From Microbacterium thalassium (GTDB taxonomy: Bacteria > Actinomycetota > Actinomycetes > Actinomycetales > Microbacteriaceae), in assembly GCF_014208045.1 (NCBI RefSeq), contig NZ_JACHML010000001.1:806001-870000 (forward strand): a stretch of DNA of 64,000 nucleotides. Reading direction: 5' to 3'. Below the pieces are notes generated by a model. That model had not been told where the DNA came from. It searched no databases and worked only from the letters and a program-made list of their open reading frames with translations. Within the stretch, counting starts at the first letter, position 1, and every line of letters starts with the position of its first letter. The translations under genes were made by a program, and so were the position numbers. Positions 1 through 64,000 of the stretch are shown here, in pieces.

Positions 1-1140
1 GACACGTTCCTTCCGCATGTCAACGGCGCGGCCCGCTTCGCCGAGCGCCTCGCCGCCGGCCTCGGCGCGCGCGGTCACGAGGTGCACGTGATGGCCCCCA
101 GCAAGACGCACCGCGAGCACGGCGTGTTCACCGAGGTCATCGAGGGCGAGCCGCTGACGATGCACCGCCTGCCGTCGTGGCGCTGGTACCCCCACGACTG
201 GCTCACCTTCGTGATGCCGTTCCGCGCCAAGCACTATGCGCGTCGTGTGCTCGACTCCGTCCAGCCCGACGTCGTGCACATCCAGTCGCACATCGTCATC
301 GGTCGCGGCCTGTCGCGCGAGGCCGCCAAGCGCGGCATCCCGATCATCGCCACCAACCATGTCATGGCCGAGAACATCCTCGACTTCACGACGTTGCCGC
401 CGGTGCTCGACAAGATCTTCCTGAAGTACGCGTGGGAGGACGCCAAGCGCACCTTCGACCTCACGAAGGCCGTCACCACGCCGACGCGCAAGGCCGCCGA
501 CTTCCTCGAGGCGACCATCGCCATCGACAACGTCCTGCCTGTCAGCTGCGGCCTGGACGCTTCGAACTACACCGCCGACCTCGCGCCGCGCTCGGCGAAC
601 CGGCTGGTGTTCGTCGGGCGCCTCACGACCGAGAAGCAGATCGACGTCGTCCTGCGCGCGCTGACGCTGCTCGATCCGACACTCGATGTGACGTTCGACA
701 TCGTCGGCAACGGCGACCAGCGCCGCAACCTCGAAGAGCTCGCCACCGAGCTCGGGCTCGCCGGCCGCGTGCGGTTCCACGGTCACACGACCGATGAGGA
801 GCTGCGCGGCTTCCTCACGAACGCCACCGCGTTCGTGATCGCCTCGATCGCCGAGCTGCAGTCGATCGCGACCATGGAGGCGATGGCCTCCGGACTGCCG
901 ATCATCGCCGCCGACGCCGTGGCGCTGCCGCACCTCGTCCATGACGGCGAGAACGGCTACCTGTTCACGCCGGGGGATCCCGAGGACCTCGCGGCGAAGA
1001 TCAACCGCGTGCTGCGGCAGACGCCGGCCGAGCGTCTCGCGATGCAGCAGGCGTCGCTCGACGGCGTCAAGGTGCACGATATGACCCGCACGCTCGAGAC
1101 CTTCGAGGCGCTGTATCGCGGCGAGCCGATTCCGGAGTAG
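1..1140 (+). CDS. GT4 family glycosyltransferase, 5' end outside window
   Basis: The reading frame is open from base 1, so the true start lies upstream; 379 residues are visible, close to a full GT4 enzyme missing only a few N-terminal residues. The visible start (DTFLPHVNGAARFAERLA) matches the usual N-terminal donor-side fold of GT4 enzymes, with HIQSH and TNHVMAEN segments following. The C-terminal half has VFVGRLTTEKQID and the EX7E retaining motif (AELQSIATME), then GLPIIAADAVALP and DGENGYLF. It should transfer a nucleotide-activated sugar, probably to a lipid or cell-envelope acceptor at the membrane. The next gene, four bases downstream, is another GT4 enzyme, so the two probably act in one envelope glycan or glycolipid pathway. 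The substrate cannot be read from the sequence. Confidence 0.9.
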   Translation, partial: DTFLPHVNGAARFAERLAAGLGARGHEVHVMAPSKTHREHGVFTEVIEGEPLTMHRLPSWRWYPHDWLTFVMPFRAKHYARRVLDSVQPDVVHIQSHIVIGRGLSREAAKRGIPIIATNHVMAENILDFTTLPPVLDKIFLKYAWEDAKRTFDLTKAVTTPTRKAADFLEATIAIDNVLPVSCGLDASNYTADLAPRSANRLVFVGRLTTEKQIDVVLRALTLLDPTLDVTFDIVGNGDQRRNLEELATELGLAGRVRFHGHTTDEELRGFLTNATAFVIASIAELQSIATMEAMASGLPIIAADAVALPHLVHDGENGYLFTPGDPEDLAAKINRVLRQTPAERLAMQQASLDGVKVHDMTRTLETFEALYRGEPIPE

Positions 1141-1144
1141 CCCC

Positions 1145-2419
1145 GTGCACGTCGTGATGTTCGCCGACCAGCACGTCGAGTCGCTGGGCGGTGCGCAGGT
1201 GTCGATGCGGCTGCAGCGGCGGTTCCTCGAGAAGGCCGGGCACACCGTCACGATCGTCGCGCCGGCCATGCACGGACCGCGCGGCCGTGCTGTCGCGCCC
1301 GACGCCGCGTACGTCGACACGCCGTCGATCGTCATCACCCCTGATCGCGAGTATTCGTTCACGTGGCCGGGTCGTCGCACCGACCGCTGGGTGGACGCCG
1401 CGCTCGCGTCGCGCCCGCCCGTGGACGTCGTGCACATCCAGGGCGACTTCTGGGGCGCGTTCATCGGCCACCGCTTCGCGTCGCGGCACGGCCTGCCCGT
1501 CGTCCACACGATGCACAACCGCGTCGACGTCGGGATCGAGGCCACCACGCCGTTCCCCGGGCTCGTGCTGCGGGTGCTGGGTGCGTGGCAGCGCCGGGCG
1601 CTGGGGGTGCCGGACGAGGCGGAGCCCGCCGGCCACGACGGCTGGGCGTTCCTGCGCCGCTTCGCCGGTCGATCGGATGCCGTCACCGCGCCGTCCTCGC
1701 ACTTCGCCCGACGGCTCGAGGAGCACGGGGTCGTCCCGGGGCGTCCGACGCTGCTGCGGACGCCGGAGGAGGCGCGCCGAGCGCTCGCCGACGGCATCGC
1801 GCCGGCCGCCGCCGGAGTCGACGTCATCTGGAACGGCATCGACGATGACGTGCTGGATGCCGCGCTCGCCGCGGCGCCGCCGGAGCGGGCACCCGGTCGA
1901 CCACGATTCGTGTGGCTGGGGCGCATGAGCCCCGAGAAGCGGCTGCTGCCGTTCCTCGAGGCCGTCGCCGAGTCGGGCATCGACGCGGACGTCGAGGTGA
2001 TCGGCGGCGGAGGACAGCTGCGCGCGGCGCAGCGGCTCGTCGCGAAGCGCGCGCCCACGGCATCCGTCGTCTTCGCCGGCCGGCTGCCGTACGCCGAGAC
2101 CCTGCGGCGGATCGCCGCGGCCGATGCCGTCGTGCAGACCTCGATCGGCTTCGAGACGCAGGGGATGACGGTGTTCGAGGCGGCCTCGCTCGGGACTCCG
2201 TCGGTCGTGAGCGACCGCGACATCGCCGAGGAGCTCCAGGCGGGGCACTGGACGGTCGACGGCGAATCGGTCGGGGCGCTCGCCGACGCGCTGCGTGCGG
2301 CATCCGCCGACATCGCCGCCGGACGTTCGCCGCTCCCGCATCCCACGGTGCGCGAGCGCTTCCGCCAGTCCTCGCGGACGGCCGCGATGGTCGACGTCTA
2401 CCGCCGCGTCACCCGCTGA
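1145..2419 (+). CDS. GT4 family glycosyltransferase
   Basis: A 424-residue GT4 enzyme starting at GTG, four bases after the stop of the preceding glycosyltransferase, so the pair is almost certainly co-transcribed. The N-terminal domain starts MHVVMFADQHVESLGGAQVS and holds HIQGDFWG and HTMHNRVD, typical of the acceptor domain. After a long linker (about residues 130-220) the C-terminal domain shows FVWLGRMSPEKRL, a glycine-rich VIGGGGQ, and the EX7E motif (ETQGMTVFE) near residue 340, followed by LGTPSVVSD. It probably adds a hexose in the same pathway as its neighbour. No signal peptide or membrane segment is visible, so it should be cytoplasmic or peripheral. The acceptor is unknown. Confidence 0.88.
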   Translation: MHVVMFADQHVESLGGAQVSMRLQRRFLEKAGHTVTIVAPAMHGPRGRAVAPDAAYVDTPSIVITPDREYSFTWPGRRTDRWVDAALASRPPVDVVHIQGDFWGAFIGHRFASRHGLPVVHTMHNRVDVGIEATTPFPGLVLRVLGAWQRRALGVPDEAEPAGHDGWAFLRRFAGRSDAVTAPSSHFARRLEEHGVVPGRPTLLRTPEEARRALADGIAPAAAGVDVIWNGIDDDVLDAALAAAPPERAPGRPRFVWLGRMSPEKRLLPFLEAVAESGIDADVEVIGGGGQLRAAQRLVAKRAPTASVVFAGRLPYAETLRRIAAADAVVQTSIGFETQGMTVFEAASLGTPSVVSDRDIAEELQAGHWTVDGESVGALADALRAASADIAAGRSPLPHPTVRERFRQSSRTAAMVDVYRRVTR

Positions 2420-2462
2420 CGCCCCCCACCCCGCCGCCTCACCCGTCGACCCGCTGCACCCG

Positions 2463-2504
2463 CTCGCCTCGACCCCGCGGATGCTCGCCTCGACCCCGCG
2501 GATG
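2463..2504. repeat. Two tandem 21-bp units
   Basis: Two exact head-to-tail copies of a 21-bp unit (ctcgcctcgaccccgcggatg), followed by a partial third unit. The second copy contributes ACCCCGCG (2493-2500), which pairs with CGCGGGGT at 2515-2522 to make a hairpin. The stretch is intergenic, just after the second glycosyltransferase. Confidence 0.85.
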
Positions 2505-2520
2505 CTCGCCGAGACGCGGG

Positions 2521-2589
2521 GTTCGCACCGAGGCCCCCTGCGATCGCGGTGGGTCTCGGTGCGAACGGGGGGTCTCGGTGCGAACGGTG
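2521..2589. repeat. Palindromic intergenic element with 19-bp repeats
   Basis: GTTCGCACCGAG (2521-2532) is the exact reverse complement of CTCGGTGCGAAC, which occurs at 2555-2566 and again at 2574-2585 inside two tandem 19-bp units. A degenerate third unit follows. It may serve as a terminator for the glycosyltransferase operon or be a dispersed extragenic repeat; the sequence alone cannot separate these. Confidence 0.7.
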
Positions 2590-2632
2590 GGTTTCGGTGG
2601 CGGATGGATGGACGGGATGCCGGATGCGGCGG

Positions 2633-2749
2633 CTACGGGAGCCGCGTCCAGTCGGTGGGGGTGCGGCGGTAGCCGTCCCGGGGGAGGGCGAACGCCGTCG
2701 CGGCGACGCCGGCGACGGCCAGGGCGGTGGCGATGACGAGAGTGATCAT
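2633..2749 (-). CDS. 38-residue small hydrophobic protein
   Basis: A short frame from ATG at 2749 encodes 38 residues: a hydrophobic N-terminal segment (MITLVIATALAVAGVAATAF, about residues 1-20) followed by a polar tail rich in Arg, Thr and Pro (DGYRRTPTDWTRLP). It is divergent from the GlxA-type regulator 89 bp away. The hydrophobic helix and charged tail suggest a single-pass membrane micro-protein with a cytoplasmic tail, or a short signal-like peptide. I recall DGYRR-type tails on similar tiny actinobacterial proteins, but cannot check. Function unknown. Confidence 0.6.
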   Translation of the reverse strand: MITLVIATALAVAGVAATAFALPRDGYRRTPTDWTRLP

Positions 2750-2838
2750 GGCAGGAACGCTACGCTTGCGTTCAAACGGCCACGAGTGGCAGACTAGCCA
2801 CAATTCGTCGGAAAACTGCCATCACCCCGAGGTGCCCC

Positions 2839-3864
2839 ATGAAGACCGTCGCCGCCATCGTCCAGCCCGGCTTCGCGCCCTTCGAGTTCGGCGTCGCGTG
2901 CGAGGCGTTCGGCCTCGACCGGTCCAATGACGGCGTGCCGAACTTCGACTTCCGCGTGGTCACGCCCGAGCCCGGTGCGGTGCCGAGCAGCATGGGCTTC
3001 TCGATCAACGTCGACCACGATCTGGCGTTCGCGGACGAGGCCGACCTCGTCGTCGTCACTCCCGTGCCGCGCGATCTGTGGAACCGCATCGACACGCGCG
3101 TCGCGGGGGTCATCCGCCGAGCCGTCGAGCGCGGCGCGTGGGTGCTCACCGTGTGCTCGGGGGCGTTCGTCGTCGCGGCCTCCGGCGTGCTCGACGGGCG
3201 CCGTGCCACGACGCACTGGATGTACGCCGACACCATGACCCGCATGTACCCCGACATCGACGTCGACCCCGACGTCCTGTACGTGCAGGACGGGCGCATC
3301 ATCACGAGCGCCGGCACCGCGGCCGGGCTGGACGCGTGCCTGCATCTGCTCCGCCAGGAGCTCGGCGCGGAGCTCACCAACAAGATCGCGCGCCGCATGG
3401 TGGTCTCGCCGCAGCGCGACGGCGGACAGGCGCAGTTCATCGACAAGCCGCTGCCGGTCGCGGCATCCCAGTCGCTCGCGCCGATCACCGACTGGATGCT
3501 CGACCACCTGCGCGAGGAGCTCTCCGTCGACCAGCTGGCCACCCGTGCCCACATGTCGCCGCGCACCTTCGCCCGGCGGTTCAAGGCGGACTTCGGCACG
3601 ACCCCGGCCGCGTGGCTCGCCCGCCAGCGCGTCATCCAGGCGCAGCGGCTGCTGGAGCGCACCGACTTCGGACTCGACCGGGTCGCCGACGAGTCGGGGT
3701 TCGGCTCCGCGGCCGTCCTGCGGCAGACCTTCGCCCGCGTCCTCGGCATGACCCCCACCGCCTACCGCGCGCGGTTCTCGTGCACGACCTCGGGTGGGGC
3801 GGATGCCGCCGCCGCAGGCGTCGTCGAGGAACACGCTGTCGCATCGCTGGAGCCGGTCGCCTGA
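2839..3864 (+). CDS. GlxA family AraC-type transcriptional regulator
   Basis: A 341-residue two-domain regulator. Residues 1-190 are a DJ-1/PfpI (class I glutamine amidotransferase-like) domain, with the nucleophile-elbow segment VLTVCSGAFVVAASG near residue 106 and the TTHWMYAD and SAGTAAGLDACLHL segments typical of GlxA proteins. Residues about 215-320 are an AraC double helix-turn-helix (LSVDQLATRAHMSPRTFARRF and a second HTH ending in MTPTAYR). Proteins of this family sense a small molecule through the DJ-1 domain and activate or repress nearby genes. A GAGG ribosome site precedes the ATG. It is divergent from a 38-residue protein gene. The ligand and targets are unknown. Confidence 0.9.
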   Translation: MKTVAAIVQPGFAPFEFGVACEAFGLDRSNDGVPNFDFRVVTPEPGAVPSSMGFSINVDHDLAFADEADLVVVTPVPRDLWNRIDTRVAGVIRRAVERGAWVLTVCSGAFVVAASGVLDGRRATTHWMYADTMTRMYPDIDVDPDVLYVQDGRIITSAGTAAGLDACLHLLRQELGAELTNKIARRMVVSPQRDGGQAQFIDKPLPVAASQSLAPITDWMLDHLREELSVDQLATRAHMSPRTFARRFKADFGTTPAAWLARQRVIQAQRLLERTDFGLDRVADESGFGSAAVLRQTFARVLGMTPTAYRARFSCTTSGGADAAAAGVVEEHAVASLEPVA

Positions 3865-3889
3865 TCGGCGATCGCGAGAGGAGTCGCGC

Positions 3890-4183
3890 GTGGCGAAGCC
3901 CCGCATCCGCATCACGTACTGCACGCAGTGCAACTGGCTGCTGCGCGCGCAGTGGTATCAGGGGGAGCTGCTGACGACGTTCGCGGCCGACGTCGCCGAG
4001 ATCGCGCTGGCGCCGGCCACCGGCGGGGTGTTCCGCATCGACGTCGACGGGGAGGGTGTCTGGAACCGCAAGACCGACGGCGGGTTTCCAGACATCACGG
4101 CGCTCAAGCGCGCGGTGCGCGACATCGTCGCGCCGGGGCGGTCGCTCGGGCACGCCGATCGCGTCGATCCGTCGGTGACGTAG
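3890..4183 (+). CDS. SelT/SelW/SelH (Rdx) family thiol protein
   Basis: A 97-residue protein starting at GTG 3890, 25 bp after the GlxA-type regulator and preceded by a GAGAGGAG ribosome site. It has the thioredoxin-like Rdx fold signature: an N-terminal beta strand ending in CTQC (residues 11-14) followed by NWLLRAQWYQGELL, then GGVFRIDVDG and a C-terminal ITALKRAVRDIV helix. This is the cysteine form of the family, with no selenocysteine codon. Members are thought to act in thiol redox chemistry. An in-frame ATG at 3794 lies inside the preceding gene without a suitable ribosome site and was not used. Confidence 0.85.
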   Translation: MAKPRIRITYCTQCNWLLRAQWYQGELLTTFAADVAEIALAPATGGVFRIDVDGEGVWNRKTDGGFPDITALKRAVRDIVAPGRSLGHADRVDPSVT

Positions 4184-4194
4184 GAAGCCGAGCC

Positions 4195-4599
4195 TCAGGC
4201 GGGCGCGGGCTCGAGCAGCCGCCAGCCCAGGTGGCGTGAGGCGGCACGGTCGAAGGTCACGAACTCCGGGATGCCGAACAGCTCGCCGCTCGCGGCGATG
4301 AGCGCGTCGGCGAAGTCGGCGCCCTCTTCGGCGAGGGCGAGCGCGCGCACGACGCTCTCGCCGTCCTCGAACTCGAGGGACTCGGTCTCGACGAGAGACT
4401 GAAGGATCTTGATCCGTGTGTTCCGGTCCATGCGATAGGTGCGCGCGAGCGTCCACGCGAGCTCGGCCAGGACGACGTGCGTCACGAATCCCGGGGCGTC
4501 GGTCGTGAGCGAGTCCATGACCGCATCCGCGGCAGCCGCCTGCGCGCGGTCGTCGCGCACGACGTACCGAAGCAGCACGTTCGTGTCGAGCCCGATCAC
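4195..4599 (-). CDS. vapC: PIN-domain VapC-type toxin
   Basis: A 134-residue PIN-domain ribonuclease. The start is GTG 4599, giving VIGLDTNVLLRYVV; its acidic metal ligands can be seen as Asp5, the Glu in VVLAELAW, the Asp in GADFADALIAA and the Asp in FVTFDRAA. The frame continues upstream in another phase over the antitoxin gene, but the family always begins right at this xxLDTN strand. The GTG overlaps the antitoxin stop (GTGA), giving translational coupling. VapC toxins cleave RNA, often tRNA, when freed from the antitoxin. The specific RNA target is unknown. Confidence 0.88.
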   Translation of the reverse strand: MIGLDTNVLLRYVVRDDRAQAAAADAVMDSLTTDAPGFVTHVVLAELAWTLARTYRMDRNTRIKILQSLVETESLEFEDGESVVRALALAEEGADFADALIAASGELFGIPEFVTFDRAASRHLGWRLLEPAPA

Positions 4600-4859
4600 C
4601 GCTCCATGCTCCGCATCACAGACTCGGCGGCCGCGTCGGCGATGTCCTCGTTCATCTGCTCGATCGAGATCGCCGGCTGCTCCGGCGTGTACAGCATCCC
4701 CTTGAGGTCTTGGACCTTCCCGGTGCGGGCGATGATCCGGTACTGGCCGTTCGGGAGCTTGACGAACAGCACCTTGGACCCGGCGACGAGGTTCAGGTCG
4801 TCCCGGACCTCCTTCGGGATCGTGATCTGACCCTTGCTGGTGAGCGTCGCAGTGGGCAT
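4596..4859 (-). CDS. vapB: AbrB/SpoVT-type antitoxin (VapB)
   Basis: An 87-residue antitoxin. The N-terminal swapped-hairpin DNA-binding domain is clear: MPTATLTSKGQITIPKEVRD, the SKGQITIPK motif being diagnostic of AbrB/MazE-like antitoxins. The C-terminal half (about residues 50-87, EQPAISIEQMNEDIADAAAESVM) should wrap and inhibit the toxin. ATG 4859 is chosen because an AAAGGAG ribosome site lies six bases upstream; a TTG 15 bases further up would place that site inside the gene. The pair is divergent from clpB, and a palindrome at 4892-4902 is a likely autorepression site. Confidence 0.9.
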   Translation of the reverse strand: MPTATLTSKGQITIPKEVRDDLNLVAGSKVLFVKLPNGQYRIIARTGKVQDLKGMLYTPEQPAISIEQMNEDIADAAAESVMRSMER

Positions 4860-4886
4860 GGTGGCTCCTTTCAAGAGACAGCATGC

Positions 4887-4909
4887 CTTACATGTCAGAC
4901 ATTCGTAAG
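4887..4909. promoter_or_regulatory. Palindrome before vapBC, likely operator
   Basis: ATGTCAGACAT (4892-4902) is a perfect palindrome around one central base, flanked by CTTAC (4887-4891) and GTAAG (4905-4909). It lies 33 bp upstream of vapB, in the position expected for autorepression by the VapBC complex. Confidence 0.55.
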
Positions 4910-4977
4910 CCCCCCCACAGCTGCGTTAGCAGAGGACTCCGGCCCGGACTACCGCTCACGACCGAGGCTTTGCTAAA

Positions 4978-4998
4978 GTTGAGCCTGTACGACTCAAC
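4978..4998. promoter_or_regulatory. HAIR-like palindrome (HspR-type) before clpB
   Basis: GTTGAGC-N7-ACTCAAC lies 27-47 bp before the clpB start and sits inside a longer AAAGTTGAG-N9-CTCAACTTT inverted repeat (4975-5001). The actinobacterial HspR site is known as CTTGAGT-N7-ACTCAAG; the arms here keep TTGAG and CTCAA at the same spacing. Heat-shock repression of clpB by an HspR protein encoded elsewhere is the natural reading. Confidence 0.7.
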
Positions 4999-5024
4999 TT
5001 TGAGATCCAGACTTCAGGAGACAC

Positions 5025-7235
5025 ATGAACGCCACCCAGATGCCCGGGCAGGAGGAAGCCGCCAGCGCCCTCGAGCAGTTCGGGATCAACCTCACCGACC
5101 GCGCGCGCCAGGGCAAGCTCGACCCGGTCATCGGGCGCGACGCCGAGATCCGTCGCGTGAGCCAGGTGCTGACCCGCCGCACCAAGAACAACCCCGTCCT
5201 CATCGGCGAGCCCGGCGTCGGCAAGACGGCCGTCGTCGAGGGCCTCGCCCAGCGCATCGTCGCGGGCGACGTCGCCGAATCCCTCAAGGACAAGGAGCTG
5301 GTCACCCTCGACATCTCGGCTCTCGTCGCCGGCGCCATGTACCGCGGCCAGTTCGAGGAGCGCCTCAAGAGCGTCCTCAAGGAGATCACCGAGTCCGAGG
5401 GCCGCATCATCACCTTCATCGACGAGCTGCACGTCCTGATGGGCGCCGGCGGCGGCGAGGGCTCGGTCGCGGCCTCGAACATGCTCAAGCCCATGCTCGC
5501 GCGCGGCGAGCTGCGCCTCATCGGCGCGACGACGCTCAACGAGTACCGCGAGTTCATCGAGAAGGACGCCGCGCTCGAGCGTCGATTCCAGCAGGTGTAC
5601 GTGGGGGAGCCCAGCGTCGAGGACACCGTCGCGATCCTGCGCGGACTCAAGGAGCGCTACGAGGCGCACCACAAGGTCGCGATCGCGGATGCCGCGCTCG
5701 TCGCAGCGGCGTCCCTGTCGCACCGCTACATCCCGAGCCGCCAGCTGCCCGACAAGGCCATCGACCTGATCGACGAGGCCGCGTCGCGCCTGCGCATGGA
5801 GATCGACTCCGCGCCGCTCGAGATCGACGAGCTGCGCCGCCACGTCGACCGTCTCAAGCTCGAGGAGCTCGCGCTGAAGAAGGAGAAGGACGACGCCTCG
5901 AAGGAGCGCCTCGCGAAGCTGCGCGAGCAGCTCGGCGACGAGCAGGCGAAGCTCGACGAGCTGCAGTCGCGCTGGGAGCGCGAGCGTTCGAGCCTGAACC
6001 AGGTCGGCGACCTCAAGACGCGCCTGGACGCCGCCCGCATCGAGGCCGAGCGCGCGCAGCGCGAGGGCAACCTCGAGAAGGCGTCGCGCATGCTCTACGC
6101 CGACATCCCGGCGCTGGAGCGTCAGCTCATCGAGGCCGAGCGCGAGGAGCCGTCGGGCGACCGCATGGTCAACGATCAGGTCACCGACGAGGACATCGCC
6201 GCGGTCATCGCCGCGTGGACCGGTATCCCGGTCGGCAAGCTCCTGCAGGGCGAGACCGAGAAGCTGCTGCACCTCGAGGCCGAGCTCGGCAAGCGCCTGA
6301 TCGGCCAGAAGGAGGCGGTGAAGTCGGTGTCGGATGCGGTGCGCCGCTCGCGCGCCGGCATCTCGGACCCGAACCGGCCGACCGGGTCGTTCCTGTTCCT
6401 CGGCCCCACCGGCGTCGGCAAGACCGAGCTGGCGAAGGCCCTCGCGGAGTTCCTCTTCGACGATGAGCACGCGATGGTCCGCATCGACATGTCGGAGTAC
6501 GGCGAGAAGCACTCCGTGTCGCGCCTCGTCGGCGCCCCTCCGGGGTACATCGGCTACGAGCAGGGCGGTCAGCTGACCGAGGCCGTGCGCCGGCGCCCGT
6601 ACTCGGTCGTGCTGCTCGACGAAGTCGAGAAGGCGCACCCCGAGGTGTTCGACGTGCTGCTGCAGGTGATGGACGACGGGCGTCTGACCGACGGCCAGGG
6701 TCGCACGGTCGACTTCAAGAACGTCATCCTGATCCTGACGTCGAATCTCGGCTCGCCGATCCTCATCGACCCGACGCTGTCGTTCGATGTGAAGCGCGAG
6801 CAGGTGCAGGCACTGGTGCGTCAGGCGTTCAAGCCCGAGTTCATCAACCGCCTCGACGACATCGTGATCTTCCAGGCGCTGTCGCAGGACGACCTGGCCC
6901 AGATCGTCGAGCTCGCCGTCGCGGCGCTGCAGCAGCGCCTGCACGACCGCCGACTCGAGCTGGCCGTCACGCCCGACGCCCGCACGTGGCTCGCCGAGCG
7001 CGGCTACGACCCGGTGTTCGGCGCGCGGCCGCTGCGCCGGCTCATCCAGTCCGAGATCCAGGACCGCCTCGCGATGGCGCTGCTGTCGGGCGGCGTGCGC
7101 GACGGCGACATCGTGCGCGTGGACGTCGCTGCCGACGGGTCGCAGCTGGTGCTCACCAGCGGGGGGCAGAAGCCGCCCACCGACCTGGGCGACGAGGACG
7201 ACGTGATCGAGGCCGAGCTGGTCGACGAGGACTGA
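5025..7235 (+). CDS. clpB: ClpB-type disaggregase lacking the N-terminal domain
   Basis: A 736-residue Hsp100 AAA+ chaperone. NBD1 has Walker A GEPGVGKT (residues 61-68) and Walker [10 protein letters not shown] near 130. A long charged coiled-coil middle domain spans roughly residues 270-390 ([12 protein letters not shown], then [10 protein letters not shown]). NBD2 has GPTGVGKT (about 460-467), the [22 protein letters not shown] segment and [11 protein letters not shown]. The coiled coil marks it as ClpB rather than ClpC. Typical ClpB is about 860 residues; this one starts directly before NBD1 and lacks the Clp-N repeats, as if using the internal start of ClpB. It should work with DnaK to dissolve aggregates. 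A HAIR-like palindrome precedes it and a strong terminator follows. Confidence 0.95.
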
Positions 7236-7240
7236 TCCGC

Positions 7241-7288
7241 ACGACGAAACGGGCCGCTTCCCATCGGGGAGGCGGCCCGTTTCGTCGT
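7241..7288 (+). terminator. Terminator after clpB
   Basis: A 22-bp stem (7241-7262 with 7267-7288, one mismatch) closes on a 4-base loop six bases after the clpB stop. There is no long U tract, as is common in high-GC actinobacteria. Confidence 0.85.
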
Positions 7289-7325
7289 TGCGGACCCCAC
7301 TCGACCCATGCCGGAAGGCATCCGG

Positions 7326-7354
7326 TTGCATACCCCCAGGGGTATTGCTAGACT
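7326..7354 (+). promoter_or_regulatory. Candidate promoter of the persulfide operon
   Basis: TTGCAT (7326-7331) and TAGACT (7349-7354) are 17 bp apart, a plausible vegetative -35/-10 pair. The first palindromic operator fills the spacer. Confidence 0.6.
7330..7345. promoter_or_regulatory. CsoR/CstR-type operator 1
   Basis: ATACCCCCAGGGGTAT is a 16-bp palindrome (one central mismatch) with the TACCCC...GGGGTA layout of CsoR-family operators. It overlaps the -35 and spacer, so a bound tetramer would block RNA polymerase. Confidence 0.75.
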
Positions 7355-7364
7355 CCTGGTATTG

Positions 7365-7380
7365 ATACCCCCGGGGGTAT
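7365..7380. promoter_or_regulatory. CsoR/CstR-type operator 2
   Basis: ATACCCCCGGGGGTAT is a perfect 16-bp palindrome, centred 35 bp after operator 1 and just downstream of the -10. Two CstR-like sites before a persulfide dioxygenase gene suggest induction by reactive sulfur. No CsoR-family gene lies in the window. Confidence 0.75.
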
Positions 7381-7412
7381 CCCCGAGTCCCCCTCAAAGC
7401 CAAGGAGAAGCA

Positions 7413-8817
<1,405 letters not shown>

Positions 8818-8825
<8 letters not shown>

Positions 8826-9114
8826 CATCTCGATCAACCAGGCCTACGAGCGCATGAACCGCGATCTGCTCGTGGACGTGCGCGAGGACGCCGAGGTCGC
8901 CGCCGGCCGCATCCCGACCGCGATCCACATCCCGCTCGGCGAGCTGTCTGCCCGCCTCGGCGAGATCGACCGCAACCGCGACGTGATCGCCGTGTGCCGC
9001 AGCGGCAACCGCTCGAGCCGCGCGACCGCCGTGCTGAAGTCGGCCGGCTACAAGGTCGACAACATGGCGGGCGGCATGATGGCCTGGCAGGCCGCGGGCC
9101 TGCCCACCGTCTGA
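8818..9114 (+). CDS. Single-domain rhodanese sulfurtransferase
   Basis: A 98-residue one-domain rhodanese. DVREDAEVAAGRIPTAIHIPLGEL is the family's typical first half, and the active-site loop VCRSGNRSS carries the persulfide-forming cysteine at about residue 60; GGMMAWQAAGLP closes the domain. The TTG start at 8818 overlaps the end of the persulfide dioxygenase gene by eight bases and has AAGGAG eight bases upstream. It likely shuttles sulfane sulfur to or from the upstream fusion enzyme in the cytoplasm. Confidence 0.9.
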
Positions 9115-9136
9115 CCCCGTCCGACCGACCTATCCA

Positions 9137-9170
9137 GGCCGGTGTCCCGAGGAGACTCGGGGCACCGGCC
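9137..9170 (+). promoter_or_regulatory. Hairpin between rhodanese and tauE
   Basis: GGCCGGTGTCCCGAG (9137-9151) pairs with 9156-9170 over 15 bp with one mismatch and a GAGA loop. It ends only 11 bases before the preferred tauE start and abuts its GAGG ribosome site, so it could reduce read-through or translation of tauE. Confidence 0.6.
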
Positions 9171-9181
9171 GAGGCATGCAT

Positions 9182-9961
9182 ATGGAATTCACTCTCGTCA
9201 TCACCCTGGCGCTCGCCGTGCTCGTCGGCGTCTCGCTCGGGCTCCTGGGCGGCGGAGGCTCGATCCTCACCGTCCCGATCCTCACGTACGTGCTCGGGAT
9301 GCCGCCCAAGGAGGCCATCGCCGCGTCGCTGTTCGTCGTCGGCACGACCGCCGTCGTCAGCGTCATCAGCCACGCGCGCGCGGGCCGCGTCGCGTGGCGC
9401 ACGGGGATCATCTTCGGGCTCGCCGGCATGACCGGCGCCTTCATCGGCGGGCTGCTGGGCGGATACATCCCCGGCGCAATCCTCATGCTGCTGTTCGCCG
9501 CGATGATGGTCGCCACCGCGGTCGCCATGATCCGCGGCCGCAAGAAGAGCGGCGGCGAGGGCGCCGAGCGCGGACACCTGCCGATCCTGCGGATCCTCCT
9601 CGACGGGTTCGCGGTGGGCCTCGTCACCGGCCTCGTGGGCGCGGGCGGCGGATTCCTCATCGTCCCGGCGCTGGTGCTGCTGGGCGGGCTCCCGATGGCG
9701 CTCGCCGTGGGCACGTCGCTGCTGATCATCGCGATGAAGTCGTTCGCGGGGCTCGGCGGCTACCTGCTCACCGTCCAGCTGGACTGGCCGGTCGTCCTCG
9801 GCGTGACCGCCGCGGCGATCGTCGGCTCGTTCATCGGCGCGCGCCTGGTCGGCATCGTCCCCGAGAAGGCGCTCAGGCAGGGGTTCGGCTGGTTCGTCCT
9901 GGCGATGGGCGCCTTCATCCTGTTCCAGGAGGTCCCACCCATCATCCAGTCGATGATGTAG
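9182..9961 (+). CDS. TauE/SafE family sulfite/sulfonate exporter
   Basis: A 259-residue polytopic membrane protein. It has two glycine-rich half repeats, one near the N-terminus (GLLGGGGSILTVPIL) and one at mid-protein (GLVGAGGGFLIVPALVLLGG), the hallmark of the TauE/SafE family; about eight hydrophobic segments can be counted. In a persulfide operon its most likely cargo is sulfite made by the dioxygenase. ATG 9182 is preferred because GAGG lies seven bases upstream; ATG 9176 would leave only one base between the site and the start. It is convergent with a nitroreductase gene. Confidence 0.88.
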   Translation: MEFTLVITLALAVLVGVSLGLLGGGGSILTVPILTYVLGMPPKEAIAASLFVVGTTAVVSVISHARAGRVAWRTGIIFGLAGMTGAFIGGLLGGYIPGAILMLLFAAMMVATAVAMIRGRKKSGGEGAERGHLPILRILLDGFAVGLVTGLVGAGGGFLIVPALVLLGGLPMALAVGTSLLIIAMKSFAGLGGYLLTVQLDWPVVLGVTAAAIVGSFIGARLVGIVPEKALRQGFGWFVLAMGAFILFQEVPPIIQSMM

Positions 9962-9990
9962 CTGCCCGTCATCGGCGACGTCATATGCAG

Positions 9991-10054
9991 TCGCCGAGTG
10001 CACATGTCATGAGAGGTTCACAACGTGTGCACTCGGCGAGAGCATGTGCACTCG
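9991..10054. repeat. Inverted/direct repeat between convergent genes
   Basis: TCGCCGAGTGCACATG (9991-10006) pairs with CGTGTGCACTCGGCGA (10024-10039), 16 bp with one mismatch. A third partial copy, CATGTGCACTCG, lies at 10043-10054. It may act as a bidirectional terminator for tauE and the nitroreductase gene. Confidence 0.65.
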
Positions 10055-10070
10055 ACGGGAGTGGGGGGAG

Positions 10071-10652
10071 TTACGCGTCCACCAGGACCGACTCCGCCAG
10101 GGGGCGGCGGGTGCGGGGGGCGCTCTCGCGCGCCTGGACCTCGTCGGAGGCGGCGCGCAGGTCGCCCAGCGCGCCGACGGCGATCACCGTGATCGGGGTG
10201 AGGGCGCGGTCGAGGTCGAAGGCCTCGGCGATCGCGGCACGGTCGAAGCCGCCCATCTGGTGCGTGGCGAGGCCGCTCGCGTGGGCCTGGATCGTGAAGT
10301 GGGCGGCGGCCTGGCCGGCGTCGTACTCGGCCCACACGAGGGGCTGTCCGTCGCGCTCGCTCTCGGCCACGAACGCGACCAGTGCGCCGGCGGCGGGTGC
10401 CCAGGCCGCGTTGAAGCCGCTGAGCGCGGCGACGATCTTCGCGTGCTCCGCCGTGCCGCGTCGCGCCACGATCGCCCGCCACGGCTGGAGATTGGCGGCG
10501 GTGGGCGCCCAGCGGGCGGCCTCGAGGGAGCTCGCGAGCGCGGCCTCGTCGATGGGTGCCGCGGCGTCGAAGACGCGCGTGCTCCAGCGCTCGGCGAGGA
10601 CGTCCAGGATGGGCGCGTCGGTGGCGGCGGTGCGGGTCAGAGCGGTGGTCAT
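10071..10652 (-). CDS. Nitroreductase family protein
   Basis: A 193-residue flavin-dependent nitroreductase-fold protein. The FMN-binding N-terminal segment (RWSTRVFD, then ARWAPTAANLQPWRAIV) is typical, as is the central GQAAAHFTIQAHASGLATHQMGGFD. Such enzymes use NAD(P)H and FMN to reduce nitro groups, quinones or other small electrophiles. ATG 10652 has GGGAG about seven bases upstream; the frame stays open further up but without coding character. It has its own promoter and sits convergent with tauE; the substrate is unknown. Confidence 0.88.
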   Translation of the reverse strand: MTTALTRTAATDAPILDVLAERWSTRVFDAAAPIDEAALASSLEAARWAPTAANLQPWRAIVARRGTAEHAKIVAALSGFNAAWAPAAGALVAFVAESERDGQPLVWAEYDAGQAAAHFTIQAHASGLATHQMGGFDRAAIAEAFDLDRALTPITVIAVGALGDLRAASDEVQARESAPRTRRPLAESVLVDA

Positions 10653-10703
10653 GCGGGCTCCCGGGGGATGGAACGGATGCTGCCGGGACGCCGTCGGCCC
10701 GCA

Positions 10704-10732
10704 TCCATACAAACGCATGAATCTGTGCGCAA
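10704..10732 (-). promoter_or_regulatory. Candidate promoter of the nitroreductase gene
   Basis: On the minus strand TTGCGC (10732-10727) and TATGGA (10709-10704) are 17 bp apart, about 50 bp before the nitroreductase ATG. Confidence 0.45.
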
Positions 10733-10755
10733 TTCCCAGGTGCGCCGCCGAGGTG

Positions 10756-12129
10756 TCAGCGACCGCCGGCCGCGGGCTCGTCGCCCGGGCCGTCGGCGAC
10801 GCCGACCGCCGACTCGGCGGCGGGCCCCTCGACCGGAACATCGGCGGCTCCGTCCGCGGGCTCATCTGAGGGAGCATCCGGCAGAGACCGCATGGTCCAG
10901 AACGGTCCGAACACGACGAACGTCGCCGACAGCAGTCCGCCGATCGCGCCGATCCACATCGTCGTCACCGTGCCGAGCCACTCTCCGAGGCCCCCGGCGA
11001 TCAGCGCGGCGATCGGCATGACGCCCCACACCACGAAGCGGATCGAAGCGTTCATGCGCCCCAGCAGGCGATGCGGCGTGATCCGCTGGCGGAAGGTCAC
11101 CTGGGTGATGTTGTAGACCAGGACGGCGAAGCTCATGGCGAACGACTGCAGCACCAGCAGCGGGAAGGCCAGCGCCGGGACGAGTGCGACGGCGGGCAGC
11201 GCGAGGCCCGCGAGCGAGAACGCGATGGACGACACCGGGATCGCCGGAGCCTCGCCGATGCGGCGCACGATGTGCGGCGTGGCGATGGCGCCCGCCAGAC
11301 CACCCACGGCTCCCAGCGCGAAGATGATGCCCATGCTCTCGGGCGAGAGGCCGAGCTCGCGCAGCAGGAAGATCGGCAGCAGCGTGAAGCTCAGCGTGCT
11401 GAACAGGTTCGACACGCTCGTGGTCGCGACGATGCGCCGCAGCAGCCGGTTCCCGAAGACCCATCTCAGGCCCTCGCCGATCGAGCGCAGGAGCGGGTCG
11501 TGCTCGTGCGCGGCGGCGACCCTCTCGTGGTCGCGCGTGAAGAGCAGGGCGATCATCGACGCGAGATAGGTCCCGACCGTGGCGAGCACCGCGAGCGGAG
11601 CGGTCACGGCTCCGACCAGCCATCCGGCGGCGGCGGGACCCCCGATGTTCGCCAGCTGGGCCGTCGACTCGAATTTGCCGTTCGCCTCGGCGATCTGCCG
11701 CGACGGCACCAGTGAGGGCACGAGCGACTGGTACGAGACGTCGAAGAACACGGTGGCGACGCCGAGCACCAGAGCGACCCCCACCATGTGCCACACCTGC
11801 AGCATCCCGGCCCACCACAGCAGCGGCAGCGCGGCGAGGGCGATGGCGCGCACCGCGTCGGCGGCGATCATGACGTGCCGCTTGCGCAGGCGGTCGATCC
11901 AGGCCCCGGCGGGCAGCCCGATCAGCAGGAAGGCGGCGACGTTGGCGGCGTTGAGCACTCCCAGCTCGAACTCGCTCGCATCCAGCATGAGCACGGCCAT
12001 CACGGGCACCGCCAGTTCGGCGACCTGCGCGCCGAGCTGGCTGAGGGCCTGACCGCTCCAGATCGTGAGGAAGTTGCGGTCGTGCCACAGCGACCGCGCA
12101 GCGGTCGGCGCCTCGACTGATTGGGACAT
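10756..12129 (-). CDS. MFS transporter (drug-efflux/enterobactin-exporter type)
   Basis: A 457-residue major facilitator with about 12 hydrophobic segments. LWHDRNFLTIWSGQALSQLGAQV at the N-terminus, GAWIDRLRKRHVMI in the loop 2-3 region and LVPSRQIAEANGKFESTAQ are typical of actinobacterial MFS_3/EntS-like exporters. The C-terminus is an acidic, Pro/Ala-rich tail of about 40 residues (DEPADGAADVPVEGP), unlikely to be part of the transport core. ATG 12129 lies within the first of two operators shared with the divergent winged-helix regulator, so the regulator most likely represses this exporter. The substrate, probably a toxic small molecule, is unknown. Confidence 0.88.
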   Translation of the reverse strand: MSQSVEAPTAARSLWHDRNFLTIWSGQALSQLGAQVAELAVPVMAVLMLDASEFELGVLNAANVAAFLLIGLPAGAWIDRLRKRHVMIAADAVRAIALAALPLLWWAGMLQVWHMVGVALVLGVATVFFDVSYQSLVPSLVPSRQIAEANGKFESTAQLANIGGPAAAGWLVGAVTAPLAVLATVGTYLASMIALLFTRDHERVAAAHEHDPLLRSIGEGLRWVFGNRLLRRIVATTSVSNLFSTLSFTLLPIFLLRELGLSPESMGIIFALGAVGGLAGAIATPHIVRRIGEAPAIPVSSIAFSLAGLALPAVALVPALAFPLLVLQSFAMSFAVLVYNITQVTFRQRITPHRLLGRMNASIRFVVWGVMPIAALIAGGLGEWLGTVTTMWIGAIGGLLSATFVVFGPFWTMRSLPDAPSDEPADGAADVPVEGPAAESAVGVADGPGDEPAAGGR

Positions 12130-12139
12130 GTCAATCAGT
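12116..12139. promoter_or_regulatory. Operator 1 of exporter/regulator pair
   Basis: ACTGATTG-N8-CAATCAGT is a perfect 8-bp inverted repeat that covers the exporter's start codon. It shares GATTG-N8-CAATC with operator 2, 31 bp away, which is three helical turns. Confidence 0.7.
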
Positions 12140-12144
12140 CTGCG

Positions 12145-12172
12145 AGAGTGATTGAGGATTGTCAATCGCTCT
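12145..12172. promoter_or_regulatory. Operator 2 of exporter/regulator pair
   Basis: AGAGTGATTG-N8-CAATCGCTCT has 10-bp arms with one mismatch and the same GATTG-N8-CAATC core as operator 1. It ends 14 bases before the regulator's start, next to a TATCGT that could be the regulator's -10. Confidence 0.7.
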
Positions 12173-12186
12173 CCTATCGTGGAGGC

Positions 12187-12699
12187 ATGACCGAGCGCGA
12201 CGAGCAGGAGCACGCGGAGTTCGTCGCTCGCGCGCTGAGCTCTCCGCTCCGCCTGCGGGTGCTGCGCCTGTGCCGCTTCTACGCCCGCACGAACAAGGAG
12301 CTCGCCGAGCTGCTCGAGGTGAACCCCGGGACGATGCTCCATCACGTCCGCACGCTCGTCGAGGCGGGCATGCTGGTTCCCGAAGAGGAGCGCACGGGTG
12401 CCCGCGGCTCGCGCGAGATCCCCTACCGGGCGACCGGGCTGTCGTGGGGCAGGCACTTCCCGAACCAGTCGGTCGTCGTCCTCGAGGCGATGCGCCAGCA
12501 GCTCCAGGGCGTCGACCCCGAGGACGTCGATTTCGGATGGCTCGGCCTCAAGCTCAACGCCGAGAGCAAGGCCGAGCTGGGGCGGCGCCTGTTCGAGCTG
12601 ATGGGGGAGTTCAAGGACCGCGGGCCCGACCCCGACGGCGATCCGTATTCGCTCGTGACGGTCATCCACCCCGATCTGAATCCGCCGCCCGCCGGCTGA
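12187..12699 (+). CDS. Winged-helix (ArsR-like) transcriptional regulator
   Basis: A 170-residue regulator with an N-terminal winged helix-turn-helix (about residues 10-85): ALSSPLRLRVLRLCRF, then NKELAELLEVNPGTMLHHVRTLVEAGMLV and the basic wing (RGSREIPYRATG). The C-terminal half may bind an effector; no metal-binding cysteine cluster is visible, so a metal sensor is unlikely. It is divergent from an MFS exporter and the two matching operators between them predict local repression and autoregulation. The ATG is preceded by GGAGG at very short spacing, and TATCGT six bases upstream also allows a leaderless transcript. Confidence 0.85.
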   Translation: MTERDEQEHAEFVARALSSPLRLRVLRLCRFYARTNKELAELLEVNPGTMLHHVRTLVEAGMLVPEEERTGARGSREIPYRATGLSWGRHFPNQSVVVLEAMRQQLQGVDPEDVDFGWLGLKLNAESKAELGRRLFELMGEFKDRGPDPDGDPYSLVTVIHPDLNPPPAG

Positions 12700-12877
12700 C
12701 TGCGGGGTCCGTCCGCGCGGGCGACGGCATCCGCTCCCCCCCCGGTGCGCGGACGGCACCGGCATCCGCCTCTCGTCGTGCACGGATGCAGGAGATCCGG
12801 CCCACCGCGCTTCACGACGCGCGAATTCCGCGCGTTCTTCCTGCGTTCTGACACGGATGCGCTCGTCCGCGGCACCG

Positions 12878-12883
12878 TACGGT
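12878..12883 (+). promoter_or_regulatory. Candidate -10 for a leaderless rraA mRNA
   Basis: TACGGT ends six bases before the ATG, which would put the transcription start at the start codon. No Shine-Dalgarno sequence is visible between the two. The 190-bp gap before this gene shows nothing else beyond a run of eight C. Confidence 0.4.
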
Positions 12884-12889
12884 GGGACC

Positions 12890-13354
12890 ATGACCGCCAC
12901 AGCCGACCTCTACGACGACCGCGGCGAGGAGCTCGACTCCCTCTCGCTGCAGCTGCAGGACATCGGCGGGCGCACCGCCTTCGACGGTCCGGTGCGCACG
13001 ATCCGCTGCCACCGCGACAACGCGCTCGTGAAGGCCACGCTCGCGACGCCCGGAGACGGCGCCGTCCTCGTCGTCGACGGCGGCGGATCGCTCGAGTCCG
13101 CGCTCGTCGGCGACCTCATCGCCGCGTCCGCGGTCGAGCACGGGTGGGCGGGGATCATCGTGCACGGCGTGATCCGCGACCGCGAGGCCATCGGCGACCT
13201 GCCGCTCGGAGTCAAAGCCCTCGGTTCGAATCCGCGCAAGAGCGCGAAGGACGGCGTCGGCGACGTCGACGTCCCCGTGACGATCGCCGGCGTCGTGTTC
13301 GCCCCCGGCAAGCACGTGTGGGCGGATGCCGACGGCGTGCTCGTCGAGCGCTGA
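12890..13354 (+). CDS. rraA: RraA family protein
   Basis: A 154-residue protein of the RraA/HMG-CHA aldolase family, close to the usual 160. It shows the ring-forming core GDGAVLVVDGGGSLESALVGDLIAASAVEHGWAG in two parts and the conserved HGVIRDREAIG loop, whose Arg and Asp bind Mg and substrate in the aldolase members. Family members either inhibit RNase E/G-type ribonucleases or cleave 4-hydroxy-4-methyl-2-oxoglutarate or oxaloacetate; the sequence cannot separate these roles. No aromatic catabolic genes adjoin it, which favours the regulator or oxaloacetate-decarboxylase role. It is convergent with zwf. Confidence 0.85.
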   Translation: MTATADLYDDRGEELDSLSLQLQDIGGRTAFDGPVRTIRCHRDNALVKATLATPGDGAVLVVDGGGSLESALVGDLIAASAVEHGWAGIIVHGVIRDREAIGDLPLGVKALGSNPRKSAKDGVGDVDVPVTIAGVVFAPGKHVWADADGVLVER

Positions 13355-13375
13355 CGCCTGCGCGCCGGCGCGCGA

Positions 13376-14743
13376 TCAGCCCAGCGGCACCCAGTCCGCC
13401 GGCCCCTCGGAGCCCGCCGGGTACTCGTCGAGCGGGACGTCTCCGCGCTGCCACGCGTCGAGGATCGGGGTGAGGATCCGCCAGCACTCCTCGGCGGCGT
13501 CGCCGCGGACCGCGAGCGCCGCGTCGCCGTCGAGGATCGACGACAGCACCTCGCCGTAGGCCAGCAGCGCGCCCTCGCCGAGCTTCGCGTGCAGGCGCGT
13601 GCGCGAGAGCTCGAACGGGTCCTCGCCGCCGTTGACGTTGAGCTCGAGCGACATGCGGTCGGGCCCCAGCATGAACCGCAGCACCGAGCCGGGCTCGTCG
13701 CCGGTGAACCCGTCCGGCAGGTGGTGCACGGGCCGGAACCGGATGAGGATCTCGTGCGTGGCCTCGCGGAGAGCCTTGCCGGACCGCAGCGTGAACGGGA
13801 CCCCGGCCCACCGCGCCGTGCGCACCTCGAACGTCGCCTCGGCGAGGGTCTCGGTCTCGTGGGACGGGTCCACGCCGGGCTCGTCGACGTACGCGGGCAG
13901 TTCACGCTCGCCGATTGTGCCGGCGGCGTAGCGGGCCCGGCGCGAGGAGTGCACCGCGTTGTCGTCCCACACGTGCGTCGCGCGGAGCGCGGCCCCCGTG
14001 GCATCGCGCAGGTCGACCTCCGTCAGCGTCGCGGGCGGCTCCATCGCGACGAACGCGAGCACCTGCAGCAGGTGGCTCTGGATCATGTCGACAAGGGCGC
14101 CTGCCTTGTCGTAATAGCGGGCGCGGCCCTCGAGCCCCAGCTCCTCGTCGAAGCGGATGACCACCGACTCCACGTGATGGGACGACCACACCGGCTCGAA
14201 GACGCGGTTCGCGAAGCGCGCGCCGAGCAGGTTCAGCGTGGTGGACCGACCGAGGAAGTGGTCGACCCGGAACACTTGGTTCTCGGGCACGAGGCGGCGA
14301 ACAGTCCGATTCAGCGCCTGCGCGCCGGCGAGGTCGGAGCCGAAGGGCTTCTCGAGAGCCAGGATCGTGCCCTCGGGCAGCTCGACGTCGGCCAGCGCCT
14401 CACACGCGGCCGCCGCGATCGCCGGCGGCACGGCGAAGTACAGGGCGAGGCGCCCGGTGGCCTGCGCCACGAGCTCCGTCAGATCGGAGGCCTTCGTGAT
14501 GTCGGCTGTGCGGTAGGTCGTCTCGGCGACGGAGTCGAACGCCGGCTCGGCGTCCGCCGACCGGAACGCCGCGCGGACAGCCTTCGCCCAGCGCTCGTCG
14601 GTCCAGTCGTCGATGCCCGCGCCGAGCAGGCGCACGCGCCGCTCGGGCTCGCGCGTCAGCAGCTGGCCGAGAGCGGGAAGCAGCAGACGCGACGTCAGAT
14701 CGCCGGATGCGCCCAGGATGAGAAGAGTGGTGTCACCGCCCAT
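13376..14743 (-). CDS. zwf: Glucose-6-phosphate dehydrogenase
   Basis: A 455-residue enzyme for the first, NADP-reducing step of the oxidative pentose phosphate pathway. It has the Rossmann GASGDLTSRLLLPAL at the N-terminus, LALEKPFGSDLAGA, and the active-site segment RVDHFLGR where the family normally reads RIDHYLGK; the FANRVFEPVW segment follows. It is about 50 residues shorter than the common form and has Arg for the usual Lys in the active-site peptide, so it may be a diverged paralogue. It stands alone, without tal, opcA or pgl nearby, and is divergent from a GH15 gene. ATG 14743 gives the correct N-terminus. Confidence 0.85.
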   Translation of the reverse strand: MGGDTTLLILGASGDLTSRLLLPALGQLLTREPERRVRLLGAGIDDWTDERWAKAVRAAFRSADAEPAFDSVAETTYRTADITKASDLTELVAQATGRLALYFAVPPAIAAAACEALADVELPEGTILALEKPFGSDLAGAQALNRTVRRLVPENQVFRVDHFLGRSTTLNLLGARFANRVFEPVWSSHHVESVVIRFDEELGLEGRARYYDKAGALVDMIQSHLLQVLAFVAMEPPATLTEVDLRDATGAALRATHVWDDNAVHSSRRARYAAGTIGERELPAYVDEPGVDPSHETETLAEATFEVRTARWAGVPFTLRSGKALREATHEILIRFRPVHHLPDGFTGDEPGSVLRFMLGPDRMSLELNVNGGEDPFELSRTRLHAKLGEGALLAYGEVLSSILDGDAALAVRGDAAEECWRILTPILDAWQRGDVPLDEYPAGSEGPADWVPLG

Positions 14744-14799
14744 GGCGGCCACGATAGCCCCCTGGCCCCGGATCGGTGAGGGCTGACAGAATCGCAGGC

Positions 14800-16593
14800 G
14801 TGCCCCAGCCCATCGAGGACTACGCGCTGCTGAGCAGCTGCCGCACCGCCGCGCTCGTCTCGCGCGAGGGGAGCATCGATTGGCTGTGCCTGCCGCGGTT
14901 CGACTCGGCATCCGTCTTCGCGGCCCTGCTCGGCGACGAGGGGCACGGATGCTGGAGCCTGCGCCCCCGCGACCCCGAAGCCACCAGCACCCGGCGGTAC
15001 GACGGCGATACGTTCGTGCTCGTCACGCGGTGGGAGTGCGCGAACGGGGTAGCCGAGGTCCACGACGTCATGCCGATCGACGGGCCGCGCACCGACCTGG
15101 TGCGGCGCGTCGTCGGCGTGAGCGGCACCGTGGAGTTCGTCCACGAGCTGCGGCTGCGCACCGACTATGCCCGGGCGCTGCCCTGGGTGCGGCAGGTCGG
15201 CTCGGAGCGGGCCCCGGCCCTCCTCGCCGTCGCGGGCCCGGACGCCCTCATCGTGCGCGGTGTCGAGCTCACCTCGGCCGACCACGTGCACGTCGGGTCG
15301 GTGCGGGTCGCCGCGGGCGAGACGACGGATGCCGTGCTGACGTGGTTCCCGTCGTACCACTCCGAGCCCGAGCCGCTCGACGTCGACCGCGCGATCGCGC
15401 GCACGAGTCGATGGTGGACGGACTGGGCGGCCCGCATCGAGCATGACGGTCCCCACCAGGACGAGGTGGTCCGCTCGCTCCTCGTGCTGCGCGCCCTCAC
15501 GCACGAGGACACCGGCGGCATCGTCGCGGCGGCCACGACCTCGCTCCCCGAGGACTTCGGGGGGTCGCGCAACTGGGACTACCGCTACGTATGGCTGCGC
15601 GACGCGGCGCTCACCCTCGAGGCGCTGCTCGCGCACGGGTTCGTGCGCGTCGCCCACCGGTGGCGGTCGTGGCTCGTGCGCGCGATCGCCGGAGACCCCC
15701 ACGACGTGCAGATCATGTACGGCATCGCCGGGGAGCGCGACCTGCCCGAGCGTGAGCTCGCCAGCCTTCCGGGGTACGACGGCGCCGCTCCGGTGCGGAT
15801 CGGCAACGGCGCCGTCGACCAGTACCAGGCGGATGTCATCGGCGAGGTCATGATGGCCCTCGAGGCCACGCGGGCCGCCGGCGCGGCCGAGGACTCGTTC
15901 TCGTGGGCGCTGCAGTGCGCGCTGCTCGGGCAGGTGGTGGAGTGGATCAAGCGCCCCGACCGCGGCATCTGGGAGATGCGGGGGGAGCCGCAGCTGTTCA
16001 CGCACTCGCGCGCCATGATCTGGGCGGCCCTGGACCGCGGCGTCCGCGCCGTTCGGGATGGCGGCCTCGACGGCGACGCCGACACGTGGGAGCGCCTGCG
16101 CGACGAGGTGCGCGAGGAGATCGACCGGCACGGGTACGACGCCGACCGCGGCCACTTCGTGCAGCACTACGGGTCGCCCGAGGTCGACGCGTCCCTGCTG
16201 CTGCTGCCGCAGTCGGGCTTCTGCGACTACGACGACCCGCGCATGCTCGGCACCGTCGCCGAGATCGAGAAGCAGCTGATGCGCGACGGGCTCGTGATGC
16301 GGTATCGCACCGAGAGCGCGGTCGACGGACTCGCGGGCGGCGAGCATCCGTTCCTCGCGTGCTCGTTCTGGCTGGTCGAGCAGTACGCGCAGACCGGACG
16401 CACCGACGAGGCGAGTGCGCTCATGGACCGGCTCTGCTCGTTCGCGAACGACGTCGGGCTGCTGAGCGAGGAGTACGACGTCGGCGCCGCACGCCACGCG
16501 GGCAACACGCCGCAGGCGCTGTCGCACCTCGCCCTGGTCCGCGCCGCGGACGCGCTCGGCGGACACTGCGGGCGCGCGGCGCTGCGCTCCTGA
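14800..16593 (+). CDS. GH15 family glycoside hydrolase (trehalase/glucoamylase-like)
   Basis: A 597-residue (alpha/alpha)6-barrel glycosidase. The N-terminal beta domain starts with IEDYALLSSCRTAALVSREGSIDWLCLPRFDSAS, the typical actinobacterial form. The barrel carries the family's NWDYRYVWLRDAALTLEALL and, near the end, LLSEEYDV followed by GNTPQALSHLALV, with catalytic acids expected around the Glu pair. Close actinobacterial relatives include acid trehalases, so trehalose is a reasonable substrate guess. No signal peptide, hence cytoplasmic. GTG 14800 is chosen; CAGAAT seven bases upstream could be the -10 of a leaderless mRNA. It is divergent from zwf, so freed glucose could feed the pentose phosphate route. 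Confidence 0.88.
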   Translation: MPQPIEDYALLSSCRTAALVSREGSIDWLCLPRFDSASVFAALLGDEGHGCWSLRPRDPEATSTRRYDGDTFVLVTRWECANGVAEVHDVMPIDGPRTDLVRRVVGVSGTVEFVHELRLRTDYARALPWVRQVGSERAPALLAVAGPDALIVRGVELTSADHVHVGSVRVAAGETTDAVLTWFPSYHSEPEPLDVDRAIARTSRWWTDWAARIEHDGPHQDEVVRSLLVLRALTHEDTGGIVAAATTSLPEDFGGSRNWDYRYVWLRDAALTLEALLAHGFVRVAHRWRSWLVRAIAGDPHDVQIMYGIAGERDLPERELASLPGYDGAAPVRIGNGAVDQYQADVIGEVMMALEATRAAGAAEDSFSWALQCALLGQVVEWIKRPDRGIWEMRGEPQLFTHSRAMIWAALDRGVRAVRDGGLDGDADTWERLRDEVREEIDRHGYDADRGHFVQHYGSPEVDASLLLLPQSGFCDYDDPRMLGTVAEIEKQLMRDGLVMRYRTESAVDGLAGGEHPFLACSFWLVEQYAQTGRTDEASALMDRLCSFANDVGLLSEEYDVGAARHAGNTPQALSHLALVRAADALGGHCGRAALRS

Positions 16594-16602
16594 CGGCGCG
16601 GG

Positions 16603-17697
16603 CTACGAGCCCAGCGCCTCGCGCAGCTTCACGCGGGCGCCCATGCGCAGCAGCGAGTTCCGGTAGATCTTCGCCGCCACCACGATCGCGCCCGCGCAGG
16701 TGGCGATCAGCAGTGCCAGCGAGATCAGCGGCTCCCACCACTGAGCTTCGCCGAGGAACAGCCGCACCGGCATCCCGACCGGCGCCGAGAACGGCACGTA
16801 CGACATGACGCCGATGACGACGGGGTTGTCGAAGAAGAACACCACCAGGAAGTAGGGGATCATGATGAGCATCGTCAACGGCGTCGTCGTCGAGCCGATG
16901 TCCTCCTGGCGGGAGACCATCGAGGCCGCCGCCGCGAACAGCGACGCGAGCAGCACGAAGCCGAACAGGAAGAACACCGCGAACCACGCGATCGGCTCGC
17001 CCAGGCCCTCGAGCAGCGCCCCCTGACCCGTCACGGCCAGGCCGACGAGCGCGATCGATGCCAGCAGCAGCACCTGGGCCATCGCCAGGACCGTGTTGCC
17101 CACCACCTTGCCCGCCAGCAGGGTCCGGACCGGGATCGCCGAGATCAGCAGCTCGACCACGCGCGTCTGCTTCTCCTCCACGACGCTCTGGGCGATCGTG
17201 CTGCCGAACAGCGATGCCGCGACGAGGAACACGACGCCGAACCCGATGGCGGCCACGTAGCCGAGGGCCGACGTGCCGGCTTCGGGGTTCAGCAGCTCGA
17301 CCGGCGGCAGCTGCGCGAGTGCCAGCAGCAGCTGGGTGGGCGGACTCGAATCGGCGATGACGGCGTATCCGGTCTGCGAGGCGGCATCGCCCACGACCGC
17401 GGCATCGACGGTGCCGTCGGCGACGAGCGACTCGGCCGCCGCGCGGTCGGCGGCATCCGTCAGCTCGAGACCGGGGATGCCCTCGACGTACTGCCGGGAA
17501 TCGGCCGTGACCGCGACCGGGGTGCCCCCGGCCGAGGCAGCCGCGAACCCGCCCCACAGGACGAGGGCGAGGGCGCCGAGCAGCAGGATCGCGGTGGAGA
17601 TCACGAAGGCCTTGCTGCGCAGCTTCGAGCCGATCTCGCGCTCGGCGACCAGCCACACGCTGCGCGGCATGCTCGGTGCCGGTGCGGGCGCGGTCAT
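16603..17697 (-). CDS. ABC-2 type exporter permease (NatB-like)
   Basis: A 364-residue ABC-2 permease. One N-terminal membrane helix (about 30-50) is followed by a large extracytoplasmic domain (about 55-165), then five or six helices (GYVAAIGFGVVFLVAASLFGST onward). The VVEEKQTRVVELLISAIP motif between helices is typical of NatB/CcmB-like permeases, as is the MVSRQEDIGSTTTPLT segment. The start overlaps the ATPase stop (ATGA), so the two subunits are coupled. Cargo is unknown; relatives export sodium or peptides. Confidence 0.88.
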   Translation of the reverse strand: MTAPAPAPSMPRSVWLVAEREIGSKLRSKAFVISTAILLLGALALVLWGGFAAASAGGTPVAVTADSRQYVEGIPGLELTDAADRAAAESLVADGTVDAAVVGDAASQTGYAVIADSSPPTQLLLALAQLPPVELLNPEAGTSALGYVAAIGFGVVFLVAASLFGSTIAQSVVEEKQTRVVELLISAIPVRTLLAGKVVGNTVLAMAQVLLLASIALVGLAVTGQGALLEGLGEPIAWFAVFFLFGFVLLASLFAAAASMVSRQEDIGSTTTPLTMLIMIPYFLVVFFFDNPVVIGVMSYVPFSAPVGMPVRLFLGEAQWWEPLISLALLIATCAGAIVVAAKIYRNSLLRMGARVKLREALGS

Positions 17698-18575
17698 CGG
17701 ATGACCTCCTTGAAGATCTGCGCGAGGCTCGGATGCTGCGGGGAGAAGCTCGCGACCGGGCCGCGCTCCAGCGCGAGGCGCAGCACGTGCTGCGCCGTCT
17801 CGTCGCTGTCGGCGTCGAAAACCGTCCGGTCCCCGTCCGCGTCGATCACCGTGACGCCGGGCTCGCCCTGGACAGGCGGCGGCGCCGCCGCCACCAGCTC
17901 GAAGCGTCGTGTCGAGTGCTGTGCGCGCAGGTCGTCGCGCGCCCCCGCCGCGCGGATCGAGCCGCCCGCGATGATGACGAGGTCGTCGCACAGGCGCTCG
18001 ACGACGTCGAGCTGATGCGACGAGAAGAGCACGGGGGCCCCGGCGGCCGCCCGCTGCTGCAGCACCCCCGCGACGACGTCGACGGCGAGCGGATCCAGCC
18101 CAGAGAACGGCTCGTCGAGGATCAGCACGTCGGGGTCGTGCACGAGCGCCGCGGCGATCTGCGCGCGCTGCTGGTTGCCCAGCGACAGCGTCTCGACGTT
18201 GTCGTTCAGGCGCTCGGCGAGCCCGAGACGCTCGAGCAGGTCGCGCGCGCGGGAGGTGGCATCCGCCTTCGAGAACCCGTGCAGGCGCGCGAGATAGGCG
18301 ATGTGCTCGAGCACCTTCATCTTCGGGTACAGCCCGCGCTCCTCGGGCATGTAGCCGAAGCGGCGTCGGTCGGCGGCCGTCAGCTCCGTGCCGTCGAGCG
18401 AGACGGTGCCGGCGTCCTTGGCGAGCACGCCCAGGATGATGCGCATCGCCGTGGTCTTGCCGGCGCCGTTGCCGCCGACGAAGCCGGTGAGGCGGCCGGG
18501 ACGGACGGTGAACGAGACGTCGTCGAGGGCTCGGAGGGCGCCGTAGCTCTTGGCCACCCCGGACAGCTGCAGCAT
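17694..18575 (-). CDS. ABC transporter ATPase (NatA-like)
   Basis: A 293-residue ATP-binding subunit with Walker A GGNGAGKT (about residues 34-41), Q-loop region near YMPEERGLYPKM, Walker B VLILDEPFSGLD and H-loop SSHQLD. The signature reads LSLGNQQR instead of LSGGQ, a known variant among NatA-like ATPases. A C-terminal extension of about 80 residues (ATDEAQ-type regulatory region, ending SLAQIFKEVIR) is typical of ABC-2 ATPases. It forms an operon with the permease downstream and follows a deazaflavin-reductase-like gene by 48 bp. Confidence 0.9.
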   Translation of the reverse strand: MLQLSGVAKSYGALRALDDVSFTVRPGRLTGFVGGNGAGKTTAMRIILGVLAKDAGTVSLDGTELTAADRRRFGYMPEERGLYPKMKVLEHIAYLARLHGFSKADATSRARDLLERLGLAERLNDNVETLSLGNQQRAQIAAALVHDPDVLILDEPFSGLDPLAVDVVAGVLQQRAAAGAPVLFSSHQLDVVERLCDDLVIIAGGSIRAAGARDDLRAQHSTRRFELVAAAPPPVQGEPGVTVIDADGDRTVFDADSDETAQHVLRLALERGPVASFSPQHPSLAQIFKEVIR

Positions 18576-18623
18576 GCGGCTCCTAGATCGGTTCCGCGCA
18601 CCACGCTACCCGGCGATGCGGCG

Positions 18624-19157
18624 TCAGGACTCCTCGCCCGCGGTGTCGGCGGCCGGGACGGATGCCTCGTCGACCTCGCCCGCGTCGTGCAGGCGCAGCG
18701 CCTCGGTGATGCCGAAGAACGTGATCGCCTTCGCCTCGTCCTCGGGGAGCGGCGCGGAGTCGATCGGCACGATCTCGAAGCCGTCCACGCGGTGCCGCCG
18801 GCCGTCCGTGTGCAGGACGCCCGAGCCCGCAGCGAGCAGGTTCTGCACCCACGACGCCTCGCGGCCGTAGACGAGCGAGACGACCCAGCCGTCGCCGTCG
18901 CGCCGCGCACCGACCGGCGTCTCGTACGCCTTGCCGGTCTTGCGGCCGACGTGCTCGATGACCGAGAACTGCTGGCCGGCGTCGCCGGCCGTCTTCAGCA
19001 CCTCGGGGTTGACCACGTCGCGCTGGAACTTCGTGAAGGCGCGGATGAACCGGCGATCTCGGGAGCGCACCCCCACCACCACCATCGTGATGACAGCGCC
19101 GACCGCGAGGGCGAGCAGTGTCACGAGTACCAGCAGGAATCCCAGGAGACGTTTCAT
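18624..19157 (-). CDS. Membrane-anchored deazaflavin-dependent nitroreductase-like protein
   Basis: A 177-residue protein. A clear N-terminal transmembrane helix (MKRLLGFLLVLVTLLALAVG, about residues 1-30) precedes a split-barrel domain of the nitroreductase/F420-dependent (Ddn-like) family, seen in SVIEHVGRKTGKAYETPVGARRDGDGW in two parts and VQNLLAAGSGVLHTDGRRHRV. Family members bind F420 or heme-like cofactors and reduce quinones or nitro compounds; the helix would place this one on the inner membrane face. It may head the ABC exporter transcript, as only 48 bp separate them. Confidence 0.8.
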   Translation of the reverse strand: MKRLLGFLLVLVTLLALAVGAVITMVVVGVRSRDRRFIRAFTKFQRDVVNPEVLKTAGDAGQQFSVIEHVGRKTGKAYETPVGARRDGDGWVVSLVYGREASWVQNLLAAGSGVLHTDGRRHRVDGFEIVPIDSAPLPEDEAKAITFFGITEALRLHDAGEVDEASVPAADTAGEES

Positions 19158-19345
19158 GTCGGCTCCGTCCGTCGTCTCGGTCGGTGACTCTCGCGTCCAC
19201 GGTAGGACGTGGGCCCGACGGGCGCCAGGGACTTTCGTCGTGCGTCACCGCTCGTTCTCACAGGAGACGCATAGGCCGGTCACGGGGCGCCCTTGAGCAG
19301 TGCCGACACGATGAGCTGCAAGACATCCGACGAGACGAGGTCGCC

Positions 19346-20308
19346 ATGCCGCACCCCCAGCCCGACATCACGCCCGACGGGCCCCGCTACGAGGGCCGCC
19401 TGCTCGCCAACCCCGAGGAGGAGGTCGTCGACCAGGGTCTGCGGTTCGACCTCGGCACGCTCGTCACGCGTCGCCGCGCGCTCGGCTTCTTCGCGATCGG
19501 CGCCGGGAGCCTCGCGCTCGCCGCGTGCGCCCCGGCGGCGAGCTCGAGCACCGCGACCACCGACGCCGCGACGGGGACCGCCACCGGCGGCTCGACCACG
19601 ACGACGACCGCCGCCGGCGAGATCCCCGACGAGACCGCAGGCCCCTACCCGGGTGACGGCTCCAACGGGCCCGACGTCCTGGAGGAGTCGGGCATCGTGC
19701 GTCAGGACATCCGCACGAGCACCGACGGATCGGTCACGGCCGTCGGCATCCCGATGACCCTCACGCTCAGCCTCATCGACATGGCGAACGGGAACATCCC
19801 CTTCGAGAACGTCGCCGTGTACGCGTGGCACTGCGACCGCGACGGCAACTACTCCCTCTACTCGGACGGCGTCACGAACATCGACTACCTGCGCGGTGTG
19901 CAGGTGGCCGATGCCGACGGCAATGTCAGCTTCACCAGCATCTTCCCTGCGTGCTACACCGGCCGCTGGCCGCACATCCACTTCGAGGTGTACCCGTCGG
20001 TCGACGACATCACCGACTCGGCGAACGCGATCGCCACCTCTCAGGTGGCGCTGCCGCAGGACGTGTGCGAGACCGTCTACGCGACGAGCGGCTACGAGAG
20101 CTCGGTGTCGAACCTGGCGCAGCTGTCGCTCGACACCGACAACGTCTTCGGCGACGACGGCGGCGAACTGCAGCTGGCCACGGTCACGGGGAACACCTCG
20201 AGCGGCTACCAGGTGAACCTCGCGGTCGCCGTCGACACGACCACCACGCCCACCGCCGGCAGCGTCGGCGGGGGCGGGCAGGGCGGCGGAGGCGGCCAGC
20301 GCCCGTAG
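19346..20308 (+). CDS. Intradiol-dioxygenase-like lipoprotein
   Basis: A 320-residue secreted protein. The long N-region ends in a twin-arginine-type signal (TRRRALGFFAIGAGSLALAAC) whose LAAC lipobox has its Cys at residue 61. A Thr/Ala/Ser-rich linker (62-95) leads to an intradiol ring-cleavage dioxygenase domain with TAGPYPGDGSNGPDV and the iron-ligand pattern Tyr (VYAWHCDRDGNY), Tyr (FPACYTGRW) and HxH (PHIHFEV). All four expected Fe(III) ligands appear present. The C-terminus ends in a Gly-rich tail. A lipid-anchored, outward-facing dioxygenase suggests action on extracellular catechol-like compounds, but no aromatic-catabolism genes adjoin it. ATG 19346 follows a GAGG ribosome site. Confidence 0.82.
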   Translation: MPHPQPDITPDGPRYEGRLLANPEEEVVDQGLRFDLGTLVTRRRALGFFAIGAGSLALAACAPAASSSTATTDAATGTATGGSTTTTTAAGEIPDETAGPYPGDGSNGPDVLEESGIVRQDIRTSTDGSVTAVGIPMTLTLSLIDMANGNIPFENVAVYAWHCDRDGNYSLYSDGVTNIDYLRGVQVADADGNVSFTSIFPACYTGRWPHIHFEVYPSVDDITDSANAIATSQVALPQDVCETVYATSGYESSVSNLAQLSLDTDNVFGDDGGELQLATVTGNTSSGYQVNLAVAVDTTTTPTAGSVGGGGQGGGGGQRP

Positions 20309-20317
20309 CGCGACGAA

Positions 20318-20387
20318 CGTCGGAGATCTCGGCGTCCGCCGGGCGATCCGGACCCAGATCCTCCCGCGGAAGCCGAGATCTCCGACG
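20318..20387. terminator. Long inverted repeat between convergent genes
   Basis: CGTCGGAGATCTCGGC (20318-20333) is an exact reverse complement of 20372-20387. The 38-base interior can fold further (TCCGCCGGG with CCCGCGGA). It separates the dioxygenase-like gene from xthA and likely stops transcription both ways; it could also be a dispersed extragenic palindrome. Confidence 0.7.
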
Positions 20388-20392
20388 CTGCG

Positions 20393-21232
20393 TCAGAAGA
20401 TCATGGGGCGGTCGTCGTCGTCCTGGCCCTCGAGGTCCAGGTCGACGACCACCGGCACGTGGTCGCTCGGGCCGTCGCCCTTGCGCTCGTCGCGGTGGAT
20501 GGCGGCGCCGGCGACGGCATCCGCGAAGGCCTGCGAGCCCAGGATGAAGTCGATGCGCAGCCCTTCGTTGCGGGGGAAGCGCAGCTGCTTGTAGTCCCAG
20601 TACGTGAAGCCGGTCGGCACCAGCGGTCGCACGACGTCCTGGACGCCGGCGGCCTCGAGCGCGGCGAACGCCTCGCGCTCGGGCTGCGAGATGTGGGTCG
20701 AGAAGCCGGGCACCAGCGACGGGTCGCCGTTGTCGGCATCCGTCGGCGCGATGTTGAAGTCGCCGACGAGCGCCAGCGGAAGGTCGGGGGATGCCGCGAG
20801 GGTCTCGCGCGTGTAGTCCTCCAGCGCTGTGAGCCAGTGCAGCTTGTAGTCGTAGTGCGGGTCGCCGAGGGCACGGCCGTTGGGGACGTACAGGCTCCAC
20901 ACCTTCACGCCGCCGACGGTCGCGCCGATCGCGCGGGCCTCCTGCGGGGCATCCGGGCCCTCGTGGCCCTTCGCGAAGCCGGGCATGGCGGGGAAGGCCG
21001 TCTCGACGTCCTCGATCGGCTCGCGGCTGGCGATCGCGACGCCGTTCCACTGCGAGAAGCCGTGCGCCTCGACGTGGTAGCCGGCCTCTTCGAACTTCTC
21101 GAAGGGGAACTGCTCGACCTTGCACTTGATCTCCTGCATGGCGAGCACGTCGACGCTCTCGCGCACCGCGAAGTCGACGATCCGGTCGACGCGGGCGCGG
21201 ATGGAGTTGACGTTCCAGGTGGCGAGGCGCAT
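20393..21232 (-). CDS. xthA: Exodeoxyribonuclease III
   Basis: A 279-residue AP endonuclease/3'-5' exonuclease. The diagnostic motifs are all visible: MRLATWNVNSIRAR at the start, the metal-binding Glu in LAMQEIKC, WSLYVPNGR, VGDFNIAPTD with the catalytic Asp-Asn, LRIDFILGS, and the C-terminal SDHVPVVVDL with the catalytic His. It removes abasic sites and 3' blocks in base-excision repair. ATG 21232 is the natural start of the fold; upstream sequence in the same frame is low-complexity. It is a single-gene unit ending at a long inverted repeat. Confidence 0.95.
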   Translation of the reverse strand: MRLATWNVNSIRARVDRIVDFAVRESVDVLAMQEIKCKVEQFPFEKFEEAGYHVEAHGFSQWNGVAIASREPIEDVETAFPAMPGFAKGHEGPDAPQEARAIGATVGGVKVWSLYVPNGRALGDPHYDYKLHWLTALEDYTRETLAASPDLPLALVGDFNIAPTDADNGDPSLVPGFSTHISQPEREAFAALEAAGVQDVVRPLVPTGFTYWDYKQLRFPRNEGLRIDFILGSQAFADAVAGAAIHRDERKGDGPSDHVPVVVDLDLEGQDDDDRPMIF

Positions 21233-21350
21233 GGGCTCCAGCCTAGGCGGGCGCAGGGAGCGCCCCGATCCACCGGCGCGATCCGCGGCCGTCCCCGACG
21301 GCGCCGTGTCGGCGCCAGGTTGCGGTATCCGCTGCACCGATCGTTGGCGC

Positions 21351-21414
21351 GGTTGCCGCGGTGTGCCGCCGTTGTGGTGTGCGGTTGCTGCGATGTGCCG
21401 CCGTGGCGGTGTTC
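21351..21414. repeat. Two degenerate 32-bp tandem units
   Basis: GGTTGCCGCGGTGTGCCGCC (start of 21351-21382) and GGTTGCTGCGATGTGCCGCC (start of 21383-21414) begin two 32-bp units that agree at about 27 positions. They lie between xthA and a TetR gene. No function is evident. Confidence 0.6.
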
Positions 21415-21429
21415 GCGTGTCCGGCGTGC

Positions 21430-22128
21430 TCAGGCGCCGGACTCTGCGACGCGGCGCCGCTCGAGGCCCTCGAGCAGGACGTCGACCGCGAACGCGAACT
21501 CGAACTCGTCGTCGCAGCCGCCCAGCGGGCCCGCGTGACTCGCGGCCATCGCCAGCTCGGCGACGTGCGGGAGCGCCACGGCCCACTGCGCGAGCTGCTC
21601 CGGCGACGGCCCCTCGTCCTGCGGGCGCTCGGAGTCGTCGAAGAGGTCCTGACTGAATCCCAGCAGGCGGCTGCCGAGCAGGTGGACCGCGTGGTGGCCG
21701 AGATCGACCGAGCAGCCGCCCGACCGCATGATGCCGAGCATCTGGTCGAGGCGCCGCAGCACGGCCGGCGACGCATCCGTCTGATCCGCCAGGATGCGCG
21801 CGGCCCACGGATGGCCGGACACCGCTCGGCGCGCGGCCATGATGTGCGCTCGCAGGCGCTCGGTCCACGGCGCATCGAGGCCCGGGTCGGCGTCCTCGAT
21901 GCGGGCGAGCACGGCATCCGTCATCGCGACCAGCAGGGCGTCCTTGTCGCGCACGTGGTGGTAGATCGACATGGGATCGACCTCGAGCTCTTGCGCGAGA
22001 CGTCGCATGCTCACCGCACCGAGACCGTCGCGATCGGCCAGGGCGACCGCCGCATCGACGATCGCCTCGCGGCTGAGCCGCCCGCCGCTGCGCGCGCGGC
22101 CCTCGGCGGTGGCGGTGCGGCGGGGCAT
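21430..22128 (-). CDS. TetR/AcrR family repressor
   Basis: A 232-residue TetR-type regulator. The HTH domain (about residues 15-65) reads SREAIVDAAVALADRDGLGAVSMRRLAQELEVDPMSIYHHVRDKDALL. The C-terminal part, with GHHAVHLLGSRLLGFSQDLF and a run of acidic residues, resembles the TetR_C ligand domain of tetracycline-repressor-like proteins. It is divergent from a deazaflavin-reductase-like gene, and three copies of CTAC-N3-GTAG lie between the two starts, so it very probably controls both. The inducer is unknown. Confidence 0.88.
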   Translation of the reverse strand: MPRRTATAEGRARSGGRLSREAIVDAAVALADRDGLGAVSMRRLAQELEVDPMSIYHHVRDKDALLVAMTDAVLARIEDADPGLDAPWTERLRAHIMAARRAVSGHPWAARILADQTDASPAVLRRLDQMLGIMRSGGCSVDLGHHAVHLLGSRLLGFSQDLFDDSERPQDEGPSPEQLAQWAVALPHVAELAMAASHAGPLGGCDDEFEFAFAVDVLLEGLERRRVAESGA

Positions 22129-22142
22129 CTCCCGATCATAGC

Positions 22143-22171
22143 TTGACGTCCTACACCGTAGGGTCTATCGT
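22143..22171 (+). promoter_or_regulatory. Candidate promoter of the reductase gene
   Basis: TTGACG (22143-22148) and TATCGT (22166-22171) are 17 bp apart. The first CTAC-N3-GTAG operator lies in the spacer, so a bound repressor would block this promoter. Confidence 0.55.
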
Positions 22172-22196
22172 CCTACAGTGTAGACCTACGGTGTAG
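22151..22196. promoter_or_regulatory. Three TetR half-palindrome operators
   Basis: CTACACCGTAG (22151-22161), CTACAGTGTAG (22173-22183) and CTACGGTGTAG (22186-22196) share CTAC-N3-GTAG. The first and third are exact reverse complements, giving a 12-bp perfect inverted repeat across the whole region. Confidence 0.75.
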
Positions 22197-22207
22197 AGGA
22201 GACCGCC

Positions 22208-22702
22208 ATGGACGACATCACCACGCAGACCGCCCGCCCGAAGCGAGCCACGTCGCTGCCGCCGCGGTGGATCATCCGGGGCTTCTGGGTCGGCCACCGC
22301 GCGCTGCTGCGCGCGACCGGCGACCGCGTCGGTCTGGCCGCCCCCGCGCCCGGCGGCAGGTTCGGCATGCTGCGCCTGCGCACGCTCGGACGCCGCAGCG
22401 GCCAGGAGCGCGAGGCGGTCATCGGCTACGCCGAGGACGGCGCGAACATCGTCACGCTCGCGATGAACGGGTGGGGCGCCGCCGAGCCGGCGTGGCTGCT
22501 CAATCTGCGGGCGCACCCCGAGGCGCACGTGGACCTCGTCGGCGGCGAGACCCGCCGCGTGCGGGCCCGCGAGGCGACCGGCGACGAGCGCGACCGGCTG
22601 TGGGCGCTCATCGACGGGTACGAGGGATACGGCGACCTCGAGGCGATGCCCGCGCTGCGCGGGACGCCCACCGCGGTCGTGGTCCTCGAGCCCGCCGACT
22701 GA
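22208..22702 (+). CDS. Nitroreductase/quinone reductase family (deazaflavin-dependent) protein
   Basis: A 164-residue soluble split-barrel protein. After about 45 residues it shows the family's core: FGMLRLRTLGRRSGQEREAVIGY, then GWGAAEPAWLLNLRAHPEAHVDLVGG and the closing AREATGDERDRLWALIDGY. These proteins bind deazaflavin F420 or flavin and modify small hydrophobic molecules. It lacks the membrane anchor of the paralogue at 18624. GGAG lies eight bases before the ATG. Control by the divergent TetR protein suggests an inducible detoxification or modification role. Confidence 0.82.
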   Translation: MDDITTQTARPKRATSLPPRWIIRGFWVGHRALLRATGDRVGLAAPAPGGRFGMLRLRTLGRRSGQEREAVIGYAEDGANIVTLAMNGWGAAEPAWLLNLRAHPEAHVDLVGGETRRVRAREATGDERDRLWALIDGYEGYGDLEAMPALRGTPTAVVVLEPAD

Positions 22703-22714
22703 TCGCCGAACCGC

Positions 22715-24115
22715 TCAGAGCGACCGGAGGATGTCCTCCACACGGTCCTTCGCGTCGCCGAACAGCATCGCCGCGTTCTCGCGGAAGAACAGCGGATTCT
22801 GCACGCCCGCGTAGCCCGAAGCCATCGATCGCTTGAAGACGATGACGTTGTCGGCCTCCCACACCCGCAGCACCGGCATGCCGGCGATGGGGCTGCCCGG
22901 GTCCTCTGCGGCGGCGGGGTTCACGGTGTCGTTGGCGCCGATCACGAGCACGACCGAGGTGTCGGCCAGGTCGTCGTTGATCTCGTCCATCTCGAGCACG
23001 ATGTCGTAGGGCACGCGCGCCTCGGCCAGCAGCACGTTCATGTGGCCGGGAAGGCGACCGGCGACCGGATGGATGCCGAACCGCACGTTCACACCGCGCT
23101 CCCGCAGTCGCTCGGTGAGCTCCGCGACGGGGTACTGCGCCTGGGCCACCGCCATGCCGTAGCCGGGCGTGATGACGACGCTCTGGGCGCCCGCGAGCAT
23201 CTCGGCGACGGTGTCGGCGTCGACCTCGCGGTGCTCGCCGACCTCGTCCTCGCCCTTCTTGGGCGCCTCGATGCCGAAGCCGCCGGCGATCACCGAGATG
23301 AACGACCGGTTCATCGCACGGCACATGATGTACGACAGATACGCACCCGACGAGCCGACGAGCGCGCCGGTGACGATCAGCAGGTCGTTGTTCAGCAGGA
23401 AGCCCGCCGCGGCGGCCGCCCAGCCCGAGTAGCTGTTGAGCATCGAGACGACCACCGGCATGTCGCCGCCGCCGATCGAGGCGACCAGGTGCCAGCCGAG
23501 CGCGAGCGCCAGGACCGTCACGATCACGAGCAGCCACAGCTCGGGCGTGATGACGTACCAGACCGTGAGGGCGACGAACGCGATCAGGGCCCCCAGGTTC
23601 AGGACGTTCTTGCCCGGCAGCACGAGCGGCTTGGACGACATGCGCGCCGAGAGCTTGAGGAACGCCACGATCGACCCGGTGAAGGTCACGGCGCCGATGA
23701 AGACGCCGATGAACACCTCGGCGTGGTGGATGTCGGCCAGCGCGCCTTCGAGTCCGGTGTCGTAGAGGGCTCCGTTCCATCCGACGAGCACGGCCGCGAG
23801 ACCCACGAACGAGTGCAGCAGCGCGATGAGCTCGGGCATCCCGGTCATCTCGACGACGCGCGCGCGCCACAGTCCGATCGCGGCGCCGGCGACCATCGCG
23901 ATGACGAGGAACGCCAGGCCGAGCGGCGCCTGCGGCTCGCCCCACGACGCCGTGAGCGTGAGCCAGATGGTGGCGGCGAGGGCGATCGCCATGCCGACGA
24001 TGCCGTAGGTGACGCCGCGGCGCGCGGTGTCGTGACGGCTGAGGCCGGCGAGGCTCAGGATGAACAGCAGCGCGGCGACGATGTACGCCGCGGTGGCGAT
24101 CGATGCGGCGGTCAT
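22715..24115 (-). CDS. pntB: NAD(P) transhydrogenase beta subunit
   Basis: A 466-residue subunit. About nine hydrophobic helices fill residues 1-260 (the proton channel dII), followed by the soluble NADP-binding domain dIII from about residue 285, with [43 protein letters not shown] and NDTVNPAA. This is the standard arrangement of PntB. Together with PntA it couples proton entry to hydride transfer from NADH to NADP. The start overlaps the pntA stop (ATGA at 24112-24115), so both are translated in a coupled way. Confidence 0.95.
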
Positions 24116-25662
24116 CGGGTGGCGCCCTTCTGGAACATCGCGAGCATTCGGCGGGTGACGGCGAAGCCGCCGAAGACGTTGATGCTGGCCACCAGCACCG
24201 CGATCCCGGCGAGGATCTGCACCGGCAGCTCAGGGGCGGTCAGCTGCACGATCGCGCCGACGATGATGATGCCCGAGATGGCGTTCGTAACGCTCATCAG
24301 GGGCGTGTGCAGCGCGTGCGTGACCTTGCTGATGACGTAGAAGCCGACCACGACCGACAGCGTCAGCACGGTGAGGTGCTGCGGCAGCGGCGCGGGCGCG
24401 ACCGCGCTGACGAGGAACAGCGCCGCGATCCCCAGGGCGATGAGGCCGGTCTTCACCCCCGGCGTCAGCCACGACTTCTTCACCGGCGATGCCTCGGCCG
24501 CGGCATCCGCTGCGGGCTTCGGTGCAGCCGACACCTGCACCGGCGGTGGTGGCCAGGTCGACTCGCCGTCGCGCACCACCGTGACCGAGCGCTGCACGAC
24601 GTCCTCGAAGTCGATCGTGAGCTCACCGTCCTTGGCGGGGGTGAGGAGCTTCAGCAGATTGACGAGGTTCGTGCCGTACAGCTGCGACGCCTGCGCCGGC
24701 AGACGCCCCGCGAGGTCGGTGTAGCCGAGGATGATGACGCCGTTGTCGGTGACGATGCGCTCGCCGGCGACCGACCCCTCGACGTTGCCGCCCTGGGCGG
24801 CGGCCATGTCGACGATGACGCTGCCGGGCTGCATGCTCGCCACGTCCGCAGCGGTGATCAGCCGCGGCGCCTGCCGGCCCGGGATGAGCGCCGTCGTGAC
24901 GATGATGTCGACATCGGCGGCCTGCTCGGAGTAGATCTCGGCGGCGCGCCGGTCGTACGCCTCCGTGGTGGCCTTGGCATAGCCGTCGGCCGAGACCTGC
25001 TTGTCCTCATCGGCGACGATCACCTCGAGATACTCGCCGCCGATGGAGCGCACCTGGTCGGCGACCTCGGGACGCGGGTCGGTGGCGCGCACGATCGCGC
25101 CGAGGCTCGACGCCGCGCCGATCGCGGCCAGCCCCGCGACGCCGGCTCCCGCGACGAGCACCTTGGCCGGCGGCACCTTGCCGGCCGCGGTGACCTGACC
25201 GGTGAAGAAGCGGCCGAACTCGTGCGAGGCCTCGACGATCGCGCGGTAGCCGGAGATGTTCGCCATCGAGCTGAGGACGTCCATCGACTGCGCGCGCGAG
25301 ATGCGCGGCACCGCGTCCATCGCGAGAGCCGTGATGCCGCGCGTGGCGAGGGCCTCGACGAGGTCCGGACGCAGCGCCGGCGAGAGCAGGCCGATGAGCG
25401 TCGCCCCGTCGGCGAGCCGGTCGATCTCGGCGGGCGTCGGCGGGTTCACCTTCAGCACGACATCGGACGACCAGGCTGTGTCGCCGTCGGTGACCGTGGC
25501 GCCGGCATCCGCGAAGGCTGCGTCGGGGAACGAGGAGGCGGCTCCCGCCCCCGCTTCGACCGCGACCTCGTACCCGAGGGCGATGATCTTGGCGACGGTG
25601 GCAGGGGTGGCGGCGACGCGGTTCTCACCGCTCGCCTCGGCCACGATGCCGATGCGCGTCAT
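24112..25662 (-). CDS. pntA: NAD(P) transhydrogenase alpha subunit
   Basis: A 516-residue PntA of the long, fused type. Residues 1-370 are the NAD-binding dI domain ([43 protein letters not shown] with the Rossmann glycines, ATDPRPEV, and [18 protein letters not shown]). A Pro/Ala-rich linker near 385-400 leads to a C-terminal set of four helices (about 420-505) that some actinobacteria encode as a separate gene. It supplies NADPH at the membrane. It is divergent from pyrE and first gene of the pntAB operon. Confidence 0.95.
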
Positions 25663-25794
25663 GGGTGGTCTCCAATGCTCGGTGCGCGACGGGCGCCCGT
25701 TCGGGTCGGGCGTGTCGCGTCGGGGCGACAGACACGACTCTAGGTCTCGCGCAAGCCCTCGCGCTGTACATGACGCGCGAAGAACGGTCGAATT

Positions 25795-25800
25795 TATAGA
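25795..25800 (+). promoter_or_regulatory. Candidate -10 for a leaderless pyrE mRNA
   Basis: TATAGA ends eight bases before the pyrE ATG, so transcription would begin at or next to the start codon. No purine-rich ribosome site fits in the gap. Confidence 0.5.
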
Positions 25801-25808
25801 CTCGAGAT

Positions 25809-26387
25809 ATGACCATCGCCTCCACCTCCGAGCTCGAGCTCGACCGCCAGAACCTCATCGCGCTCATCAAGGGCGAGGCCGTGTTCCACGGCGACTTCAC
25901 GCTGTCCAGCGGCAAGAAGGCGTCGTACTACGTCGATATGCGCAAGCTCACGCTCGACCACCGCGCCGCGCCCGCGATCGGGCGGATCATGCTCGACCTC
26001 ATCCGCGACGTCGACGGCATCGTCGCCGTGGGTGGGCTGACGCTCGGCGCCGACCCGATCGCCAACGCCGTCATGCACGAGTCGGCGCGCACCACGACGC
26101 CGCTCGACGCGTTCGTCGTGCGCAAGGAGCCCAAGGACCACGGCCGCGGCCGCCAGGTCGAGGGCGCCGACGTGACCGGCAAGCGCGTCGTCGTCGTCGA
26201 GGACACCTCGACCACCGGCCAGTCCGCGCTCAAGGCCGTCGAGGCGCTGCGCCGCGAGGGCGCCGAGCCGGTCGCGGTCGCCGTCATCGTCGACCGCAAG
26301 ACCGGCGCGCAGGCCGCCGTCGAGGCCGAGGGCCTGGAGTGGCTCGCCGCGATCGACCTCGACGATCTGGGGCTCGAGCCGCAGTAG
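25809..26387 (+). CDS. pyrE: Orotate phosphoribosyltransferase
   Basis: A 192-residue type I phosphoribosyltransferase for the fifth step of pyrimidine synthesis (orotate plus PRPP to OMP). The substrate segment DFTLSSGKKASYYVDMRKLTLD is diagnostic of OPRT, the RKEPKDHGRGRQVEG loop is the mobile catalytic loop, and VVVVEDTSTTGQS is the PRPP-binding motif. It is unlinked to other pyr genes. The -10-like TATAGA eight bases upstream and absence of a ribosome site suggest a leaderless transcript. Confidence 0.95.
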   Translation: MTIASTSELELDRQNLIALIKGEAVFHGDFTLSSGKKASYYVDMRKLTLDHRAAPAIGRIMLDLIRDVDGIVAVGGLTLGADPIANAVMHESARTTTPLDAFVVRKEPKDHGRGRQVEGADVTGKRVVVVEDTSTTGQSALKAVEALRREGAEPVAVAVIVDRKTGAQAAVEAEGLEWLAAIDLDDLGLEPQ

Positions 26388-26410
26388 GGCTCGCCGCGGG
26401 CGGCGGAGCC
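26388..26410 (+). terminator. Weak hairpin after pyrE
   Basis: GGCTC and GAGCC close a GC-rich stem with one bulge directly after the pyrE stop. It lacks a U tract. Confidence 0.4.
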
Positions 26411-26445
26411 GCTACGATCGGCTCAGGCGACGACGGAGGTCAGGG

Positions 26446-26601
26446 ATGTTCATTCTGTACGCGGTGCTCTTCATTGCCGGGCTGTACCTGTTCGGCCTGG
26501 CGTTCAACCTCGCCGAGTACAACGCGCTGGTCTTCTTCGCCGGCATCCTGTGCATCTCGCTCGCGATGGCGCTGCCGTTCCACTTCACGCGACACGAATG
26601 A
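26446..26601 (+). CDS. 51-residue small membrane protein
   Basis: A short gene with a strong GGAGG site seven bases before its ATG and a TACGAT -10-like hexamer at 26412-26417. The 51 residues form two hydrophobic helices (about 1-20, FILYAVLFIAGLYLFGLAF, and about 26-45, ALVFFAGILCISLAMALPF) joined by NLAEYN, with a short basic tail (HFTRHE). It should be an integral inner-membrane protein. I do not recognise a family. It lies between pyrE and the GntR-type regulator on the opposite strand. Confidence 0.65.
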   Translation: MFILYAVLFIAGLYLFGLAFNLAEYNALVFFAGILCISLAMALPFHFTRHE

Positions 26602-26629
26602 CCGTTCGCCGCGGCCGGTGACGGCGCGG

Positions 26630-27400
26630 CTACTTCGCGACGAGCGTCGTCTCGAAGCTGTACATGTCGGGCCGGTAGCAGTGGTGGCCGAACTCGACCG
26701 CGCGTCCTGACGCGTCGAACGCCACCCGCTCCATCGTCAGGACGGGTCCGCCCGGCTCCAGGTCGAGCAGCTCCGCCTCGTCGTCCTCGGCCCTCCGGGC
26801 GCCGATCTTCTGATTGGCGATGCGGATCGTCACGCCGCGATTGCGCATGATCTGGTACAGACCGCGCTCCTCGAGCTGCTGCGTGGTGATGTCGGCGAAG
26901 TCCATCGGCAGGTAGTTCACCAGCACCGCCACCGGCACCTTGTCGGTGGAGCGCTGCCGCCGCAGGTACACGATGTCGGATCCCGGGGGGAGGCCGAGGG
27001 CGCTCGCCGTGGTCTCGTCGGCCGGGCGCACGTCGTGCTCGAGCACGGTGGTGCTGGGCTCGTGGTGCGAGCCCTTGAGGTCCTCGTACAGCGAGGTGAG
27101 CTCGACCTGGCGGGTGACCTGCCCGCCCTGCACGACCTGGGTGCCGATGCCGCGGCGGCGCACCAGCAGGCCCTTGTCGACGAGCTCCTGGATCGCGCGG
27201 CGGATCGTCGGGCGTGACAGGCCGAGCCGCTGCCCGAGCGCGATCTCGTTCTCGAGGCGGGCGCCGGCGGGGAGCTTGCCGGACCGGATGGCCTCTTCCA
27301 GCGTGCTGGACACCTGGAAGTACAGCGGAACGGGACCTGTGCGGTCCAGTCCCGCCAGCAGATCGTCCACCCACACCGTTTCGTCCTGCGCCATCGTCAT
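26630..27400 (-). CDS. GntR/HutC family regulator, IolR candidate
   Basis: A 256-residue GntR regulator. The winged HTH (about residues 22-90) reads PLYFQVSSTLEEAIRSGKLPAGARLENE, then LGLSRPTIRRAIQELVDKGLL. Residues about 110-250 are the UTRA ligand-binding domain (HEPSTTVLEHDVRPA, PVAVLVNYLPMD, GPVLTMERVAFDASGRAVEFG). It adjoins the polyol region and a TGT-N4-ACA site lies 35 bp upstream of its own start. The same type of site precedes the Gfo/Idh, binding-protein, iolC and iolT genes, so it is the best candidate for an inositol repressor like corynebacterial IolR. ATG 27400 is used; ATG 27394 is also possible. Confidence 0.82.
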   Translation of the reverse strand: MTMAQDETVWVDDLLAGLDRTGPVPLYFQVSSTLEEAIRSGKLPAGARLENEIALGQRLGLSRPTIRRAIQELVDKGLLVRRRGIGTQVVQGGQVTRQVELTSLYEDLKGSHHEPSTTVLEHDVRPADETTASALGLPPGSDIVYLRRQRSTDKVPVAVLVNYLPMDFADITTQQLEERGLYQIMRNRGVTIRIANQKIGARRAEDDEAELLDLEPGGPVLTMERVAFDASGRAVEFGHHCYRPDMYSFETTLVAK

Positions 27401-27434
27401 TCCTCTGCGAACCGAAGCTTCGTCGCTTCAGCAT

Positions 27435-27448
27435 ATTGTCTCGACATG
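27435..27448. promoter_or_regulatory. Candidate IolR-like site before the GntR gene
   Basis: ATTGTCTCGACATG contains TGTCTCGACA, a palindromic TGTC-N2-GACA core that fits the TGT-N4-ACA pattern seen at five other sites in this region. It would serve autoregulation. Confidence 0.5.
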
Positions 27449-27454
27449 AGATCG

Positions 27455-27489
27455 CCCGGATGCCGGCACCCGGGGGGCCGGCATCCGGG
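27455..27489 (-). terminator. Terminator after the TIM-barrel gene
   Basis: CCCGGATGCCGGC pairs perfectly with 27477-27489 over 13 bp around a 9-base loop. It lies nine bases past the stop of the minus-strand TIM-barrel gene and separates it from the GntR gene. Confidence 0.8.
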
Positions 27490-27497
27490 CTCCTCGC

Positions 27498-28511
27498 CTA
27501 TGCCACCAGCGACTCCGCGAGCGCGGCGTCGGCGGCCTTCAGGACGTCGGCGGCGACCTTGATGCCCTCGATGCGGCCGAGCTCGACGTCCTCGTGCTCG
27601 ATGTTGACCATCATCTCGGGGTCGACCTCGTGGAGCGCCCGCAGGAACTCAGTCCAGTACTCGACATCGTGGCCCTTGCCGAGCGCGACGAAGTCCCACG
27701 CGGAGTTCTTCGGCCACTCGTTCGCCCACTCGTCGCCGCCGAGGTTGACGCGGGGCTCGTCGGGCGAGAGGCGGCGGAAGCTGTTGTCGAGCACGCCGTT
27801 GAGCGCCGCCCACTCCGGGTTGATGCGCACGTCCTTCGCGGCCGCGTGGAACACCAGCGAGCCGAGGTGGCGGACGACGGTCACCGGGTCCATCTGCTGC
27901 CAGAACAGGTGCGACGCGTCGAGCTCGACGCCGACGTTGGTCGCGCCGGTGAGCTCGACGAGCTTGTGGACGTCGGCCGAGTTGAACACGAGGTTCTGCG
28001 GGTGCAGTTCGAGCGCGACCTTGACGTCGTGGTCTCGCGCCAGGCGGTCGGTCTCGCGCCAGAAGTCGGCCGCGATCCCCCACTGGTAGTCGAGGACGTC
28101 CAGCGCCCCGGAGTTCCAGGCGTTGACGATCCAGTTCGGCCGCGCGCTGCCCGGCTCGCCGCCGGGAAGACCCGACATCGTCACGACGCGGTGCTGTCCG
28201 AGGCGCTCGGCCAGCCGGATCGCGCGGCGCACGTCTTCGGAGTGCTTGTCGCCGATGACGGGGTTCGGATGCAGCGGGTTGCCGTTGCAGTTCAGGCCGG
28301 CGATCTCGACGCCGGTACCCTCGAAGATCCCGAGGAAGTCGTCGCGGGCGGCGTCGCTGACGAGGATGTCGTCCATCGTGGGGACGTGGACGGCGGGGAG
28401 GAACCCGCCGGTGTTGATCTCGATGCCGGTGAGGCCGAGGTCGGCGATCACCTTCAGGGCGTCGGGGAGGGGACGGTCGTGGAGGATCGCGTTGTACAGT
28501 CCGAGTCGCAT
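27498..28511 (-). CDS. Sugar phosphate isomerase/epimerase-like TIM barrel
   Basis: A 337-residue xylose-isomerase-like TIM-barrel protein (COG1082 type). MRLGLYNAILHDRPLPDALKVI and GLTGIEINTGGF start the barrel; metal-ligand candidates lie in VALELHPQN, GVELDASHLFW and the C-terminal NIEHED. Members epimerise or dehydrate sugars, inososes or keto-sugars using a divalent metal. It is downstream of a Gfo/Idh dehydrogenase by 20 bp, so the pair probably oxidises and then rearranges one sugar or polyol. It does not look like IolE, whose N-terminus (xIGIAPxxW) differs, though it could replace that missing step. ATG 28511 is used. Confidence 0.8.
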   Translation of the reverse strand: MRLGLYNAILHDRPLPDALKVIADLGLTGIEINTGGFLPAVHVPTMDDILVSDAARDDFLGIFEGTGVEIAGLNCNGNPLHPNPVIGDKHSEDVRRAIRLAERLGQHRVVTMSGLPGGEPGSARPNWIVNAWNSGALDVLDYQWGIAADFWRETDRLARDHDVKVALELHPQNLVFNSADVHKLVELTGATNVGVELDASHLFWQQMDPVTVVRHLGSLVFHAAAKDVRINPEWAALNGVLDNSFRRLSPDEPRVNLGGDEWANEWPKNSAWDFVALGKGHDVEYWTEFLRALHEVDPEMMVNIEHEDVELGRIEGIKVAADVLKAADAALAESLVA

Positions 28512-28531
28512 TGCGGTGTGTCCTTCGAGGT

Positions 28532-29740
28532 TCAGCGGGTGGCCGTGACGGCCGTGGGGATGGGGACGGATGCGCCTTCGAGCGCGGCCGATCGGGCGAC
28601 CGCGTCGAGCATGACCATGTTGTGGACGCCGTCGTCGAACGACGCGTTGCGGGGCAGGGAGTCGGCTTCGGGGATGCCGGCGACCTCTTCGAGGAAAGCG
28701 CGGGCCTGGAAGGCGAAGCCCTCGTTCTGGCCGAACCCGACGCCGGCCACGTCGATGGGCGCACCGCCGGCGACGTAGGGGTGGTCGTTGCCCAGGTTGA
28801 CGCGACGGAAGCCGCGCTGCGCGGCGGGGCCCTCGCTGAGGAACAGCTGGAGCTCGCTCGGGCGCTCCTGCTCCCAGCGTGCGGAGCCGTTCGCCCCGAA
28901 GACCTCGAGGATCAGGCCGTTCGGGTGGCCGGCCGCGACGCGCGAGACCTCGACGGTGCCGGCGGCGCCGCTCGCGTACGACAGGTTGAAGGTGGCGTAG
29001 TCGTCGTTCTCGACCGTCTCGTACTCGTCGCTGACGGAGGCGTTGCCGTGGCCCGAGACGGCGCCGAGCGGCTTGGGGCGCTCGGCGATGACGGTGCTGA
29101 ACCGGCCGCCGCCGACGGCGGTGACGTCTCCGCCGAGGAACTCCATGAGGTACGAAACGTGGCTGCCGACATCGGCGAGCGCACCCGTGCCGGGAGCGCC
29201 GCGGAAGCGCCAGCTCATCGCGGCGCGGGGGTCGGCGGCGTAGTCGGCCCAGTACCGGCCGCTGACGTGGTGGACCGAGCCGAGGACGCCCGTCTGGACG
29301 AGCTCGCGGATGTACGCGATGCCGGGGGCGCGGCGGTAGGTGAAGCCCACACGCGCGACCGAGGAGGCGGCGTGCGCGGCGTCGGCCATCGCCTGCGCGC
29401 TCTCGATGGTGTCGGACAGCGGCTTCTCGCACAGCACGTGCTTGCCGGCATCCAGCAGCGCCTCGACGATCTCGCGGTGCAGCGCATTGGCGACCACGAC
29501 GCTCACGACGTCGATGTCGTCGGCCGCGGCGATCGCCCGCCACGACGTGTCGTGGCGCTCGTACCCGTAGCGGGTCGCGGCCGCGCGGGCGGCGGGCTCG
29601 TAGACGTCGGCGATCGAGACCAGCCGCACGGGCGGCAGGATGCTCTCGAAGAGGGTGGGGGCGGTGCGGTAGGCCGCGGCGTGGGCCTTGCCGGCCATGC
29701 CGGCGCCGATGACGGCGACACCGAGGGATGAGGTCGACAA
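28532..29740 (-). CDS. Gfo/Idh/MocA family oxidoreductase
   Basis: A 402-residue NAD(P)-dependent sugar or polyol dehydrogenase. The Rossmann start is SLGVAVIGAGMAGKAHAAAY, followed by HVLCEKPLSDT (the catalytic Lys of the EKP motif) and GYxFxFR-like substrate-domain segments such as MSWRFRGAPGTGALADVGSH with the expected Asp and His. TTG 29740 is chosen as start because GGAGG lies five bases upstream and the Rossmann strand begins directly after; a longer version from an upstream start would cross the LacI-type operator. It forms an operon with the TIM-barrel gene and is divergent from the LacI regulator. Confidence 0.85.
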   Translation of the reverse strand: MSTSSLGVAVIGAGMAGKAHAAAYRTAPTLFESILPPVRLVSIADVYEPAARAAATRYGYERHDTSWRAIAAADDIDVVSVVVANALHREIVEALLDAGKHVLCEKPLSDTIESAQAMADAAHAASSVARVGFTYRRAPGIAYIRELVQTGVLGSVHHVSGRYWADYAADPRAAMSWRFRGAPGTGALADVGSHVSYLMEFLGGDVTAVGGGRFSTVIAERPKPLGAVSGHGNASVSDEYETVENDDYATFNLSYASGAAGTVEVSRVAAGHPNGLILEVFGANGSARWEQERPSELQLFLSEGPAAQRGFRRVNLGNDHPYVAGGAPIDVAGVGFGQNEGFAFQARAFLEEVAGIPEADSLPRNASFDDGVHNMVMLDAVARSAALEGASVPIPTAVTATR

Positions 29741-29805
29741 ATGGTCCTCCAAGTGACAGAGACAACCCGACCCCTCACGGCGTCGGTGCGGTGAGAGACT
29801 CCATG

Positions 29806-29817
29806 TGGAGCGCTCCA
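29806..29817. promoter_or_regulatory. LacI-type operator
   Basis: TGGAGCGCTCCA is a perfect 12-bp palindrome with the central CG of LacI/GalR-family sites. It lies between the divergent Gfo/Idh and LacI genes, 66 and 63 bp from their starts. Confidence 0.8.
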
Positions 29818-29879
29818 ACGGCGACGGTACACAGGTCGTTATGTCCTGTCAATAGAATCTTTTTGAAACGGAGGTGCCG

Positions 29880-30893
29880 ATGTCGACTGCACGGCCGACG
29901 ATCTACGACGTCGCGCGACGGGCCGGGGTGTCCAAGTCTCTCGTCTCGCTCGTGCTGCGCGGCTCCGACCGCGTGAGCGCCGCCTCGCGGACGGCCGTGG
30001 AGGCGGCGATCCAGGACCTCGGCTACCGCCCCAGCCGTGCCGCCACCGACCTCGCGGCCGGGCGCACGAAGCTCGTCGCGGTGCTGATCGACGACTACGC
30101 CAATCCCTGGTTCGTCGAACTCCTGCGCGGACTCGGCCAGGTCCTGGACCCCGAGGGCTACCGGCTGACCGTCGTCGACAGCGCGAGCGCCGGCCACGGC
30201 CTCGATCCGGTCGAGGGTCTGCTGTCGATGCGAGCGGACGGCGTGGTGCTCGCGTGCGATGTGCCCGCGCGGCTCGCCGAGGCCGCGGCATCGCCGATCG
30301 TGATCGCCGGGACGCGGGCCGAGACCGTCGACGGGGCGGATGCCTCGGCGCTCGACGCCGTGGCCAACGACGACCGCACGGGGGCCCGGCTCGCCGCCGA
30401 GCACCTCGTCGGTCTCGGCCATCGGCGCATCGGCCACCTGGCCGCCGGCAGCGGCGCGGCACGCGCCCGCGCCGAGAGCTTCGTCGCCGCCGCGCGGAGC
30501 ACCGGCGCCGACGTGATCGCTACCGACTACTCGGGCCCGGCGACGGAGGCCGCGGGGCTGCACTCCGCGCTCAAGCTGCTGACGGAGCATCCCGACATCA
30601 CGGCGGTCTTCGCGGCGAACGACATGATGGCGATCGGCGCCCTGGGAGCCGCCCGGGATCTCGGCATCGACGTGCCCGCAGAGCTGTCGATCGTGGGCTA
30701 CGACAACACGCCGCTCGCGCGCACCCACCTGATCGGTCTGACCACCGTCGACGACAGCGGCTTCGGCGTCGGGCGCGAGGCGGCGCGGCTGCTGCTGGCG
30801 CGGCTCGCCGGCGGCGACGCGGAGAACGTCACACGCACGCTTCAGCCCTCGCTCGTCGTGCGGGGGACGACCGCCCCCGCGCGCCGGAGCTAG
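29880..30893 (+). CDS. LacI family transcriptional regulator
   Basis: A 337-residue regulator. The N-terminal HTH reads PTIYDVARRAGVSKSLVSLVLRGSDRVSAASR, followed by the hinge (LGYRPSRAATDLAAGRT) and a periplasmic-binding-protein-like effector domain with DDYANPWFVELLRGL, AVFAANDMMAIGAL and LSIVGYDNTPLA. ATG 29880 has GGAGG five bases upstream; the in-frame GTG at 29874 overlaps that site. A perfect operator palindrome lies between it and the divergent sugar dehydrogenase gene, its likely target. The effector should be the substrate or a product of that pathway. Confidence 0.92.
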   Translation: MSTARPTIYDVARRAGVSKSLVSLVLRGSDRVSAASRTAVEAAIQDLGYRPSRAATDLAAGRTKLVAVLIDDYANPWFVELLRGLGQVLDPEGYRLTVVDSASAGHGLDPVEGLLSMRADGVVLACDVPARLAEAAASPIVIAGTRAETVDGADASALDAVANDDRTGARLAAEHLVGLGHRRIGHLAAGSGAARARAESFVAAARSTGADVIATDYSGPATEAAGLHSALKLLTEHPDITAVFAANDMMAIGALGAARDLGIDVPAELSIVGYDNTPLARTHLIGLTTVDDSGFGVGREAARLLLARLAGGDAENVTRTLQPSLVVRGTTAPARRS

Positions 30894-31921
30894 TCGAGCG
30901 CGACCGTGCGATGCTCCGCGGCGCTCGAGCGCGCGGCGTCGAGCACGGCGAGCACCTCGACGCCTTCGCGTGCGGGAACCGGGCCGGTGCCGCCGGACAC
31001 GACGGCGCGCGCGAACGCGTCGTAGTACGCGGCATAGTCGCCCTGCAGTGACGGGATGCGCCGGACGCCGTCGCCGGCCGCGAGCACGCCCCAGCGATCC
31101 TCGAGCTCGTAGCCCCAGGTCTCGCGGGTCCCGATCGGCGTCTCGCCGCGGCGGAGCGCTTCGAACTGCACGTCGCTGAAGTCCGACCGATACGATCCGT
31201 GCTCGCCGTGGAGTCTCAGTTCGCGCGAGCTCAGGCGGTTGATCTTGCTCGCCGAGACGTGCGAGTGGCCGCCGCCGGCGTGCTCGATCGTGATGACGAA
31301 GCCGGCATCGGTCCGGCCCTGAGGGTGGTCGATCCAGTCCAGCTGCGCCGTCACGAAGCGCGCCGGCCCCATCAGGAACAGCGCCTGATCGACGACGTGG
31401 CTGCCGAGATCGCGCAGCAGCCCGCCCTCGGCTCCGCCCTCGAGCGTCTCGGGGTCGTCCTGATCGCAGCGCAGGTCCAGCCGCGTGATGCGCCCGAGTT
31501 CGCCCGAGGCGAGGACGGCACGCGCGGTGACGATGTCGGTGTCGAAGCGCCGGTTGTGGAACACGTTCAGCAGGACGCCCGCACGCTCCGCCGCCTCGAC
31601 CAGGTCGGCCCCTGCTGCGGCGGACGGCGCGAACGGCTTGTCGGCGACGACCGCGACGCCGCGGCCGACGGCCTCGAGCACCAGCTCGCGCCGCGTGTGC
31701 GGCGGCGTGGAGACGACGACCGCGTCGATCCCGGCATCGATGAGCTCGCCGAGCGTGCCGTAGACGGGAACACCCGGATGGTCCCGGTGGATCTCGGCGA
31801 CGCGCTCGGCCGACCGCGCGACGATGCCGACGAGCCGGCACTCCTCGGACGCGCGGATGTAGGGGGAGTGGAACAGGCGCCCCCCGACGCCGTACCCGAC
31901 AAGGCCAACACGGATCGGCAT
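30890..31921 (-). CDS. Gfo/Idh/MocA family oxidoreductase
   Basis: A 343-residue dehydrogenase. The start PIRVGLVGYGVGGRLFHSPYI and the ADKPFAPS motif are typical of the YdgJ/scyllo-inositol dehydrogenase branch; FHNRRFDTDIVTAR and LRDLGSHVVDQALFLMG follow. ATG 31921 has GGGAGC nine bases upstream. Its stop codon shares the four bases CTAG with the stop of the convergent LacI gene. A site resembling TGTCCGAACA lies 39 bp upstream, so it likely belongs to the inositol regulon. Scyllo-inositol or a related cyclitol is a reasonable substrate guess. Confidence 0.85.
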   Translation of the reverse strand: MPIRVGLVGYGVGGRLFHSPYIRASEECRLVGIVARSAERVAEIHRDHPGVPVYGTLGELIDAGIDAVVVSTPPHTRRELVLEAVGRGVAVVADKPFAPSAAAGADLVEAAERAGVLLNVFHNRRFDTDIVTARAVLASGELGRITRLDLRCDQDDPETLEGGAEGGLLRDLGSHVVDQALFLMGPARFVTAQLDWIDHPQGRTDAGFVITIEHAGGGHSHVSASKINRLSSRELRLHGEHGSYRSDFSDVQFEALRRGETPIGTRETWGYELEDRWGVLAAGDGVRRIPSLQGDYAAYYDAFARAVVSGGTGPVPAREGVEVLAVLDAARSSAAEHRTVALD

Positions 31922-31959
31922 CGCTGCTCCCATCTCGACGGCGAAGAAGCCGCAGTCAG

Positions 31960-31973
31960 AATGACCGAACATG
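31960..31973. promoter_or_regulatory. Candidate IolR-like site before the Gfo/Idh gene
   Basis: AATGACCGAACATG agrees with TATGTCCGAACATA at 11 of 14 positions and lies just upstream of the minus-strand Gfo/Idh gene. Confidence 0.45.
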
Positions 31974-32053
31974 CACCGCCGCGTCAAACGCCCGTGCCGC
32001 ACGAGCACCGCAATGTAACGTTTGGGTAACGAGAATGGTCAACCTGTTGTCCA

Positions 32054-32067
32054 TATGTACTGACATG
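32054..32067. promoter_or_regulatory. Candidate IolR-like site before the binding-protein gene
   Basis: Its reverse complement, CATGTCAGTACATA, agrees with TATGTCCGAACATA at 11 of 14 positions. It lies about 110 bp before the binding-protein gene, in an AT-richer patch typical of a promoter. Confidence 0.5.
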
Positions 32068-32175
32068 GAGGACAGTCAGTCCTGATCAAAGCCGATCCCG
32101 CCGCGAAGACGGCGAACGCAGATCAATGTCGATCCCCGCCGCAGAAAGCGGCTCTACACCGAAGGGAGTCGCGGG

Positions 32176-33243
32176 ATGAACTCCTCGCTGCTCAACATCC
32201 GCAACGGCCGCCCGAGCCGTCGCCTCCTCACCACCACAGCAATCGCCACTCTCGCCGTCGCGGGCCTCGCGCTCGCCGGCTGTGCCGACGGGGGCGGCGA
32301 AGCCACCTCCACCGGCGACTCCTCGACCGGCGGCGACACCAGCGGCGGCGAGGGCATCTCGATCGTCGTCATGGGCGGCGCGACCGACGACCCGTTCTGG
32401 TCGACGGTCAAGCGCGGCGGCGAGGCTGCCGCCAAGGCCGTCGAGGCCGCCGGCGGAACCGTCACGTTCCTGGCGATGCCCAACTACGACAACTTCAACG
32501 CGGATGCCGCGAAGCTGGTCGCCAACATCCAGTCGCTGAACCCCAGCGCCGCCGTCATCCCCGACTGGGCGCCCGACGCGCAGAACGAGAACATCATCTC
32601 GATCACCAGCAGCGGCACCCCGGTGTTCCTCTACAACACCGGAATCGACGAGGTCGAGACCGTGGGCGCCCAGGGCTACATCGGCTCGGACGACTACGCC
32701 TCGGGCAAGCTCGCCGGTGAGACGTTCGTCGAGGCGGGCGCCAAGCACGTCGTGTGCGTCAACACCCTCCCCGGCACGACCAACGCCGACGCACGCTGCC
32801 AGGGCGTGAACGACGGGGCGACCGGCGTGGACTACGAGGAGCTGGCACTGCCGACCTCGCAGTTCGGTGACCCGACCGCGGTGGCCCAGGCCATCAAGGG
32901 CGCCATCATCCAGGACCCGTCGATCGACGCGATCTTCACGCCGGGTCAGTCCGACACGAACGCGGCGGCCAGCGGCATCGACCAGGCCGGCGCCACCGGC
33001 AAGGTCTTCCTGGGCGGTCAGAACTTCGACTCCGAGTCGCTGACCCGCATCCAGGACGGCACGCAGCTGTTCGCGATCGACCAGCAGGGCTACGCCCAGG
33101 GCTACTACGGCGTGTCGGCGGCGTTCCAGCTCGCCGCGTACGGCATCCAGCTCGCCGTCGACCCGTTCCTGACGGGACCGGCGGTCATCGATGCGGACAA
33201 CGTCGAGTCGGCCCTGGCCGGCGTCGACCTCGGCGTCCGCTGA
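32176..33243 (+). CDS. Sugar ABC transporter substrate-binding lipoprotein
   Basis: A 355-residue exported binding protein of the ribose/inositol (CUT2) type. The signal peptide (RRLLTTTAIATLAVAGLALAGC) ends at a lipobox with Cys36, followed by a Gly/Ser/Thr linker. The mature part has the type I binding-protein fold: ISIVVMGGATDDPFWSTVKRG, PDWAPDAQNENI, FLYNTGIDEVETVG, PSIDAIFTPGQSDTNAA and LFAIDQQGYAQGY. It captures a sugar or cyclitol outside the membrane and delivers it to the permease encoded next. GAAGGGAG lies just before the ATG. A strong hairpin follows the gene. Confidence 0.92.
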   Translation: MNSSLLNIRNGRPSRRLLTTTAIATLAVAGLALAGCADGGGEATSTGDSSTGGDTSGGEGISIVVMGGATDDPFWSTVKRGGEAAAKAVEAAGGTVTFLAMPNYDNFNADAAKLVANIQSLNPSAAVIPDWAPDAQNENIISITSSGTPVFLYNTGIDEVETVGAQGYIGSDDYASGKLAGETFVEAGAKHVVCVNTLPGTTNADARCQGVNDGATGVDYEELALPTSQFGDPTAVAQAIKGAIIQDPSIDAIFTPGQSDTNAAASGIDQAGATGKVFLGGQNFDSESLTRIQDGTQLFAIDQQGYAQGYYGVSAAFQLAAYGIQLAVDPFLTGPAVIDADNVESALAGVDLGVR

Positions 33244-33250
33244 TCACCCT

Positions 33251-33282
33251 CCCGGGGGCGGCGGGACTGCGCCGCCCCCGGG
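33251..33282 (+). terminator. Hairpin between binding-protein and permease genes
   Basis: CCCGGGGGCGGCG (33251-33263) pairs perfectly with 33270-33282 around a 6-base loop. Such hairpins inside importer operons commonly let the binding protein be made in excess, by partial termination or mRNA protection. Confidence 0.8.
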
Positions 33283-33323
33283 ATACCACCTCACTGCAAC
33301 GAAGCACGAGCGAAAGAGCAGAC

Positions 33324-34430
33324 ATGACCACGCAAACACCCCAGGGGGCCCCGCCGTCGCGCGGGTCGTCCTCCCTCAACCCCACGGAGACGAACGTCGT
33401 CCTCCCCGGCGTTCGCTCGCAGCGGACGATCGGCGACCTGTTCCGCCGTCCCGAGACCGGCGCCCTCGTCGGCACCGTGACGGTCTTCATCTTCTTCGCC
33501 ATCTTCGGCGGCGCGCAGTTCCTCACCACCGGCGGCACCGCCAGCTGGCTGAACATCGCCTCCGAGCTCGCCCTGGTCGCCCTCCCGGTGGCCCTGCTCA
33601 TGATCGCCGGCGAGTTCGACCTGTCGGTCGGCTCGGTGGTCGCGAGCAGCTCGGTCACCCTCGCCGTCGTCTCGGGCGTGTATGGGATGCCGCAGATCGT
33701 CGGCATCCTCGCCGCCCTCGCGGTGGGTGCGCTCACCGGGTTCATCAACGGCATCATCGTGGCGCGGACGAACGTCCCGTCCTTCATCGTGACCCTGGCC
33801 ATGCAGTTCGCGCTCGCCGGCCTCACGCTCGGTCTCGCCCGCGTCATCGCCGGTTCGACGAGCGTGCCGATCACGCCGGACCCCGTCTTCAAGGCGATGT
33901 TCGGAACCCTGATCAACGGTCAGTTCGAGGTCGCGATCTTCTGGGCCATCGGCGCGGCGCTCGTCGTCGTATGGCTGCTCCAGATGACCCGCGCAGGCAA
34001 CTGGATCTTCGCGATCGGCGGTGACTCGCAGAGCGCCCGTGCCGCCGGCATCCCGGTGCCGAAGGTCAAGATCGCACTGTTCATGTCCACCGCGCTCGGC
34101 GCCTCGCTCGTCGGCATCATCCAGACGATGCTCTACAACGGCGCGCAGACCGGTTCCGGCCAGTCGTTCGTCTTCAACTCGATCGTCGCGGTCGTCGTCG
34201 GTGGTGTGCTCCTCACGGGCGGCTACGGCTCGGTCCCCGGCGTCATCCTCGGCTGCCTCACGTTCGCGATCGTGAACCAGGGCATCTACTACACCGGCTG
34301 GAACTCGGACTGGGCCCAGCTGATCCTCGGCGTGCTGCTCCTGGTCGCCGTGCTCATGAACAACACCTTCCGACGTCTCGCGCTCAGCGGCGGCGGCAAG
34401 AAGAAGCCCGCGGCTGCGAAGGGAGCCTGA
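33324..34430 (+). CDS. Sugar ABC transporter permease (CUT2)
   Basis: A 368-residue permease of the ribose/inositol family with about nine or ten hydrophobic segments. It carries the family's LLMIAGEFDLSVGSVVA, FINGIIVARTNVPSFIVTLAM and, in the cytoplasmic coupling region, AIGGDSQSARAAGIPVPKVKI, where the EAA-like contact to the ATPase lies. A 45-residue polar N-terminal extension precedes the first helix. It is one base upstream of the ATPase gene and together with the binding protein makes a complete importer. Confidence 0.92.
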   Translation: MTTQTPQGAPPSRGSSSLNPTETNVVLPGVRSQRTIGDLFRRPETGALVGTVTVFIFFAIFGGAQFLTTGGTASWLNIASELALVALPVALLMIAGEFDLSVGSVVASSSVTLAVVSGVYGMPQIVGILAALAVGALTGFINGIIVARTNVPSFIVTLAMQFALAGLTLGLARVIAGSTSVPITPDPVFKAMFGTLINGQFEVAIFWAIGAALVVVWLLQMTRAGNWIFAIGGDSQSARAAGIPVPKVKIALFMSTALGASLVGIIQTMLYNGAQTGSGQSFVFNSIVAVVVGGVLLTGGYGSVPGVILGCLTFAIVNQGIYYTGWNSDWAQLILGVLLLVAVLMNNTFRRLALSGGGKKKPAAAKGA

Positions 34431-34431
34431 C

Positions 34432-35232
34432 ATGTCCACCCCACTGCTCAAGCTGTCGAACGTCTCGAAGAACTTCGGCACGAACCAGGCTCTCTCCGAC
34501 ATCTCCCTCGAGGTGAACCCCGGTGAGGTGCTGTGCCTGCTCGGCGACAACGGCGCCGGCAAGTCCACGCTCATCAAGGTCCTCTCGGGCGTCCACAAGC
34601 CCTCGTCGGGCACGGTCGAGGTCGACGGCAAGGCGGTCGTCTTCGACAGCCCCAAGGCGGCCAGCGACGTCGGCATCGCGACGGTGCACCAGTACGGCGG
34701 CACGTTCCCGCTGATGTCGGTCGCCCGGTGCTTCTTCGTCGGGCACGAGCCGACCAAGGGATTCTGGCCCTTCAAGTACTTCGACAAGAAGGCTGCGGGC
34801 GAGATCACGGTCCGGGAGATGCAGAAGCTCGGCATCACGCGCGTCACCGACGGCAGCCGCCTCACCGGCGCCCTGTCCGGTGGTGAGCGCCAGTCGCTCG
34901 CGATCGCCCGCGCGGTCTACTTCGGAGCACGCGTGCTGATCCTCGACGAGCCGACCTCGGCGCTCGGCGTCAAGCAGTCGACGCACGTACTGCGCATCAT
35001 CATGCACGCTCGCGCCCAGGGCATCGCCGTCGTCTTCGTGACCCACAACGTCACGCACGCGATGGCGGTCGGCGACCGGTTCGCCGTGCTCATCCACGGC
35101 AAGAAGGCCGACGACTTCCGCAAGGGCGAGCGCACGCGCGAGCAGATCACCGACCTCATGGCCGGTGGCGAGGCGATGGCCGAGCTCGAGGCGGAGCTCG
35201 CCGAGCTGACGGCTCCCACCAAGCTGCCCTGA
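34432..35232 (+). CDS. Sugar ABC transporter ATPase, single domain
   Basis: A 266-residue ATP-binding subunit with Walker A LGDNGAGKS (about residues 38-46), signature LSGGERQSLAIARAV, Walker B VLILDEPTSALG and H-loop VTHN. CUT2 importers of the RbsA type normally use a two-domain ATPase of about 500 residues; this one has a single domain and would have to work as a homodimer, as in some actinobacterial sugar importers. It ends the transporter operon, and a 12-bp stem follows the stop. Confidence 0.9.
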   Translation: MSTPLLKLSNVSKNFGTNQALSDISLEVNPGEVLCLLGDNGAGKSTLIKVLSGVHKPSSGTVEVDGKAVVFDSPKAASDVGIATVHQYGGTFPLMSVARCFFVGHEPTKGFWPFKYFDKKAAGEITVREMQKLGITRVTDGSRLTGALSGGERQSLAIARAVYFGARVLILDEPTSALGVKQSTHVLRIIMHARAQGIAVVFVTHNVTHAMAVGDRFAVLIHGKKADDFRKGERTREQITDLMAGGEAMAELEAELAELTAPTKLP

Positions 35233-35241
35233 CCCTGACCT

Positions 35242-35278
35242 CCCGCCGGGCCGTGTCTCGTGCACGCGGCCCGGCGGG
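35242..35278 (+). terminator. Terminator after the transporter operon
   Basis: CCCGCCGGGCCG (35242-35253) pairs perfectly with 35267-35278. It separates the importer genes from iolC, which has its own control region. Confidence 0.75.
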
Positions 35279-35338
35279 ACCCCACATCTTTGAGGACTCC
35301 GTCCCTTCGGGACTCGACGGATCCCCGTTCCATGTGCT

Positions 35339-35352
35339 AATGTTAGGACATA
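35339..35352. promoter_or_regulatory. Candidate IolR-like site before iolC
   Basis: On the minus strand TATGTCCTAACATT, whose core TGTCCTAACA fits the corynebacterial IolR motif as I recall it (KGWCHTRACA). It lies 42 bp before the iolC ATG. Confidence 0.65.
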
Positions 35353-35393
35353 GTCCAGACCAGCACTCCACACAGAGAGTTGTACAGCGGAGT

Positions 35394-36347
35394 ATGACCG
35401 AGAACACCACCCCCCTCGACCTCCTGGCCATCGGCCGGCTCGGCGTCGACATCTACCCGCTGCAGGACGGCGTCGGTCTCGAGGATGTCTCGACGTTCGG
35501 CAAGTACCTGGGCGGCACCGCCGCGAACGTCACGGTCGCGGCAGCCCGCTACGGCCACCGCGCCTCGCTCATCTCGCGGGTCGGCGACGACCCGTTCGGC
35601 GGCTACCTGCTGCGCGAGCTCGACCGTCTCGGCGTCGGCAACGAGTACGTGCGCCGCGACGCCGACCTGAAGACCCCGATCACGTTCTGCGAGATCTTCC
35701 CCCCGGACGACTTCCCGCTGTACTTCTACCGCGAGCCGAAGGCGCCGGACCTCAACGTCGGCATCGACGACATCGACCTCGACGCGGTGCGTCAGGCACG
35801 CATCTTCTGGTTCACCACCACCGGCCTGAGCGAGGAGCCGAGCCGCGCGGCCCACCACTACGCGCTCGCCGCCCGCACCGAGGGCACCACGATCTTCGAT
35901 CTGGACTACCGCCCGATGTTCTGGACCGATCCCCGTGAGGCGCACGCCGAGGTCGACGCGGTCCTCCAGCACGCGACGGTCGCCGTCGGCAACCGCGAGG
36001 AGTGCGAGGTGGCCGTCGGCGAGACCGAGCCGCAGCGTGCGGCCGACGCACTCCTGGACCGCGGCGTCGAGCTCGCGATCGTCAAGCAGGGCCCCAAGGG
36101 CGTCCTCGCCAAGACCCGCGACGAGTCGGTCGAGGTGCCGCCCTACTGGGTCGACGTCGTCAACGGCCTCGGTGCCGGCGACGCCTTCGGCGGGGCACTG
36201 GTCCACGGGCTCCTGTCCGGCTGGGACCTGGAGCGGATCCTCCGCTTCGCCAACGTCGCCGGGGCCCTCGTCGCCTCGCGGCGCGAATGCTCCACGGCGA
36301 TGCCCGACGCGGCCGAGGTCGAGTCGATCCTGAGCGGGGTGAGCTGA
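35394..36347 (+). CDS. iolC: 5-dehydro-2-deoxygluconokinase
   Basis: A 317-residue pfkB-family kinase that phosphorylates 5-dehydro-2-deoxy-gluconate in myo-inositol breakdown. LDLLAIGRLGVDIYPLQDGVGLEDV and FGKYLGGTAANVTVAAARYG are the IolC-type N-terminus; the pfkB signature NGLGAGDAFGGALVHGLL holds the catalytic Asp. It leads the operon iolC-aldolase-iolA-iolB-iolD-iolG-iolH. ATG 35394 follows an AGCGGAG site; the frame upstream lacks coding character and covers the IolR-like site. Confidence 0.92.
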   Translation: MTENTTPLDLLAIGRLGVDIYPLQDGVGLEDVSTFGKYLGGTAANVTVAAARYGHRASLISRVGDDPFGGYLLRELDRLGVGNEYVRRDADLKTPITFCEIFPPDDFPLYFYREPKAPDLNVGIDDIDLDAVRQARIFWFTTTGLSEEPSRAAHHYALAARTEGTTIFDLDYRPMFWTDPREAHAEVDAVLQHATVAVGNREECEVAVGETEPQRAADALLDRGVELAIVKQGPKGVLAKTRDESVEVPPYWVDVVNGLGAGDAFGGALVHGLLSGWDLERILRFANVAGALVASRRECSTAMPDAAEVESILSGVS

Positions 36348-36348
36348 C

Positions 36349-37275
36349 ATGCCCGAGACGATCCTCGGCCCCGAGGCCTTCGAGCGGCTGCGCGAGCTGC
36401 GCGCCCGCCACCCCGAGCAGCTGGCGTCGGTCTACGCGCAGCGCCGACGCCGCGAGACGCTCGCCGGCGACGGACGCCTGTTCATCGTCGCCGCCGACCA
36501 CCCCGCCCGCGGCGCCCTCGCCGTCGGGTCGAACCCGACCGCGATGGCCGACCGCTACGACCTGCTCGAGCGCATGGCCATCGCCCTCAGTCGACCCGGC
36601 GTCGACGGCGTCCTGGGAACGCCCGACATCATCGACGACCTCGCGGCCCTGGGGCTGCTCGACGACAAGATCGTCGTCGGATCGATGAACCGCGGCGGCC
36701 TGCGGGGCGCGGCGTTCGAGATGGACGACCGCTACACCGGCTACGACGTCGCGAGCATGGTCAGCGCCGGACTCGACTTCGCCAAGACGCTCATCCGCGT
36801 GAACCTCGCCGACCCCGCGACGTCGCCGACGCTCATGGCGACCGCGGACGCCGTCAACCAGGCGGCGGCCGCGCGACTGCCGATCATGCTCGAGCCCTTC
36901 ATGAGCCGCTGGGTCGATGGCCGCATCGTGAACGACCTCTCGACGGATGCCGTCATCCTCTCCGTCGCGATCGCGGCGGGCCTGGGCGCCAGCAGCGCCT
37001 ACACCTGGATGAAGCTCCCGGTCGTCCCCGACATGGAGCGCGTCATGCAGGCGACCACCATGCCGACCCTCCTCCTCGGGGGAGACTCCGGCGCCGACCC
37101 CGACGAGACGTTCGCCGCATGGGAGGACGCCCTCGCCCTTCCCGGCGTCCGCGGACTCACCGTTGGCCGCACCCTCCTCTACCCGCCGGACGGCGACGTG
37201 GCGGCAGCCGTCGACATCGCCGCCGGCCTCGTCCACTCCCAGCTCCTGAGCACGACCACGAAGGAAACCCACTGA
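36349..37275 (+). CDS. Cgl0158-type beta/alpha-barrel, aldolase candidate
   Basis: A 308-residue barrel protein seen in actinobacterial iol operons directly after iolC, often annotated as deoxyribose-phosphate-aldolase-like or Cgl0158 family. RLFIVAADHPARGALAVG at the start resembles class I aldolases, and FAKTLIRVNLAD, RLPIMLEPFM and AYTWMKLPVV may supply the Schiff-base lysine. No iolJ is present, so this product is the natural candidate to cleave 2-deoxy-5-keto-gluconate 6-phosphate into dihydroxyacetone phosphate and malonate semialdehyde. It starts two bases after iolC and shares one base with iolA. Confidence 0.8.
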   Translation: MPETILGPEAFERLRELRARHPEQLASVYAQRRRRETLAGDGRLFIVAADHPARGALAVGSNPTAMADRYDLLERMAIALSRPGVDGVLGTPDIIDDLAALGLLDDKIVVGSMNRGGLRGAAFEMDDRYTGYDVASMVSAGLDFAKTLIRVNLADPATSPTLMATADAVNQAAAARLPIMLEPFMSRWVDGRIVNDLSTDAVILSVAIAAGLGASSAYTWMKLPVVPDMERVMQATTMPTLLLGGDSGADPDETFAAWEDALALPGVRGLTVGRTLLYPPDGDVAAAVDIAAGLVHSQLLSTTTKETH

Positions 37276-38828
37276 TGAGCATCACCGACACCACCCCCGC
37301 CTCCGCGGGCGCCGACACCGACGTCCGCGTGATCTCGCACTGGATCGACGGCGCGGAGCGCCCGTCCACGAGCGGTCGCACCGCTCCGGTGTACAACCCC
37401 GCGACCGGCGCGGTCCAGGCTCAGGTCGCCCTCGCCGACCAGGCCGAGATCGACGAGGCCATCGCCTCGGCGCAGCGCGGCTACGAAGTCTGGAGCCGGT
37501 TCTCGATCGCCAAGCGCCAGACCGTCCTCTTCGCCTTCCGCGAGCTGCTGAACTCCCGCAAGCAGGAGCTCGCCGAGATCATCACCGCCGAGCACGGCAA
37601 GGTCGTCTCGGACGCGATGGGCGAGATCCTCCGCGGCCAGGAGGTCGTCGAGCTCGCGACCGGCTTCCCGCACCTCATCAAGGGCGCCTTCAGCGAGAAC
37701 GCCTCGACCGGCGTCGACGTGTACTCGCTCAAGCAGCCGCTGGGCGTGGTGGGCGTCATCAGCCCCTTCAACTTCCCCGCCATGGTCCCGATGTGGTTCT
37801 TCCCCATCGCGATCGCCGCCGGCAACGCGGTCGTCGTCAAGCCCAGCGAGAAGGACCCGTCGGCATCGATGTGGGTCGCGCAGCTGTGGAAGGAAGCGGG
37901 TCTTCCCGACGGCGTCTTCACGGTGCTCCAGGGTGACAAGCTCGCCGTGGACGGACTGCTGAACAGCCCGACCGTGCAGTCGATCTCGTTCGTCGGCTCG
38001 ACCCCGATCGCCCAGTACATCTACGAGACGGCATCCCGCAACGGCAAGCGCGTTCAGGCCCTGGGGGGCGCCAAGAACCACATGCTCGTGCTGCCGGATG
38101 CCGATCTCGACCTCGTCGCCGACCAGGCCGTCAACGCCGGCTACGGCGCGGCCGGCGAGCGCTGCATGGCGATCTCGGTCGTCCTCGCCGTCGAGCCGGT
38201 CGCCGACGACCTGGTGGCGAAGATCTCCGAGCGCATCGCGAAGCTGCGCATCGGCAACGGCGCGGGCGTCGACGGCGTCGAGCCCGACATGGGGCCGCTG
38301 ATCACCGACGTCCACCGCGACAAGGTGTCGGGCTACGTCGACATCGCCGAGGCCGACGGTGCGACCGTCGTCGTCGACGGCCGCGGGTTCAGCGTCGACG
38401 GCCACGAGGACGGGTTCTTCTTCGGTCCGACCCTGCTCGACAACGTGCCCACGACGAGCCGCGCCTACACCGAGGAGATCTTCGGCCCGGTGCTCTCGGT
38501 CGTTCGCGTCGAGACCTACGACGAGGGCCTGGACCTCATCAACTCCGGCCAGTTCGGCAACGGCACCGCGATCTTCACCAACGACGGCGGCGCGGCACGG
38601 CGCTTCCAGAACGAGGTCCAGGTCGGCATGATCGGAATCAATGTCCCGATCCCGGTTCCGGTCGCCTACCACTCGTTCGGCGGGTGGAAGCAGTCGCTGT
38701 TCGGCGACAGCAAGGCCTACGGCGTGCACGGCTTCGACTTCTTCACGCGCGAGAAGGCGATCACGAGCCGCTGGCTGGACCCGGCCACGCACGGCGGGAT
38801 CAACCTCGGGTTCCCGCAGAACCACTGA
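37275..38828 (+). CDS. iolA: Malonate/methylmalonate-semialdehyde dehydrogenase
   Basis: A 517-residue CoA-acylating aldehyde dehydrogenase. The family-specific GAKNHMLVLPDAD replaces the general ALDH glutamate motif, and AAGERCMAISVV holds the catalytic Cys297. FGGWKQSLFGDSKAYG near the C-terminus is also typical. It turns malonate semialdehyde into acetyl-CoA and CO2, or methylmalonate semialdehyde into propionyl-CoA. The ATG overlaps the preceding stop by one base (TGATG). It fits the fourth or fifth step of inositol catabolism encoded by this operon. Confidence 0.93.
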   Translation: MSITDTTPASAGADTDVRVISHWIDGAERPSTSGRTAPVYNPATGAVQAQVALADQAEIDEAIASAQRGYEVWSRFSIAKRQTVLFAFRELLNSRKQELAEIITAEHGKVVSDAMGEILRGQEVVELATGFPHLIKGAFSENASTGVDVYSLKQPLGVVGVISPFNFPAMVPMWFFPIAIAAGNAVVVKPSEKDPSASMWVAQLWKEAGLPDGVFTVLQGDKLAVDGLLNSPTVQSISFVGSTPIAQYIYETASRNGKRVQALGGAKNHMLVLPDADLDLVADQAVNAGYGAAGERCMAISVVLAVEPVADDLVAKISERIAKLRIGNGAGVDGVEPDMGPLITDVHRDKVSGYVDIAEADGATVVVDGRGFSVDGHEDGFFFGPTLLDNVPTTSRAYTEEIFGPVLSVVRVETYDEGLDLINSGQFGNGTAIFTNDGGAARRFQNEVQVGMIGINVPIPVPVAYHSFGGWKQSLFGDSKAYGVHGFDFFTREKAITSRWLDPATHGGINLGFPQNH

Positions 38829-38850
38829 CGCACGAGAACACGGACGATGC

Positions 38851-38895
38851 GGATGCCGCGTCCCGCGCCCCTCAGCGACGAGGGGCGCGGCATCC
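38851..38895 (+). other. Intra-operon hairpin between iolA and iolB
   Basis: GCGCCCCT (38865-38872) pairs with AGGGGCGC (38881-38888), and GGATGCC (38851-38857) with GGCATCC (38889-38895) around a bulge. It may tune expression or stabilise the upstream message. Confidence 0.55.
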
Positions 38896-38912
38896 GATCT
38901 GGAGAAGGCAAC

Positions 38913-39827
38913 ATGGCTGGTGAAGAGGGCTGGTTCCGCCGCAAGGGGACGCTGGCGAACGACGGATGGGAGTCCGTCGTCGACGGGACGATCGCCGGGT
39001 GGCAGCACACGGGCATCCGCGTGGCGGAGCTCGGCGAGGGCGACCACGTCGAGCTGACCGACCGCGACGTCGAGCGCATCGTCGTGCCGCTGGCGGGATC
39101 GTTCGCAGTGACGCATCACCACTTCCCCGGAGAGTCGGTGACGACCCTGGAGGGGCGGGAGTCGGTGTTCTCCGGTCCGACCGACGTGCTCTACCTTCCC
39201 AGCGGCACCACGGCGGAGATCCGCGGTCTCGGCCGCGTCGCGGTCGCCGAGGCGCCGAGCACCGCCGGCGGCCAGGTCCGCTACATCCCCGCGGCCGACA
39301 CCCCCGTCGAGCTGCGCGGAGCCGGGCGCTCGAGCCGGCAGGTCCACAACTTCGGGACGCCGCAGGCGCTCGACGCCGAGAAGCTCATCGTGTGCGAGGT
39401 CATCACGCCGGCCGAGAACTGGTCGTCGTACCCGCCTCACAAGCACGACGAGCACCACCCGGGTCACGAGTCGCGGCTCGAGGAGATCTACTACTTCGAG
39501 ACCGCCCGTGCGCGCGGTGCGGACGCCGGGTCCGACGAGGACGCGTTCGGCATGTTCAGCACGTACTCCTCGCCTGCGGGCGACATCGACATCAACGCGA
39601 TGGTCCGCACCGGCGACATCGCCCTCGTGCCCTACGGCTACCACGGCCCCGCCGTCGCCGCCCCGGGCTACGACCTCTACTACCTCAACGTCATGGCCGG
39701 CCCCGACCCCGAGCGGGCGTGGCTCATCAGCGACGACCCCGCCCACGCGTGGGTGCGGGACTCCTGGACGGGCCAGGAGTTCGACACCAGACTCCCGTAC
39801 AGCAGCGACAAGGAAGGCCGGCACTGA
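38913..39827 (+). CDS. iolB: 5-deoxy-glucuronate isomerase
   Basis: A 304-residue bicupin that isomerises 5-deoxy-glucuronate to 5-dehydro-2-deoxy-gluconate. The metal-binding C-terminal cupin reads WSSYPPHKHDEHHPGHESRLEEIYYFE in the usual arrangement of His and Glu ligands, and ALVPYGYHGPAVAAPGYDLYYLNVMAGP is diagnostic of IolB. ATG 38913 follows GGAGAAGG; an upstream in-frame start at 38847 covers the intra-operon hairpin and was rejected. It shares one base with iolD. Confidence 0.92.
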   Translation: MAGEEGWFRRKGTLANDGWESVVDGTIAGWQHTGIRVAELGEGDHVELTDRDVERIVVPLAGSFAVTHHHFPGESVTTLEGRESVFSGPTDVLYLPSGTTAEIRGLGRVAVAEAPSTAGGQVRYIPAADTPVELRGAGRSSRQVHNFGTPQALDAEKLIVCEVITPAENWSSYPPHKHDEHHPGHESRLEEIYYFETARARGADAGSDEDAFGMFSTYSSPAGDIDINAMVRTGDIALVPYGYHGPAVAAPGYDLYYLNVMAGPDPERAWLISDDPAHAWVRDSWTGQEFDTRLPYSSDKEGRH

Positions 39828-41740
39828 TGGCGGCGACGAAGCGGATGACGGTCAGCCAGGCGCTCGTGGAGTTCCTGGCCCATCAATGGACCGTCGACGG
39901 CGACATCCGGGAGCGGACGGTCGCCGGGATGTTCGGCATCTTCGGCCACGGCAACGTCGCCGGTATCGGCCAGGCGCTCAAGCAGCTGAACGTCGAGCAG
40001 CCCGACGCGATGCCGTATTACCAGGCCCGCAACGAGCAGGCGATGGTGCACCAGTCGGTCGGCTACGCCCGCATGCACCGCCGTCGCGGCACGCTCGCGT
40101 CGGCCGCCTCGGTCGGCCCGGGCGCGGCGAACATGCTCACCGGCGCGGCTCTGGCGACCACCAACCGGATGCCGGCGCTGCTGCTCCCGAGCGACACGTT
40201 CGCCACGCGCGTCGCCGACCCGGTGCTGCAGCAGGTCGAGCAGCCGTGGGACACGGGCCTCCAGGTCACGGACGCCTTCCGCCCGGTGTCGAAGTTCTTC
40301 GACCGCGTGCAGCGCCCCGAGCAGCTGTACTCGATCGCGCTCGCCGCGATGCGCGTGCTCACCGACCCCGCCGAGACCGGCGCCGTCACGATCGCGCTTC
40401 CCGAGGACGTGCAGGCCGAGGCGCTCGACGTTCCCGTGGAGTTCCTGCAGGACCGCGAATGGCACATCCGCCGGCCGCTGCCCGAGCGCGGACCCCTCGC
40501 GCGTGCGGTCGCCGCGATCCGTGCCGCGAAGCGCCCCTTCATCGTCGCCGGCGGCGGCGTGCTCTACTCGGGCGCCGAGGAGCAGCTGCGCGAGCTCGTC
40601 GAGGCCACCGGCATCCCGGTCGGCACCTCGCAGGCCGGCGGCGGCGTGCTCGACTGGGACCACCCGCAGAACCTGGGCGGGGTCGGGGCCACCGGCACGC
40701 TCGCGGCGAACCGCCTCGCGGCCGAAGCCGACGTCATCATCGGCATCGGCACGCGCTACAGCGACTTCACGACGGCGTCGCGCACGGCCTTCCAGAACCC
40801 GGACGTGACGTTCGTCAACATCAACATCGCCTCGTTCGACGCGTACAAGCACGGCTCGCAGCTGCCGGTCATCGCCGACGCCCGCGAGGCGCTGGCCGAG
40901 CTCATCATCGAGCTCGAGGGCTTCGAGGTCTCTCCCGAGCACTCCGAGCAGATCGCGCGCGAGAAGGCGGCGTGGGATGCCGCGGTCGACGAGGCGTTCG
41001 CGCCGTCGAGCCTCGAGCTGCCCGGGCAGCCTGAGATCATCGGCGCGGTCCAGTCAGCCAGCGCCCCCGAGGACGTCATCGTGCAGGCGGCGGGGTCCCT
41101 CCCGGGTGACCTGCACAAGCTGTGGCGCGTGCGCGACCCGCTCGGCTATCACGTCGAGTACGCGTTCTCGTGCATGGGCTACGAGATCGCCGGCGGCCTG
41201 GGCGCCAAGCGGGGCCTCATCGCCGACGGCGACGACCGCGACGTCATCGTCATGGTCGGCGACGGCTCGTACCTCATGCTCAACTCCGAGCTCGTCACCG
41301 CCGTCGCCGAGGGCATCAAGCTCATCGTCGTCCTCATCCAGAACCACGGCTACGCCTCGATCGGGCACCTGTCCGAGACGGTCGGCTCCGAGCGGTTCGG
41401 CACGTGGTACCGCGAGTACGACCCCGAGAAGCGCAACTTCCAGGGCGAGCAGATCCTCCCGGTGGATCTCGCGATGAACGCGCGCAGCTACGGAATGGAC
41501 GTCGTCGAGATCGAGCCGAGCGCGATGGCGATCGTCGAGCTGAGCGAGGCGGTGGCGGCGGCCAAGGCATCCGACCGCTCGACCTTCATCCACATCAACA
41601 GCGACCCGCTCATCTACGCGCCCGACGGCGCCGGGTGGTGGGACGTCCCGGTCCCCGAGACCTCGACGCTGGAATCGACCCAGCGGGCCCGCACCGAGTA
41701 CCTCGAGCAGCAGGCCGCGCAGCGGCCGCTGCTCGGCTGA
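39827..41740 (+). CDS. iolD: Trihydroxycyclohexane-1,2-dione hydrolase
   Basis: A 637-residue thiamine-diphosphate enzyme that opens the cyclohexane ring of 3D-trihydroxycyclohexane-1,2-dione. The three TPP-enzyme domains are visible: the Pyr domain with the catalytic Glu (YYQARNEQAMVHQSVGYAR), the middle domain with GGGVLYSGAE, and the PP domain with the Mg/TPP motif GDGSYLMLNSELVTA ending in IQNHGYAS. SETVGSERFGTWYREYD is an IolD-specific stretch. Its ATG overlaps the iolB stop (TGATG). Confidence 0.93.
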   Translation: MAATKRMTVSQALVEFLAHQWTVDGDIRERTVAGMFGIFGHGNVAGIGQALKQLNVEQPDAMPYYQARNEQAMVHQSVGYARMHRRRGTLASAASVGPGAANMLTGAALATTNRMPALLLPSDTFATRVADPVLQQVEQPWDTGLQVTDAFRPVSKFFDRVQRPEQLYSIALAAMRVLTDPAETGAVTIALPEDVQAEALDVPVEFLQDREWHIRRPLPERGPLARAVAAIRAAKRPFIVAGGGVLYSGAEEQLRELVEATGIPVGTSQAGGGVLDWDHPQNLGGVGATGTLAANRLAAEADVIIGIGTRYSDFTTASRTAFQNPDVTFVNINIASFDAYKHGSQLPVIADAREALAELIIELEGFEVSPEHSEQIAREKAAWDAAVDEAFAPSSLELPGQPEIIGAVQSASAPEDVIVQAAGSLPGDLHKLWRVRDPLGYHVEYAFSCMGYEIAGGLGAKRGLIADGDDRDVIVMVGDGSYLMLNSELVTAVAEGIKLIVVLIQNHGYASIGHLSETVGSERFGTWYREYDPEKRNFQGEQILPVDLAMNARSYGMDVVEIEPSAMAIVELSEAVAAAKASDRSTFIHINSDPLIYAPDGAGWWDVPVPETSTLESTQRARTEYLEQQAAQRPLLG

Positions 41741-41773
41741 CCCGCACCGCCCCCTTCTCACTGGAGAGAACAC

Positions 41774-42790
41774 ATGACCACGGACCTCCGCATCGGCGTC
41801 GTCGGCGCCGGCCTCATGGGCGCCGACCACATCACCCGCATCACGCGGCGCATCAACGGCGCCGTCGTCTCGGCGGTCGTCGAGCCGGATGCCGGTCGCG
41901 CCGCCGCAGCGGCGGCCGACGCACCCGGCTCGCAGGCGTTCGCGAGCATCGAGGACGCGATCGCGGCGGATGCCGTCGACGCCGTCCTGATCGCGACACC
42001 GGGGAAGTTCCACGAGCCGGTCATCGTGCCCTCGCTCGAGGCGAAGCTGCCGATCCTGTGCGAGAAGCCGCTGACGCCCGATTCGGCGTCGGCGCTGCGG
42101 ATCCTCGAGCTCGAGCAGAAGCTCGACCGGCCGCACATCCAGGTCGGCTTCATGCGCCGCTTCGACGACGAGTACCAGGCGCTGCGCGACCTGATCGCCT
42201 CGGGCGAGCCCGGCGAGCTCATGATGCTGCGCTGCGTGCACCGCAACCCCTCGGTGCCCGACTCGTACACGCAGCAGATGCTCATCAATGACTCGGTCGT
42301 GCACGAGTTCGACGTCGTGCCGTGGCTCGCCGGCTCCCCGGTCGCCTCGGTCGAGGTGAAGTTCCCCCGTCGCAACTCGCTGTCGCCCGCCCACTTGCGC
42401 GAGCCCATCCTGGTGCTGATGCAGCTCGAGAACGGCGTCCACGTCGACGTCGAGATGAACGTCAGCGTGCAGTTCGGCTATCAGGTCGCCACCGAGGCGG
42501 TGTTCGAGAAGGGCCTGGCCCGCATCGGCCAGCCGTCGGGCCTTCAGCAGTGGCGCGACGGCCGGTTCAGCATCGCCGACCACACGAGCTTCGTGACTCG
42601 CTTCGCGCCCGCCTACGACGCGCAGATCCAGCGGTGGGTCGACGCCGTCAACGACGGCAGCCTCATCGACGGCCCGAACGCCTACGACGGCTACCGCGTC
42701 GCGCTCGCCTGCGAGGCGGGCGTCAAGGCCCTCGAGGGCGGCGGCGTCGTCCCGGTCGAATCCACCGCCCGCCCCGCGTTCTACGCCTGA
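41774..42790 (+). CDS. iolG: Myo-inositol 2-dehydrogenase
   Basis: A 338-residue Gfo/Idh enzyme that oxidises myo-inositol to scyllo-inosose with NAD. LRIGVVGAGLMGADHITRI is the Rossmann start, LCEKPLTPD has the catalytic Lys, and GFMRRFDDEYQALRDLI and LINDSVVHEFDVVPWL (with the catalytic Asp and His) are the IolG-type substrate segments. A GGAG site precedes the ATG. It follows iolD by 33 bp, exactly where iolE usually intervenes in corynebacterial clusters. Confidence 0.9.
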   Translation: MTTDLRIGVVGAGLMGADHITRITRRINGAVVSAVVEPDAGRAAAAAADAPGSQAFASIEDAIAADAVDAVLIATPGKFHEPVIVPSLEAKLPILCEKPLTPDSASALRILELEQKLDRPHIQVGFMRRFDDEYQALRDLIASGEPGELMMLRCVHRNPSVPDSYTQQMLINDSVVHEFDVVPWLAGSPVASVEVKFPRRNSLSPAHLREPILVLMQLENGVHVDVEMNVSVQFGYQVATEAVFEKGLARIGQPSGLQQWRDGRFSIADHTSFVTRFAPAYDAQIQRWVDAVNDGSLIDGPNAYDGYRVALACEAGVKALEGGGVVPVESTARPAFYA

Positions 42791-42827
42791 CACCGCAGAA
42801 GCCCGATCGCTCCGAAGGAGGAGCCCC

Positions 42828-43694
42828 ATGGTCCGCATCGCGCTCGACCCGACCCCGTACCACCACGACTTCTCGCTGCTGGAGTTCCCCGAGGTCACCG
42901 CACGCCTCGGCTACGAGCACTTCCAGCTGACGCCGCACGTCGACTTCACGCCGTTCTTCCGCTACCCGAAGGCCGACGACGACCTGGTCGCGAAGTTGAA
43001 GAAGGCGGTGTCCGACGCGGGCGTCTCGATCCCGGCGATCCTGCCCGTGCACCGCATCTCGTGGCCCGACGAGCCGCAGCGCGAAGCGGCCGTGCGCAAC
43101 TTCCGCCGCGTCATCCAGCTCGCGGTCGAGCTCGGCATCCCGGTCATCAACACCGAGTTCTCGGGACGGCCCGAGCGCTCCGAGGAGTCCGAGGCCGCGT
43201 TCTACCGGTCGATGGAGGAGCTGCTGCCGATCATCGAGTTCGAGGGGCTGAAGCTCAACATCGACCCGCACCCGGACGACTTCGTCGAGGACGGCCTCGA
43301 GGCGTGGCGGGTCCTGCGCGGGTTGAACTCCCCGGCCGTCGGCTTCGTATACGTCGCGTCGCATACGTTCCACTACGGCGACCGCGCCACGACGCTCCTC
43401 CCCGAGATCGGCGATCGCCTCGGCACCGTCTACACGGCCGACACCTTCGACCACACGCGTTCGCACGGACTGCGCTACATCTCGAACCCGCCGGGAAACA
43501 CCGCCCGCGTGCACCAGCACCTGCGGATCGGCGACGGCGACGTCGACTGGGACGAGCTGTTCGGCACCCTGCGCTCGATCGGCTACCTCGCCCGCGAGGA
43601 CGCCCTCGTGGTGTCGAACGTCTTCGCCGAGGACGAGACCGCCGACGACGTGTCCCGATACCAGCTGCAGCGGCTGCGCGAGCTGATCGGCTGA
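42828..43694 (+). CDS. iolH: IolH-type TIM-barrel protein
   Basis: A 288-residue xylose-isomerase-like barrel closing the iol operon. VRIALDPTPYHHDFSLLEFPEVTARLGY and QLTPHVDFTPFFRYPKADD are typical of IolH, as are KLNIDPHPDDFVEDG and YTADTFDHTRSHGLRYISNPPGNTARVHQHLRIG in two parts. The reaction of IolH is not firmly known; it may interconvert inososes or other inositol intermediates. AAGGAGGAG lies ahead of the ATG. As iolE is missing, this enzyme is one of the two barrel proteins that might cover the inosose dehydratase step. Confidence 0.85.
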   Translation: MVRIALDPTPYHHDFSLLEFPEVTARLGYEHFQLTPHVDFTPFFRYPKADDDLVAKLKKAVSDAGVSIPAILPVHRISWPDEPQREAAVRNFRRVIQLAVELGIPVINTEFSGRPERSEESEAAFYRSMEELLPIIEFEGLKLNIDPHPDDFVEDGLEAWRVLRGLNSPAVGFVYVASHTFHYGDRATTLLPEIGDRLGTVYTADTFDHTRSHGLRYISNPPGNTARVHQHLRIGDGDVDWDELFGTLRSIGYLAREDALVVSNVFAEDETADDVSRYQLQRLRELIG

Positions 43695-43703
43695 CGTCGC
43701 GCC

Positions 43704-44534
43704 TCAGCGGATCGAGCGGGAGCCGTGCACCTCGACTCCCGCCTTCGTTCCCCCGTCGATCAGGACGTCGGTCCCGGTGATGTAGCCCGCCTTGTCGGAC
43801 GCGAGGAAGGCCAGCAGCTCAGCGACCTCTTCCGGCTTCCCGTATCGCCGGAGCGCCGCCACCCTGAGCAGATTGCCCGAGCCGCTCTTCTCCTCGAGTC
43901 TGCCCATCGTCGTGTCGAACGTGCCGGGCGAGACCGAGACGATGCGAGCACCCTTCGCGCCGAACGCTTCGGCCATGCGCCGTGTGTACCAGACGACGAA
44001 CGCCTTCGAGAACGAGTACGCGATGCCGGCGCGCTGGCCGCGGAACAGGCCCGCCCGCCTGGTCAGCACGGTCACGAGCCTCTCGGGGTCGCGGAGCGCC
44101 GTGGCGAAGGAACGCGTCGGCACCAGCAGTCCCGGCACGAGGTGCGCGGCGACTGACGCGACGTTCACGAGCGCGAAGCCGTCCGTCGCAGCGGCGAGGG
44201 CCGCCTCGGTGACGTTGATGGTGCCGAGCGCGTTGACGCGCACGATGAACGCGGGGTCGCCCATCTGAGGGCTGACGCCGGCGGTGTGGACGACCGCGCG
44301 CAGCGGACCCGCGCTCTGAGCCACGGCGACGGCGGCGTCGACGGACGCGCGGTCGGTGATGTCCGCGGTGATGGTCTGGACCGGGATGCCGGACGCGGCG
44401 AGGTCGGCGGCCGCGGCATCCAGACCCGCCTGAGCGATGTCGGTGAGCACGACAGCGTGGTCGTGGCCCATGATTCGGGCGGTCGCGAGGCCCATGCCGC
44501 CGGCGCCGCCGGTGATGAGGACGGTGGGTGTCAC
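43704..44534 (-). CDS. Short-chain dehydrogenase/reductase
   Basis: A 276-residue classical SDR. The cofactor motif is [20 protein letters not shown], the structural NAG motif is replaced by VHTAGVSP, and the catalytic pair is in [27 protein letters not shown] closes the fold. A loop of about 30 extra residues lies between LVPGLL and the YSFSK motif, longer than usual. It is convergent with iolH and downstream of, but separated by a terminator from, the IolT-like porter. The substrate is unknown; a polyol or hydroxy-steroid-like alcohol is possible. Confidence 0.85.
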
Positions 44535-44571
44535 GCGGCCCAGTCTCGCGCGGGCTCCGGAGCGCGGGAAC

Positions 44572-44609
44572 GACGAAGGTCCCGTCGCCGAGACGACGGG
44601 ACCTTCGTC
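44572..44609 (-). terminator. Terminator after the sugar porter gene
   Basis: GACGAAGGTCCCGTCG (44572-44587) pairs perfectly over 16 bp with 44594-44609 around a 6-base loop, ten bases past the porter's stop. Confidence 0.85.
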
Positions 44610-44618
44610 TCGATGACG

Positions 44619-46058
44619 TCAGTGCGTGAGGCGCTCGTGACGCGGCATGGTGCGGATCGCCTGCGTGCGGAAGTCCTCTTCGAGTGTCTCGAGCGTCCGG
44701 CCCTTGGTCTCGGGGACGGCACGCCACACGAAGAGCAGCGACACCACGTTCACCGCGGCGAACAGCAGGAACGTCGGGGTCGACCCGAAGGCCTCGACGA
44801 TGATCGGGAAGACGAACGAGATCGCGGCGTTGACGGTCCACAGGACGAAGACGGCCATGCCCATCGCGAGCCCACGGATGGCGAGCGGGAAGATCTCGCT
44901 GAGCAGCAGCCACACGCACGTGCCGATGAACGCCTGAACGAACGCGACGAAGATCATCATGCCGGCGAGGATCGTGTAGCTCGTGGCATCCGACTCGGGG
45001 AGCGTGAACAGGAACGCGAGCAGCAGCTGCGAGCCGACGACGCCGCCGAACCCGATCATCAGCATCACCCGGCGCGGCACGAAGCCGAGCAGCCAGATGC
45101 CGAGGATGGTCATCGTGACGCTCGTGACGCCGACGCCGATGGTGGCGATGAGGGCGGCCTGGTCGCCGAGTCCCGACCGGGTGAGGATGCTCGGGGCGTA
45201 GTAGTTCACGGTGTTGATGCCCGTCGCCTGCTGGACGGCGGCGAGACCGAATCCGATCCACAGCAGGCGGCGCATCCAGCGGTTGTTGCGCAGCGCGAGC
45301 CACGCGTGCTTGCGGCTGTTGCCCTCGGCCTTGGCCGTCGACTCGATCTCGGCGAGCTCGGTGTCGATCTCGTCCTGCGAGCGGCTGAAGGCGAGGACCT
45401 TCCGGGCCTGGTCGACCTGCCCGCGTGCGCCGAACCAGCGCGGCGACTCGGGGAGCGCGAACATGCCGATCAGCAGCGCGATGGCCGGGATCGCGGCGAC
45501 GGCCAGCATGACGCGCCACACGTGGGCGCCGTCGATCGTGACCGCCAGCAGGGCGTTGATCGCGAAGGCGAGCATCTGGCCGGTGACGATCATGAGCTCG
45601 TTGATGGTGACCATGCGGCCGCGCTTCTCGGCCGGCGCCATCTCGGCGAGGTAGAGGGGGGCCGACACCGCGGCCGCGCCGACGCCGAAGCCGAGCAGGA
45701 TGCGCGCGCCGACCATGATCTCGACGTTCGGTGCGATCGCACACAGGATCGCTCCGACCAGGAAGATCAGCGCGCAGACGATGAGGGACCACTTGCGGCC
45801 GAGGGCATCCGCGATGCGTCCGCCCAGCAGCGCGCCGAAGGCGGCCCCGGGGAACAGGAGCGAGCTGACGACCCATGCCTCCTGCACGGCGTTCATCGCG
45901 AGGTCGTCGCGCATGTAGAGCAGCGCGCCCGAGATCACGCCGGTGTCGTAGCCGAACAGCAGTCCGCCGAGGGTCGAGATGACCGTCAGCTTGACGAGGA
46001 AGCCCTTGCGGCTCGACGCGGACGGGGTCGAGGTCGGGGGTGAGGCGGTGTGCGACAC
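44619..46058 (-). CDS. Sugar porter MFS transporter (IolT-like)
   Basis: A 479-residue, 12-helix major facilitator of the sugar porter family. Its signatures are GGLLFGYDTGVISGALLYM in helix 1, GGRIADALGRKWSL, YLAEMAPAEKRGRMVTINEL, LPESPRWFGARGQ, QQATGINTVNYYAP and the C-terminal VPETKGRTLETLEEDF. This pattern matches myo-inositol/proton symporters such as IolT. GTG 46058 follows AAAGGAG. The control region shared with the divergent tautomerase has two TGTCCGAAC-type sites, linking the porter to the inositol regulon. Confidence 0.9.
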   Translation of the reverse strand: MSHTASPPTSTPSASSRKGFLVKLTVISTLGGLLFGYDTGVISGALLYMRDDLAMNAVQEAWVVSSLLFPGAAFGALLGGRIADALGRKWSLIVCALIFLVGAILCAIAPNVEIMVGARILLGFGVGAAAVSAPLYLAEMAPAEKRGRMVTINELMIVTGQMLAFAINALLAVTIDGAHVWRVMLAVAAIPAIALLIGMFALPESPRWFGARGQVDQARKVLAFSRSQDEIDTELAEIESTAKAEGNSRKHAWLALRNNRWMRRLLWIGFGLAAVQQATGINTVNYYAPSILTRSGLGDQAALIATIGVGVTSVTMTILGIWLLGFVPRRVMLMIGFGGVVGSQLLLAFLFTLPESDATSYTILAGMMIFVAFVQAFIGTCVWLLLSEIFPLAIRGLAMGMAVFVLWTVNAAISFVFPIIVEAFGSTPTFLLFAAVNVVSLLFVWRAVPETKGRTLETLEEDFRTQAIRTMPRHERLTH

Positions 46059-46108
46059 GGGGGACGCTCCTTTGCGTGGAGGTTCGTATGGAGAGGACTG
46101 GTTCCGTA

Positions 46109-46122
46109 TATGTCCGAACATA
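46109..46122. promoter_or_regulatory. Candidate IolR-like site A, porter/tautomerase
   Basis: TATGTCCGAACATA is the best palindrome of the set (TATGT and ACATA arms). It lies 51 bp upstream of the porter start in the divergent intergenic region. Confidence 0.65.
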
Positions 46123-46162
46123 CTGTCATGCTCGTGCGGCGACTGCAAGGCAAATATGTTAG

Positions 46163-46176
46163 TATGTCCGAACAAA
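46163..46176. promoter_or_regulatory. Candidate IolR-like site B, porter/tautomerase
   Basis: TATGTCCGAACAAA differs from site A at one position and lies 54 bp downstream of it, 18 bp before the tautomerase start. Confidence 0.65.
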
Positions 46177-46193
46177 CTGTTTGGGAGGCTGCC

Positions 46194-46604
46194 ATGCCAC
46201 TCGTCCGCATCGACCACAGCGACGCCCGTGAGAACTCGACCGAGCTCGCATCCGCCGTCCACGACGCCATCGTCCACGTCTACGGAATCCCGGAGCGCGA
46301 CCGGTTCCAGGTCATCACGTCGCGTCCCGCCGCCACGATCGTCGCCGAGGACGCCGGCCTCGGGTTCGAGCGCACCGACCCGGTGATCATCCAGATCTTC
46401 ACGCAGCGCGGCCGCAGTGACGCGACCAAGCAGAAGCTCTACGCCGAGATCGCCGCGCGCCTCGAAGCCGTCGGTGTCGCCCCCGAAGACGTCTTCATCG
46501 GCTACGTCGAGAACGGCCCCCAGGACTGGAGCTTCGGGTTCGGCCGCGCGCAGTACATGACCGGCGAGCTGGCGGTTCCCGGAGCGGCCCCCGCGGAGGC
46601 CTGA
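46194..46604 (+). CDS. Tautomerase superfamily protein
   Basis: A 136-residue protein of the 4-oxalocrotonate tautomerase superfamily. Pro2, exposed after Met removal, is the catalytic base (MPLVRID). The sequence contains two beta-alpha-beta units, so it resembles the fused, longer tautomerases. YGIPERDRFQVI and VFIGYVENGPQDWSFGFGRAQY are typical of members annotated as tautomerases in sugar operons. A GGGAGG site precedes the ATG. Sharing two regulator sites with the IolT-like porter, it may speed enol/keto steps of inosose intermediates. Confidence 0.85.
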   Translation: MPLVRIDHSDARENSTELASAVHDAIVHVYGIPERDRFQVITSRPAATIVAEDAGLGFERTDPVIIQIFTQRGRSDATKQKLYAEIAARLEAVGVAPEDVFIGYVENGPQDWSFGFGRAQYMTGELAVPGAAPAEA

Positions 46605-46643
46605 CCGTCTCGAGCGGGAGTCCCTCGACGCTTCACTCCACCG

Positions 46644-47726
46644 TCACGCGTGCCGGATGAACTGCCTCGCGTCCGCGATCATCGCCGGGATGCCCTCCGC
46701 GAGCGTGGGTGCGAACGTGTCGCCCGGGCGCTCGCCGTGCAGCCACCGGGTGTACATGGCCTCGCAGAAGATCGCGGCCTTGAACAGCGCGAGCGCCTGG
46801 TACCACGCCAGGTCCGAGACATCGAGCCCGGTCCGGTCCGCGTAGCGCTCGATGAGCTCGCTTCGGTCCGGGTAGCCCGCGAGGCGCGTGACGGACGTGA
46901 GTTCGATCGGCGTCGCGGATCCGCCGGGCACCGCGTACGTGGCCGTGAAGTACCCGAGGTCGGCGAGCGGGTCGCCGAGCGTCGCCATCTCCCAGTCCAG
47001 GATGGCCGCCACGCGGGCAGGCGCGTCCGCGGCGAACATGAGATTCCCGAGCCGGTAGTCGCCGTGCACGACCGAGGGCCGTTGGGTGCGGGGAACGTGC
47101 GCTCCGAGCCAGGCGCCGACCTCGTGCAGCTCGGGCAGCGACCGCTCGGTGCTCTGGTCCCATAGGGCCGAGAATCGGCGCACCTGGCGCTCGAGGTAGC
47201 CGTCGGGGCGACCGATCGACGAGAGCTCCCCGGAGCTGACGTCGATGGCGTGCAGTTCCACGAGCGCGTCGACGGCCGCGAGAGCCGTCCGCCGCCGCTC
47301 CTCGGGTGCGTCGAGCGCCGCGGGGATGGGGTCGGTGATCACTTCGCCTTCGAGGAAGCGCATGACGTAGAAGGGAACGCCGAGGATGGCGGGGTCCTCG
47401 CACACCGACACGATCTCGGGAACCGGCACGCCCGATCGGGCGACCAGCTTCTGGATGCGCGCTTCGCGAACCATGTCGTGCGTCGACGGCGGATGCGGAG
47501 GACGCGGTCCGCGCCGCAGCACGAAGCGCTCGCCGTCCCGGACGATGAGGTAGGTCAGGTTCGCCTGTCCCTCGCCGATGCGCTGCCACGTCAGGTCTCC
47601 GCCGCCGAGTCCGTGCGCGTCGAAGTAGTGGCGCAGCGGATCGAGGACGAGCAGCGGCGCGAGCTCCAGCCCCGCGGCCTGCTCGGGCGTGTGCACGACG
47701 TCGACGCCGTCCGACGCGGTCTTCAT
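46644..47726 (-). CDS. Phosphotransferase (APH) family kinase
   Basis: A 360-residue aminoglycoside-phosphotransferase-like kinase. The nucleotide-binding N-lobe (IGEGQANLTYLIVRDGERFVLRRGP) is followed by the Brenner motif VVHGDYRLGNLMF and the DFG-equivalent ILDWEMATLGDPLADLGY. It matches the kinase part of ACAD10/ACAD11 and the LvaA-type bacterial kinases, which phosphorylate 4-hydroxyacyl-CoA. The gene overlaps the acyl-CoA dehydrogenase stop (ATGA) and is third in an SDR-dehydrogenase-kinase operon, which supports that role over antibiotic resistance. Confidence 0.82.
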   Translation of the reverse strand: MKTASDGVDVVHTPEQAAGLELAPLLVLDPLRHYFDAHGLGGGDLTWQRIGEGQANLTYLIVRDGERFVLRRGPRPPHPPSTHDMVREARIQKLVARSGVPVPEIVSVCEDPAILGVPFYVMRFLEGEVITDPIPAALDAPEERRRTALAAVDALVELHAIDVSSGELSSIGRPDGYLERQVRRFSALWDQSTERSLPELHEVGAWLGAHVPRTQRPSVVHGDYRLGNLMFAADAPARVAAILDWEMATLGDPLADLGYFTATYAVPGGSATPIELTSVTRLAGYPDRSELIERYADRTGLDVSDLAWYQALALFKAAIFCEAMYTRWLHGERPGDTFAPTLAEGIPAMIADARQFIRHA

Positions 47727-48955
47727 GCCGTCGCCTCCTGGGGGACGTCGAGCCGGTCGACGTGCGGGATGTCCATCCGCTCGACGCCCGCGCGCGCCCG
47801 CGCCGACGAAGACCGCCGCGCGATCGCCCACCGATGCGTCTCGTTCGACCCGTCGTAGATGCGGAACGGCCGCACTTCGTTGAGGTACTGCGCGAGCGGC
47901 AGGCCGTCCGAGACGCCGTCTCCGCCGGTGAGCTGGATCGCGCGGTCGATCACGCGGTACACGGCCTCGGAGCAGTGCACCTTGGCCACCGAGCTGAGTG
48001 CCGAACCCGCGCGGGCATCGGCGACCAGGAGCCCGGCGGTCTTGGTGATGATCGCGTCGGAGGTCTCCATGTCGATCACCGAGTCTGCGATGAGCGACTG
48101 CGCGATGCCGAGCTGCTTCAGCGGCGACCCGAAGAGCTCTCGGTGCGCTGCGCGGTCGAGGGCGATGTCGTGCGCGCGGCGGGCGAGGCCGAGCCACCGC
48201 ATGCAGTGGGTGAGGCGCGCGGGACCGAGACGCACCTGTGCGTAGGCGAAGCCCCGCCCCGGCTCGCCCAGCACGGCGTCGTCGGGCACGAAGCAGTCGT
48301 CGAAGTGGACGTGCGGGTGGCCGCCGTCGATCGCGCGGTCCACCGTGTGGATCGCGGCGCCGAGGGTCATCCCGGGGTTGTCGGCGTCGACCAGAAGCAT
48401 TGTGGCGCCGGCGGGCCCGGCATCCGATTCGTCGGTGCGCGCCATGACGATCGCGAAGCCCGCGCCGATCGCGCCGCTGATGAACCGCTTCTCTCCGTCG
48501 ATCCGCCATCCGCCGTCGACGCGGGTCGCGGTGGTCCGTAGGGCCTCCGGGTCGCTGCCGGCGCCGGGGTGGGGCTCGGTCATCGCGAAGCACGATCGCA
48601 TTTCGCCCGCGACCAGGGGAGCGAGGTACCGCTCCTTCTGCGCCGGCGTCGCGATGAGCTCGAGCATGTGCATGTTGCCCTCATCGGGCGCCATGCAGTT
48701 GAGCGCGCTCGGGCCGATGGGCGAGTAGCCGGCCTCCTGGAGCACGGGCGACCACTGGTCGATCGCGAGTCCGCGGCCTCCCAGCTCGACGGGTGCGTGC
48801 GGCGCGAACACGCCCGCCGCTTTGGCCTTCTCGTTCAGCTCGCGCCGGACCTGCGGATCCAGGCGCTCGCCGGGTCTCGGCTCGGCGGGGATCACCTCGG
48901 TCCGGATGAAGGCGCGCGTCGCGAGACGCAGATCCTCGAGTTCGGCGGTGTCCAT
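47723..48955 (-). CDS. Acyl-CoA dehydrogenase (ACAD10/11-like)
   Basis: A 410-residue FAD-dependent acyl-CoA dehydrogenase. CFAMTEPHPGAGSDPEALRTTA and DGEKRFISGAIGAGFAIVMARTD are the FAD-contact segments; HCMRWLGLARRAHDIALDRA and the C-terminal YDGSNETHRWAIARR follow, where an Asp stands in the usual base region, as in ACAD10/11-like enzymes. With the kinase encoded next it may convert a phosphorylated 4-hydroxyacyl-CoA by phosphate elimination and feed beta-oxidation. ATG 48955 overlaps the SDR stop by one base. Confidence 0.85.
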   Translation of the reverse strand: MDTAELEDLRLATRAFIRTEVIPAEPRPGERLDPQVRRELNEKAKAAGVFAPHAPVELGGRGLAIDQWSPVLQEAGYSPIGPSALNCMAPDEGNMHMLELIATPAQKERYLAPLVAGEMRSCFAMTEPHPGAGSDPEALRTTATRVDGGWRIDGEKRFISGAIGAGFAIVMARTDESDAGPAGATMLLVDADNPGMTLGAAIHTVDRAIDGGHPHVHFDDCFVPDDAVLGEPGRGFAYAQVRLGPARLTHCMRWLGLARRAHDIALDRAAHRELFGSPLKQLGIAQSLIADSVIDMETSDAIITKTAGLLVADARAGSALSSVAKVHCSEAVYRVIDRAIQLTGGDGVSDGLPLAQYLNEVRPFRIYDGSNETHRWAIARRSSSARARAGVERMDIPHVDRLDVPQEATA

Positions 48956-49734
48956 CAGGCCGTCCCTCCCGCGGCCAGCAGACCGCCGTCCAGCGTGAGC
49001 ACTTGGCTCGTGATCCATGAGGCATCGGCCGACGCAAGGAACGCGACTGCCGCGGCGACGTCGCCCGGTGTGCCGAGCCGCCCCAGCGGGTAGTCGGCGG
49101 CGACATCGTCTTCCTTCCCCTCGTACAGCGCCCGCGAGAAGTTCGTCTTGACGACGGCCGGCGCGACGGCGTTGACGCGGATGTCGGGGGCGAGTTCGAC
49201 GCCGAGCGTGCGGGTCAGGTGGGCGTTCGCCGCCTTGCTCACGCCGTACCAGCCGATCCCGGCGGAGGGCACCTGGCCGGTGACGGACGAGAGGATGACG
49301 ATCGAGCCGTGCCGCTCGCGGAACCCGAGCCCCGTGTGCTTCACGGCATCCTGAACCCACGCGAGCGTGGCGACGACGTTCACCTCGAGCACCTTGCGCG
49401 CGCCGTCCAGGTCGAGGTCGACGAGGGGCCCGTAGAGCGGGTTGATCCCCGCGTTGCAGACGAGGATGTCGAGGCCGCCGAACTCCGCGGCGGCGGCCTC
49501 GAGCACCGCCGCGCGGTGCTCCGGGTCATCGGCCTTGCCAGCCACGGCGATCGCGCTGCCGGCGGGCATGGTCGCGACCGCTGCGTCGAGCGACTCCTGC
49601 CGGCGGCCCGTGATAAGCACGCGGGCACCCTCGGCGACGAGCCGCTGGGCGACCGCCAGGCCGATGCCGCGGCTTCCGCCGGTGACGATCGCGTTCTTGC
49701 CGGCCATCCGGTCCGGTGAATTCGTCTCGGTCAT
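48955..49734 (-). CDS. Short-chain dehydrogenase/reductase
   Basis: A 259-residue classical SDR with cofactor motif GKNAIVTGGSRGIGLAVAQRL, structural CNAGINP, catalytic Ser in ILSSVTG and WYGVSK with the Tyr-Lys pair. LTLDGGLLAAGGTA is the C-terminal cap. It leads the minus-strand operon SDR-acyl-CoA dehydrogenase-kinase and is divergent from a TetR regulator, with a 22-bp palindrome in the gap. A 3- or 4-hydroxyacyl-CoA dehydrogenase role would suit the operon, but the sequence does not prove it. Confidence 0.88.
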   Translation of the reverse strand: MTETNSPDRMAGKNAIVTGGSRGIGLAVAQRLVAEGARVLITGRRQESLDAAVATMPAGSAIAVAGKADDPEHRAAVLEAAAAEFGGLDILVCNAGINPLYGPLVDLDLDGARKVLEVNVVATLAWVQDAVKHTGLGFRERHGSIVILSSVTGQVPSAGIGWYGVSKAANAHLTRTLGVELAPDIRVNAVAPAVVKTNFSRALYEGKEDDVAADYPLGRLGTPGDVAAAVAFLASADASWITSQVLTLDGGLLAAGGTA

Positions 49735-49760
49735 GGTGTGGGGCCCTCACATCGTTGTGC

Positions 49761-49782
49761 CGACCGAGCGCTCGTTCGGTCG
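49761..49782. promoter_or_regulatory. Palindromic TetR-type operator
   Basis: CGACCGA-N8-TCGGTCG has perfect 7-bp arms in the 97-bp gap between the divergent SDR and TetR genes. Arms of this ACCGA/TCGGT type are common for TetR repressors. Confidence 0.7.
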
Positions 49783-49831
49783 CCCTGTAGACTATGGACG
49801 ACCCTGCAGCCGAATGTCAAGGAGGCCCCGT

Positions 49832-50467
49832 GTGACGACCGCGGATGAGCCGGCCAGCGTCGAGGCCGCGCCGATCGACGACTGGCGCGACTACTCGGCA
49901 GACGCGCTGCCCCCCGAGCTCGCGGCCGCCCTCGAGTGCTTCGTCGAGAGCGGTTTCCACGGGACGACCGTCCGGGTGATCGCGGCGCGAGCCGGCCTCT
50001 CGGTGGCCGGGTACTATCACCACCACCCGTCGAAGGAGGCCACGCTCGTGGCCGTCATGCGCAGTGCGATGGCCGATCTCTATGCTCGAACGCTCGCAGC
50101 GGATGCCGAGGCGGGCGCCGATCCGGTTCGTCGCCTGACGTCCCATGTCGAGTGTCTCGTCCTCTTCCACGCGCATCGCGGCGACCTGGCGTTCATCGCA
50201 GCGAGCGAGATCCGTTCCCTCGGTCCGCAGGCGCGAGCAGAGCACATCGCCGAGCGCGACCGGCAGCAGGCGGTGCTCGAGTCGATCGTTCACGAGGGTG
50301 TTCTCCAAGGCGTCTTCAGCGTCGCGCACGAGCGGGACGCCGTCCGTGCGCTCGTGACTATGTGCACGGGTGTCTCGCAGTGGTATCGCTCCGGCGGCGG
50401 GCTCGAGGCCGAAGAGCTCGCTGCCGAGTACGTGGAGTTGGCGCGACGGATGCTCGGCGTGCGCTGA
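49832..50467 (+). CDS. TetR family regulator
   Basis: A 211-residue TetR regulator. A 30-residue acidic N-terminal extension (ADEPASVEAAPIDDWRDYSAD) precedes the HTH, ALECFVESGFHGTTVRVIAARAGLSVAGYYHHHPSKEATLVAV. The C-terminal part (LVLFHAHRGDLAFIAASEIRSLGPQA) resembles the TetR_C domain of lipid-catabolism regulators such as KstR2-type proteins. GTG 49832 has GGAGG six bases upstream. It is divergent from the SDR-dehydrogenase-kinase operon, which it probably represses through the 22-bp palindrome, with an acyl-CoA as likely inducer. Confidence 0.88.
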   Translation: MTTADEPASVEAAPIDDWRDYSADALPPELAAALECFVESGFHGTTVRVIAARAGLSVAGYYHHHPSKEATLVAVMRSAMADLYARTLAADAEAGADPVRRLTSHVECLVLFHAHRGDLAFIAASEIRSLGPQARAEHIAERDRQQAVLESIVHEGVLQGVFSVAHERDAVRALVTMCTGVSQWYRSGGGLEAEELAAEYVELARRMLGVR

Positions 50468-50515
50468 TCCGGTACGAGGGCGATGCCTCCCGGCGACGTG
50501 GCCTCCGCTGCGACG

Positions 50516-50545
50516 TTGACAAAACCGGACATTGTCCCGTTTAAT
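50516..50545 (+). promoter_or_regulatory. Promoter-operator copy 1 (SDR/ALDH operon)
   Basis: TTGACA (50516-50521) and TTTAAT (50540-50545) are 18 bp apart. The spacer is the 21-bp palindrome AAACcGGACAtTGTCCcGTTT (50522-50542). A near-identical element lies at 53583-53612. Confidence 0.85.
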
Positions 50546-50555
50546 GATCTCGCGG

Positions 50556-50571
50556 CGGACGCGGATGTCCG
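50556..50571 (+). other. 5' leader hairpin, copy 1
   Basis: CGGAC-N6-GTCCG lies in the leader at the same place as CCCGAC-N6-GTCGGG in the second copy (53620-53637). The stem bases differ but pairing is kept. Confidence 0.5.
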
Positions 50572-50605
50572 GGTTACCGCAACGACGCAGCGCTGGGAGA
50601 CGACG

Positions 50606-50644
50606 ATGTCGCAAGTCACCATCCGTGGAGCACGACAGTGGTGA
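50606..50644 (+). CDS. 12-residue leader peptide coupled to the SDR gene
   Basis: ATG 50606 with GGGAGAC upstream opens a frame of 12 codons (MSQVTIRGARQW) ending in TGA at 50642-50644. That stop overlaps the GTG start of the SDR gene as GTGA. The first residues match those of the 96-residue protein behind the second promoter copy (MSQITGTW), so this looks like a shortened remnant of the same first gene, kept as a translational starter. It is an inference from sequence only. Confidence 0.6.
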   Translation: MSQVTIRGARQW

Positions 50645-51393
50645 CCCGCACTCGTCACCCCCGCGCCGCGCTGGTGACGGGCGGAAGCCGCGGCATCGGA
50701 TACGCCATCGCCCAGAGGCTTGCCGCGGACGGCTTCGCCCTGACTCTCTGCGCCCGCGATCGCGACCGTCTGGAGTCCGCGGCGGCCGCGCTTCGCGCCG
50801 AGCATGGCGTCGAGGTCCATGTGCACGCGGCCGATCTGTCGGACCCCGAGGGCTACGTGGACATCGTCGCCGCCCATGCCGAAGCCCGCGGCTCGCTCGA
50901 TGCGCTGGTCCTGAACGCGGGGATGGGAACGGTCGGCCCGATCGCCGATGCGACGGGGGAGCGGCTCCACAAGCTGATGGTCGTCAACGCGTTCTCGGCG
51001 ATCGGCCTGTTCCGATCGGCGCTGGGGATGCTGCGTGAGACCGCCGCCCGCAACGAAGAGCACGGAGCCAAGGTCATCGCGGTCGGATCGATCCTCGGCG
51101 CGCATCCGCATGCGCAACTGGGTGCCTATGCGGCGTCGAAAGCCGCGCTGGTCTCGCTCGTCAAGACGCTCAACCTGGAGCACTCCGGGGAGGGGATCTC
51201 GTCGACGGCGATCCTCCCGGCATACGTCGCGACGGACATGACGACGTGGCTCGGCGACTCCGTGCCGCGGAACACCATGCTCAGCGCCGCCGAGATCGCG
51301 GGCGTCGCGTCGATGCTCGCTGCTCTGTCGCGTCGCGCCGTCGTCGACGAGATCGTCATCGCCCGGGCCGGCACGGACGGACGCATCCCCTAG
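50641..51393 (+). CDS. Short-chain dehydrogenase/reductase
   Basis: A 250-residue SDR. RAALVTGGSRGIGYAIAQRL is the cofactor motif, LNAGMGTVG the structural motif, with Ser in VGSILGAHPHAQLGAYAASKAALVS, which holds the Tyr-Lys pair. It lacks the usual C-terminal DGG segment and ends after VVDEIVIARAGTDGRIP. GTG 50641 is preferred over GTG 50638 because it overlaps the leader peptide stop as GTGA. It heads an operon with an aldehyde dehydrogenase and a TetR gene, under promoter copy 1, and probably oxidises an alcohol formed by the P450 system. Confidence 0.85.
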   Translation: MTRTRHPRAALVTGGSRGIGYAIAQRLAADGFALTLCARDRDRLESAAAALRAEHGVEVHVHAADLSDPEGYVDIVAAHAEARGSLDALVLNAGMGTVGPIADATGERLHKLMVVNAFSAIGLFRSALGMLRETAARNEEHGAKVIAVGSILGAHPHAQLGAYAASKAALVSLVKTLNLEHSGEGISSTAILPAYVATDMTTWLGDSVPRNTMLSAAEIAGVASMLAALSRRAVVDEIVIARAGTDGRIP

Positions 51394-51430
51394 CAGGAAC
51401 TTGATCGTGGCAGACCCCGAAGGAGCAGTC

Positions 51431-52831
51431 ATGTCCCAGACCACCCATCCCCAGCTGACGCGCGGCGCCTACTCGACGGTGAACCCGGCAACGGGCGAGG
51501 TCGTCCTCGATCGCGCCGCCTTCACCGATGCCGAGGCGGAGGAGGCGCTCGCGAAGGCGGATGCCGCGTTCGGGCTCTGGCGGAGCACCACGCTCGCCGA
51601 CCGGATCGCGCTGTTCGAGCATGCGGCCGCGGTCTTCGCCGAGAACCTTGAGCGCTACGCGCAGCTCAACGCCGAAGAGGCGGGCAAGCCGCTCGGCCAG
51701 GGCATGATGGAGGCGAGCACGGTCGTCGAGATGTTCCGCTATTACGCCGAGCGCGCTCCTGAGCTGCTCGCCGACAGGCCGGTCGAGCTCCCGCTGGCGA
51801 GTCAGGCGTATACGCGGAAGGAGCCGATAGGCGTCGTTCTCGCGATCGAGCCATGGAACGCTCCGATCTACCAGGCGATGCGGGCGACGGTGCCGAATCT
51901 CATGCTCGGCAACACCGTCATCATGAAGCCCGCGGCGCTCACCGCGAACTCCACGCTGCTCATCGACGAGCTCATGGCAGAAGCAGGCTTCCCGCCGGGC
52001 GTGTACCAGACGATCCTGCCGACCAGGGAGCAGGTCTCGCGGTACATCGCCGATCCGCGGGTGCGAGCCGTGACCTTCACGGGGTCGAATGAGATCGGAA
52101 CGAAGATCGGGCAGCAGGCGGCCGAGCACGTCAAGCCGGCCGTGCTCGAACTCGGAGGCTCGGACCCGTTCGTCGTCCTCGACTCGGCGGATGTCGCATC
52201 CGCGGCGGGCATGTCCTCGATGATGCGGCTCATGTTCGGCGGTCAGGTCTGCTACTCACCCAAGCGGGTCATCGTGACGGACAGGGTCGCCGACGAGTTC
52301 ATCGAGCAGTACACCGCGTTCTTCCGCGAGCAGGTGGTCGGCGACCCCCTCGATCCCGCGACGACACTCGGCCCGATGGCCAGTGCACGCGCGGCGTCCG
52401 ACCTGCAGGCGCTCTATGACGATGCCGTGGGCAAGGGGGCGACGGTGCTGGTCGCCGGGGGACGTGCGGAGGAGGGGAGCGCATACTTCCATCCCGCGGT
52501 GCTCACCGGCGTCGTTCCCGGGATGAGGCTGTACTACGAGGAGGCCTTCGGGCCGCTCGGGGTGATCTACCGAGCCGCCGATGCCGCCGATGCCGTCCGG
52601 CTCGCCAACGACACCCCGTACGGGCTCGGCGCGACCGTCTACGGAGAGGACCTCGACGAGGCGCGACTGGTCGCCGAAGGCATCGATTCGGGTGGCGTCG
52701 GCATCAACACGCTGTTCGGCGCGCCGGTCGAGGCGCCCTTCGGGGGGACCAAGGCCTCGGGAATCGGGCGCGAGCTCGGCGAGACGGGAATGGATGCCTT
52801 TGCCAATCACAAGACGTACGCCATCGGCTGA
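51431..52831 (+). CDS. NAD(P)-dependent aldehyde dehydrogenase
   Basis: A 466-residue aldehyde dehydrogenase of the succinate-semialdehyde/aromatic-aldehyde class. VNPATGEVV at the start, IEPWNAPIYQAMRATVPNLMLGN in the cofactor domain, VLELGGSDPFVVL with the general base Glu, and FGGQVCYSPKRVIV with catalytic Cys274 are visible; EAPFGGTKASGIGRELGETGMDAF is the typical C-terminus. It has an AGGAG site at good spacing. In the island it should oxidise an aldehyde, made from the P450 product by an alcohol dehydrogenase, to the acid used by the acyl-CoA ligase. Confidence 0.9.
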   Translation: MSQTTHPQLTRGAYSTVNPATGEVVLDRAAFTDAEAEEALAKADAAFGLWRSTTLADRIALFEHAAAVFAENLERYAQLNAEEAGKPLGQGMMEASTVVEMFRYYAERAPELLADRPVELPLASQAYTRKEPIGVVLAIEPWNAPIYQAMRATVPNLMLGNTVIMKPAALTANSTLLIDELMAEAGFPPGVYQTILPTREQVSRYIADPRVRAVTFTGSNEIGTKIGQQAAEHVKPAVLELGGSDPFVVLDSADVASAAGMSSMMRLMFGGQVCYSPKRVIVTDRVADEFIEQYTAFFREQVVGDPLDPATTLGPMASARAASDLQALYDDAVGKGATVLVAGGRAEEGSAYFHPAVLTGVVPGMRLYYEEAFGPLGVIYRAADAADAVRLANDTPYGLGATVYGEDLDEARLVAEGIDSGGVGINTLFGAPVEAPFGGTKASGIGRELGETGMDAFANHKTYAIG

Positions 52832-52861
52832 CCGCCGGCGAGACCTCGCCGTGCCGACCAG

Positions 52862-52867
52862 TAGCCT
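52862..52867 (+). promoter_or_regulatory. Candidate -10 for a leaderless TetR mRNA
   Basis: TAGCCT ends seven bases before the ATG of the TetR gene at 52875 and no ribosome site follows, so the gene may have its own leaderless start besides read-through. Confidence 0.4.
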
Positions 52868-52874
52868 GGGCGGC

Positions 52875-53498
52875 ATGGAGAAGCGGCAGTACGCGAAAGG
52901 CGTGGCGAAGCGCGAGGAGATCCTCGCGGCATCCCTCGAGCTCATCGCCGAGGAGGGCTACGGTGCGGTGACGATCCGAGAGGTCGCCGCCCGCGCGGGG
53001 CTCAGCAAGACCGGCATCGGCCACCACTTCGCCAGCAAGGACCAGCTGCTCACGGCGCTGATCGCGCAACGCGACGCGCCGGCTCTCGAGGTCCTCGAGG
53101 ATGCGTCGCCCGAGGACCTCTTCGAGATCACGCGCACCAGCATGGCGTGGCAGCATGCCATCCCCGGCCTCACGGAGCTGTACGTTCGGCTGGCGGCAGA
53201 AGCCACCGATCCCGACAACGCCGCTCACCAGTTCTTCGCGGAGCGGTTCCGGGCGGCCAACGAGCATGGATTCGCCGCGCTCGAGGGGCTGCAGGAGACC
53301 GGCCATGCGCCGAAGTCGATCGACCCGCGGGTGCTGTCGATGCTCATGTCCATGTTGGTCGACGGAATCCAGTTGCGGCTTCTCTACGAGCCCGACCTCG
53401 ACATGACCGCGCCGCTCGACGCGCTCCAGAACCTGTTCGAGCTCGCCGCCCGGGCCGAGGCGCTCGCCCCGCCGTCGGACGGTCCGACCGCGCACTGA
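52875..53498 (+). CDS. TetR family regulator
   Basis: A 207-residue TetR regulator. The HTH reads AKREEILAASLELIAEEGYGAVTIREVAARAGLSKTGIGHHFASKDQLL. The C-terminal domain (about 75-195) is helical and acidic (LTELYVRLAAEATDPDNAAHQFFAERF). It lies between two operons that share one promoter-operator palindrome (GGACA-N-TGTCC), which makes it the better candidate of the two TetR proteins for binding that element. A terminator follows the gene. Confidence 0.88.
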   Translation: MEKRQYAKGVAKREEILAASLELIAEEGYGAVTIREVAARAGLSKTGIGHHFASKDQLLTALIAQRDAPALEVLEDASPEDLFEITRTSMAWQHAIPGLTELYVRLAAEATDPDNAAHQFFAERFRAANEHGFAALEGLQETGHAPKSIDPRVLSMLMSMLVDGIQLRLLYEPDLDMTAPLDALQNLFELAARAEALAPPSDGPTAH

Positions 53499-53510
53499 CG
53501 CGCCTTCTGT

Positions 53511-53544
53511 GCGAAAGCGGGGGTGGAGGCACCCCCGCTTTCGC
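53511..53544 (+). terminator. Terminator after the TetR gene
   Basis: A perfect 15-bp stem (53511-53525 with 53530-53544) closes on a GAGG loop, 12 bases past the stop. It insulates promoter copy 2. Confidence 0.85.
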
Positions 53545-53582
53545 GCGTCCTGGACGATTTCCGGGGGATTCGCTCCGCATCG

Positions 53583-53612
53583 TTGACAAAACCGGACACT
53601 GTCCCGTTTAAT
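53583..53612 (+). promoter_or_regulatory. Promoter-operator copy 2 (P450 operon)
   Basis: TTGACA (53583-53588) and TTTAAT (53607-53612) are 18 bp apart with the palindrome AAACcGGACAcTGTCCcGTTT (53589-53609) in the spacer. It differs from copy 1 at a single base over more than 30, the central base of the palindrome, and the leader that follows is also related. Confidence 0.85.
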
Positions 53613-53672
53613 GAGTTCACCCGACGCAGGAGTCGGGCTGAACCGCAACGATGCAGTGCAAGGGAGACAGCG

Positions 53673-53963
53673 ATGTCGCAGATCACCGGTACCTGGAACC
53701 TCGAGGTGAAGACCCCGACCGGTCCGCAGAAGTTCGTGCTCGCCATCACGGACGAGCCGCTGGGAGCAGAGCGCGTGGACGAGGCAGGAGTCGACTTCTA
53801 CAACGTGGCGCTCGAGGGCGACACGGCGACCTTCGAGGGCGACACCGACAAGCCCATGAAGCTCCACATGATCTACACCCTCGTCGCCGACGGCGACGAC
53901 ATCTCGGGCACTGTGAAGCCCGGCCCGTTCCCCAACCAGAAGATCGTCGGCAGCCGGGCCTGA
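53673..53963 (+). CDS. 96-residue beta-rich protein of unknown function
   Basis: The first gene of the P450 operon. Alternating patterns (MSQITGTWNLEVKTP, KFVLAITDE, FYNVALEGDTATFEG, MKLHMIYTLVADGDDISGTV, FPNQKIVGSRA) predict six to eight short beta strands, as in small lipocalin-like or FABP-like barrels. No signal peptide or cysteine. It might bind the hydrophobic P450 substrate or product, but this is only a structural guess. GGGAGAC lies before ATG 53673. A 12-codon remnant of the same start lies behind promoter copy 1. Confidence 0.8.
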   Translation: MSQITGTWNLEVKTPTGPQKFVLAITDEPLGAERVDEAGVDFYNVALEGDTATFEGDTDKPMKLHMIYTLVADGDDISGTVKPGPFPNQKIVGSRA

Positions 53964-54056
53964 GCCCGGTCCCGAGCAGGCGCAGGGCGGACTCGCCGCC
54001 CGCGCCCGCTCACCGCCCGATCGACTCCCGGCATCCCGCCCGAAGGAACAGGTGAC

Positions 54057-55319
54057 ATGCAGATCCACGCAACCGCCCACGAGCCGACCACCGGCCTGGA
54101 CATCTCCAGCGTCGCGTTCTGGAGCAAGACGTTCGACGAGCGCAACGAGACGTTCGCACAGCTCCGCGCCGACCACCCGGTGAGCTGGCACCCGCCGATG
54201 GAGGACCTCGACCTCGCTCCCGAAGAGCACGGCGAGGCAGGGTACTGGGCGGTGGTGCGCGCCGAGGACATCGCGCACGTGAGCATGCATCACGAGCTGT
54301 TCAGCTCGCAGCTGGGCACGACGTCGCTCCACCCGATTCCCGGGAATGCCGGGGCGAGCTTCCTCGACTACGACCCGCCCAAGCACACGGCGTACCGCAA
54401 GATCATGAGCGCGGCCTTCACCCCGAAGGCGGTCGCACGTCTTAGCCAGAAGATCGAGGAGCGCGCCGCCGGAATCATCGACCGCGTGGTCGGCGCCGGT
54501 GAGATCGACTTCGTCGACGAGGTGTCGTCGCGACTGCCCATGATGACCGTGGCCGACCTCCTGGGCGTCCCGGAAGAGCTCATGGAGACATTCCGCCAGG
54601 CCGGCGACGACCTGTTCGCGCTGCAGGACCCCGGCGTGGGCGGCTCGCGCGAGGAGCGGTTCGCTACCTCGGCGACCGCGTTCGGCACGCTGTCGCAGAT
54701 CGCGACCGAACTCGCCGAGGCGCGGCGCGCGAAGCCCCAGGACGACATCATGACGGCGCTCGTGCAGGCGAACATCGACGGGGAGGTCCTCGACGAGATG
54801 GACCTCACAATGATCACCCTGCTGTTCGCGACCGCCGGGAACGACACCACGAAGCAGACGACGACGTGGAGCCTCATGCAGCTCGAGGCGAACCCGGATC
54901 AGAAGCGCTGGCTCATGGACGACTACGACGGGCGGATCGTCGGAGCCATCGAGGAGTTCGTCCGCCACGCGAGCCCCGTCATGCAGTTCGCCCGCACCGC
55001 CACGCAGGACGTCGAGCTGGGCGGGCAGCTCATCTCGGCCGGCGACAAGGTCGGCATCTTCTACTGCTCGGGCAATCGCGACGAGTCGGTGTTCGACCGG
55101 CCCGGGCGGTTCGACCTGTCGCGCACGCCGAACCGCCACCAGGCGTTCGGTGGAGGCGGGGTGCACTACTGCCTCGGCAATGCCGTCGCGAAGGCGCAGC
55201 TGCGCGCGCTGTTCCGCCAGATACTCACCAAGCTGCCCGACATCGAGATCGGCGAGCCGGTCCAGCTGGTCAGCGACTTCATCAACGGCGTGCGGCACCT
55301 GCCCGTCACGATCCGCTGA
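54057..55319 (+). CDS. Cytochrome P450
   Basis: A 420-residue soluble bacterial P450. The I-helix oxygen motif AGNDTT is at residues 260-265, the ExxR pair is in EEFVRHASPV, and the heme loop FGGGGVHYCLGNAVAKAQ carries the thiolate Cys372. The YDPPKHTAYRKIMSAAFTP segment is typical of the class-I, ferredoxin-fed CYP124/125/142-like and terpene-oxidising groups. A ferredoxin and a reductase gene follow within 20 bp, giving a full class-I electron chain. It should hydroxylate a hydrophobic compound at an unactivated carbon; the substrate is unknown. Confidence 0.93.
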   Translation: MQIHATAHEPTTGLDISSVAFWSKTFDERNETFAQLRADHPVSWHPPMEDLDLAPEEHGEAGYWAVVRAEDIAHVSMHHELFSSQLGTTSLHPIPGNAGASFLDYDPPKHTAYRKIMSAAFTPKAVARLSQKIEERAAGIIDRVVGAGEIDFVDEVSSRLPMMTVADLLGVPEELMETFRQAGDDLFALQDPGVGGSREERFATSATAFGTLSQIATELAEARRAKPQDDIMTALVQANIDGEVLDEMDLTMITLLFATAGNDTTKQTTTWSLMQLEANPDQKRWLMDDYDGRIVGAIEEFVRHASPVMQFARTATQDVELGGQLISAGDKVGIFYCSGNRDESVFDRPGRFDLSRTPNRHQAFGGGGVHYCLGNAVAKAQLRALFRQILTKLPDIEIGEPVQLVSDFINGVRHLPVTIR

Positions 55320-55337
55320 GCGAGGAACGAGGAAGAC

Positions 55338-55547
55338 ATGACCATTCTGCGAATCGACGTCGACCGCAACCGCTGCACCGGCATCGGCATCTGCGAGTCG
55401 TACGCGCCGGACCGCTTCGAGGTCGACGACGACGGCACCCTCATCGTGCGGGGCGAGGACGTCTCGGCCGCCGAACGGGACGAGATCGAGCAGGCGGTGA
55501 ACGGTTGCCCGGCGGCCGCGCTGCGTCTCGTGGAAGTGCCGGCCTGA
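55338..55547 (+). CDS. 3Fe-4S-type ferredoxin
   Basis: A 69-residue ferredoxin. Three cysteines are visible: the pair in CTGIGIC and the one in GCPAAAL, with Ile where a fourth cysteine would sit, so a [3Fe-4S] cluster is expected as in other actinobacterial P450 ferredoxins. The acidic surface (EVDDDGT) suits docking to reductase and P450. It lies 18 bp after the first P450 and one base before its reductase, its evident partners. AGGAA precedes the ATG. Confidence 0.92.
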   Translation: MTILRIDVDRNRCTGIGICESYAPDRFEVDDDGTLIVRGEDVSAAERDEIEQAVNGCPAAALRLVEVPA

Positions 55548-55548
55548 G

Positions 55549-56784
55549 ATGAGCGGGCAGCTTGTCGTCGTCGGAGCCTCGCTCGCCGGGCTGCGCGCTG
55601 TGGAGGCCGCGCGGAAGGCCGGATTCGACGGTGCGATCACGCTCATCGGCGCTGAGACGCACCTGCCGTATGATCGCCCGCCGCTGTCGAAGCGCTACCT
55701 GCTGGGCGAGGTCGATGCTGACGTCTACCGCACCGAGGACGCGCTCCGCGAAGAACTCGGGGTCGAACTGAGGCTCGGCGAGAGGGCGATCGCGTTGCGC
55801 GCCGAAGACCGCGTCGTCGTGACCGACCGCGACGAGTACCGGTACGACTCCCTGATCATCGCCACGGGAGCGGCGCCGCGGACGATCCCCGGCGTGCCGG
55901 ACCTGGCCGGCATCGTCACACTGCGCAGCATCGGGGACGCCGATCGCCTGCGCGAGCTGGTGGTCCCCGGAGCGCGCGTCGTCATCCTCGGCGCCGGGTT
56001 CATCGGCTCCGAGATCGCCTCGTCGGCGAAGAAGCTGGGAGCGCACGCGACCGTCCTCGACGGTGCACCCGTGCCGCTCGTGCGGGCCGTCGGCGAGGAG
56101 ATCGGCGGCGCGCTCGCGTCGCTGCATCCGGCGAACGGCACCCGCCTCATCCTCGGCACCGTCATCGAGGAGTTCGTGGGCGACGACGCGATCCGCGAGG
56201 TGCGACTGAGCAACGGCGAGGTCCTGCCCGCGGACGTGGTCGTGATCGGGATCGGTGCGGCTCCGGCGACCGGCTGGCTGCGGGATTCCGGCATCGACCT
56301 CGACGCCCGCGACGGCGGCGTCGTGTGCGACGAGCACATGCAGACATCGCTGCCGGGAGTGTTCGCCGCCGGCGACGTCGCGCACTGGCCGAACCGTGCA
56401 CTCGGGCTCACGATGCGTCTCGAGAACTGGACGAACGCGGCCGACCAGGCCGCGGTAGCCGGGCGCAACGCCGTCACTCCCGACAGTCTCGCGCCCTACG
56501 CGACCGTCCCCTACTTCTGGAGCGATTGGTACGAGCAGCGCATCCAGTTCGTCGGCACCGCGACCGCGGATTCCGTCGAGATCGTCGCCGGCTCCGTCGA
56601 CGACACGCGCTTCGTCGCGCTCTTCGTCACCGACGATCGCGTGGTGGGCGCGGCGACCCTCAACGAGCCGCGAAAGATCATGAAGCTGAGGCGCGTCATC
56701 GCCGATGGTGCCGGCAGAGAGGCCGCGCTCGAGATCGTCAACGGCGCAGCACGCGCTCGCACGCCCGAAGGAGCGACAGCATGA
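55549..56784 (+). CDS. FAD-dependent ferredoxin reductase
   Basis: A 411-residue NAD(P)H-ferredoxin reductase of the putidaredoxin-reductase type. The FAD motif is QLVVVGASLAGLRAVEAA, the NAD motif VVILGAGFIGSEIA, and FAAGDVAHWPN binds the flavin again. The C-terminal domain (from about 320, PYFWSDWYEQRIQFVG) is the reductase cap. It passes electrons from NADH to the ferredoxin encoded immediately upstream and so to the P450. Its stop overlaps the next start (ATGA). Confidence 0.93.
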   Translation: MSGQLVVVGASLAGLRAVEAARKAGFDGAITLIGAETHLPYDRPPLSKRYLLGEVDADVYRTEDALREELGVELRLGERAIALRAEDRVVVTDRDEYRYDSLIIATGAAPRTIPGVPDLAGIVTLRSIGDADRLRELVVPGARVVILGAGFIGSEIASSAKKLGAHATVLDGAPVPLVRAVGEEIGGALASLHPANGTRLILGTVIEEFVGDDAIREVRLSNGEVLPADVVVIGIGAAPATGWLRDSGIDLDARDGGVVCDEHMQTSLPGVFAAGDVAHWPNRALGLTMRLENWTNAADQAAVAGRNAVTPDSLAPYATVPYFWSDWYEQRIQFVGTATADSVEIVAGSVDDTRFVALFVTDDRVVGAATLNEPRKIMKLRRVIADGAGREAALEIVNGAARARTPEGATA

Positions 56785-57878
56785 GCATCACCACCGAGGC
56801 CGCCGTCCTGCGCGAGCCCGACGCGCCGTTCGCGCTCGAGCAGGTCACCCTGTCGGACCTGGGCCCGACGAGCGTGCTCGTCCGCGTCGTCGGCGCGGGG
56901 TTCTGCCATACCGACGTGATGCCGCGGGGTCTCGCCTCGTACGCCCTCCCGGCGGTCCTCGGTCACGAAGGCGCCGGCGTCGTCGTCGATGCGGGCTCCG
57001 AGGTGACCGACGTGGCGATCGGCGACGCGGTCGTGCTGACCTTCGCCTATTGCGGCGTGTGCGCGCAGTGCGCCGGTGGCACGCCCTCGTACTGCGAACT
57101 GTTCACCGGGATGAACATGACCGCCCGCAACGTCGACGGCACGAGCGGTGGCACGGATGCCGAGCAGCGGGACATCGGGACGCGCTGGTTCGGCCAGTCG
57201 TCGTTCGCCCGCCATGCCGTCGTCGACCAGCGCAGCCTTGTCGTCGTCGACGCGGACCTGCCGCTCGAGCTGCTCGGACCGCTCGGATGCGGGATCCAGA
57301 CCGGCGCGGGCACGGTCCTGACCGCCATGGGGCTTCAGCCCGGACAGAGCATCGCCGTGTTCGGCGCCGGAGCGGTCGGACTCGCCGCGATCATGGCCGC
57401 GAAGCTCGCGGGCGCGTCCGACATCGTCGCGATCGACGTGGTGCCCGAGCGGCTCGAGCTGGCGCTGGAGCTGGGAGCGACGCGCGTCGTGCGGGGGAAG
57501 GACCCGCTGGCGGACGAGAAGGTGGTCGGCGACGGCCCCGGGATGGACTTCGCGCTGGACACCACGGCCCGGTCAGCGGTGATGGAGACGGCGCTCGGCA
57601 CCCTCCGGATCGGAGGCGAACTCGTCCTCGTCGGCGCGAGCGCGGACGCGCTGTCCGTGCATCCGACCCAGCTGACCGGCAAGAAGGTGGGGTACGTGCT
57701 CGAGGGAGCGGCCGACCCCCACGAGCTGATCCCCCGGCTGATCGCGCATTGGAAGGCGGGGGAGTTCCCCTTCGACCGACTGATCGAGACATTCCCGTTC
57801 GAGTCCGTCAATGACGCGGAGGAGGCGACTCACTCCGGCCGTGTCGTCAAGCCCGTGCTGACGTTCGCATCCGAATGA
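56781..57878 (+). CDS. Zinc-dependent alcohol dehydrogenase
   Basis: A 365-residue medium-chain alcohol dehydrogenase. Catalytic zinc ligands lie in GFCHTDVMPR and GHEGAGVV; structural zinc cysteines in CGVCAQCAGGTPSYC. The NAD motif is VFGAGAVGLAAIMAAKLAG with DVVPERLELA following. It is similar to the aryl/benzyl alcohol dehydrogenase group. It should oxidise the alcohol formed by a P450 of this operon. It overlaps the reductase stop by four bases and is followed by the HtaA-domain-like gene. Confidence 0.92.
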   Translation: MSITTEAAVLREPDAPFALEQVTLSDLGPTSVLVRVVGAGFCHTDVMPRGLASYALPAVLGHEGAGVVVDAGSEVTDVAIGDAVVLTFAYCGVCAQCAGGTPSYCELFTGMNMTARNVDGTSGGTDAEQRDIGTRWFGQSSFARHAVVDQRSLVVVDADLPLELLGPLGCGIQTGAGTVLTAMGLQPGQSIAVFGAGAVGLAAIMAAKLAGASDIVAIDVVPERLELALELGATRVVRGKDPLADEKVVGDGPGMDFALDTTARSAVMETALGTLRIGGELVLVGASADALSVHPTQLTGKKVGYVLEGAADPHELIPRLIAHWKAGEFPFDRLIETFPFESVNDAEEATHSGRVVKPVLTFASE

Positions 57879-57892
57879 CCGAGGAGAAACCC

Positions 57893-58393
57893 ATGGAGAC
57901 GATCGTGAGCGCGGAGCGCGGCCAGGCGGCCACCGCGGCCGGCTGGATGGACTGGTCGGTGAAGGACTCCTTCCTGCGCTACGTCAAGGGGCTTCCTGAT
58001 GGCGTGTGCGACGTGTCGCCGGACATCGGGCTCGTCGGCGGCGGCGTCTTCCGCTTCCCGCTGACCGCCATCGATCTGGCCCCTGAGACGTCCTGGCGCT
58101 TCGGCGGATTCCTCCGTTTCACCGGGCACGGCGGCTTCCTCGAGGTTGTGATCGCCGAGCCCGCGCTGGAGGAATCCGACGGCCACTACCGCTTCACGTC
58201 CGCCGACCGCGACCGGCGCATCTGCATCGCCGACGCCGAGCCGGTGGAGTCCGCGGACTCCCGGACCCGCTTCGCGCTGCGCCTGACCACCGACGGCGCG
58301 CTGCTCTTCGGCGGCGTGTACTCCGCCGGCGAACCGCTCAGCGACCTCGTCATGACCACGACAGAGCACCCCACCACCAGCCAGAGAGCATGA
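57893..58393 (+). CDS. HtaA-domain-like protein
   Basis: A 166-residue protein with no signal peptide. TAAGWMDWSVKDSFLRYVKG and, later, FGGFLRFTGHGGFLEVVIAEPAL resemble the two ends of the HtaA domain, known from corynebacterial heme-uptake proteins, where the domain binds heme with a Tyr/His pair; here Tyr in LRYV and His in FTGHGG are candidates. A cytoplasmic copy between two P450 genes might deliver heme or serve as a binding partner. ATG 57893 has GAGGAG six bases upstream; ATG 57875, overlapping the preceding stop, is possible. The match is from memory and moderate in certainty. Confidence 0.65.
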   Translation: METIVSAERGQAATAAGWMDWSVKDSFLRYVKGLPDGVCDVSPDIGLVGGGVFRFPLTAIDLAPETSWRFGGFLRFTGHGGFLEVVIAEPALEESDGHYRFTSADRDRRICIADAEPVESADSRTRFALRLTTDGALLFGGVYSAGEPLSDLVMTTTEHPTTSQRA

Positions 58394-58403
58394 GGAGTCG
58401 ATG

Positions 58404-59618
58404 ATGACTGCAACCCTTCCCTACCCGATGCCCGCCAAGCAGAACCTCGTCAACGCCGAGGGGATCAAGCGGGACTATGCCGAACTGCGCGAGCAGGCGA
58501 GCGTCGTCCCCGTCGCGTTCCCCTTCGGCGAGGGCGACGGCTGGATGACGCTCACCTACGATCTCGCCCGCCAGATGTACAACGACCCGCGCTTCAGCAT
58601 CGAGGCGATGCTGGATCTCGACGAGTACCCCCGGATGCGTCAGGCCGAGAAGATGGCGACGCCGTCGTTCATGGCCTACGACGGCGAGAAGCACCAGACC
58701 AAGCGCAAGGTGCTCATGAAGCACCTGACCGTCAAGCGGGTCCAGAAGCTGATCCCCGACACCGCGCGGCTCGTCGAGGAGGCCCTCGACGATCTCGAGC
58801 GCTCCGGCAACCCCGCCAACGTCAGCGACACGTTCTCGCGGATCCTCCCGGTGCGGGTGCTCTGCTCGCTGCTCGGCGCTCCGCCGATCGAGGACCGCGA
58901 GTTCCTCGAGGCGTCGTACTTCGTCGTCGACTCGCGCGCCCAGACGCTCGAGCAGGTCATGGAGGCCTACGTCCTCATCGCCACCTACTTCGACAAGCTG
59001 TACGAGGAGAAGAAGCGCAACCCCGGCGATGACCTGATGAGCGCCATGATCCACGACACCGAGGCCGGCGAGTGGACCGAGGATGAGCTGCGCACCCTCG
59101 GGATGACGCTCCTGGCCGCCGGGCACGACGCCACCGGTTCGATGCTCAACGGCATGCTCGAGTGGCTCTCGTACGAGCCTGAACTGTTCACGCGGCTGCG
59201 CAACGAGCCCGAGGCCCTGCCCCGGGCGACCGAGGAGCTGCTGCGCTGCGTGAGCGTCGGCGTCGGCATCGCGCGCGGCCGCATCGCCACCGAGGACATG
59301 GAGCTCGGCGGCGTCCACATCAAGGCCGGCGACGCCGTGGGCGGGAACTTCCAGGCGGCGCACCACGATCCGGCCGCGTACCCGAACCCCGACGTGCTCG
59401 ACATCGACCGTGTCGACCCGAAGCCGCACATGGCGTTCGGCTATGGCCCGCATGCGTGCGTGGGGGCCCAGCTCGCGCGCATGGAGATCAACCTCGCACT
59501 CAAGGCGGTGCTCGGCCGCTACAAGACCTTCACCAACGTCGAGCCCGCCGAGGGATGGCGCGAGCGTCGCCTCATGAAGGGCACGCCGCAGCTCATCGTG
59601 AACTGGGAGCGGGCATGA
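58404..59618 (+). CDS. Cytochrome P450
   Basis: A 404-residue second P450. The I-helix motif is AAGHDATG, an Ala for the usual first Thr; the ExxR is in EELLRCV and the heme loop FGYGPHACVGAQLARME has Cys352. It is more like the CYP105/CYP107 group than the first P450 and probably works on another position or intermediate. ATG 58404 is preferred to ATG 58401 by AGGAG spacing. It overlaps the following reductase gene (ATGA). Confidence 0.93.
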   Translation: MTATLPYPMPAKQNLVNAEGIKRDYAELREQASVVPVAFPFGEGDGWMTLTYDLARQMYNDPRFSIEAMLDLDEYPRMRQAEKMATPSFMAYDGEKHQTKRKVLMKHLTVKRVQKLIPDTARLVEEALDDLERSGNPANVSDTFSRILPVRVLCSLLGAPPIEDREFLEASYFVVDSRAQTLEQVMEAYVLIATYFDKLYEEKKRNPGDDLMSAMIHDTEAGEWTEDELRTLGMTLLAAGHDATGSMLNGMLEWLSYEPELFTRLRNEPEALPRATEELLRCVSVGVGIARGRIATEDMELGGVHIKAGDAVGGNFQAAHHDPAAYPNPDVLDIDRVDPKPHMAFGYGPHACVGAQLARMEINLALKAVLGRYKTFTNVEPAEGWRERRLMKGTPQLIVNWERA

Positions 59619-60829
59619 CCGAGCCTCGGGATGCAACCGACCCCGGTGCGCGGGTCGTCATCGTGGGGGCCTCCGCGGCGGGGTCCGGGGTGGCGCTGAA
59701 CCTTCGCCGCATGGGATACGAGGGGGCGATCACCCTCATCGGCGAGGAGGCCGAGCTTCCGTATGACCGCCCCCCGCTGTCGAAGGGCGTCCTGCTCGGC
59801 ACGGCCGGGCTCGACTCGCTGGGCCTCGCCTCGCACGAGGAGCTGAGCACGGCCCAGGTCGAGCTCCGCCTCGGCGTGCGCGCCGTCGCTCTCGACACCA
59901 CCGCCAAGGAGGTGCGGCTCGAGACCGGTGAGTCGGTCGGCTACGACACGCTCGTGATCGCGACCGGAGCAACTCCGCGCCGTATCCCCTCTCTCGCCGG
60001 CTCTGCGAACGTCCACGTGCTGCGCACGATCGCCGACGCCGAGGCCTTCGAGCGCAGTCTCGTGCCGGGCACCCGGCTGGCGATCGTCGGCAGCGGTCTC
60101 ATCGGGCTCGAGGTGGCTTCGACGGCCACCAAGCGCGGCGTCCAGGTGTCGGTGATCGAGCCGGCCGACCTGCCGATGCGCGAGCGACTGACCCCGGATG
60201 TCGCGCGGTGGCTGCTCGACCAGCATGTCGCCCACGGCGTGAGATTCCACCTGGGCACGCAGGTCGAGGGCGTGGTCAGCGACGGCGACCGGGTGACGGC
60301 GCTGTGTCTCGCAGACGGCACTGAGCTGGAGGTCGACGTCGTCCTGATGTCGGTGGGCGCCGCTCCCAACGTGGCGTGGCTCGAGTCGAGCGGCATCGAG
60401 CTCGACAACGGTGTGGTCACCGACCATCGCCAGCGCGCAGCGGACGACGTGTACGCGGTCGGCGACGTCGCGCGTTTCGTCCACACGTCGCTCGACCGCG
60501 TGATGCGGATGGAGACGCGCTCCAACGCGATCGAAGGTGCCGTCCATCTGGCCCGCACCATCGCCGGCGAGGAGGCGCCGTATGCGCCCGTCCCGTTCTT
60601 CTGGACCGATCAGTACGACTTCAAGATCCAGTCCTTCGGGATGGTCGACCCCACCGCGGACCTCGTCTTCGAGGACGGCTCGCTCGAGGGGTCGAAGTGG
60701 GTCCTCGCGGCCTATGACGACGGAGAGCTGCGCGGCGTGATCGCGCGCGGCCACGGCCCGGTGCTCGCGCGGCTGCGCCGGCAGCTCGCCCAGAACTATC
60801 AGCGGAACGCCGAGCGAGTGCTCGACTGA
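59615..60829 (+). CDS. FAD-dependent ferredoxin reductase
   Basis: A 404-residue reductase, paralogue of the one at 55549. It shows the FAD motif VVIVGASAAGSGVALNLRRMG, ELPYDRPPLSKGVL, the NAD motif LAIVGSGLIGLEVAS and YAVGDVARFVH. The C-terminal cap is PVPFFWTDQYDFKIQSFG. It overlaps the second P450 and precedes the second ferredoxin, forming that enzyme's own electron chain. The two reductases differ through most of the cap, so recent duplication is unlikely. Confidence 0.93.
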   Translation: MTEPRDATDPGARVVIVGASAAGSGVALNLRRMGYEGAITLIGEEAELPYDRPPLSKGVLLGTAGLDSLGLASHEELSTAQVELRLGVRAVALDTTAKEVRLETGESVGYDTLVIATGATPRRIPSLAGSANVHVLRTIADAEAFERSLVPGTRLAIVGSGLIGLEVASTATKRGVQVSVIEPADLPMRERLTPDVARWLLDQHVAHGVRFHLGTQVEGVVSDGDRVTALCLADGTELEVDVVLMSVGAAPNVAWLESSGIELDNGVVTDHRQRAADDVYAVGDVARFVHTSLDRVMRMETRSNAIEGAVHLARTIAGEEAPYAPVPFFWTDQYDFKIQSFGMVDPTADLVFEDGSLEGSKWVLAAYDDGELRGVIARGHGPVLARLRRQLAQNYQRNAERVLD

Positions 60830-60853
60830 GCGCGTTCCCCGGAAGGAGAGACA

Positions 60854-61051
60854 ATGAAGATCCTGATCGACGAGAGCCGCTGCATCGCGGCGGGCAACTG
60901 CGTGATGGTCGCGCCCGAGATCTACGACCAGCGTGAGGACGACGGCATCGTCGTTCTGCTGGACGACAGCCCCGAGGGCGCCGCGCTGCAGGCGAAGGCA
61001 CGCGAAGGGGCCGCGATCTGCCCGTCCAAGGTCGTCACGATCCTCGACTGA
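60854..61051 (+). CDS. 3Fe-4S-type ferredoxin
   Basis: A 65-residue ferredoxin with cysteines in CIAAGNC and ICPSK; Ala stands at the fourth ligand position, so a [3Fe-4S] cluster is expected. It is the last gene of the P450 operon, 24 bp after the second reductase and with AAGGAGAG ahead of its ATG. It should serve the second P450. A perfect 21-bp terminator stem follows. Confidence 0.92.
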   Translation: MKILIDESRCIAAGNCVMVAPEIYDQREDDGIVVLLDDSPEGAALQAKAREGAAICPSKVVTILD

Positions 61052-61065
61052 CCGCCGGCGAGAGC

Positions 61066-61111
61066 GCAACAGCGAAGAGGCCCGGTGGGAACCGGGCCTC
61101 TTCGCTGTTGC
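61066..61111. terminator. Bidirectional terminator
   Basis: A perfect 21-bp stem (61066-61086 with 61091-61111) with a GGGA loop lies between the convergent ferredoxin and thiolase genes. Confidence 0.9.
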
Positions 61112-61119
61112 AGGAGTGA

Positions 61120-62295
61120 CTACAGCCGCTCGATGATCGTCGCGTTGGCCATGCCGCCCGCCTCGCAGATCGCCTGCAGGCCGAAGCGGCCGCCGGTGTC
61201 CTCGAGATAGTGCAGCATCGTCGTCATCAGGCGGGTCCCCGATGCGCCCAGCGGGTGCCCCAGTGCGATCGCCCCGCCGCGCGGATTCAGCAGCGCGGGG
61301 TCGGCCCCCAGGTCCTCGGCCCACGCCATCGGCACGGGTGCGAAGGCCTCGTTGACCTCGTAGGCGTCGAAGTCCGAGATCGTCATCCCGGCCTTGGCCA
61401 TGATCTTCCGAGCGGCGTCGATCGGCCCGGTGAGCATGATCTCGGGGTCGGATCCGATGACGGCGAAGCTGTGGAAGCGCGCACGGGGGGTCAGATCGAG
61501 CCTCTGTGCGAGGTCCTCGCTCATGATGAGCATGCCGGAGGCGCCGTCGGTGAGCGGCGAGGAGTTGCCCGCCGTGATCTTCCAGTCGATCTCCGGGTAG
61601 CGCTCGCCATACCCGGAGGAGCGGAACGCGGGCGCGAGCCCCGCGAGTCCCTCGACGCTGGTCGTCGGACGCACCGTCTCGTCGCCCGTGTGCGGCGATC
61701 CGTCGGGCAGTGTGACCGGGATGATCTCGCGATCCCAGACACCGCCCGCCTGGGCCGCCGCCGCACGGCTGTGGGACGCCGCGGCGAAGGCGTCGACGGC
61801 GTCGCGGTCGAAGCCCCATCGCGAGCAGATGAGCTCGGCACCGATGCCCTGCGGCGGCAGGCTGGGGAACCGGGCATCGAGTCCCGCGTGGGGATGCCCG
61901 CCCTGGCCGTTGGAGAACATCGGTACGCGGCTCATCGACTCGACGCCGGCCGCGATCGCGATGTCGTACGCGCCGGCGATCACGCCCTGCGCGGCGAAAT
62001 GGGCCGCCTGCTGGCTGGACCCGCACTGACGGTCGACGGTCGTCCCGGGGACGGTGACGGGCAGCCCCGCGAGCAGCGCGGCGGTGCGCGCGATGTTGTT
62101 GCTCTGGTCGCCGACCTGGCTGACGCAGCCGGCGATCACGTCGTCGATGAGGGCGGGATCGATCCCCGCGCGATCCACGAGGGCGCGGATCACCGTCGCG
62201 AGCATCTCCGACGGGTGGACCCCCGACAGCGCTCCGCCCGGCTTTCCCTTGCCGGATGCCGTCCTCACGGCGTCCACGATCACGGCGCTGGTCAT
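61120..62295 (-). CDS. Acetyl-CoA acyltransferase (thiolase)
   Basis: A 391-residue thiolase. The nucleophile is Cys91 in TVDRQCGSSQQAAHFAAQ; VNEAFAPVPMAWA, NPRGGAIALGHPLGASGTR (catalytic His) and CEAGGMANATIIE (second Cys) are all present. The last motif reads CEAGGMA where CxGGGMG is usual, a mild change in the oxyanion region. It cleaves 3-ketoacyl-CoA at the end of a beta-oxidation round. Its start overlaps the acyl-CoA ligase stop (ATGA), forming an operon that converges on the P450 genes. Confidence 0.92.
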   Translation of the reverse strand: MTSAVIVDAVRTASGKGKPGGALSGVHPSEMLATVIRALVDRAGIDPALIDDVIAGCVSQVGDQSNNIARTAALLAGLPVTVPGTTVDRQCGSSQQAAHFAAQGVIAGAYDIAIAAGVESMSRVPMFSNGQGGHPHAGLDARFPSLPPQGIGAELICSRWGFDRDAVDAFAAASHSRAAAAQAGGVWDREIIPVTLPDGSPHTGDETVRPTTSVEGLAGLAPAFRSSGYGERYPEIDWKITAGNSSPLTDGASGMLIMSEDLAQRLDLTPRARFHSFAVIGSDPEIMLTGPIDAARKIMAKAGMTISDFDAYEVNEAFAPVPMAWAEDLGADPALLNPRGGAIALGHPLGASGTRLMTTMLHYLEDTGGRFGLQAICEAGGMANATIIERL

Positions 62296-63944
62296 GCGGG
62301 TGCTCCTTCGATAACGCGGTCATCGGTGTGTGTCAATCGGCTGCGCAGCAGCTTCTTGTCGAACTTGCCGGTCGTCGTCCGGGGTATGGCGTCGATCCGC
62401 TCGAACTCCTCGGGGATCCACCACTTCGGCACCTGGCCGGCCAGGAAGTCCTTCAGGTTGGCATCCGGCACGTCCTCGGTGAGGACGACGAACGCGTGCG
62501 GGCGCTCACTCCAGCGGTCATCGGGGCGCCCGACGACCGCGCACTCCGCCACCAGCTCGTGGTTCTGGAGGGCCGATTCGAGGTCTGCGGACGAGATCCA
62601 CTCTCCGCCGGATTTGATCATGTCCTTCGAGCGGTCGACGAGGGTGACCCAGCCTTCGGCATCGACGGTGCCGATGTCGCCGGTGCGCAGCCAGCCGTCG
62701 TCGAAGCGGTCCGCCGCCTCGTCCTCGAGTCGGAAGTACGCCCCCGCGACCGACGGCCCGCGCATCTGGATCTCACCCCGGCTTCGGCCGTCGTGCGGCT
62801 GCACGATGCCCTCGTCGTCGACCAGACGCAGTTCGTAGAAGGGGCTGATCCGGCCTGCGATCGTCTGGTGGGCGAGGTTGTCCTCGGTCGAGAGCCGGGG
62901 GTCGGTCGCGGCGACGGCGCCGCCCGGGAAGATCTCGGTCATCCCCCAGCCCGAGATGACCTCGACGTCGAGATCGCGCGCGAAGCGGCGGATCAGGTCC
63001 TCGGGGACCTTCGTCCCCCCGAGGATGAGCTTGCGCAGTGGTGCGAGACCGTCCCTCGCGGCGTCGCCGCCGGCGTCGACATGGCGGAGCAGATCCATCC
63101 AGATCGTCGGCACCCCCGTCGACCACGTCACGCGATGCGCGGCGATCGTTCGCGCCAGGCTCCTGGCCCCGAGGTGGCGCCCCGGCAGGACGAGATCGGC
63201 GCCGGCCATCGTCGCGAGGAACGGCAGGCCCCAGCCCATCGCGTGGAACATGGGGACGGTCGCGAGCACGACGTCGTGCTTGGCGATGCCGAAGACGTCC
63301 GAGCCCGACATGATCAGGGAGTGCACCGCGATCGAGCGATGCGAGTAGAGGACGCCCTTCGGGTCGCCGGTCGTGCCGGACGTGTAGCACAGGGCCGCGG
63401 CCGACCGCTCGTCCAGTTCCGGCATCCGGTAGTCGCCGGGGTCCGCGTCGGCGAGCGCGTCGAAACGCTGCACGGGCACCGGCGCCTCCGGCACGTCGCC
63501 ACCGCCGATGACGACGATGCGCTCCACCGTCGGCATGTCGGCCAGAAGCGGGAACACCAGTTCGGCGAGGTTGTCGTCGACGATGAGGATGCGGTCCTCG
63601 GCATGATTGACGGTCCACACGATCTGCTGTGCGTGCAGGCGCAGATTGACGGTGTGCAGCACGGCTCCCATCGACATGACGCCGAAGTAGGCGATCAGGT
63701 GCGACACGGTGTTCCACGCGACGGTCCCGATGCGGTCACCCGGCCGGATGCCGAGGCGGTCGAGGGACGCTGCGAGCCTCAGGCTGCGGTCAGCGACATC
63801 GCCGAGCGTGGTCTCGTCGGACGTCCCTTCGTCGTCGAGGATCGTGACGACGCGCGTGCGCGGGTTCACGCGCGCCATGCGCCAGAGGAAGTGGTTCGTG
63901 GTGAGCGGGAAGTCCTGCATGAGGCCCGGAACCGTGACGGTCAT
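62292..63944 (-). CDS. Acyl-CoA ligase (AMP-forming)
   Basis: A 550-residue ANL-superfamily ligase of the medium/long-chain fatty-acid type. The AMP-binding motif is CYTSGTTGDPKGVLYSHRS, followed by PMFHAMGWGLPF, GWGMTEIFPGG, DGWLRTGDIG and the C-terminal lysine region TTTGKFDKKLL. It activates a carboxylic acid with ATP and CoA, probably the acid made from the P450 product by the alcohol and aldehyde dehydrogenases. ATG 63944 has AGGAG five bases upstream; GTG 63950 would overlap that site. Only 56 bp upstream are in the window, showing no clear promoter. Confidence 0.92.
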   Translation of the reverse strand: MTVTVPGLMQDFPLTTNHFLWRMARVNPRTRVVTILDDEGTSDETTLGDVADRSLRLAASLDRLGIRPGDRIGTVAWNTVSHLIAYFGVMSMGAVLHTVNLRLHAQQIVWTVNHAEDRILIVDDNLAELVFPLLADMPTVERIVVIGGGDVPEAPVPVQRFDALADADPGDYRMPELDERSAAALCYTSGTTGDPKGVLYSHRSIAVHSLIMSGSDVFGIAKHDVVLATVPMFHAMGWGLPFLATMAGADLVLPGRHLGARSLARTIAAHRVTWSTGVPTIWMDLLRHVDAGGDAARDGLAPLRKLILGGTKVPEDLIRRFARDLDVEVISGWGMTEIFPGGAVAATDPRLSTEDNLAHQTIAGRISPFYELRLVDDEGIVQPHDGRSRGEIQMRGPSVAGAYFRLEDEAADRFDDGWLRTGDIGTVDAEGWVTLVDRSKDMIKSGGEWISSADLESALQNHELVAECAVVGRPDDRWSERPHAFVVLTEDVPDANLKDFLAGQVPKWWIPEEFERIDAIPRTTTGKFDKKLLRSRLTHTDDRVIEGAPA

Positions 63945-64000
63945 TGTCACTCCTGTCTTCTTCGCTTCCGCCGCGACTACCGCGGCGCCATCCGGATCGA

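Follow-up and report, generated by a model that had tools for sequence, protein, structure and literature searches.

Apparent copying of a whole repressor switch, with the first codons of its source gene, to a second operon of a soil-type actinobacterium

Short coupling ORFs and the present locus

Short ORFs that couple translation to a following gene are already known, among them integron ORF-11 and MIRU. In class 1 integrons, ORF-11 of attI1 comprises 11 residues, has a GGAG Shine-Dalgarno (SD) sequence, is situated in a leader, and is described as lifting translation of the next gene by coupling (PMC8876359). For mycobacterial interspersed repetitive units (MIRUs), a short ORF that entered an actinobacterial gene at its start codon is described, coupling taking place through an overlap of -4 nt (PMC12548453). 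Coupling by RNA unfolding or by reinitiation is reviewed in the latter source and studied in PMC6728339.

The window, i.e. the whole stretch of 64,000 nucleotides that was analysed, contains a 12-codon mini-ORF that would work like integron ORF-11 and MIRU, which does not imply membership in either. The likeness to ORF-11 and ORF-17 (PMC8876359) lies in a short leader ORF that is set beside the next gene by DNA rearrangement. Unlike integron ORF-11, the mini-ORF resembles the start of a neighbouring gene and comes with a repressor operator. MIRUs are dispersed repeats, whereas the cassette reported here consists of two copies with promoter and operator. Unfolding-type coupling (PMC12548453, PMC6728339) is resembled in the overlap of stop and start, in a predicted structure masking the downstream start, and in the location of one of its arms in the upstream ORF. 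In contrast to such coupling, the upstream ORF here would be a 12-codon remnant and not a full gene. What is unusual is a gene-start fragment copied together with a repressor switch.

Our main reading combines duplication of the cassette, control of two operons by the TetR-family protein TetR2, and coupled translation of an SDR gene. As a whole it is given slightly better than even odds (about 0.52). Entry into a regulon is possible via point mutations that make an operator; here a single copying event seems to have brought in the whole switch, and the copied gene start may have solved translation initiation at the same time as control.

The duplicated promoter-operator-leader block

The features of both copies, all on the forward strand, are as follows.

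50516..50545, +, promoter of copy 1 (-35 TTGACA, 18-bp spacer, -10 TTTAAT; from sequence and alignment)
50522..50542, +, operator of copy 1, AAACCGGACATTGTCCCGTTT, 21 bp
50641..51393, +, SDR oxidoreductase (Pfam adh_short; eight homologues start similarly)
51431..52831, +, aldehyde dehydrogenase (ALDH; Pfam Aldedh), probably in the same operon as the SDR
52875..53498, +, TetR2 (Pfam TetR_N; operators of its relatives), putative repressor acting on both copies
53511..53544, +, perfect inverted repeat of 15 bp, which probably terminates the copy-1 operon
53583..53612, +, promoter of copy 2 (-35, spacer, -10; from sequence and alignment)
53589..53609, +, operator of copy 2, AAACCGGACACTGTCCCGTTT, 21 bp
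53673..53963, +, 96-residue protein opened by copy 2
54057-55319, +, cytochrome P450 (Pfam), first gene of the stretch 54057..56784 of the copy-2 operon
55338-55547, +, 4Fe-4S ferredoxin (Pfam Fer4_13), copy-2 operon
55549-56784, +, ferredoxin reductase (Pfam), copy-2 operon

Judged by gene order, the copy-1 operon would comprise the mini-ORF, the SDR, ALDH and TetR2 genes and end at the inverted repeat. Copy 2 is followed by the genes for the 96-residue protein, P450, ferredoxin, reductase, an alcohol dehydrogenase, an HtaA-domain protein, and a second P450, which presumably form the other operon.

The duplication of the promoter-operator-leader-gene-start block is real. Local alignment of 50465-50700 with 53499-53760 yielded identity in 97 of 121 columns at a score of 108, which was reached by none of 1,000 dinucleotide shuffles (maximum 29). 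Analyzed part by part, the best local stretches were 33/34 identical in the promoter-operator part and 38/48 in the leader (0/1000 shuffles in both cases), and 13/15 past the ATG, equalled by 22/1000 shuffles. Local alignment found no similarity between the copies 5' of the -35 element, where 841/1000 shuffles did as well. Because of this part-by-part alignment the copied block is taken to extend from the -35 element, or just 5' of it, into the first codons.

TTGACA-AAACCGGACAnTGTCCCG-TTTAAT is found at 50516-50545 and 53583-53612, with the -35 hexamers at 50516-50521 and 53583-53588 and the -10 hexamers TTTAAT at 50540-50545 and 53607-53612. These coordinates confirm the original prediction that both regions share TTGACA, an 18-bp spacer and TTTAAT. 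Both leaders contain the string ACCGCAACGA, and an ATG opens MSQVT in copy 1 (50606) and MSQIT in copy 2 (53673), as had also been described. With up to 3 mismatches allowed, the promoter-operator element occurs twice in the own genome of 3,696,012 bases (3.70 Mb) and in none of the 246 further genomes sampled from the genus. Together with 97/121 identical columns and 0/1000 shuffles, these counts bear out the proposed copied control cassette. Of the suggested alignment of both regions with their orthologues, the part on the two regions gave the result above; no orthologous cassette was detected in the genomes searched.

It is highly improbable that the two promoters became alike by convergence on a shared operator and a strong promoter. 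Identity does peak in the promoter-operator part (33/34) and is lower in the leader (38/48), as convergence would have it, but the leader and the first codons also match beyond shuffles (0/1000 and 22/1000, respectively).

A leader hairpin kept by different bases in the two copies had been proposed as well, and this did not hold. In copy 2, the stem CCCGAC/GTCGGG is predicted, with inner five pairs at >=0.97 (at least 0.97) at three lengths tried. In copy 1, the stem CGGAC/GTCCG has a probability of 0.00-0.01, or 0.07-0.08 if the transcript starts at 50554, and another stem is favoured. A conserved hairpin with compensating bases was therefore rejected for copy 1 by the predicted pair probabilities. 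The copy-1 leader carries at 50565-50575 an extra inverted half-site, ATGTCCGGGTT, whose sequence complements the left arm of the operator; for copy 2, this inverted-repeat search reported no such half-site.

In the proposed course of events, the cassette of promoter, spacer operator, leader, SD and first codons of the 96-residue gene would have been duplicated from the P450 operon and placed in front of the SDR-ALDH-tetR2 operon. We infer this direction, from copy 2 to copy 1, because copy 2 opens an intact gene. The ATG of copy 2 opens the predicted 96-residue gene at 53673-53963. Its product had no Pfam or NCBIfam match, and when a large protein collection was searched by a method that depends on 5-residue words in common, the sole match was the protein itself. 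Weak relatives are present in 8 of 118 further genomes of the genus, as a paralogue in the own genome (553966-554262), and in 8 plasmid records at 29-33% identity.

No orthologues of the P450 were found in 395 other genomes of the order (E 1e-70), and because no close P450 occurs there the locus looks accessory. In the class-wide search, for which four candidates were scored in most of the genomes listed, 35 of 393 other genomes had matches (E 1e-100), the best being 58% identical. Plasmid P450s were all less than 60% identical, and the neighbourhood on a Pseudonocardia plasmid showed nothing alike by annotation; the stretch from Embleya carries no annotation. For other species, an exact scan of a genome collection with AAACNGGACANTGTCCNGTTT gave 89 loci, but this route was discarded. 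By eye most of these were terminator-like palindromes flanked by A- and T-tracts, and many came from Pseudomonas. Four loci (L060, L071, L084, L101) appeared operator-like by eye, yet in none of them does TTGACA adjoin the palindrome.

TetR2 as candidate repressor and the reach of the operator

The operator is an imperfect palindrome with 9 of 10 arm positions paired. The original prediction equated it with the spacer; it fills the 18-bp spacer, but is 21 bp long and runs 3 bp beyond, so that its final three bases double as the opening three of the -10 hexamer. In the 21-bp frame both operators of the window read AAACC-N11-CGTTT.

KstR and KstR2 exemplify autoregulated catabolic regulons of the TetR family, in which the TetR gene lies inside the cluster and palindromic operators overlap promoters. 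TetR2 shares this layout, since its gene is the third of the copy-1 operon, inside the presumed regulated cluster, and a palindromic operator overlaps the promoter. It scores below the NCBIfam cut-off for KstR itself (24 of 280 bits), and KstR2 chains were among the weak matches in the search. The N-terminus is a clear TetR_N helix-turn-helix (PF00440, 57.9 bits vs a cut-off of 24). TetR2 has no match to TetR_C_24, which is found in TetR1 and TetR3, and all of its 22 NCBIfam matches (KstR, FadR, RutR and other named TetR equivalogs) were under the cut-offs.

In the proposed mechanism, TetR2 would bind the operators of the two copies, perhaps also a third site near 66951, and block RNA polymerase until a pathway substrate or product releases it. 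TetR2 would thereby control its own expression. TetR2 is quite probably the binder of the duplicated operator and the best candidate for it, judged by sequence: such a palindrome is part of the promoter of the operon to which its gene presumably belongs, and such sites are also found in front of the genes of its relatives. TetR2 matches were obtained in 204 of 244 genomes of the genus, own included. Inspected were 19 loci, namely the 20 returned by the genus search minus that of the window, encoding proteins 37-43% identical. AAACC-N11-GGTTT was found 58-81 nt upstream in 15 of these 19 best relatives in the genus, 13 times exactly and twice with one mismatch. Among the four without a site at <=1 mismatch, L106 and L111 have two-mismatch sites, and L109 and L114 have none. 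In loci of other genera, 148,925 bases in total, the background was 0 sites at <=1 mismatch and 18 at <=2. The fifteen sites are not independent, since most of these relatives probably belong to a single orthologous group. Within the own genome, the sole exact AAACC-N11-GGTTT lies before a TetR2 paralogue (L178, 1275517-1276143), and a one-mismatch site precedes another (L180, 547557-548123). No such site was seen before L179, L181, TetR1 or L183. Altogether, 15 sites with <=1 mismatch were counted in this genome, compared to 1 for a reversed-pattern control. Five of the 15 correspond to the two copies or precede TetR2 paralogues, and the other 10 are elsewhere in the genome. The idea of one repressor commanding both operons is thus supported inferentially, with TetR2 as the likely protein through the operators of its relatives and paralogues.

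The L106-L124 subfamily of TetR proteins mostly has YAKG near the N-terminus, with operators AAACC-N11-GGTTT about 60-80 nt upstream, in which the outer AAACC/GGTTT is constant and the inner bases are variable. This pattern of constant outer and variable inner bases may characterize the TetR subfamily. For the P450 cluster, TetR2 with AAACCGGACAnTGTCCCGTTT provides a concrete candidate repressor-operator pair.

Two features bear on other binders and on further sites.

49832..50467, +, TetR1 (Pfam TetR_N + TetR_C_24), not favoured for the duplicated operator
66946-66966 (window-equivalent; core at 66951; 1499-1519 of locus L159; genome 872946-872966), third operator-like site, ATACTGGACAATGTCCTGCTT

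Binding of the duplicated operator by another TetR, be it TetR1 or a protein encoded elsewhere in the genome, is unlikely. TetR1 is the nearest upstream gene, but it has a distinct palindrome of its own (49760-49782). Palindromes very similar to the operator, AAACGGGACAnTGTCCCGTTT, occur in other actinobacteria. Near-identical ones were seen in L071, L084 and L101, and the one in L084 adjoins a TetR that is not of the TetR2 type, because of which the operator alone cannot name its binding protein. This would favour another binder, but in the own genome even the closest homologue of that L084 protein is only 33% identical to it, and the 21-bp AAACC/GGTTT frame is common to TetR2 relatives. The palindrome at 49760-49782, which differs from the duplicated operator, lies between TetR1 and a divergent SDR gene and is the probable TetR1 operator. 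TetR3 (at 65693) carries TetR_C_24 and likewise has other palindromes beside it, TTAGTGAGCGATCGCTAA and TTAGCGAGCGCTAA of locus L162 (window-equivalent positions 65647 and 68087), close to TetR3 and ahead of an MFS transporter gene (68173). These perhaps represent a separate TetR3 operator.

The core GGACAnTGTCC has 4 occurrences in the 3.70-Mb genome, 3 of them inside 16.4 kb, which suggests a small local regulon. The fourth is located at 3264907 within a 583-codon open stretch. The third site lies just past the window end, where promoters of this cluster diverge. It is flanked by an ORF on the minus strand that has no Pfam match and by the gene of a zinc-binding dehydrogenase, and it may widen the regulon. 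It is weak outside the core (7/10 arm positions). As a third copy of the cassette it was rejected. One strand does match copy 1 when the operator forms part of the comparison (1/500 shuffles), but the leader without the operator fails (345 and 312/1000 shuffles), its best sub-test being 57/1000. The core was absent from the loci inspected from other genomes (L006-L013, L015, L106-L124 and L126-L156), and a literature search on the operator core and on the operator of the relatives yielded nothing relevant among the papers listed, those on the core being biomedical by title.

The mini-ORF and translation of the SDR gene

Two features are located at the junction of copy 1 and the SDR gene.

50606..50644, +, 12-codon mini-ORF MSQVTIRGARQW (from sequence), with SD GGGAG at 50595-50599
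50615..50645, +, predicted RNA hairpin GUCACCAU/GUGGUGAC (inverted repeat, -14.0 kcal/mol)

As originally described, copy 1 opens only this 12-codon ORF, whose TGA (50642-50644) overlaps the SDR start GTG at 50641; GTG at 50638 is a possible SDR start too. With a start site and GGGAG of its own and its end at the SDR start, the mini-ORF has the geometry of a short upstream ORF. Past the five shared codons, a 40-nt stretch of copy 1 agrees with copy 2 at 21/40 positions when a one-base skip is allowed. Seven other offsets gave 8-15 matches per 40 nt, and 98 of 14,731 coding windows equalled 21/40 with the best of seven offsets taken. In the base-skipped frame, a Trp codon falls on a tryptophan that is invariant in 11 aligned members of the 96-residue family. 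The mini-ORF is therefore likely a frameshifted remnant of the 96-residue gene, as far as such similarity can tell. That the first gene shrank to a translational starter, as had been proposed, is plausible in view of the remnant likeness of 21/40, but gapped shuffle tests of the DNA past codon 5 were not significant.

According to the proposed mechanism, the imported gene start in copy 1 would have been truncated to 12 codons, ending where the SDR begins. Ribosomes starting at the stronger SD of the mini-ORF would open the hairpin masking the SDR start and finish on this start, and the SDR would thus be translated by coupling through unfolding and reinitiation. The SD duplexes with the anti-SD amount to -7.3 kcal/mol for the mini-ORF vs -5.6 for the SDR. 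The predicted hairpin spans both candidate SDR starts, with codons 4-6 of the mini-ORF as its 5' arm, and contains the partly paired SDR SD. Its pair probability is 0.66-0.79 in the 109-nt leader, the minimum-energy fold of which is a different one without this hairpin, and 0.95-1.0 in three other contexts tried. The SDR start is the most paired among 14 starts examined, one of which has 0.62. Coupling, which formed part of the original prediction, agrees with the stop-start geometry and the fit of the hairpin to the start codon. Against it stand the SDR's own SD, the predicted pairing of the mini-ORF start, and the 35/1000 shuffles that fold as well locally, which makes the hairpin only modestly unusual. 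Because the SDR start is hidden as fully in 37/300 shuffles, 35/1000 reach the same local fold, and the SD and ATG of the mini-ORF are themselves predicted to be largely paired in longer folds, the hairpin evidence for coupling is suggestive only. Coupled translation of the SDR is plausible and, from these fold predictions, weakly supported.

A contrary explanation, which falls somewhat short of an even chance, regards the mini-ORF as a passive residue of the copied cassette; the SDR would use its own GGAG, and only the promoter-operator would matter. The modest SD of the SDR at 50627-50630 lies 7 nt 5' of GTG 50638 (-5.6 kcal/mol) and could serve this purpose. The stop overlap requires little coincidence, as an ATG in the mini-ORF frame stays open in 81% of shuffles, and the modest rarity of the hairpin and the predicted pairing of the mini-ORF start fit a leftover as well. 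However, the hairpin would mask the SDR start unless it is opened, and the mini-ORF has the stronger SD.

The promoter-operator-leader-start block might be a self-contained expression cartridge that confers on any operon behind it the repressor response and, by way of its truncated gene start, efficient translation, although this generalization is doubtful. If true, the cartridge would be a natural bicistronic design from one duplication, combining repressor control and ribosome entry in a single step.

A sequencing error that separates the SDR from a fused MSQVT start was considered as well; it is conceivable but not needed, the eight homologous SDRs that were inspected starting without such an extension. 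The ALDH gene start (51431-51445) also reads MSQ-T-T, with DNA close to the copy-2 start, which may be chance or a further trace of copying.
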